Source: Bacilli bacterium (GTDB lineage Bacteria; Bacillota_I; Bacilli_A; RF39; UBA660). Taken from it: a stretch of 29,355 nt of DNA. The DNA lies in NCBI GenBank assembly GCA_028708945.1, contig JAQVXV010000011.1:1-29355 (forward strand). The letters are read 5' to 3'. Shown piece after piece: positions 1-29,355 of this stretch (positions are counted from its first letter, which is position 1; the number at the start of each line of letters is the position of its first letter). The position numbers and the translations under genes were made by a program. The notes under the pieces were generated by a model. It saw only the letters and a list, made by a program, of their open reading frames with translations. It was not told the DNA's origin and ran no database searches.

Positions 1-2489
1 CAGTTATAGCAAATATAACAACTATTCCATCACAATATTCAATAAGAATAATTATAACTGCAAATGACCGTGAATCGGGAGTTGCTAAATACGAAATAAG
101 TACAGATAGTGCAATTTATATTGAAACTGGAACGGAATATTTATTGAATGGTTTGGATGCAGCTACTGAATACGATATTTATGTTCGAGTAACAAATGGT
201 AAAGAATTGAAAACAGTTGAAAAAGTAACTGTTTCAACTTTAGATTTAGAAATGCCAAATATAATAGTTAATCCAATCGGATGGGCACAATCAAAGGAAA
301 TAACAATCGAATACCCTGAAGGTGATTATGAGTATTCATATAATCAAAATGGTTCTGGATGGATCGAAAGTGAATCAAAAACCGTTGTTTTAAATATGAT
401 TAAAAACGGATTTATAGTTGCAAGGGTAGCCGATCAAAAAATATATAAACAATCAGCAACAATAAATATCGATAAAATAGATATTGATACACCAACATGT
501 GAAATAGTTGTTACTAATGAAAATAATTGGACCTCAAGTAAGCAATTGACAATTGAGGGTTATGATTATTATAGTGGCGTATCTGGAATTCAAAATCCGG
601 GTGATTTAGAATACACAAATAACAGCACGACTACTATGACAGTTACAACTATAGGTACTTATAACGCAAACGTAAAAGACAACGTGGGAAGAATTGGAAC
701 ATGTAGTATCGAAGTAAATAAAGTAGATTCAACTGCTCCTTCTAGTGCTTCAGTGGCAGTATCAGAAATCACAACTAAATCAATTAGAGTCGAAGCTTCG
801 GGTGTTGATTTAGAATCAGGAATCATTAAATATGAGTTTAGTATTGATGGTGGCTCATATATAAATAATGGTAATAATAGAAGTTATTTATTTGCAAATT
901 TAATAGCGGGAAATCATGCTATTAAGGTAAGAGTAACAAATGCAGCTGGTATAACTAGAGAATCTACAGTTTTAAATACATCTACTGACATTCCAGATAA
1001 TCCAACATTTTCTGTCAACACCTCAAATTGGGTACAATCAAAAGTAGTAACAATAACTTATCCACCACTTGAAGAAGATTTTGTATACCAATATAACCAA
1101 AATAATACGGGATGGATCACGATTGCAGGCGGGGATGTTACAAAACAATTAACATTTTCAAGTAACGGTTTTGTAGTTGCAAGAATATTTGATGGATTAA
1201 ATTACTTTACATCATCAACTTTCAACGTTACAAAAGTTGATTCGGTATCGCCTATAATAAGTGAATTATATTCTGGTGGAATGGTATATAAAGACCCCAC
1301 CTTTGCATCAGGAAATAATAGTATATATGTTTATAATAATACAGGAAATGGTTTAGTAGGACATACAAGACAAAGTATGAGTACACCAGCAGGTTCATAT
1401 GCTCTTGAGATTAAGACAACAGGAACAGCTTCACCAGGGCATGGTGGATTCTATTTTGCAACCGGGACATCTGCTAATCAAGTATTAGTAACAAAGATAA
1501 TTGCTAAGATACCAGTTGGGTATACTATAAATTTTGCGTCAAATGCCTATGGAACTGGGGGAACTTCAACTTGGTTATCTTCACAAGCTGGAACTGGAAA
1601 TTGGGAAACTTATGTTCACGTAGCAAAATGCGGATCTTCAGGAACTTTCAGTAGTACTAATTTCTTCTATTTATCAGGTGGAAGTACACCAACAACTACT
1701 ACGCCATTAACTTGGCATGTGGCATATGCAACAGTAATTACTAATTATACTTGGGAGACAACAAACAATATTTCGTTTAAAGCAACGGATAGTGGATCGG
1801 GTATAACTCAATATGGCGTTAATCAGTCATCATCAACAGCACCTTCAACATGGACATCAATGACTGCAAGTACTTTGTTTGGAAACATGATAACAGGAAT
1901 TACATCAAACGGAACATATTATGTTTGGGTAAAAGATCAAGCGGGAAATACTCAAAAAGCAGCAATTGCCGTTTCAAAAGTAGATACTCAAAATCCAACA
2001 TGTTCAATTACACAATCAGAATCAACATCTTGGACAACAAGTAAATATTTAACAATAACAAGTAGTGATGATGGGGGAGTAACGCACTATAAGAAACCAG
2101 GCGACTCAAGTTATACTGCTGGAACAAGTGGTGGATTAACGGTATATAGTAATGGAACATATACAGCGACAGTATTAGATATAGCAGGAAAAACAGGCAC
2201 TTGTTCTGTAATTGTTTCTAAAATAGATACAGCATCACCATCTTGTAGTATGAGCGTTTCAAACGCAACTACCTGGGCAACAAGTAAGTGGGTATCAATT
2301 TCTGGTTCGGATTCACAAAGTGGTGTATATGGATTTATATTACCTGGTAATTCAACTTATACAACTGGAACTTCATCAGGATTTACAGCCTATAACACAA
2401 AAACATATTCAGTTACTGTAAAAGATAATTCTGGTAGAACCAATACTTGTAGTGTAACTACACAAAAAATTGGAACTCTAAATTATGGA
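1..2489 (+). repeat. Long tandem direct repeat, unit 1 (matches 3715-6203)
   Basis: Every aligned position is offset by exactly 3714 bp, with no indel from base 1 to about 2489. Identity is patchy. Roughly 377-904 and 1877-2477 match base for base by eye, while 111-162, 288-376 and 966-1340 hold clustered substitutions. Similarity drops abruptly after the shared NYGDK codons. Confidence 0.9.
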
Positions 2490-3062
2490 GATAAACAAGC
2501 ATATAATAACAGTGGTGGATATTTGAGTTTAGGCACAGATAGTGTATTTAATTTAAATCAAAACACTTTCCATTTTTATGCTAGAGTTGCCAAGGATTCT
2601 GCAGGGGATAGATTAATAGCAAGTTTTAAAAATCCGACTAATACTATTGGTTGGGAAATAATGTGGTTGGCAGATGGAAGAATAAGATGGATGACAAAAT
2701 ATAACAGTATTTATTATTCTTATTCGTCAAATTATTTACCGGCAACGGGGACTTTCTACGATTTATATATAGATTTTAATTCAACCGGAACTGGAAACGG
2801 AACAATGCGTTGGAACGGAACTTCTAGTACTGCAAACAGATATGGAAGACATCAATATTCAAACGCTGTATTAACGTTAGGAACCTGCGGTATATATTGG
2901 CGAGGTCACATAAGGGCTCAGGGAAGAGATTATAATGGAAATCAACCAGATAGATATGGATATATAAATAATTTATCGGTAGGTTCAAACAATCAAACGG
3001 CAGGAAGTTTATCAACAGTTAATACAACGGTTACCCAAGATACTTGGTGGACAGTAAAATAA
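1..3062 (+). CDS. Giant type IV pilin-like modular surface protein, copy A (5' end outside window)
   Basis: The reading frame is open from base 3, so about 1,019 residues are visible; the Met at 144 is internal. Alignment with the next gene (base 1 here = base 3715 there) implies that about 135 N-terminal residues, including the prepilin leader, lie upstream of the window. Visible modules, in order: FN3-like (ends near 240); Ig-like modules with a W-x-x-SK motif, some with a Cys pair about 68 residues apart; a second FN3-like unit; a ~165-residue module with a HGGFYF motif (about 1242-1742); two Cys-paired Ig-like repeats; and a C-terminal ConA/LamG-like domain (GWEI, ADG and WNG motifs) ending in DTWWTVK. 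Likely role: cell-surface adhesion or glycan binding, by inference. It is almost identical to copy B up to about base 2489 and then diverges. No sortase tail is seen. Confidence 0.8.
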   Translation, partial: VIANITTIPSQYSIRIIITANDRESGVAKYEISTDSAIYIETGTEYLLNGLDAATEYDIYVRVTNGKELKTVEKVTVSTLDLEMPNIIVNPIGWAQSKEITIEYPEGDYEYSYNQNGSGWIESESKTVVLNMIKNGFIVARVADQKIYKQSATINIDKIDIDTPTCEIVVTNENNWTSSKQLTIEGYDYYSGVSGIQNPGDLEYTNNSTTTMTVTTIGTYNANVKDNVGRIGTCSIEVNKVDSTAPSSASVAVSEITTKSIRVEASGVDLESGIIKYEFSIDGGSYINNGNNRSYLFANLIAGNHAIKVRVTNAAGITRESTVLNTSTDIPDNPTFSVNTSNWVQSKVVTITYPPLEEDFVYQYNQNNTGWITIAGGDVTKQLTFSSNGFVVARIFDGLNYFTSSTFNVTKVDSVSPIISELYSGGMVYKDPTFASGNNSIYVYNNTGNGLVGHTRQSMSTPAGSYALEIKTTGTASPGHGGFYFATGTSANQVLVTKIIAKIPVGYTINFASNAYGTGGTSTWLSSQAGTGNWETYVHVAKCGSSGTFSSTNFFYLSGGSTPTTTTPLTWHVAYATVITNYTWETTNNISFKATDSGSGITQYGVNQSSSTAPSTWTSMTASTLFGNMITGITSNGTYYVWVKDQAGNTQKAAIAVSKVDTQNPTCSITQSESTSWTTSKYLTITSSDDGGVTHYKKPGDSSYTAGTSGGLTVYSNGTYTATVLDIAGKTGTCSVIVSKIDTASPSCSMSVSNATTWATSKWVSISGSDSQSGVYGFILPGNSTYTTGTSSGFTAYNTKTYSVTVKDNSGRTNTCSVTTQKIGTLNYGDKQAYNNSGGYLSLGTDSVFNLNQNTFHFYARVAKDSAGDRLIASFKNPTNTIGWEIMWLADGRIRWMTKYNSIYYSYSSNYLPATGTFYDLYIDFNSTGTGNGTMRWNGTSSTANRYGRHQYSNAVLTLGTCGIYWRGHIRAQGRDYNGNQPDRYGYINNLSVGSNNQTAGSLSTVNTTVTQDTWWTVK

Positions 3063-3086
3063 AAGTGTAATTATTTACACTTTTTT
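3061..3086 (+). terminator. Intrinsic terminator after copy A
   Basis: AAAAGTGTAA (3061-3070) pairs with TTACACTTTT (3075-3084) around a TTAT loop, and the stem runs into a T tract. The 5' arm begins inside the TAA stop codon (3060-3062). Confidence 0.8.
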
Positions 3087-3259
3087 AATTGATTAAAAAA
3101 TATAGTTTAAATTTTAATCAAAATAATGGTAGTTATTGTTATATCGGGAATAATACTATTAGCGAAACGAAGATACTAAAACAAGAAGATGTAAATTAAT
3201 GTTACGTTTTTAATTTTTAACACTTTTTGACATTATAAAAAATTATATACCCCGATTGT

Positions 3260-3288
3260 TTGATTTAGAAAAAAGAATATGTTATATT
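3260..3288 (+). promoter_or_regulatory. Probable sigma-A promoter of copy B
   Basis: The -35-like TTGATT (3260-3265) and -10 TATATT (3283-3288) are separated by 17 bp. A TG one base upstream of the -10 makes it an extended -10. The rest of the 249-bp gap (3063-3311) contains the preceding terminator and otherwise nothing I recognise. Confidence 0.55.
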
Positions 3289-3311
3289 AAAAATAGGATA
3301 GTGGTGATTAA

Positions 3312-6300
3312 GTGAGTAAAAAGAGAAAATTTAATAACGCATTTACCTTAATTGAGTTAATAGCAGTTATTGTCATATTAGGAATAATAGCTATTATAAC
3401 AACAACTTCAATTTTAGGAATTTTAAAAAACAATAGGAAAAATACATTTTCCCTCAGTTTAGAAAACTTGATCAAATCATTTGAATTATTAAATAGTAAT
3501 TCGTCATTAACGGGAGAATATTATGATAATATTGCTGTAACTAGTCCGATTTTAGAAACTTCAAATGAAAAGTTTGATGCTGGTGAATTAGGATATAACT
3601 CGAATCTTATTCCAGAAGTTCGCTATGCAACTAATGGGGAGTTTTGTGGTGCCGGGACAAGTGGAAATTTTCAAATTTCTAGTGGTGATTGCGAAGGATT
3701 GGATATTACTCCAGCAGTTATAGCAAATATAACAACTATTCCATCACAATATTCAATAAGAATAATTATAACTGCAAATGACCGTGAATCGGGAGTCGCT
3801 AAATATGAAATAAGTACAGATGGTGAAAATTATTTTGAAACAGGAACAGAGTATTTACTAAACGGATTAGATGCGTCTACTGAATACGATATTTATGTTC
3901 GAGTAACAAATGGTAAAGAATTGAAAACAGTTGAAAAAGTAACTGTTTCAACTTTAGATTTAGAAATGCCGAATATAATAGTTAATCCAATCGGATGGGC
4001 AAAAAGTAAACAAATAACAATAGAATATCCTGAAGGTGATTATAAATATTCATATAATTTAAATGGTTCTGGATGGGAAGAAAGTGAGTCAAAAACCGTT
4101 GTTTTAAATATGATTAAAAACGGATTTATAGTTGCAAGGGTAGCCGATCAAAAAATATATAAACAATCAGCAACAATAAATATCGATAAAATAGATATTG
4201 ATACACCAACATGTGAAATAGTTGTTACTAATGAAAATAATTGGACCTCAAGTAAGCAATTGACAATTGAGGGTTATGATTATTATAGTGGCGTATCTGG
4301 AATTCAAAATCCGGGTGATTTAGAATACACAAATAACAGCACGACTACTATGACAGTTACAACTATAGGTACTTATAACGCAAACGTAAAAGACAACGTG
4401 GGAAGAATTGGAACATGTAGTATCGAAGTAAATAAAGTAGATTCAACTGCTCCTTCTAGTGCTTCAGTGGCAGTATCAGAAATCACAACTAAATCAATTA
4501 GAGTCGAAGCTTCGGGTGTTGATTTAGAATCAGGAATCATTAAATATGAGTTTAGTATTGATGGTGGCTCATATATAAATAATGGTAATAATAGAAGTTA
4601 TTTATTTGCAAATTTAATGGCGGGAAATCATGCTATTAAGGTAAGAGTAACAAATGCAGCTGGTATAACTAGAGAATCCTCAATTTTAAATACATCTACT
4701 GACATTCCAGATAATCCAACATTTTCTGTAAGTACTTCTGCTTGGGCAAAGAGTAAAGTGCTAACAATAACTTATCCACCACTTGAAGAAGATTTCATAT
4801 ATCAATATAACCTTAATGGTGGTGGATGGACTACAATTACAGGCGAGGATGTTACAAAACAATTAACATTTTCAAGTAATGGTTATGTAATCGCAAGAAT
4901 ATTTGATGGTTTAAATTATTTTACATCTTCTACTTATAATGTTACAAAAGTTGATTCGGTATCACCTATAATAAGTGAAGTATATTCTGGTGGAATGTTA
5001 TATAAAGACCCCACCTTTGCATCAGGAAATAATAGTATTCGTGTTTATAATAATACAGGAAACGGATTAGTAACCCACACAAGACTAAGTATGAGTACAC
5101 CAGTAGGTTCATATGCACTTAGAATAACAACAACAGGAACAGCTTCACCAGGGCATGGTGGATTCTATTTTGCAACCAAGACATCTGCAAATCAGGTGTT
5201 AGTAACAAAGATAATTGCTAAGATACCAGTTGGTTATACTATAAATTTTGCATCAAACGCTTATGGAACGGGTGGGACTTCAACATGGCTATCTTCACGA
5301 GCAGGAACTGGAAATTGGGAAACTTATGTTCACGTAGCAAAATGCGGATCTTCAGGAACTTTCAGTAGTACTAATTTCTTCTATTTATCCGGTGGAAGTA
5401 CACCAACAACTACTACGCCATTAACTTGGCATGTGGCATATGCAACAGCAATTACTAATTATACTTGGGAGACAACAAACAATATTTCGTTTAAAGCAAC
5501 GGATAGTGGATCGGGTATAAATAAATATGGCGTTAATCAGTCATCATCAACAGCACCTTCAACATGGACATCAATGACTGCAAGTACTTCGTTTGGAAAC
5601 ATGATAACAGGAATTACATCAAACGGAACATATTATGTTTGGGTAAAAGATCAAGCGGGAAATACTCAAAAAGCAGCAATTGCCGTTTCAAAAGTAGATA
5701 CTCAAAATCCAACATGTTCAATTACACAATCAGAATCAACATCTTGGACAACAAGTAAATATTTAACAATAACAAGTAGTGATGATGGGGGAGTAACGCA
5801 CTATAAGAAACCAGGCGACTCAAGTTATACTGCTGGAACAAGTGGTGGATTAACGGTATATAGTAATGGAACATATACAGCGACAGTATTAGATATAGCA
5901 GGAAAAACAGGCACTTGTTCTGTAATTGTTTCTAAAATAGATACAGCATCACCATCTTGTAGTATGAGCGTTTCAAACGCAACTACCTGGGCAACAAGTA
6001 AGTGGGTATCAATTTCTGGTTCGGATTCACAAAGTGGTGTATATGGATTTATATTACCTGGTAATTCAACTTATACAACTGGAACTTCATCAGGATTTAC
6101 AGCCTATAACACAAAAACATATTCAGTTACTGTAAAAGATAATTCTGGTAGAACCAATACTTGTAGTGTAACTACACAAAAAATTGGAACTAAAAATTAT
6201 GGAGACAAGCATTTAAGAATGAATAGATCGGGTGCGTACGCAACTATTACCCCTGGAGGTTTGTTCCAATATAATAACTCCTCAGGAGGAACATTTAGAT

Positions 6301-6812
6301 TTGAAGCAGTTGTTTTAAAAACTGTTACTTCTTCAGCAAAAATGATAGCATCTGTTTATCCTAGCAGTAAGTGTGGCTGGGAAATAAAATGGGAGGCAGA
6401 TGGCAAAATAAGTTTTAGATCAAGATACAACAGCACCTGGGGTACGAAAAGATATTCATCTAATCTTGTAAATGTTGCTAATAAATATATTCCTTTAAAA
6501 ATAACCTATGTAGGAAATAATAACGGTACAATAAGTTGGAATGGCGTATCAACATCAGTGGGGAACTCTTCGCGTGCAGAATATAATGCTGATGCCCCAT
6601 TGACGTTAGGAACATCGGGTATATATTTTAAGAATTACATAAGAGTAGCAGGTAGGAAATATTCTGCAATTGTTACCGATAGTACCTTTTATATAAATAA
6701 TTTTACTGTAGGAACAAATTTCAGTCCAAGTATTAAAGGTAGTAATACGAGTACTACATTAAAAGGTTATTCAGTAGATGTTTTCCAAGATACTTGGTGG
6801 ACAGCTAAATAA
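3312..6812 (+). CDS. Giant type IV pilin-like modular surface protein, copy B
   Basis: 1,166 residues, GTG start, with GTGGTGA (3301-3307) as Shine-Dalgarno. The N-terminus is a short basic leader followed by A10|FTLIE, then a hydrophobic helix to about residue 38. This is the type IV prepilin cleavage/methylation signature, with Ala rather than Gly at -1 and Glu at +5. A pilin-like segment (40-130, Cys112 and Cys127) leads into an FN3-like domain (131-215), Ig-like modules (216-297 and 298-377, Cys301/Cys369), FN3-like (378-465), Ig-like (466-548), a ~165-residue HGGFYF module (549-715), an Ig-like module (716-798), two Cys-paired repeats (C802/C869, C883/C951) and a ConA/LamG-like tip (957-1166) ending in DTWWTAK. 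Typical pilins have 120-200 residues, so the ectodomain is exceptional. Adhesion is inferred; no assembly genes are nearby. Confidence 0.85.
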   Translation: MSKKRKFNNAFTLIELIAVIVILGIIAIITTTSILGILKNNRKNTFSLSLENLIKSFELLNSNSSLTGEYYDNIAVTSPILETSNEKFDAGELGYNSNLIPEVRYATNGEFCGAGTSGNFQISSGDCEGLDITPAVIANITTIPSQYSIRIIITANDRESGVAKYEISTDGENYFETGTEYLLNGLDASTEYDIYVRVTNGKELKTVEKVTVSTLDLEMPNIIVNPIGWAKSKQITIEYPEGDYKYSYNLNGSGWEESESKTVVLNMIKNGFIVARVADQKIYKQSATINIDKIDIDTPTCEIVVTNENNWTSSKQLTIEGYDYYSGVSGIQNPGDLEYTNNSTTTMTVTTIGTYNANVKDNVGRIGTCSIEVNKVDSTAPSSASVAVSEITTKSIRVEASGVDLESGIIKYEFSIDGGSYINNGNNRSYLFANLMAGNHAIKVRVTNAAGITRESSILNTSTDIPDNPTFSVSTSAWAKSKVLTITYPPLEEDFIYQYNLNGGGWTTITGEDVTKQLTFSSNGYVIARIFDGLNYFTSSTYNVTKVDSVSPIISEVYSGGMLYKDPTFASGNNSIRVYNNTGNGLVTHTRLSMSTPVGSYALRITTTGTASPGHGGFYFATKTSANQVLVTKIIAKIPVGYTINFASNAYGTGGTSTWLSSRAGTGNWETYVHVAKCGSSGTFSSTNFFYLSGGSTPTTTTPLTWHVAYATAITNYTWETTNNISFKATDSGSGINKYGVNQSSSTAPSTWTSMTASTSFGNMITGITSNGTYYVWVKDQAGNTQKAAIAVSKVDTQNPTCSITQSESTSWTTSKYLTITSSDDGGVTHYKKPGDSSYTAGTSGGLTVYSNGTYTATVLDIAGKTGTCSVIVSKIDTASPSCSMSVSNATTWATSKWVSISGSDSQSGVYGFILPGNSTYTTGTSSGFTAYNTKTYSVTVKDNSGRTNTCSVTTQKIGTKNYGDKHLRMNRSGAYATITPGGLFQYNNSSGGTFRFEAVVLKTVTSSAKMIASVYPSSKCGWEIKWEADGKISFRSRYNSTWGTKRYSSNLVNVANKYIPLKITYVGNNNGTISWNGVSTSVGNSSRAEYNADAPLTLGTSGIYFKNYIRVAGRKYSAIVTDSTFYINNFTVGTNFSPSIKGSNTSTTLKGYSVDVFQDTWWTAK
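3715..6203 (+). repeat. Long tandem direct repeat, unit 2 (matches 1-2489)
   Basis: Second unit of the tandem duplication, inside copy B. The two units are each about 2.5 kb and lie close enough for unequal crossover or gene conversion to act between them. Confidence 0.9.
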
Positions 6813-6815
6813 AAC

Positions 6816-6844
6816 AAAGGTGTAAAATTAATTTTTACACCTTT
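6816..6844 (+). terminator. Terminator-like hairpin after copy B
   Basis: AAAGGTGTAAAA (6816-6827) pairs perfectly with TTTTACACCTTT (6833-6844) around TTAAT. The 12-bp stem is followed by AACATTTT rather than a clean T run, so termination may be less efficient than after copy A. The 3' arm overlaps the first -35 candidate of the next gene. Confidence 0.65.
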
Positions 6845-6882
6845 AACATTTTGTTGATAAAAGAGATATAATGTGCTAAAAT
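6843..6882 (+). promoter_or_regulatory. Two overlapping promoter candidates for copy C
   Basis: Candidate 1: TTAACA (6843-6848), 18-bp spacer, TATAAT (6867-6872). Candidate 2: TTGATA (6854-6859), 17-bp spacer, TAAAAT (6877-6882) with an upstream TG (extended -10). Both read toward the ATG at 6906. Which one is used cannot be decided from sequence. Confidence 0.5.
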
Positions 6883-6905
6883 TGATTTAGAATAGTGGTG
6901 AATTT

Positions 6906-9900
6906 ATGAAAAAAAAGGGATTAACTTTAATTGAATTGTTAGCAGTTATCGTTGTGCTTGGAATAATAGCACTTATTGCTGTGCCTCAAGTAGTTAAAAT
7001 TATTAAGAATTATCGAGAGGAATCATTTGTAGCAAGTTTAGAAAACCTTGTAAAAACCTTTGAAGTTCTAAATAGTGAGGGTGGTATGGATGGAGTGGAA
7101 TATTCGGAAATTGATGTTACCGATCCGCAATTACCTACCTCTAACAAAGAATTTATATCTGGTGAGGTTGGATATAATCCAAATCAGCAAATTGAAGTTC
7201 GCTATGTAACGAATGGAAAATTTTGTGCAGTTGGAACGAGCGGTAATTTTAAAATAACCGAAGGAAACTGTGGTAGTTTAGACTCGACAGGTCCTATTAT
7301 AAATAATGTATCTGCAGTACCTTCAAAATACACAATTAGGTTATTAGTGGATGCTGAAGATCCTGAAACAAGTATAGTAAAATATGAATATAGTATTCAA
7401 GGAAGTAGTTTTCACGAAATGGACGTTGATTACTTAATAGAAGATTTAAAATCATCTACTGATTATTCTATTATCGTAAGAGTAACAAATGCGGCAGGAA
7501 TGAGTACAAATAAAACTTTTAGAGTTAGAACCTTAAGTCTTGATACACCAACAGTTGCAATCACTCCAGAGGGGTGGACAACTTCAAAAACAGTAACAAT
7601 AACATATCCAGAAGGATATACAAATTATTATAATAAAAACGGTGAAGGATGGATTATATCACAAACTGAAACAGCTGTTTTGGAATTTACAGAAAGAGGT
7701 TTTGTTGTTGCTATGATAACAGATGGTATTACAACAGAACAAACTGTAACTTATAATATTGAAAAAATAGACAATGATTATCCGACGTGTGTAATAGCTG
7801 TTGAAAATGCTGACACATGGAGGCCTAAAAAAGAATTAAAAATCATCGCAACTGACGGAACGAGCGGAATATATGGTGTTTTAGCTCCGAACGAAAGTGA
7901 GTATACAATTGGTGCAACAATTAAAAGAGATGCAACTTATATTGGTTCGTATACAGCTACCGTAAAAGATAATTCAGATAAAACTGGAAGTTGTAGTGCG
8001 GCGGTTACAAAAGTAGATTCAACAGGACCAACAAATGTATCTGCTAATATTGTAAGTACGACAACTAGTACAATTGTTGTTGAGGGATTGGGAGTAGATC
8101 CTGAAACAGGAATAACAAAATATGAATTTAGATTAGATGGTGGACAATATATTGATAACGGTAATACAAGTATTTATACTTTCACCGATGTTAGTTCTGG
8201 TTCACATACTGTACAGTTAAGAGTAACGAATGGGGTTGGGTTGACAACTGAATCATCAGTAATAAACGCAACACCCAATACAGCAACATTACCAACATAT
8301 TCAGTATCGCCAAGTGGATGGTCAACTTCAAAAACAGTTGTAGTAACTTATCCTACAAGACAAGCAAATTATATTTATGAATATAGTACGAATGGTACAA
8401 CGTGGTATACGTTAACGGGTGGAGTTACTAAAACAATAGTTTTCACTTCAAGTGGTTATGTAATAGCAAGAATCTATGATGGAACAAACTATTTTACTGC
8501 TTCAACTTTTAATGTTACCCAAATTGATTCAACAGCACCTGTTCTTACAACAGTTACAACAACTCCAACAACAAGTTCGATTGCAGTAAATGTAACAGCG
8601 TCAGATGGTGAAACAGGAATAACAAAATATGCTTATAATATAATGGGAAATGATAAAAATGAAACAATTGAAAGTTCATTATCAAATTATACATTTAGTA
8701 GTTTGAAAACAGGAACTTATGAAATACTTGTTACTGTAACAAATGGAGTTGGGTTAACTAAAACATCAACTGCTAAATCAGTAGCGTTATTACCGATAAC
8801 AGCAGCAACATGTTCTGCAATATCTCCAAGTTGGTCAGCAAGCAAATCAGTTACATTAACATATCCAACAAGAACATCGGGTATAATATATACTTATAGT
8901 GTGAATAGTGGCGCATGGCAAACATTAGGGTCTGGAACGACAGTTTCACAAACCTTCACAGCACCAGGAACACTAGTAGCAAGAGTTTCAGACGGTGTCA
9001 ATTCAAAAAACACTACTTGTAATGTAATTAATGTAGATGGAACTGACCCAGTTATTGGTGACGTACATAGTGGTACAAGAATATATAACGATCCTAATTT
9101 TGCATCAAGTACTAATAGTACAAATGTTTATAACAATGCTGCTAACGGAAACGTATCAGTTTCTAGAGTAGCAATGAGTAGTTCATATGGCAGCTATGCT
9201 TTAAGGGTAACTACAGTAGGATCGGCTGCTCCAGATCATGGTGGTTTCTTCTTTGGAACACCAACGAGTGCAAACCAAGTATATGTTTCTAGAATCGTTG
9301 CAAAAATACCAGCAAATTATACAATTAATTTCGGATCAAATTTAACTGGAACTGGTTCAAGTGGTTATTGGTTAACATCACAAGCAGGAACTGGCGATTG
9401 GGAAGAATATGTATATGTATTAAAATCAGGAACAGGTGGCACATTCAGTACAACCAATTTCTATTACCTTAGCGGAGGAACAGCACCATCAGCGAGTTCA
9501 CCATTAACATGGCATGTAGCATATGCAACTGTATATTCGACAGCAGATTATTCTTCTGCTAATTATATTACGTTTAAAGCAAGTGATGTCGAATCAGGTA
9601 TTGTAGGATACGGAATTAATCAAAGTTCTACAACTGCTCCAACATTTACAAATATTACAAATACTAGAGATTTTGTTAAAAATGTTGGTGGATTTACTAC
9701 AAATGGTACATATTATGTATGGGTAAAAAATGCAGCAGGAAGAATTTCTAATAAAGCGGTATCTGTAAATAGAATAGACGTAACACGACCAGTCTGTTCG
9801 TGGGCAACTGCAAATTCACAAGCAATCGACGTTGGTAGTAGTACAACAATCAATTTAACATGTAATGATTCAGGCGGAATAACACAAGGAGATTATACAG

Positions 9901-10586
9901 CAACTTCACTTAAGAACCATCTATCTGCCACTAATGGTTTAACCATTGTAAATGTTACAAGAACAGGATCGGCAACTTCATTTATCTATACAGTTACGGT
10001 AAAGGGAGAAAATAATCCGGGTTTAAAAACAATAACTTTAGGAGCAAACACTTTAGCAGATGGCGCTGGTAATTATAATGTAGCAGTAACAAGCGGTACA
10101 ATAACTGTAAATCCAGCAGCCGTAACACATGCAACAGGTTTCTTAGTAACCACTAATAATCCAGCAATGTACGGGAATGTATATTACCAATCATCTAGGG
10201 AAGGTCAAAACCAAATGTTTAGAGTAAGAACAGGAGTCTATACAAGTAGTGCGTATGGTTGGAGATGTGATAGATGGGCCGCAAGAATAACAATAAATGG
10301 TTCTGTTGTTGTTAAAAATGGCCAACTAAAACCATCACAGCAATCTATATGTTCTTCAGAACCTCTGTTAGGAAAAGACGTTGTTTATTATCATCCTAGT
10401 TCAACGGGATGGACAAGTTGGTACAGTTATAATGATACGAGAACATCGGGAACGACATTAGCAAAATTTGATTATTATGACACCGGATATGATACAAATG
10501 AAAGTCACGAACTTGGTTCATATTCTAATCATGAATATTATTCAACATATAATATGAATATGTCTATAATTCCATACTCATGGTAG
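6906..10586 (+). CDS. Giant type IV pilin-like modular surface protein, paralogue C
   Basis: 1,226 residues, ATG start, GTGGTGA Shine-Dalgarno at 6895-6901. The leader MKKKG|LTLIE has the expected Gly at -1 and Glu at +5 but Leu instead of Phe at +1, followed by a hydrophobic helix to about residue 34. The pilin-like segment has Cys107 and Cys122 at places matching copy B. Module order then follows copy B: FN3-like, W-x-x-SK Ig-like units, and a DHGGFFF module (about 712-880) that is the best conserved part shared with A and B. There are additional Ig-like units near 546-710. The C-terminus differs: a Big/Ig-like domain (about 963-1072) and an aromatic-rich terminal domain (1075-1226, ending PYSW) that I do not recognise replace the ConA-like tip. 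It is probably a surface adhesin related to A and B, with an older divergence. Confidence 0.85.
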   Translation: MKKKGLTLIELLAVIVVLGIIALIAVPQVVKIIKNYREESFVASLENLVKTFEVLNSEGGMDGVEYSEIDVTDPQLPTSNKEFISGEVGYNPNQQIEVRYVTNGKFCAVGTSGNFKITEGNCGSLDSTGPIINNVSAVPSKYTIRLLVDAEDPETSIVKYEYSIQGSSFHEMDVDYLIEDLKSSTDYSIIVRVTNAAGMSTNKTFRVRTLSLDTPTVAITPEGWTTSKTVTITYPEGYTNYYNKNGEGWIISQTETAVLEFTERGFVVAMITDGITTEQTVTYNIEKIDNDYPTCVIAVENADTWRPKKELKIIATDGTSGIYGVLAPNESEYTIGATIKRDATYIGSYTATVKDNSDKTGSCSAAVTKVDSTGPTNVSANIVSTTTSTIVVEGLGVDPETGITKYEFRLDGGQYIDNGNTSIYTFTDVSSGSHTVQLRVTNGVGLTTESSVINATPNTATLPTYSVSPSGWSTSKTVVVTYPTRQANYIYEYSTNGTTWYTLTGGVTKTIVFTSSGYVIARIYDGTNYFTASTFNVTQIDSTAPVLTTVTTTPTTSSIAVNVTASDGETGITKYAYNIMGNDKNETIESSLSNYTFSSLKTGTYEILVTVTNGVGLTKTSTAKSVALLPITAATCSAISPSWSASKSVTLTYPTRTSGIIYTYSVNSGAWQTLGSGTTVSQTFTAPGTLVARVSDGVNSKNTTCNVINVDGTDPVIGDVHSGTRIYNDPNFASSTNSTNVYNNAANGNVSVSRVAMSSSYGSYALRVTTVGSAAPDHGGFFFGTPTSANQVYVSRIVAKIPANYTINFGSNLTGTGSSGYWLTSQAGTGDWEEYVYVLKSGTGGTFSTTNFYYLSGGTAPSASSPLTWHVAYATVYSTADYSSANYITFKASDVESGIVGYGINQSSTTAPTFTNITNTRDFVKNVGGFTTNGTYYVWVKNAAGRISNKAVSVNRIDVTRPVCSWATANSQAIDVGSSTTINLTCNDSGGITQGDYTATSLKNHLSATNGLTIVNVTRTGSATSFIYTVTVKGENNPGLKTITLGANTLADGAGNYNVAVTSGTITVNPAAVTHATGFLVTTNNPAMYGNVYYQSSREGQNQMFRVRTGVYTSSAYGWRCDRWAARITINGSVVVKNGQLKPSQQSICSSEPLLGKDVVYYHPSSTGWTSWYSYNDTRTSGTTLAKFDYYDTGYDTNESHELGSYSNHEYYSTYNMNMSIIPYSW

Positions 10587-10593
10587 ATAATTT

Positions 10594-10647
10594 AAAAACA
10601 CTAATATATGTAACTTTATTTAAAAGACATGTTGTTAGTGTTTTTTT
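10594..10647 (+). terminator. Intrinsic terminator after copy C
   Basis: AAAAACACTAA (10594-10604) pairs with TTAGTGTTTTT (10635-10645), with a run of seven T at 10641-10647. The 30-nt interior can pair only partly, so the loop is large for a terminator. It separates the surface-protein cluster from parA. Confidence 0.65.
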
Positions 10648-10702
10648 GATATTCAACTCTTATTTTAAAACATATATTTTTATAGATTTATTATAAAAAA
10701 TA

Positions 10703-10711
10703 TGGTAAAAT
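10703..10711 (+). promoter_or_regulatory. Possible extended -10 promoter of parAB
   Basis: TGGTAAAAT at 10703-10711 reads as an extended -10 (TGn then TAAAAT). The -35 candidate 17 bp upstream, TAGATT at 10683-10688, is weak. A GATGGTGAG Shine-Dalgarno (10733-10741) precedes the parA ATG. Confidence 0.4.
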
Positions 10712-10746
10712 GTTTATAGTATAAGAAAAGAAGATGGTGAGTACTA

Positions 10747-11532
10747 ATGGGCAAAATAATAGCGCTTGTAAATCAAAAAGGTGGAGTTGGAAAAACAACT
10801 ACCAGTATAAATTTGGCGGCTTCTTTAGGAGTAATGGGGAAAAAGGTACTTGTAATAGATTTAGATCCTCAAGGTAATAGTACAACGGGTTTAGGGATTT
10901 CAAAAAAGGAATTTAAAAACAGTGCATATGAATTATTAACAAATAAAGCAACATTAAAAGATGTAATAATTAAAACAAAACATAAAAATTTATATATAAT
11001 ACCAGCTACCGTTAATTTAGCGGGTATAGATATTGAATTTATTCAATTGAGCAGTTTAAATCCCGAATTTGATAGAGCTAATCAATTAAAAAGACAAATA
11101 CAAGTTACAAAAGAAATGTTTGATTATGTTTTGATTGATTGCCCCCCTAGTTTAGGAATAATAACTACTAATGCATTAACAGCAGCAAATTCGGTAATCA
11201 TACCAATTCAATGCGAATTTTTTGCACTAGAAGGTGTTATGCAATTGATAAACACAATAATGTTTGCACAAAAAAACTTAAATAGGGAACTAACAATAGA
11301 GGGAGTTTTGCTTACAATGTTAGATAGTAGAACTAATCTTGGTTTAGAAGTAGTTGAAGAAATAAGAGGATATTTTAAAGAATGTGTATATGACACAATA
11401 ATACCTAGGCTTGTAAAATTATCAGAAGCTCCAGGTTATGGTAAACCTATACTTGCATATGATCCAAAGAGCAAAGGAACTGATGCATATCTTAATTTAG
11501 CCAAGGAGGTTATAACAAGAAATGGAAAATAA
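10747..11532 (+). CDS. parA: ParA/Soj chromosome-partitioning ATPase
   Basis: 261 residues, the family's usual length. Deviant Walker A KGGVGKTT at residues 11-18, DLDPQGN at 38-44, Walker B-like IDCPPSLG at 130-137 and an ALEGV segment near 160 identify a chromosomal ParA. It binds DNA non-specifically as an ATP dimer, and ParB stimulates its hydrolysis; this drives origin segregation and influences DnaA in relatives. The gene overlaps parB by 11 bases, and parB's Shine-Dalgarno lies within parA, so the two are probably translationally coupled. The rsmG/mnmG/noc genes often found upstream are absent here; giant pilin genes occupy that place. Confidence 0.96.
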   Translation: MGKIIALVNQKGGVGKTTTSINLAASLGVMGKKVLVIDLDPQGNSTTGLGISKKEFKNSAYELLTNKATLKDVIIKTKHKNLYIIPATVNLAGIDIEFIQLSSLNPEFDRANQLKRQIQVTKEMFDYVLIDCPPSLGIITTNALTAANSVIIPIQCEFFALEGVMQLINTIMFAQKNLNRELTIEGVLLTMLDSRTNLGLEVVEEIRGYFKECVYDTIIPRLVKLSEAPGYGKPILAYDPKSKGTDAYLNLAKEVITRNGK

Positions 11533-12397
11533 AAAAAGAGCACTTGGAATGGGTTTAGAACAACTATTTAATAATGAAAATTTAGATTTAGATAGTTTAG
11601 AAAAAAGAATATACGAAACATCTACTAAAGAAGAAATAGTTGAAATTCCGTTAGATGAATTAAGAGCAAACCCTTATCAACCAAGAGAAAATTTTGATCA
11701 AGAAAAATTAGAAGAATTAGCATCGTCAATACAAGAGCACGGTGTTTTTCAACCTATAATCGTTAAAAAAAGTATTAAAGGATATGAAATAATTGCCGGA
11801 GAAAGAAGAACAAGAGCGGCAAGAATGGTTGGCTTAGAAACAATCCCAGCAATTATAAGACCTTTTACTGATCAACAAATGGCAGAAATATCTATTTTAG
11901 AAAACGTACAAAGAGAAAATTTAAATCCAATTGAAGAAGCAGTGGCATATAAAAAGATGATGGAAAATTCTGACTTAACACATGAAACTTTAAGTAAAAA
12001 AATCGGAAAAAGTAGAAGTTATGTTACTAATACAATAGGATTACTAAATTTACCAAGAGAAGTACAAAAATTAGTAATTGAAAACAAAATAAGCATGGGA
12101 CATGCAAAAATATTAAGTAAATTAGAATCTAAAGAGCAAATAATTGAAATTGCTAACCGTATTGATCAAGAAAAATTGCCAGTTCGTGATTTAGAACAAA
12201 TGACGGGAGAATCTAATATAGTTAAAAGAAATAAAGTAGAAAGAAAAAAAGAAAATAGCGAGTATAAATATGTAGAGGACTTGTTGAGAGATAAGTTAGA
12301 TACGAAAATTAAAATTAAAGACCGCAAGATTGAAATATCATTTACTAATACAGCAGATCTAAATAGAATCTTAGAAATATTAGATGTGAAGGAGTAA
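11522..12397 (+). CDS. parB: ParB/Spo0J chromosome-partitioning CTPase
   Basis: 291 residues. The N-terminal ALGMGLEQLF resembles the ParA-interacting peptide of ParB proteins. The NPYQPR motif (50-55), GERRTRAA (93-100, part of the CTP-binding pocket) and ENVQRENLNP (127-136) are standard ParB core motifs. A helix-turn-helix (about 154-178) for parS recognition and SMGHAK (191-196) follow, then a C-terminal dimerisation segment. AAGGAGG at 11503-11509 drives translation from inside parA. ParB loads at parS, spreads as a clamp and recruits SMC. I found no perfect parS in this window, so the loading sites are presumably elsewhere or diverged. Confidence 0.96.
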   Translation: MENKKRALGMGLEQLFNNENLDLDSLEKRIYETSTKEEIVEIPLDELRANPYQPRENFDQEKLEELASSIQEHGVFQPIIVKKSIKGYEIIAGERRTRAARMVGLETIPAIIRPFTDQQMAEISILENVQRENLNPIEEAVAYKKMMENSDLTHETLSKKIGKSRSYVTNTIGLLNLPREVQKLVIENKISMGHAKILSKLESKEQIIEIANRIDQEKLPVRDLEQMTGESNIVKRNKVERKKENSEYKYVEDLLRDKLDTKIKIKDRKIEISFTNTADLNRILEILDVKE

Positions 12398-12399
12398 TT

Positions 12400-13164
12400 A
12401 TGGAAAAATTTTTAATCAAGGAAATTATAGCGCCAATAATAATAATTATAGTTGCAACTATTTTATGTATTGTTTCACAAAAAATTATATCTAGAATGTT
12501 TAAACTCAGAGTGGGAAAAAAGAACAAAAAAAAACATAATACCATTCAGATGGTAATTACTAATATAGTAAGATATTTAATAATAATAATTGCAATTTTA
12601 ATGATTTTAGAAGTTTTTGGAGTTGATACTAAATCACTAGTGGCTTCTTTAGGAATCGTTGGAGTAGTTTTCGGTTTAGCCCTACAAGATACCTTAAAAG
12701 ATTTTTTATCAGGTTTTAACATAATAATAGAAAACCAATTTGATATTGGAGATAATATAAAAATAGGAGCTTTTAGAGGAGAAGTAATTAGTTTAGGATT
12801 AAAAACAACCAAGATAAAAGCTTTCACAGGCGAAGTATTAATCGTTTCAAACAGAAACATAGTAGAAGTAATTAATTATAGTATGAATAACTCTTTAGCA
12901 CTTGTTGATGTACCTATATATTCAAAAGTTAAAACAGAGGAAATTGAAAAGGTATTAACTAATTTATGTAAAAAGTTAACAAAAGAATTAGAAGATATTA
13001 AAGGTGAAGTAAAATTAGTTGGAATAACTAATGTTGCACCATTTTCTACTGAATTTAGAATAACTGTAGAAACAGAACCTTTAAAAAATATAGCAATCGA
13101 AAGAATAATTAAAAGAGAAGTAAAATTAGTATTAGATGAAAATCAAATACAAAATAAGTGGTGA
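12400..13164 (+). CDS. Small MscS-family mechanosensitive channel
   Basis: 254 residues. Two hydrophobic helices (about 8-30 and 52-72) precede a pore helix (about 77-105) rich in Gly, Ala and Ser, including ASLGIVGVVFGLALQD. The beta domain begins with FDIGDNI and continues through the T-K-I-K-A-F-T-G-E segment, and a mixed alpha/beta cytoplasmic domain follows. This is the minimal MscS architecture, acting in the membrane as a heptameric valve that releases solutes on hypo-osmotic shock. It starts two bases after parB with GAAGGAG as Shine-Dalgarno, so it is co-transcribed with parAB. VSNRN replaces the more usual IPN near residue 149. Assignment to a specific MscS subtype is not possible from sequence. 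Confidence 0.9.
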   Translation: MEKFLIKEIIAPIIIIIVATILCIVSQKIISRMFKLRVGKKNKKKHNTIQMVITNIVRYLIIIIAILMILEVFGVDTKSLVASLGIVGVVFGLALQDTLKDFLSGFNIIIENQFDIGDNIKIGAFRGEVISLGLKTTKIKAFTGEVLIVSNRNIVEVINYSMNNSLALVDVPIYSKVKTEEIEKVLTNLCKKLTKELEDIKGEVKLVGITNVAPFSTEFRITVETEPLKNIAIERIIKREVKLVLDENQIQNKW

Positions 13165-13168
13165 TATA

Positions 13169-13354
13169 GTGGAAAAGGAATACAAAATAGGTAGCATTGT
13201 TGTAATGAAAAAGCAACATCCTTGTGGAACCAACGAATGGGGAGTTACAAGAGTTGGTGCCGACATAAAAATAAAGTGTCTTAATTGTAATAGAAGTATA
13301 ATGCTCCCTAGAGTAGAATTTAACAAGAAATTAAAGAAAGTAATACAACTATAG
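13169..13354 (+). CDS. DUF951 small Cys-containing protein
   Basis: With the GTG start at 13169 the protein has 61 residues, the typical DUF951 length; an upstream in-frame ATG at 13136 lies inside mscS and would add 11 residues. GGTGA at 13160-13164 is a plausible but close Shine-Dalgarno. Diagnostic features are MKKQHPCG, NEWGVTRVGAD, and KCLNCNR. The three Cys and the His suggest metal or nucleic-acid binding, but the family's function is unknown. DUF951 genes are often found beside ychF and parB in Firmicutes, as here. The next gene's strong Shine-Dalgarno follows directly. Confidence 0.85.
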   Translation: MEKEYKIGSIVVMKKQHPCGTNEWGVTRVGADIKIKCLNCNRSIMLPRVEFNKKLKKVIQL

Positions 13355-13362
13355 GAGGAAAT

Positions 13363-14883
13363 ATGATAAAAAGAAAAAAAAAGGGCTTTGATATTTCGTT
13401 AGGCCCTGTAATAACGATAATTATATTAACGCTTATAGTTATAGTTTTAAGTTCGATATTTTCAATATTGGAAATAGAAGCGGAAAAGACTCAAATAATC
13501 GATAATGGATTAGAAACCACCTTAGTTACTGTCAATAATGTTCTTACAATTGATGGAATAAAAGCAATCATTAGTAATTCAATGGTAAATTTAAATTTAT
13601 TTGAACCTTTTTTCTTATTAATTATGTCGTTAATAGCAATAGGAATAGGGGAAGCAAGTGGTTTATTTCAAATAGTTTTTAAACCATTAAAAAAGATGAA
13701 AAAAGAATGGTTAACATTTTTAACTTTATTAATTGGATTAACTTCTTCAATTGTAGGTGAATATAGTTATATAATTTTAATTCCATTGATTGCGTTAATA
13801 TATCAATATGCAAACAAAAAACCTTTTTTAGGAATATTGACAATGTTCATTGGAATAACTGTTGGTTATGGAACTGGCATATTAGCGAGTTATGATGATT
13901 ATATATTAGGAACAATGACTCAGGCAGCGGCTAATGTTGACTTAGATCAAAACTTTGTCTATAATTTATATTCTAATATTTTTATAATGATTTTCAGCGT
14001 TATTGCTTTATTAATTTCTGGAATGTTTATCATTAAAAAATTCTTAGAACCTAAAATATGTAAAAACGAAGTCAAAGAAACAGAATACAAAGAATCAAAA
14101 AAAGGACTTTTCTTTACCTTATTAGCGTTTGTATCTTTAATACTGATTGTAATTTATATGATTATCCCTGGTTTTTATAAATCTGGGCTATTGTTAACGG
14201 ATGGCGATCGTTATATAGTTAAATTATTTAAAGATGGTTCGCCATTTAAAGATGGATTTATGTTTGTTTACTTATTTATATTTATGGTTTGTGGATTTAT
14301 ATATGGAAAAATTTCTAAAAATGTTGAAAATACTAATCAATACAGTATTGGATTATCAAAAAATTTTGAAAACTTAGGATATTTATTTGTATTATTATTT
14401 TTTACTGCTCAATTGATAGGAATTCTTGAATGGACAAATTTAGGTGAAGTAATTACTATAAATCTATTAAACTTATTGAGTGGTTTTGATTTTTCAGCCA
14501 TAATATTGATTATAGTAACATTTATTTTAGTAATTATAATGAGTATATTAATGCCATTTAATATAGTAAAATGGTCTTTGCTATCACCGGTTTTAGTACC
14601 TTTATTTATGCGTGCTAATGTAACGCCTAGCTTTGCACAATTTGTATTTAGTGCAGCTGATTCTATCGGTAAAGCAATTACCCCTTTCTTTATATATTTT
14701 ATTATTACTTTAGCATTCCTTGAAAAATATAATACTGATGAAGATAATAAAATAACAATATTTGGGACACTTAAGAAAATAATGCCAACCATTTTAATGT
14801 TTGCCGTTGTCTGGTTTGCAATAATAATTGGTTGGTACATAACAGGATTACCTACAGGAATAGGGGTACATCCAACAATGTAG
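13363..14883 (+). CDS. AbgT-family transporter
   Basis: 506 residues, strongly hydrophobic with a short basic N-terminus, about the length of AbgT transporters (500-520). Recognisable segments are GIGEASG (94-100), VGEYSYIILIPLIALIYQYA (131-150), the loop near 170-190 (GTGIL...DDYILGTMTQAAA), and a C-terminal half with NIVKWSLLSPVLVPLFM and ADSIGKAITPFF. The family includes E. coli AbgT (uptake of p-aminobenzoyl-glutamate) and MtrF-like exporters of folate-related compounds and sulfonamides. The direction and substrate here are not predictable. AGGAGG precedes the ATG. A terminator-like hairpin overlaps its stop codon. Confidence 0.82.
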   Translation: MIKRKKKGFDISLGPVITIIILTLIVIVLSSIFSILEIEAEKTQIIDNGLETTLVTVNNVLTIDGIKAIISNSMVNLNLFEPFFLLIMSLIAIGIGEASGLFQIVFKPLKKMKKEWLTFLTLLIGLTSSIVGEYSYIILIPLIALIYQYANKKPFLGILTMFIGITVGYGTGILASYDDYILGTMTQAAANVDLDQNFVYNLYSNIFIMIFSVIALLISGMFIIKKFLEPKICKNEVKETEYKESKKGLFFTLLAFVSLILIVIYMIIPGFYKSGLLLTDGDRYIVKLFKDGSPFKDGFMFVYLFIFMVCGFIYGKISKNVENTNQYSIGLSKNFENLGYLFVLLFFTAQLIGILEWTNLGEVITINLLNLLSGFDFSAIILIIVTFILVIIMSILMPFNIVKWSLLSPVLVPLFMRANVTPSFAQFVFSAADSIGKAITPFFIYFIITLAFLEKYNTDEDNKITIFGTLKKIMPTILMFAVVWFAIIIGWYITGLPTGIGVHPTM

Positions 14884-14900
14884 GGGTTATCCCCTTTTTT
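14882..14900 (+). terminator. Terminator-like GGGG/CCCC hairpin between abgT-type gene and ychF
   Basis: AGGGG (14882-14886), loop TTAT, CCCCT (14891-14895), then T to 14900. It overlaps the transporter's TAG and ends just before the ychF Shine-Dalgarno (AGGAGG, 14903-14908). An alternative is possible: another GGGG at 14863-14866 could take the same CCCC, enclosing a TACAT/ATGTA hairpin (14867-14871/14878-14882). Confidence 0.55.
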
Positions 14901-14912
14901 ATAGGAGGTTTT

Positions 14913-16013
14913 ATGGGATTAAAAGCAGGAATAGTAGGCTTACCAAACGTAGGTAAATCAACTTTATTTAATGCAATTACAAAAAAGAATATTTTAGCTG
15001 CAAATTATCCTTTTGCAACAATTGATCCAAATATTGGAATGGTAGTTGTTCCGGATAAAAGATTGGAGTATTTAGAACAATTATATATACCAGAGAAGAT
15101 GATACCAACAGCGTTTGAATTTATTGATATTGCAGGATTAGTTAAAGGTGCGTCTACAGGTGAGGGTTTAGGAAACAAATTCTTATCACACATTAGAGAA
15201 GTAGATGCCATCTGTGAAGTTGTTAGGTGTTTTAAAGATGATAATATAATTCACGTTGAAAATAGCGTCGATCCTATCAGAGATATTGAAATCATAAATA
15301 TTGAACTTGTTTTAGCAGATTTAGAAGTAGTTGAAACAAGAATGGGTCGCATTGGTAAAAAAGCCACTATGGCTAAAGACAAAGAAACAATTAAAGAAAA
15401 TGAGCTTTTATTAAAAATTAAGGCATGTTTAGAACAAAATAAAACACTTAGAAGTTTAGACTTTAATGAAGAAGAGAAAAGTATAATAAAACCATTTAAT
15501 TTTTTAACTTTAAAACCAATAATTTATATGGCAAATATTTCGGAAAATGATCTTTTAGACGGAAATAATGAATATGTTGATATGGTAATTGAATATGCTA
15601 AAAGAGAAAAAAATAAAGTTATTACAGTATGTGCTAAAATGGAATCTGAAATAGTAGAATTAAATGAAGAAGATAAAATTAAATTTTTAAATGAAGTTGG
15701 TATTGAGGAAAGTGGTTTAGACAAATTGATAAGCGCAACTTATGAATTGCTTGGATTAGAAACTTATTTCACGGTGGGAAAAGATGAAGTTCGAGCTTGG
15801 ACATATACAAAGGGCATGAAAGCACCAGAATGTGCTGGAATAATTCATTCGGATTTTGAAAGAGGCTTTATTCGAGCAGAGATCATGAGTTTTGAAGATT
15901 TAAAACATTCGGGCGATGAAAAAAAAGTAAGAGAAGCTGGCAAAATGAGACTTGAAGGAAAAGAATATATAATGAAAGACGGGGACATTTGTCATTTTAG
16001 ATTTAATGTTTAG
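14913..16013 (+). CDS. ychF: YchF/EngD universally conserved P-loop ATPase
   Basis: 366 residues from the ATG at 14913, exactly the family length; a longer in-frame start at 14832 would read back into the transporter gene and is rejected. MGLKAGIVGLPNVGKST is the Obg-family P-loop (G9 to T17). YPFATIDPN (switch I) and the DIAGLVKGAS/GEGLGNKFL stretch (G3/switch II) follow. NISEND stands where GTPases have NKxD, which fits YchF's known preference for ATP. The C-terminal TGS domain begins near YFTVGKDEVRAWT. YchF binds ribosomes and is implicated in stress responses. Its position before rpsF-ssb-rpsR matches B. subtilis yyaF. Confidence 0.96.
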   Translation: MGLKAGIVGLPNVGKSTLFNAITKKNILAANYPFATIDPNIGMVVVPDKRLEYLEQLYIPEKMIPTAFEFIDIAGLVKGASTGEGLGNKFLSHIREVDAICEVVRCFKDDNIIHVENSVDPIRDIEIINIELVLADLEVVETRMGRIGKKATMAKDKETIKENELLLKIKACLEQNKTLRSLDFNEEEKSIIKPFNFLTLKPIIYMANISENDLLDGNNEYVDMVIEYAKREKNKVITVCAKMESEIVELNEEDKIKFLNEVGIEESGLDKLISATYELLGLETYFTVGKDEVRAWTYTKGMKAPECAGIIHSDFERGFIRAEIMSFEDLKHSGDEKKVREAGKMRLEGKEYIMKDGDICHFRFNV

Positions 16014-16019
16014 TGAAGT

Positions 16020-16745
16020 ATGAGAGAATTTTTTGTAGATGAAGTAGTTGGAATTAAATTTGAATTGTTTGGGCTTATCCACTTAATATGTTTAGGTGTT
16101 TTATTTATTGGGTTATTTTTAATATATAACAATCAAGATAAGATTTCTAAAATAAGTGAAAAAACAGCCAAAAAACTAAAAATAGGAATTATTTCGGTTA
16201 TAATGATTAATAGAATTATATATATTGGGGCACAAATGATTTATGGAATATATACTTGGAAAGAAGATTTACCACTTCATTTTTGTTTCATAACTGGTTA
16301 TCTATTTATCTATTATTTAATAAAAAAGAAAGAAAAAGTTTTTAAAACTGTGTTTTTCTTTGCGTTTATGGGACCTTTTACAGCTACTATATGGCCAGAC
16401 TTACAAAGTTCTTTGGACTATTTTGTATTTTATGAATTTTTTATAAGTCATCATTTAGTTGTGTTATCTGTGTTTTTTATCTATTATTTAGATAAAATCA
16501 AAATAGAAAAAAAAGACATAATAAGGACCTTTATATTTGCAAATTTAATTTTTATTTTCGCAATAATATTTAATAGATTATTTCAAACAAACTATATTAT
16601 GTCGGAAGAATTGCCGGAACATATTTTAGAATTATACCCTTTTTTAAACAATTTTAATAATCCAATCATAACAATTATAGTAGCAGGAATGATTGCTATG
16701 TCTATAGCATATATACCGGTATATTTGAAAAACAAAAACAATTGA
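16020..16745 (+). CDS. YwaF/TIGR02206-family integral membrane protein
   Basis: 241 residues with about six or seven hydrophobic segments. LPLHFCFITGY (84-94), FMGPFTATIWPDL (116-128), FISHHLVVLS (141-150) and the N-terminal GLIHLICLG match the pattern I associate with the TIGR02206/YwaF family, whose function is unknown. The conserved His residues in LPLH and SHH may lie in or near the membrane. It starts six bases after the ychF stop with almost no Shine-Dalgarno, so translation is probably coupled to ychF. The rpsF promoter begins two bases after its stop codon. Confidence 0.75.
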   Translation: MREFFVDEVVGIKFELFGLIHLICLGVLFIGLFLIYNNQDKISKISEKTAKKLKIGIISVIMINRIIYIGAQMIYGIYTWKEDLPLHFCFITGYLFIYYLIKKKEKVFKTVFFFAFMGPFTATIWPDLQSSLDYFVFYEFFISHHLVVLSVFFIYYLDKIKIEKKDIIRTFIFANLIFIFAIIFNRLFQTNYIMSEELPEHILELYPFLNNFNNPIITIIVAGMIAMSIAYIPVYLKNKNN

Positions 16746-16747
16746 TG

Positions 16748-16776
16748 TTTACAATTAAAAAAATATTTGTTATAAT
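16748..16776 (+). promoter_or_regulatory. rpsF-ssb-rpsR promoter
   Basis: TTTACA (16748-16753), 17-bp spacer, consensus TATAAT (16771-16776) with an extended TG at 16768-16769. This is one of the two strongest promoters in the window. The start of transcription is expected near 16783. Confidence 0.85.
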
Positions 16777-16782
16777 TGTTGC

Positions 16783-16838
16783 GAGTAATTCAATTACTCC
16801 TTGCTTCTTAAATAGAAGCCAATAGTCCATAAGGAGGT
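16783..16838 (+). promoter_or_regulatory. rpsF leader RNA with Shine-Dalgarno-sequestering fold (candidate S6:S18-type regulator)
   Basis: Two mutually exclusive folds can be drawn. Fold 1: GAGTAAT (16783-16789) with ATTACTC (16793-16799). Fold 2: CTCCTT (16797-16802) with AAGGAG (16831-16836, the rpsF Shine-Dalgarno), stacked directly on GCTTCT (16803-16808) with AGAAGC (16814-16819). Fold 2 leaves an 11-nt one-sided bulge (16820-16830). The folds share CTC at 16797-16799. Known S6:S18 leaders let the S6-S18 complex repress its own operon; assigning this RNA to that family is inference, since the CCG element I recall for that motif reads CCA here. Confidence 0.6.
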
Positions 16839-16844
16839 GTAGAA

Positions 16845-17135
16845 ATGAAAAATTATGAAATTATGTACATTGTAAAAGCAACTATAAGTGAAGAAGAAAT
16901 TAAAAACGTAACTAAAAGTTTTGATGAAATTTTAACTTCTAATGGTGCAAAGATAACTAATTTCACAGAAATGGGACAAAGAGAATTAGCGTATGAAATT
17001 AAAGATTTAAAAAGCGGATATTACTTTGTTCTAAGAATCGAGGCTAGTGATGATAAAGCTATTAAAGAGTTTGATCGTTTAGCATTGATCAGTAATGACA
17101 TCATTCGTCATTTAATAACAAAATTAGAAAATTAA
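16845..17135 (+). CDS. rpsF: 30S ribosomal protein bS6
   Basis: 96 residues beginning MKNYEIMYIV, the hallmark bS6 start, with GQRELAYEI and the GYYFVLRI strand typical of the ferredoxin-like fold. It sits on the platform of the 30S subunit as a heterodimer with bS18, whose gene is two downstream. AAGGAGGTG lies eight bases before the ATG, but its AAGGAG can pair with an upstream CTCCTT, so translation is likely regulated by leader folding. It has no glutamate-rich tail as in E. coli. Confidence 0.97.
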   Translation: MKNYEIMYIVKATISEEEIKNVTKSFDEILTSNGAKITNFTEMGQRELAYEIKDLKSGYYFVLRIEASDDKAIKEFDRLALISNDIIRHLITKLEN

Positions 17136-17145
17136 GAGGTGTGAA

Positions 17146-17607
17146 ATGAACAGAGTTTGTTTAATAGGGCGTTTAACTGCAAAACCAGAGATTAGATACG
17201 GAAGCTCAAATGTTGCTGTAACTAGATTTTCTTTAGCAGTTAACAGAAATTTTACAAATAGCCAAGGACAAAGAGAAGCAGATTTTATCACAATTGTCGC
17301 TTGGAGAAAACAAGCAGAGTTAATTTGCAATTACTTCGATAAAGGTAGCATGATTGGTATTGAAGGAAGAATTCAAACTGGAAGTTACGATGATAAAGAT
17401 GGCAAGAAAGTATATACTACGGAAGTAGTAATAGATCAAATTCACTTTATTGAATCTAAAGGTCAAGCACAAAATAGAGCAGTAGAAGCACAAGGGTCAA
17501 CACCTTATGACTTTCAAAAGGCTCCAACAAATAGTGTAAACATTGAGGAAGATCCATTTAAAGAATTTGGGGACAACATTGCTATTGATGAAGACTTCCT
17601 AGATTAA
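17146..17607 (+). CDS. ssb: Single-stranded DNA-binding protein with atypical C-terminal tip
   Basis: 153 residues. The OB fold occupies about 1-105: [39 protein letters not shown] and [16 protein letters not shown] are standard SSB motifs. A Gln/Ala/Pro-containing linker leads to an acidic tail. Bacterial SSB usually ends in DDD-L/I-P-F, which docks repair and replication proteins. Here the end is IDEDFLD, without a terminal Phe; an EEDPF stretch occurs internally at 134-138. The position between rpsF and rpsR is the classic Firmicute arrangement. Start at the ATG after GAGGTG, ten bases past rpsF. Confidence 0.96.
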
Positions 17608-17621
17608 AGGAGGAAAAAAAT

Positions 17622-17840
17622 ATGGCTGAATTTTATAGAAAAAAGAAAAAAATTTGTCAAATGTGTGCTGGAAAAAGCGTTGATTATAAAGATGTAGAAA
17701 TAATTAAAAAGTATATCAGTGGTGACAAAAGTAAAATATTACCAAGAAGAATTACTGGTGCTTGCGCTAAACACCAAAGACATATTGCAAGTGAAGTAAA
17801 AAAAGCAAGATTTATAGCTTTAATTCCATTTACTAAATAG
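17622..17840 (+). CDS. rpsR: 30S ribosomal protein bS18, zinc-binding (C+) form
   Basis: 72 residues. Cys12, Cys15, Cys48 and His51 form a plausible zinc site, so this is the C+ variant; the Cys-free variant is commoner in many bacteria and can replace it when zinc is low. KILPRRITG and [18 protein letters not shown] are conserved bS18 segments. It binds bS6 on the 30S platform. AAAGGAGG lies just before the start. The last codons form the 5' arm of the operon's terminator. Confidence 0.96.
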
Positions 17841-17854
17841 TAGATGGTTTTTTT
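17826..17854 (+). terminator. Intrinsic terminator of rpsF-ssb-rpsR
   Basis: CCATTTACT (17826-17834) pairs with AGTAGATGG (17839-17847) around AAAT, nine pairs including one T-G, followed immediately by TTTTTTT (17848-17854). It overlaps the rpsR stop codon (17838-17840), separating this operon from the S10 operon. Confidence 0.85.
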
Positions 17855-17892
17855 ATTTTTGAAAATAAAATTAAAAAAATGAGAAAAAATAC

Positions 17893-17921
17893 TTGCATTT
17901 CATATATTAGTAATGTATAAT
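17893..17921 (+). promoter_or_regulatory. S10-spc operon promoter
   Basis: TTGCAT (17893-17898), 17-bp spacer, consensus TATAAT (17916-17921). Transcription should begin near 17928. No other convincing promoter was seen between here and the end of the window, so it probably serves at least 23 genes. Confidence 0.85.
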
Positions 17922-17927
17922 TTGTAT

Positions 17928-18053
17928 GTGTGGCGTGCGTTGATGTGTGAGGTTGCTGATACACCAGGTTAAGTTGTGTGAGATTTAAACTGTAATCAGG
18001 TTTTTACACGGAGCAAGTCTATACTTTAAGATATAGGCGAAGGGAGGTACAAT
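17928..18053 (+). ncRNA. Structured 5' leader of the S10 operon
   Basis: About 126 nt. Visible pairings: GTGT (17945-17948) with ACAC (17961-17964); GTGT (17976-17979) with ACAC (18006-18009), enclosing AAACTG (17987-17992) with CAGGTTT (17997-18003, one bulged G) around TAAT; and GTCTATA (18017-18023) with TATAGGC (18032-18038, one wobble), ending two bases before the Shine-Dalgarno AGGGAGG (18041-18047). GAGGTTGCTGA and GGAGCAAGTC look, from memory, like blocks conserved in rpsJ leaders of other Firmicutes. A role in feedback control by a ribosomal protein is inferred. Extra GTGT copies (for example 17928-17931) would permit alternative pairing. Confidence 0.65.
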
Positions 18054-18362
18054 ATGTCTAAGACAAAAGTTCGTATCAAATTAAAAGCGTTTGAACATAA
18101 AAATTTAGATGTTGCATGCGCTAAAATTGTTGAAGTTGTTAAAAGAACTGGTGGAACAATAAGTGGACCAATTCCATTACCAACCGAAATCGAAAAAATC
18201 ACAATTTTAAGAGCTGTTCACAAATACAAAGATTCGCGTGAGCAATTCGAAAAAAGAACACACAAAAGACTTATTGATATCATCGACCCAACAAAGGAAA
18301 CTATTGAGGGATTAACTCATTTAGATATTCCAAGTGGTGTTGATATTCAGATTAAATTATAG
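18054..18362 (+). CDS. rpsJ: 30S ribosomal protein uS10 (NusE)
   Basis: 102 residues, normal length. [37 protein letters not shown] and the ending GVDIQIKL are near-universal uS10 segments. It is in the 30S head and, as NusE, also works with NusB and NusG in transcription antitermination. First gene of the S10 operon; AGGGAGG at 18041-18047 sets the ATG at 18054. Expression is probably controlled by the structured leader just upstream. Confidence 0.98.
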
Positions 18363-18370
18363 GAGGAAAT

Positions 18371-19180
18371 ATGAAAAAAGGAATCTTAGGTCGTAAAATT
18401 GGAATGACTCAAGTGTTTACTAAATCTGGTATTTTGATTCCTGTTACTGTAGTTTCAGTTGAACCAAATATTGTTACTCAAATTAAAACAACTGAAAATG
18501 ACGGTTACGAGGCTGTTCAATTAGGATTTGACACAAAGAGAGAAAAGTTAGCGACAAAAGCTTCTATTGGGCATACCAATAAAGCAAAAACTACACCTAA
18601 GCGCTTCTTTAAAGAGATAAAGGGTGTAGATGTAAACAACTATTCACTAGGGCAAGAAATCAAAGCCGATATCTTTACTGAAGGTGAAGTTGTAGATGTT
18701 ACAGGAACTACAAAAGGTAAGGGGTTCCAAGGCGTAATTAAAAGACATGGGCAAGCAAGAGGACCTATGGGACATGGTTCACATTATCACAGAAGACCAG
18801 GTTCAATGGGAACGATGTTAGCAATGCGTGTTTTTAAAGGTAAAAAATTACCAGGACACATGGGAACGTTAACTGTTACTATTCAAAATTTAGAAATTGT
18901 ATCAGTTGATTTAGAAAATAATGTAATTTTAGTAAAAGGAAATATTCCTGGAGCTAAAAATTCATTAGTAATTATTAAAACTGCAACTAAAAAACCAGGG
19001 AAAATAAATGCTGTAGAAGAGTTATTGTCACATGAAATTAAACCTTTAGAAACAAGCGAAGAAATATCTACTGAAACTACTGAAGAAGTAGAAGCAACGG
19101 ATACTCAAGTTGAAGAAACTGAAACTACTGAGAATCAAGTTGAAGAAACTGAAGAAGTAGAAGAAGTAGTATCTGAGTAG
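18371..19180 (+). CDS. rplC: 50S ribosomal protein uL3 with long acidic C-terminal extension
   Basis: 269 residues against a usual 205-215. [31 protein letters not shown], the [12 protein letters not shown] loop near 137-147 (which reaches toward the peptidyl transferase centre) and [14 protein letters not shown] identify uL3. The normal protein ends near residue 210. Residues 227-269 then contain 18 Glu and one Asp with no Lys or Arg, including two near-identical 10-residue units ([10 protein letters not shown] and [10 protein letters not shown]). The frame is continuous and rplD's Shine-Dalgarno overlaps its stop codon, so the tail is not an artefact of a missed stop. Its function is unknown; it should be surface-exposed and disordered. 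Confidence 0.96.
19105..19153 (+). repeat. Short tandem repeat in the uL3 acidic tail
   Basis: The 19-nt sequence TCAAGTTGAAGAAACTGAA occurs at 19105-19123 and 19135-19153, a 30-bp period equal to ten codons. In-frame slippage or duplication could lengthen or shorten the tail without breaking the gene. Confidence 0.8.
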
Positions 19181-19189
19181 GAGGATATA

Positions 19190-19813
19190 ATGAAGAAAAT
19201 ATCTATATTAAACGTTAAAGGTGAAAAAGTTAAAGACATAACTTTAAATGAAAACATTTGGGGAATAGAACCAAACGATGCAGTTTTACATGATGCTATT
19301 ATATTAGCAAGACATAATCAAAGACAAGGTACTGTAGGTACCAAAACACGCGCAGAAGTACAAGGTGGCGGAAGAAAGCCTTGGCGTCAAAAAGGTACTG
19401 GTCGTGCTCGTCAAGGAAGTATAAGATCACCTCAATGGGTAGGTGGAGGAATAGTATTTGGACCTCAACCAAGATCTTTCTTTAAAAAACAAAATAGAAA
19501 AGAAAGAAGATTAGCGTTAAGATCAGCACTATCTTATAAATTATTAAATAGTGAATTAGTGATTTTAGACGACATAAAATTCGAAACAAACAAAACAAAA
19601 GATGCAATTAAATTCTTTAAAGATTTAGAAGCAACAAAAAATGTTTTAGTTGTTGTTGATGAATTAGATGAAAATATAATTTTAGCAACTCGCAACTTAG
19701 ACGAAATTGTTTTATTACAAAGCGACGAAATTAATGTTTTAGACTTAGTTTCAGCAGATAAAGTAATTATTACAGAAAAAGCTGTAAAAAATATTGAGGA
19801 GGTGCTTGTTTAA
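19190..19813 (+). CDS. rplD: 50S ribosomal protein uL4
   Basis: 207 residues. The long RNA-binding loop is clear: TKTRAEVQGGGRKPWRQKGT then GRARQGSIRSPQW and GGGIVFGPQPRSF, lining the exit tunnel with uL22. In E. coli uL4 also represses the S10 operon at its leader; whether that holds here is unknown, though this operon has a structured leader. ATG at 19190 after AGGAGG overlapping the rplC stop. Ends in TAATG, sharing one base with rplW. Confidence 0.98.
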   Translation: MKKISILNVKGEKVKDITLNENIWGIEPNDAVLHDAIILARHNQRQGTVGTKTRAEVQGGGRKPWRQKGTGRARQGSIRSPQWVGGGIVFGPQPRSFFKKQNRKERRLALRSALSYKLLNSELVILDDIKFETNKTKDAIKFFKDLEATKNVLVVVDELDENIILATRNLDEIVLLQSDEINVLDLVSADKVIITEKAVKNIEEVLV

Positions 19814-20094
19814 TGAATCAATATAGAGATGTTATAAAAGCACCAATTGTTACTGAAAAAAGTAATGATTTATTACAAAATAGAAATACTGTAGTATTCA
19901 GTGTTGATGTTAAAGCAAATAAAACAGAAGTAAAAATAGCTGTGGAAAAAATATTTAATGTTAAAGTTGAAAGCGTTAACATTGTTAATGTTAGAGCAAA
20001 AGACAAAAAAGTAGGTCGTTATGCTGGTAAAACTAGTAAAGTTAAAAAAGCATATGTAAAATTACAAAAAGGTAGTTCAATAGAACTTAGTTAG
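19813..20094 (+). CDS. rplW: 50S ribosomal protein uL23
   Basis: 93 residues. APIVTEKSNDLLQNRNTVVF and KTEVKIAVEKIFNVKVESVN are typical. It lies at the tunnel exit, the docking place of trigger factor, SRP and SecYEG. The start is fused to the rplD stop (TAATG) and its GAGGAGGTG Shine-Dalgarno (19796-19804) lies within rplD, so translation is coupled. Confidence 0.97.
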   Translation: MNQYRDVIKAPIVTEKSNDLLQNRNTVVFSVDVKANKTEVKIAVEKIFNVKVESVNIVNVRAKDKKVGRYAGKTSKVKKAYVKLQKGSSIELS

Positions 20095-20113
20095 TTGAAA
20101 GGAGGAAAAATAC

Positions 20114-20944
20114 ATGGCAATTAAAAATTATAAACCCACAACTAACGCTAGACGTGGAATGTCTACATTAGTTAATGAAGATATTACAAAAACAACTCCT
20201 GAGAAAACATTAACGGTAACATTAACTAAAAAAGGTGGACGTAATAATCAAGGGAAAATAACATTAAGACATCGTGGTGGTGGAGCTAAAAGAAAATATC
20301 GTATTATTGATTTCAAAAGAGATAAGTTCGATATTGAAGGTATTGTAGCTTCTATAGAATACGATCCAAATAGAACAGCAAACATTGCTTTAATAAATTA
20401 TGCTGATGGTGAAAAAAGATATATCATAGCTCCAAAAGGATTAAACGTTGGAGACAAAGTAATAAGTGGAGAAAAAGTTGATATTAAAATAGGAAACTGT
20501 TTGTCTTTAGAAAATATTCCAGAAGGAACTTTAGTTCATAATATTGAATTAAAACCAGGAAAAGGTGGACAGATAGCTCGTAGTGCAGGTAGTGGTGTAC
20601 AAATACTAGGTAGAGAAGGAAAATATGTATTAATTCGTTTAAATAGTAGTGAGGTTCGTAAAGTATTAGGAACTTGTAAAGCAACTATCGGTGAAGTAGG
20701 AAATGCAGAACATGAATTAGTAAAAATTGGTAAAGCAGGAAGAAAAAGACATATGGGTATTAAACCAACAGTACGTGGTTCTGTTATGAACCCTAATGAT
20801 CACCCACATGGTGGTGGTGAAGGACGTTCGCCAATCGGACGTAAAAAACCAGTTACTCCTTGGGGTAAACCAACATTGGGATACAAAACACGCGGCAAGA
20901 AAAATTCTTCTGACAAGTTAATTGTTCGTCGCCGTAAAAAATAG
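20114..20944 (+). CDS. rplB: 50S ribosomal protein uL2
   Basis: 276 residues, full length. [33 protein letters not shown], and the C-terminal [20 protein letters not shown] containing the conserved His near the peptidyl transferase centre are all present. It is one of the primary 23S-binding proteins and supports subunit association. Start after AAAGGAGG. Confidence 0.98.
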
Positions 20945-20960
20945 TGAAAGGATGGTTTAA

Positions 20961-21230
20961 ATGGCAAGAAGTTTAAAAAAAGGACCTTTTGTTGATGGTT
21001 ATTTATTAACAAAAGTTAAAAAAGTAAACGAATCTGGAAAAAAAGAAGTAATTAAAACATGGTCTCGCCGTTCAACAATATATCCTGAATTTATCGGAAA
21101 CACATTTGCTGTTCATAATGGTAAAGAATTTATTCCTGTTTATGTAACAGAAGATATGGTTGGACACAAATTAGGTGAATTTGTTCAAACTCGTAAATTT
21201 GGTGGTCACGGCGATGGCAAAAGTAAGTAA
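20961..21230 (+). CDS. rpsS: 30S ribosomal protein uS19
   Basis: 89 residues. [31 protein letters not shown] and the TRKFGGHG ending are diagnostic. It sits in the 30S head next to uS13 near the A-site tRNA. The Shine-Dalgarno AAAGGATGG is somewhat weaker than those of its neighbours. The spacing from rplB is 16 bases. Confidence 0.98.
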
Positions 21231-21250
21231 AAATAGTTAGGAGGACTAAT

Positions 21251-21586
21251 ATGGAAGCAAGAGCGATTGCAAAAACAGTTCGAATAGCTCCTCGTAAAGC
21301 GCGTTTAGTTATCGATTTAATTCGTGGTAAAAATGCTAAAGAAGCTTTAGATATATTAGAAAATTTAAATAAAGAAGGAGCTAGAATTATTAAGAAAGTA
21401 TTAGTATCAGCTGTTGCTAATGCTGAAAATAATTTAAGTCTAGATAAAAACAAATTATATGTAAAAGATTGTTATGTTAATGAAGGTGTAACAATGAAAA
21501 GAGCAAGAATGGGTTCACGTGGACACGTAGACCCTATTAAGAAAAGAACAAGTCACATTACAGTTGTTGTAAGTGAAAAAAATTAA
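21251..21586 (+). CDS. rplV: 50S ribosomal protein uL22
   Basis: 111 residues. [20 protein letters not shown] at the N-terminus and the beta-hairpin [20 protein letters not shown] that lines the exit tunnel near the macrolide site are both intact, without insertions of the kind seen in macrolide-resistant mutants. AGGAGG precedes the ATG. Confidence 0.98.
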
Positions 21587-21603
21587 AAAAAGGAGGTAAA
21601 CTG

Positions 21604-22302
21604 ATGGGTCAAAAAGTAAGTCCAATTGGATTTAGAGTTGGTGTTAATAAAGAATGGGAATCTAAATGGTTTGCAGGAAATAAAGATTTTGCAAAATTTT
21701 TAGATAATGATAACAAGATCCGTAAGTTTTTAAGCAAAGAATTAAAAGATGCAGCAGTTTCTAGTATTCTTATTGAAAGAAAAAAAGATACTGAAAGAGA
21801 TTTAGTTAAAACTAATGTAATTGTTAATACTGCAAAACCTGGTGTTGTAATTGGACACGGTGGTGAAGGTATTGACAAATTAAAAAATAGTCTTAAAAAA
21901 CTTGTAAAAGAAGAAATAGAAATATCTATTATGGAAATTAAAAATCCTAATATAGTTGCTGCCTTAGTTGCTGAAAGTATAGCGCATCAAATTGAAAATC
22001 GTGTATCATTCAGAGTAGCACAAAAAAGAGCTATTAGAAATACAATGAAAGCAGGAGCACAAGGAATTAAAACTTCAGTATCAGGACGTTTAGGTGGAGC
22101 TGAAATGGCTAGAACAGAAGGATACTTAGAAGGGAATATTCCACTTCATACTATTAGAGCAGATATTGATTATGCTCATAAAGAAGCAGATACTACATAT
22201 GGTAAAATCGGTGTAAAAGTATGGATTTATAAGGGTGAAATTCTTGCCTCAAATAAAAATGAGGGAGGTAATAAAGATGGCAGTAATACCAAAAAGAACT
22301 AA
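21604..22302 (+). CDS. rpsC: 30S ribosomal protein uS3
   Basis: 232 residues. [13 protein letters not shown] is the standard start. The KH domain is marked by [17 protein letters not shown] (GxxG type), and the C-terminal half has [18 protein letters not shown] and [12 protein letters not shown]. Located at the mRNA entrance with mRNA helicase activity shared with uS4 and uS5. The last 26 bases overlap the start of rplP. The tail ends in a short Gly/Asn/Lys run. Confidence 0.98.
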
Positions 22303-22702
22303 ATACCGTCGTCCACATCGTTTAAAATATGATGGAGAATCTAAAGGAAATACTAAATTACATTTTGGTGATTATGGATTAGTGGCACTAGAAGGTGCTT
22401 GGATAACTCAACAACAAATAGAAGCAGCACGTGTAGCAATGACACGTTATATGAAAAGAGGCGGAAAAGTTTGGATAAACATTTTCCCACACTTATCATT
22501 AACGAAAATTCCTTTAGAAACTCGTATGGGTAAAGGAAAAGGTCAACCAGAAGTATGGGTTGCGGTTGTTAAAAAAGGAAAAATTATGTTTGAAATAAAT
22601 GGAGTTGATGAAGCAACAGCGAGAGAAGCTCTACGTTTAGCAATGCATAAACTTCCGATCAAAAGCAAGTTTGTAAAAAAAGAAAGTGGTGATGTAGCGT
22701 GA
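22277..22702 (+). CDS. rplP: 50S ribosomal protein uL16
   Basis: 141 residues from the ATG at 22277 ([15 protein letters not shown]), chosen because GGGAGG at 22263-22268 is well placed and the family starts there; a longer in-frame ATG at 22235 lies within rps[37 protein letters not shown] and the [13 protein letters not shown] block are conserved. It organises the A-site finger region and is needed late in 50S assembly. Confidence 0.97.
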
Positions 22703-22908
22703 CAAACAAAGAAATCAGAGACTTCACAAGCGAAGAACTACTTAAAAAAATCGATGAACATAAAGAAGAATTATTTAAATTGCGTTTTAATCAAGCTACA
22801 GGTAACCTTGAAAAACCAGCAAGAATTAGAGAACTTAGAAAACTAGTTGCTCGTATGAAAACAGTAATAAGAGAAAGAGAATTACTAGGAGGTACTAATG
22901 AAAAATAA
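22699..22908 (+). CDS. rpmC: 50S ribosomal protein uL29
   Basis: 69 residues, starting at GTG 22699 in a GTGA overlap with the rplP stop, with GGTGA about eight bases upstream. [20 protein letters not shown] and [16 protein letters not shown] form the two-helix hairpin of uL29, located near the tunnel exit beside uL23. Overlaps rpsQ by 11 bases. Confidence 0.96.
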
Positions 22909-23152
22909 TTTAGAGCTTATTGGTAAAGTAGTAAGTGACAAAATGGATAAAACTATTACAGTTTTAGTTGAAACTTACAAAACGGATAGATTATACAAAA
23001 AACGTATTAAATATTCAAAAAAATACAGCGCTCATGATGAAAAGAATGAAGCTCGTGTAGGAGATACAGTACGTATCATATCGACAAGACCATTATCAAA
23101 AACTAAACATTTTCGTTTAGCAGAAATATTAGAAAAAGCTGTAATTTTATAA
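22898..23152 (+). CDS. rpsQ: 30S ribosomal protein uS17
   Basis: 84 residues with an OB fold. [35 protein letters not shown] and [17 protein letters not shown] are diagnostic. It is an early 16S-binding assembly protein. Translation starts inside rpmC, with AGGAGG in the rpmC coding sequence. Confidence 0.97.
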
Positions 23153-23171
23153 CAAGTAAAGGAGGATTAGT

Positions 23172-23540
23172 ATGATTCAACAAGAAAGTCGTTTAAAAGT
23201 TGCTGACAACTCTGGAGCTCGTGAGATATCAGTTATAAGAGTTCTAGGTGGCGGCACAGTTAAAACTGGCAATATTGGAGATATAGTTGTTGGAACTGTA
23301 AAAAAAGCAACTCCTAATGGAACAATCGGAAAAGGAAAAGTTGTTAAAGCTGTAATTGTTAGAAGCAAATTTGGACTAAGAAGAGAAGATGGTTCCTATA
23401 TTAAATTTGACGATAATGCATGCGTTATTATTAAGGATGATAAGAGTCTTGTAGGAACACGTGTATTTGGTCCAGTAGCTCGTGAACTTCGAGAAAAGCA
23501 ATTTATGAAGATATTATCACTAGCGAAAGAAGTATTATAG
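23172..23540 (+). CDS. rplN: 50S ribosomal protein uL14
   Basis: 122 residues, exact family length. [20 protein letters not shown] and [18 protein letters not shown] are almost invariant. It contributes to intersubunit bridges and is the binding site of the silencing factor RsfS. AAAGGAGG upstream of the ATG. Confidence 0.98.
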
Positions 23541-23556
23541 TACTTAGGAGGAAAAT

Positions 23557-23865
23557 ATGAAATTAAAAACTGGAGATAAAGTAGTAGTTATCGCTGGTAA
23601 AGATAAAGGTAAAGAAGGCTTAGTAAAAAAAATATTCAGAGAAGACAATAAAGTAATTGTTGAAGGAATAAATATGATCAAAAAGCATGTTAAACCAAAT
23701 GGTCAAACTGCTGGAAGCATTACAGAAATGGAAGCACCAATCGATGCTTCAAATGTAATGGTACAAGATCCTAAGACTAAAAAACCTACCAGAGTGGGAT
23801 ATACTACAGATAAAAAAGGCAACAAAGCAAGAGTTGCAAAAAAATCTAATGAAATTATTAATTAA
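23557..23865 (+). CDS. rplX: 50S ribosomal protein uL24
   Basis: 102 residues. The KOW motif is at the N-terminus (KLKTGDKVVVIAGKDKGKEG), followed by VEGINMIKKHVKPN, and the protein has the usual lysine-rich end. It is an assembly initiator of the 50S subunit. The start is set by AGGAGG nearby. Confidence 0.98.
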   Translation: MKLKTGDKVVVIAGKDKGKEGLVKKIFREDNKVIVEGINMIKKHVKPNGQTAGSITEMEAPIDASNVMVQDPKTKKPTRVGYTTDKKGNKARVAKKSNEIIN

Positions 23866-23883
23866 TTGGAAGGAGGACTTTAG

Positions 23884-24423
23884 ATGAACCGCCTAAAAGA
23901 AAAATATAATAATGAAATATTACCTAATTTAGTAAAAAAGTATAATTACAAAAGTAAAATGCAAGCTCCTAAATTAGAGAAAATTGTTATAAATATTGGT
24001 GTTGGAGATGCTGCTGAAAATAGCAAGATGTTAGATGCGGCAATGAGAGATCTAGAGAAAATAACAAATCAAAAACCGGTAGCAACCAAAGCAAAAAAGG
24101 CTATAGCTGGATTTAAATTAAGACAAGGTCAAGCAATTGGATGTAAATTAACCTTAAGAGGAGAAAATATGTATAACTTTTTAAATAAATTAATTAGTAT
24201 TACATTACCTCGTGTAAGAGACTTTAGAGGAATTTCTAATAAAGCATTTGACGGAAGAGGAAATTACACATTAGGATTAACCGAACAATTAATTTTTTCA
24301 GAAATAGATTTCGATGATGTTGTTAAAGTTCGTGGAATGGATATAGTATTCGTTACTACAGCGAAAACAAACGAAGAAGCGTACGATCTTTTAAAAGGCT
24401 TTGGAATGCCATTTAAGAAGTAG
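23884..24423 (+). CDS. rplE: 50S ribosomal protein uL5
   Basis: 179 residues, exact family length. [46 protein letters not shown] and [18 protein letters not shown] are diagnostic. Part of the 5S RNP with uL18 (whose gene lies downstream), touching P-site tRNA. Confidence 0.98.
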
Positions 24424-24437
24424 CTAAGGAGGAAAAT

Positions 24438-24623
24438 ATGGCTAAGAAAAGTATGATTATCAAAGCTAATCGTAAACAAAAATTCAAAGTTCGTGAGTAT
24501 ACACGTTGCAAAAAATGTGGAAGACCACATGCCGTACTTAAAAAATATGGAATTTGCCGTATTTGTTTTAGAGAATTAGCTTATAAAGGACAAATACCAG
24601 GTGTTAGAAAATCAAGTTGGTAA
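24438..24623 (+). CDS. rpsZ: 30S ribosomal protein uS14, short zinc-binding form
   Basis: 61 residues. Cys24, Cys27, Cys40 and Cys43 (CKKC and CRIC) mark the zinc-type uS14 common in Gram-positives, as opposed to the ~90-residue zinc-free type. The end PGVRKSSW is the universal uS14 C-terminus. With zinc-type bS18 also here, the core ribosome uses zinc at two sites in this window. Confidence 0.97.
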
Positions 24624-24641
24624 GTTGAAGGGAGGATATAT

Positions 24642-25040
24642 ATGGTTGTAACAGATCCAATCGCAGATATGCTTACGAGAATTCGTAATGCTAACGGGAT
24701 GCGATATAAAGAAGTAGAAGTACCCGCTTCAAAAATGAAAGTTGAAATTGCTCGTATTTTAAAAGATGAAGGATATGTTAGTGATTTCAAAATAAAGAAA
24801 AACAGTACACAAAATATGATTGTTTTAGATTTAAAATATGCTGAAAACAAAGAGAGAGTAATAACTGGATTAAAAAGAATTTCAAAACCAGGATTACGTG
24901 TTTATGCTAAAGCTGGTGAAATACCAAAAGTACTTAACGGTTTAGGAATAGCAATTGTTTCAACATCTAAAGGTGTTATGACAGACAAAGAAGCTAGAAA
25001 TCAATCATTAGGTGGAGAAGTTTTAGCGTACATATGGTAG
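24642..25040 (+). CDS. rpsH: 30S ribosomal protein uS8
   Basis: 132 residues. [13 protein letters not shown] at the N-terminus and [33 protein letters not shown] and GGEVLAYIW at the C-terminus identify uS8. In E. coli uS8 represses the spc operon by binding near rplE; no equivalent site was recognised here. AGGGAGG precedes the ATG. Confidence 0.98.
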
Positions 25041-25053
25041 AAAGGGTGTAAAT

Positions 25054-25587
25054 ATGAGTAGAATTGGAAATAGAAAATTAATAATTCCTCAAGGGGTTAC
25101 TGTAACTATAGAAGGTACAACTGTAAAAGTAAAAGGACCTAAAGGTGAACTTTCTACTAAAATTGAACCATGTTTAACTGTAACAATTAATGAAAATGAA
25201 TTAACGGTTACAAGAAAAAGTGATGACGATAAGAATTTTCATGGAACTGCTAATGCTAACATAAAAAATATGTTAATAGGAGTAACTGAAGGATTTGAAA
25301 AAAGACTAGAATCAATCGGTGTTGGATATCGTTTTTCACTAAAAGGGAACGAATTAGTAGTAACAGCAGGTTATTCTCATCCAGTAGTAGTAAATATTCC
25401 AAGTGAATTAACTTTAGAATCACCAAGTAATACAGAACTAATAATCAGAGGAATCGATAAACAAATAGTTGGAGAATTTGCTGCAAACGTTAGAGGAATT
25501 AGAAAACCAGAACCATATAAAGGTAAAGGTATTCGTTATAAAGATGAATATGTAAGACGTAAAGAAGGAAAAAAAGCGTCTAAATAA
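25054..25587 (+). CDS. rplF: 50S ribosomal protein uL6
   Basis: 177 residues. MSRIGNRKLIIPQGVTV, the duplicated beta-sheet domain with GVTEGFEKRLESIGVGYRF, and the C-terminal KPEPYKGKGIRYKDEYVRRK are typical. Located near the sarcin-ricin loop. Its Shine-Dalgarno (AAAGGGTG) departs from the AGGAGG seen for most of the operon. Confidence 0.98.
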   Translation: MSRIGNRKLIIPQGVTVTIEGTTVKVKGPKGELSTKIEPCLTVTINENELTVTRKSDDDKNFHGTANANIKNMLIGVTEGFEKRLESIGVGYRFSLKGNELVVTAGYSHPVVVNIPSELTLESPSNTELIIRGIDKQIVGEFAANVRGIRKPEPYKGKGIRYKDEYVRRKEGKKASK

Positions 25588-25610
25588 TTAAGTAAAGGAG
25601 AGTAATACTT

Positions 25611-25973
25611 ATGATAAACAAAGTATCTCGTAATGAAATGCGTAAAGTAAGACATTTAAGAGTTAGAGAAAAATTATCGGGAACAGCAACAACACCAAGA
25701 TTAAATGTATTTAGATCTAACAATAACATCTTTGCTCAAATCATTGATGATGAAAAAAGAGTTACTTTAGTTAGTGCTTCTTCAATTGATAAAGAATTAA
25801 AACTTGAAAAAGGTAGCAATATAGAAGCTGCTAAAAAAGTTGGAGAATTACTTGCTAAAAGAGCTAAAAAAGCAAAAATAAAAGAAGTTACATTCGATAA
25901 AGGTGGATACCAATATCACGGACGTGTAAAAGCATTAGCAGATGCTGCACGTGAAAATGGACTAGAATTTTAA
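25611..25973 (+). CDS. rplR: 50S ribosomal protein uL18
   Basis: 120 residues. [20 protein letters not shown] and [14 protein letters not shown], then [20 protein letters not shown] and the RENGLEF end, are diagnostic. Binds 5S rRNA with uL5. The codons for the last motif contain a CACGTGAAA string that resembles part of a parS site by chance. Confidence 0.98.
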
Positions 25974-25986
25974 AGGAGGTAATAAA

Positions 25987-26490
25987 GTGGAAAAAAGAAG
26001 AAGAGAACCAAGACCAAAACAATATGAAGAAGAAATTATTCATATTGGTCGTGTTACTAAAGTAACAAAAGGTGGTCGTCATTTCCGTTTCTCAGCTACT
26101 GTTGTTGTAGGAGATCGTAATGGTCAAGTTGGACTTGGAACTGGTAAAGCTAATGAAGTACCAGATGCAATCAAAAAGGCTATTCAAAATGCTACTAAAC
26201 ATGTAGAAAGAGTATCAATTGTTGATGAAACTATTCCGCATGAAGCAATTGGTGTAAGAGGAGCAAGTAAAGTATTATTAAAACCCGCTTTAAAAGGTAC
26301 AGGAGTAAAAGCAGGAGGACCTGTAAGATCAGTACTTGAATTAGCAGGTGTAAAAAATATTTTATCTAAATCACTAGGAACAAATACTAAAATTAATATG
26401 GCATATGCAACTTTAGAAGCTTTAAGATCACAAAAAACAGTTGAAGAAATTGCAAAATTGAGAGGAAAGAAAGTAGAGGATTTATTATAA
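25987..26490 (+). CDS. rpsE: 30S ribosomal protein uS5
   Basis: 167 residues, GTG start (25987) supported by AAAGGAGG. The N-terminal dsRNA-binding-like domain has [18 protein letters not shown] and [20 protein letters not shown], and the C-terminal domain [18 protein letters not shown]. Its stop is shared with the rplO start (TAATG). Normally rpmD lies between these two genes; here there is no space for it. Confidence 0.98.
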
Positions 26491-26933
26491 TGAAACTACA
26501 TACATTAAAACCTATGGAAGGTTCTACAGCATCTTGTAAAAGAGTTGGACGTGGAACAGGATCAGGTTTAGGAAAAACAAGTGGTAAAGGTCATAAAGGA
26601 CAAAACGCTAGAAGTGGCGGAGGAGTTAGACCGGGTTTTGAAGGTGGTCAATTACCATTATTCAGAAGATTACCAAAAAGAGGTTTCTCAAATGCAAAAT
26701 TCAAAATAAGATATGCTGAAATTAATGTTGGTGATTTAAATAACTTCGAAGATGGTGCTGTAATAACACCAGAAATATTAAAGGAAATGGGAATAATTAA
26801 AAATCAATTAAACGGAATTAAAATTTTAGGAAATGGAACTTTAGAAAAAAAATTAATAGTAAGAGCACATAAATTCTCGGATACAGCTATTGCACAAATA
26901 GAAAAATTAGGTGGAAAAATAGAGGTGATATAA
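26490..26933 (+). CDS. rplO: 50S ribosomal protein uL15
   Basis: 147 residues. [12 protein letters not shown], the glycine-rich extension [19 protein letters not shown] with [20 protein letters not shown], and the C-terminal globular domain identify uL15. One-base overlaps at both ends (with rpsE and with secY) indicate coupled translation. GAGGA at 26476-26480 within rpsE is the likely Shine-Dalgarno. Confidence 0.98.
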
Positions 26934-28201
26934 TGTTTGCAACAATTAAGCAAATATTTGATGCCAAGAATAAAGATTTAAGAAAAAGAATAGGTTTTAC
27001 TTTCTTAATGCTATTTATCTTTAAATTAGGAACCGTAATAGTTGTTCCTGGTATAGATGAATCACAACTGACAGGAACTTTAGGATTTTTAGAATTACTA
27101 AATACCTTAGGTGGAGGAGCATTAGAAAATTATTCGATTTTCGCACTAGGAGTAGGACCTTATATTACAGCTAGTATTGTTATACAAATTTTACAATTGG
27201 ATATTATTCCTTATTTAACCGAATTAAAAAAGCAAGGTCAAGTAGGAAGAGTAAAAATAAATAAAATAACATCAGTAGCATCAATAATCTTTGCGTTTAT
27301 ACAAGGATATCTATTTTCAGTTGTTAAAATACATGGCTTACAACCAATAGAATATATTGAGGTAGCCTTAATATTAACAGCAGGAACAGCATTATTATTA
27401 TTTATTGGAAACCAAATTACCCAAAAGGGTGTAGGAAACGGTGTTTCGTTAATAATTATGGCTGGAATTATAGCAAGTTTACCAACAATGTTTGTAACAG
27501 CTTTTAATTCGTTGATTGATACATCAACAACACAAACCCTAGCATTAGGGATTGTATCGTTTGTTATATTTGTACTTATTTATTTAGTAGTATTAGTAGG
27601 AATTATTTTTGAACAAAATGCTGAAAGAAGAATACCGATTCAATATGCTAATAAATCAGCAAGCGCATATGGTGGAAGACAATCTTATATGCCTTTCAAA
27701 TTGAATTCAGCAGGAGTAGTTCCAGTAATTTTTGCCTCTGCGGTAATTTCATTACCAGGCCTAATTGTAAATTTTATAAATAAAGATGAAATAACATTAT
27801 TTGTACAAAAATGGTTATCGTTAACTTCTGTATCAGGTTTTATACTATATATGATATTAATCATTGCATTTACTTATTTCTACACTTTCTCTGTTACTAT
27901 TAAAACAGAAGAAATGGCAGAAAATTTAAATAAAAATGGTGGTTACATTCCGGGTGTAAGACCAGGAGAAGAAACAAAGAAATATGTTGATAAAGTATTA
28001 AAGAGAATTACATTTGTTGGAGCATTATCTCTTGCGTTTATAGCAGGTTTACCAATAGTATTTGGAATAATAACTAGTTTACCTTCAACGGTAACAGTTG
28101 GGGGTACCGGTCTTCTAATCGTTGTAGGAGTTGCGTTAGAAACGTATAGACAAGTTGAAAGCACCCTATTAAGTCGAAACTATAGAGGGAAAAGAAAATG
28201 A
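26933..28201 (+). CDS. secY: Protein translocase subunit SecY
   Basis: 422 residues, close to the usual 430, with about ten hydrophobic helices. DLRKRIGFTFLMLFIFKLGT and the following VVPGID form the start and plug region. ASIVIQILQLDIIPYLTEL and the loops with ERRIPIQYANKSA and YGGRQSYMPFKLNSAGVVPV are highly conserved, as is NGGYIPGVRPGEET before the last helices. It forms the membrane channel through which SecA-driven preproteins pass, presumably including the giant pilin-like proteins' ectodomains (inference). GAGGTGAT (26922-26929) precedes the ATG. Confidence 0.98.
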   Translation: MFATIKQIFDAKNKDLRKRIGFTFLMLFIFKLGTVIVVPGIDESQLTGTLGFLELLNTLGGGALENYSIFALGVGPYITASIVIQILQLDIIPYLTELKKQGQVGRVKINKITSVASIIFAFIQGYLFSVVKIHGLQPIEYIEVALILTAGTALLLFIGNQITQKGVGNGVSLIIMAGIIASLPTMFVTAFNSLIDTSTTQTLALGIVSFVIFVLIYLVVLVGIIFEQNAERRIPIQYANKSASAYGGRQSYMPFKLNSAGVVPVIFASAVISLPGLIVNFINKDEITLFVQKWLSLTSVSGFILYMILIIAFTYFYTFSVTIKTEEMAENLNKNGGYIPGVRPGEETKKYVDKVLKRITFVGALSLAFIAGLPIVFGIITSLPSTVTVGGTGLLIVVGVALETYRQVESTLLSRNYRGKRK

Positions 28202-28854
28202 AAAGCATAATTTTTATAGCACCACCAGCAGCAGGTAAAGGTACCCAAGCTGAGTTGGTGTCAAAAAAATATGGTATTCCAAATATATCTACAGGTGATT
28301 TATTAAGAGATATTGCAAGACAAGATAATGAATTAGGTAAAGCAGTAAAAAAAAGATTAGATGATGGATTATTAATCGAAGATGAAATAGTTTTAGAAAT
28401 ATTAAAAAATCGTCTAAATTATGAAGATTGCAAAAACGGATATATATTAGATGGTTTTCCTAGAACCGTAGTGCAAGCCGAAAGATATGAGGAAATATTA
28501 AAAGATCTTAATAAAGACTTAGGATATGTTATTCTTCTAGATGTTGATAAGGAAATTGCTAAAAAAAGGATTGTTGGAAGACTAAGTTGTCCTACTTGCA
28601 AATCCGTTTATAATAATATGTTTGAAGAAACAATGCCTAAAGAGTTAAATAAATGTGATCGTTGTCAAAGTGAATTAGTAAAAAGAAGTGATGATAATGA
28701 TGAAACGTTTGAAGAACGATATATTCAATATTTAGAAAAAACTTCACCGCTTATTGATTACTATAAGAACAAGAAAGTTTTAAGAGTAGTTAATAGTGGT
28801 ATAAGTAAAAAATACACATTTGAATCCATCGAAAGGATTATAAAGAATGATTAG
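28198..28854 (+). CDS. adk: Adenylate kinase, zinc-lid type, with altered P-loop
   Basis: 218 residues, long-form Adk. It catalyses ATP + AMP = 2 ADP in the cytoplasm. NISTGDLLRD, DGFPRT and a LID domain with Cys131, Cys134, Cys153 and Cys156 (CPTC ... CDRC) identify a zinc-lid enzyme. The P-loop reads APPAAGKGTQ (8-17) instead of the usual GPPGAGKGTQ; the catalytic Lys14 and Thr16 remain. Overlaps secY by four bases (ATGA). The order secY-adk-map is standard for Firmicutes. Confidence 0.97.
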   Translation: MKSIIFIAPPAAGKGTQAELVSKKYGIPNISTGDLLRDIARQDNELGKAVKKRLDDGLLIEDEIVLEILKNRLNYEDCKNGYILDGFPRTVVQAERYEEILKDLNKDLGYVILLDVDKEIAKKRIVGRLSCPTCKSVYNNMFEETMPKELNKCDRCQSELVKRSDDNDETFEERYIQYLEKTSPLIDYYKNKKVLRVVNSGISKKYTFESIERIIKND

Positions 28855-29355
28855 TATTAAAAGCGATCGAGAAATCGATTTGATGAGAAAAGCTGGTGAA
28901 ATAGTAGGGCAAACTCATAACTATTTAGAAAAATATATCAAGCCAGGTATTTCAACAAACGAACTAGATCAATTAGCAGAAAAATTTATAAAAAATCAAA
29001 ACGCGATTCCATCTTTTAAAAACTATAATGGATTTCCAAAGGCAATATGTATATCTATAAACGATGAAGTTGTTCATGGGATTCCAAGTTCTAGAAAATT
29101 AAAAGAAGGAGATATCGTATCTATCGATATCGGCGCTTGTTATCAAGGATATCATGGCGATAGTGCTTGGTCTTATGCAGTTGGTGAAATAAGTGATGAA
29201 AAAAAGTACTTATTAAAACATACTGAAAGAAGTTTATATAAGGGATTAAGTATTATCAAGGATGGTGTTCGCGTAGGTGACATAGGAAATAGCATTGAAA
29301 AATATGCTAAAGAAAATAACCTAAGTGTAGTCAAAGAACTAGTGGGACATGGAAT
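28847..29355 (+). CDS. map: Methionine aminopeptidase type I (3' end outside window)
   Basis: The frame opens at the ATG at 28847 (MISIKSDREIDLMRKAGEIV), overlapping adk by eight bases, and runs off the window with 169 residues visible of about 250. AAGGA (28833-28837) is the Shine-Dalgarno. NDEVVHGIPS holds the catalytic His77. SIDIG (Asp94), GDSAW (Asp105) and LVGHG (His168) supply three of the five dinuclear metal ligands; the two Glu ligands lie beyond the window. It removes N-terminal Met from nascent chains and normally lies ahead of infA-rpmJ-rpsM. Confidence 0.96.
   Translation, partial: MISIKSDREIDLMRKAGEIVGQTHNYLEKYIKPGISTNELDQLAEKFIKNQNAIPSFKNYNGFPKAICISINDEVVHGIPSSRKLKEGDIVSIDIGACYQGYHGDSAWSYAVGEISDEKKYLLKHTERSLYKGLSIIKDGVRVGDIGNSIEKYAKENNLSVVKELVGHG

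Follow-up and report, generated by a model that had tools for sequence, protein, structure and literature searches.

The window, by which we mean the whole 29,355-nt stretch analysed, is chromosomal DNA of a low-G+C member of the Bacillota and begins with three long plus-strand genes, here termed A, B and C. Downstream of these lie parA, parB, mscS, abgT, ychF, a TMEM164-like gene, rpsF and ssb, followed by an S10 leader RNA (RF03136), the ribosomal genes of the S10 operon, secY and adk. A preliminary description of this DNA had given the coordinates and reading frames of A, B and C, which proved correct:

3..3062, plus strand: gene A, 1,019 residues visible, 5' end cut by the window edge; FN3-like stalk, jelly roll and tip
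3312..6812, plus strand: gene B, 1,166 aa, GTG start; giant prepilin-like protein, PF07963 and TIGR02532 above cut-off
6816..6844, plus strand: terminator-like hairpin between B and C
6906..10586, plus strand: gene C, 1,226 aa; giant prepilin-like protein, PF07963 and TIGR02532 above cut-off

The 17 other window genes scanned include no pilus ATPase, platform or prepilin peptidase gene, as the same description had stated for the neighborhood. Shuffled sequence gave an expectation of 3.6 terminator-like sites; 8 were found, of which some lie inside genes, and a promoter consensus scan of positions 1-10800 carried little information (69 promoter-like sites, 58 expected, sd 7.1). Three observations concern the downstream genes. 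The listed start of ychF (TTG; 14832-16013) overlaps abgT, but the TIGR00092 match begins only at residue 28, so the real start is probably the ATG at 14913. An integral membrane protein gene of the TMEM164/TP0381-like kind (16020-16745) is flanked by ychF and rpsF, and the leader RNA is of the S10-Clostridia type, located at 17932-18040, 5' of rpsJ (39.6 bits, gathering score 35.1).

The N-termini of B and C were compared with curated profiles. Pfam N_methyl (PF07963, cut-off 21.2 bits) matched B with 23.4 and C with 23.7 bits, and NCBIfam TIGR02532 (cut-off 16.3 bits) matched them with 23.3 and 25.8 bits, respectively. Since all four scores exceed the curated cut-offs, the prepilin motif, which had been described as complete in both proteins, is more than a chance resemblance. 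The putative cleavage sites, read from the sequence, lie between A10 and F11 in B and between G5 and L6 in C, with Glu at +5 in both. The best matches of both proteins in a sequence search of solved structures are pilins (B residues 11-133 with GspG, 5wda, E 0.0043; C with a Geobacter pilin, 9egp, E 6.1e-5). At the level of sequence, B and C are genuine prepilin-like proteins. The predicted structure of B (model m8d09bd224649) starts with a helix of 55 residues, goes on to a small pilin sheet and continues as an FN3-like stalk, with block pLDDT of 57-82 over residues 11-130; counting against this reading are a mean pLDDT of only 64, a poorly modeled helix start and values below 50 past residue 842. 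The preliminary description had held that a predicted structure without an extended N-terminal helix would refute the relation to pilins; the relation survives, as the model of B contains a pilin module, i.e., a long helix with a small antiparallel sheet. The start of A lies off the window, and A is assigned to this kind of protein on the strength of its stalk, in which 783 of 826 residues are identical to those of B. The proposal of three giant pilin-like proteins thus stands for B and C and extends to A through stalk identity. A sortase signal had been reported as lacking in these proteins, in agreement with which no Pfam wall-anchor match was obtained for A, B or C at E up to 0.01 and no LPXTG-like signal was seen by eye at their C-terminal ends.

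The modules of the three proteins are arranged as follows:

1254..1742, plus strand: jelly-roll module of A, placed through the alignment with B
2481..3059, plus strand: tip of A; alignment with the tip of B gives identity at 81 of 190 residues
3312..3701, plus strand: pilin module of B; leader, putative cut after A10 and before FTLIE, helix 13-67, strands 73-124
3717..4958, plus strand: stalk of B, tandem FN3-like domains, residues 136-549
4968..5456, plus strand: jelly-roll module of B, residues 553-715
6195..6809, plus strand: tip of B; confident model absent, no relatives at E 0.001
6906..7280, plus strand: pilin module of C; leader, putative cut after G5 and before LTLIE, helix and head region, aligned to B
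7293..9041, plus strand: stalk of C, FN3-like repeats, with about 175 residues near 544-718 that are extra relative to B
9075..9560, plus strand: jelly roll of C with a CBM4-like fold, residues 724-885
10131..10583, plus strand: tip of C; no Pfam match, model mostly low in confidence

The ectodomain had been described as FN3/Ig-like, which holds for the stalk; it is not FN3/Ig alone, because A, B and C also share the jelly roll. In the models this module has the beta-sandwich fold of the CBM4 kind (compare 3p6b, CelK, and 2y6j, a Rhodothermus xylanase), a likeness in fold only: unlike CBM4 modules, it sits on a pilin rather than on an enzyme, and the B and C modules, when searched alone, matched nothing in Pfam up to E 5. 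Neither the FN3-like stalk nor the CBM4-like jelly roll is pilus-specific, as is typical of the extra C-terminal modules of modular pilins. No homologues of B residues 965-1166 were found at E 0.001. When the three tips were searched against Pfam up to E 5, only that of B gave a match, a single weak one to a zona-pellucida Ig-like family (E 0.028, 15.4 bits, cut-off 28). As the VIA-align rows hardly reach the tips, a known fold may be present there.

The alignment of genes A and B, gap-free at an offset of 3714, contains two identical tracts, given here by their positions in A:

375..904, plus strand: identical tract 1, 530 nt, copy in B at 4089-4618
1877..2477, plus strand: identical tract 2, 601 nt, copy in B at 5591-6191; stops where the tip begins

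Over positions 1-2477 there are 0 mismatches in the two tracts (1131 nt) and 120 in the other 1346 nt, so that blocks diverged by about 9% separate the identical tracts, and similarity falls at the start of the tip. The longest identical run, 601 nt, compares with at most 269 in 10,000 random placements; restricted to the 825 third codon positions, the longest run spans 267, and 10,000 placements gave at most 187. In this alignment A and B are mosaics, with a pattern resembling gene conversion. Alternatively, the identical tracts could be a product of metagenomic assembly and carry no information on recombination. The window edge cuts A inside sequence shared with B, the window may be the whole contig, and sequence repeats are known to break or mislead assemblers. 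Simple collapse, however, would not yield the diverged blocks between the tracts, and exact tracts of 100-550 nt are shared by pilin paralogues in five other genomes (themselves assemblies), a comparison that took in only the pilin genes of selected regions. In G012, 29 of 325 gene pairs have an exact tract of at least 60 nt, the longest (321 nt) being shared between different contigs; the corresponding count in G240 is 3 of 171 pairs, one pair from the same cluster sharing 550 nt. The longest exact tracts in G171, G001 and G379 are 100 nt (again on different contigs), 114 nt and 194 nt. We regard an assembly artefact as unlikely.

To place the window among its relatives, we used C and the window MscS. 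When the 7,989 candidates with the most words in common with C were scored, 116 proteins were listed at E 0.001, including A and many with N_methyl. The best 80 of 245 loci in a contig scan belong mostly to uncultured Bacilli assemblies, many from animal gut by title, with some from Paenibacillus and other Bacillales. Among 385 genomes of one order, the window MscS, encoded beside parB, is closest to that of G276 (58%), G212 (56%) and G012 (56%). This order is presumably RF39-like, as it includes a UBA660 genome (G014, from L056), and UBA660 belongs to RF39 according to a passage of PMC13155120. The gene order parA-parB-mscS-abgT, judged by eye from where the frames begin and how long they are, is common to all nine relatives inspected (L167, L171, L174, L178, L179, L180, L182, L183 and L185). 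None of these nine has a giant pilin directly 5' of parA; a 130-aa pilin occupies that place in L179.

Assembly machinery was assessed in the 24 genomes of this order that ranked top for the MscS marker. A PilB-type T2SSE is present in 24 of 24 (in G276 the match sets in at position 119 of the profile, close to the end of a contig), and in 17 of 18 genomes picked from the loci of the contig scan the PilB match is strong. PilC-type T2SSF (E 1.3e-30 or better) was found in 22 of the 24, any T2SSF in 23, and Peptidase_A24 in 22, always on the PilC contig and less than 1 kb away. The exceptions are G307, without PilC and peptidase, and G005, with a Tad-type T2SSF only and without peptidase; both assemblies may be incomplete. 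At three loci (L229, L230, L233), pilB faces two small pilin-like genes. Three classes of ATPase were recognized, with one representative named for each: PilB/GspE-like, TadA-like and VirB11-like, the third at L231:800-1957. A Tad-type pilus locus (L169:5462-10572 and similar) occurs alongside the PilB/PilC system in many relatives.

Two simple associations were considered and rejected. Co-absence of peptidase and pilins across the order shows no clear pattern: 338 of 385 genomes match A24_N_bact, and these include 8 of the 11 without N_methyl, so the peptidase marker does not track pilins order-wide. Loss of sortase as the cause of pilin-based display is not supported, with PF04203 matches in 21 of the 24 relatives. 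There are 5 such matches in G012, which has 46 pilin motifs, 6 in G005, which has 28, and none in G240, G390 or G001. The presence of sortase agrees with passages of PMC10868615, which predict a peptidoglycan wall for most RF39 species and report srtA/B absent in two other orders.

The number of pilin genes in these relatives is large. N_methyl matches at E 0.01 range from 8 to 62 per genome in the 24 relatives, numbers that are approximate because some matches lie in fragments at contig ends. Across the order, N_methyl was matched at E 0.001 in 374 of 385 genomes, 36 of which have at least 21 matches, and with two candidates scored per genome, the A2 profile has relatives at E 1e-20 in at least 46 of 385 genomes. 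A class-level sample of 120 genomes contained 71 with N_methyl: the 14 shared with the order sample have 4-32 matches, and the other 57 matching genomes at most 7. The difference between the order and the other genomes of the class sample gave a Mann-Whitney P of 8e-10, with kinship ignored and with all 49 non-matching genomes counted as other, although this group may include members of the order that its sample did not take in.

The genome of G240, about 1.2 Mb long, has 62 open frames with the prepilin motif that together take up 75.9 kb, or about 6.3%; in G012, 46 such frames occupy 45 kb, about 2.8%. In an alignment of 21 G012 pilins of 300-520 aa, mean pairwise identity is 66-86% up to column 150 and 28-52% from there on, and in most pilins of this closely examined genome the pilin module is conserved while the ends diverge. 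Throughout G240, G012, G171 and others (L191-L210, L213-L219, L223-L224), which have genomes of 1-1.7 Mb and up to 62 prepilin-motif matches, many pilin genes are single and scattered among unrelated genes, and some form tandem clusters. Several individual proteins deserve mention. The pilins at L200:391-1626 and L181:844-4122 carry a C-terminal DUF6273, which we take to be possibly a C-type-lectin-like fold, below threshold (20.6 and 18.1 bits, cut-off 23.5), and a sub-threshold DUF6273 match was also seen in one of two G012 pilins tested. Near pilB, a 520-aa protein (L184:13888-15450) combines a prepilin motif of 20.7 bits (Pfam cut-off 21.2) with two further domains, one Ig-like and one of the ALK/LTK glycine-rich kind. 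The open frame around a profile match at G275:C24:79256-79738 has 4,310 residues and thus greatly exceeds the proteins of the window in length.

Modular type IV pilins form a published class: passages of PMC8179133 count more than 1,200 proteins in 264 architectures, cite an 860-residue protein as the most extreme multi-domain case, and describe Streptococcus sanguinis PilB, whose vWA module is predicted to lie at the filament tip. The PilC protein of the same species carries an Ig-like and a ConA-like lectin module, according to part of PMC9934059. Like S. sanguinis PilB, B and C combine, in a monoderm, a prepilin motif and a small pilin module with grafted modules; unlike that class they reach about 1,200 aa, with several FN3-like domains. 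They resemble PilC in having an Ig-type fold and a sugar-binding fold after the pilin module and differ from it in the long FN3-like stalk with a CBM4-like jelly roll within; PilC is absent from the solved-structure sequence matches of B and C. The top Foldseek match to B is Grappling hook protein A of Aureispira (9flp, others; E 2.5e-13), like B (as predicted) a long multi-domain surface fiber, but the likeness consists of strung beta-sandwiches only (TM-score 0.15-0.18). B and C qualify as modular pilins by sequence, and B also by predicted structure. They are set apart by their size, by the FN3-like stalk with its CBM4-like roll, by recombining neighbors, and by relatives with small genomes and many pilins. 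The preliminary description had singled them out by size, and B and C do exceed the cited extreme; yet modular pilins were already published, and pilins of 748-1,675 aa occur among unrelated genes in several related genomes, so A, B and C look like outsized versions of a known class rather than a new kind. Neither RF39 pilins nor pilins over 1,000 aa are described among the matches listed from the open-license literature (titles and starts of abstracts). RF39-type bacteria, which live in the gut and have reduced genomes, are presented in passages of PMC10868615 as an as-yet-uncultured order. The words "pili" and "pilin" do not occur in the main text of two gut-lineage surveys (PMC7301438, PMC10868615), and type IV pilus genes are noted for another reduced-genome gut lineage, UBA9783, in part of PMC12306168.

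We consider it probable that A, B and C are modular tip pilins of about 120-130 kDa that act as surface glycan adhesins of an uncultured gut-type Bacilli cell. By analogy with the family, the N-terminal helix would put the protein in the membrane and a PilD-type peptidase would cut before the observed FTLIE or LTLIE, after which PilB and PilC would add the protein, by its small pilin module, to the end of a type 4 filament. There the giant pilins would probably stand beside two small pilins like those encoded next to pilB in relatives. They are likely too bulky to serve as the repeating subunit. The FN3-like stalk would hold the predicted CBM4-like jelly roll and the variable tip off the cell, where both may bind glycans or some ligand of a host, a microbe or a plant. 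Adjacent copies would swap stalk DNA by recombination while their tips diverge, possibly as a source of variation. This reading is supported by the motif, the predicted pilin head of B, the stalk, the predicted jelly-roll fold, the A/B mosaic and the machinery in relatives. It is weakened by a peptidase marker that fails to follow pilins across the order.

Its main rival is that the helix is only a signal anchor, cut by PilD or not, which holds a single, never polymerized stalk at the surface and leaves the pilin head as a relic. The size of the proteins, which makes packing awkward, and the scanned window genes without an assembly gene would fit such an anchor, as would G307 and G005, which lack a peptidase match yet hold 25 and 28 prepilin motifs and so count against the tip-pilin reading. 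A plain anchor would, however, need neither the Glu+5 motif nor a whole pilin head, both of which are kept, and PilB and PilC occur in nearly all 24 relatives; we judge simple anchoring rather unlikely. Assignment to a DNA-uptake (Com-type) pilus or a secretion pseudopilus, with giant proteins that capture DNA or guide export, appears improbable. In its favor, C matches the ComGC (NF040999) and GspG models weakly, with 24.9 and 23.5 bits; the PilB and PilC relatives score to GspE/GspF as well as to PilB/PilC models, under the cut-offs; and retraction is not evident, with no match classed as PilT among the ATPase matches named. Against it, the scores of C are far under the ComGC and GspG cut-offs of 75 and 88.85, and Com-type systems generally use a few small pilins, in contrast to the 8-62 pilin motifs per genome found here.

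The tip-pilin reading can be extended, tentatively, to the order. In RF39-like gut Bacilli of about 1-1.7 Mb, the prepilin end may be a main surface-display system, in which one PilB/PilC/PilD machine would serve up to about 60 dispersed, recombining modular pilins; gene conversion would homogenize the stalks but let the tips diverge, so that the tips, binding glycans or the host, would form a repertoire open to change. The wider expansion of pilins in the relatives is the more surprising part of the finding. The finding also widens the idea of the modular pilin from one grafted domain to stalks of about ten domains with recombining copies. If G240 indeed devotes about 6% of its genome to frames that carry the prepilin motif, its way of life probably centers on attachment, and the tips of the pilins become concrete candidates in the question of what RF39-type bacteria hold on to.
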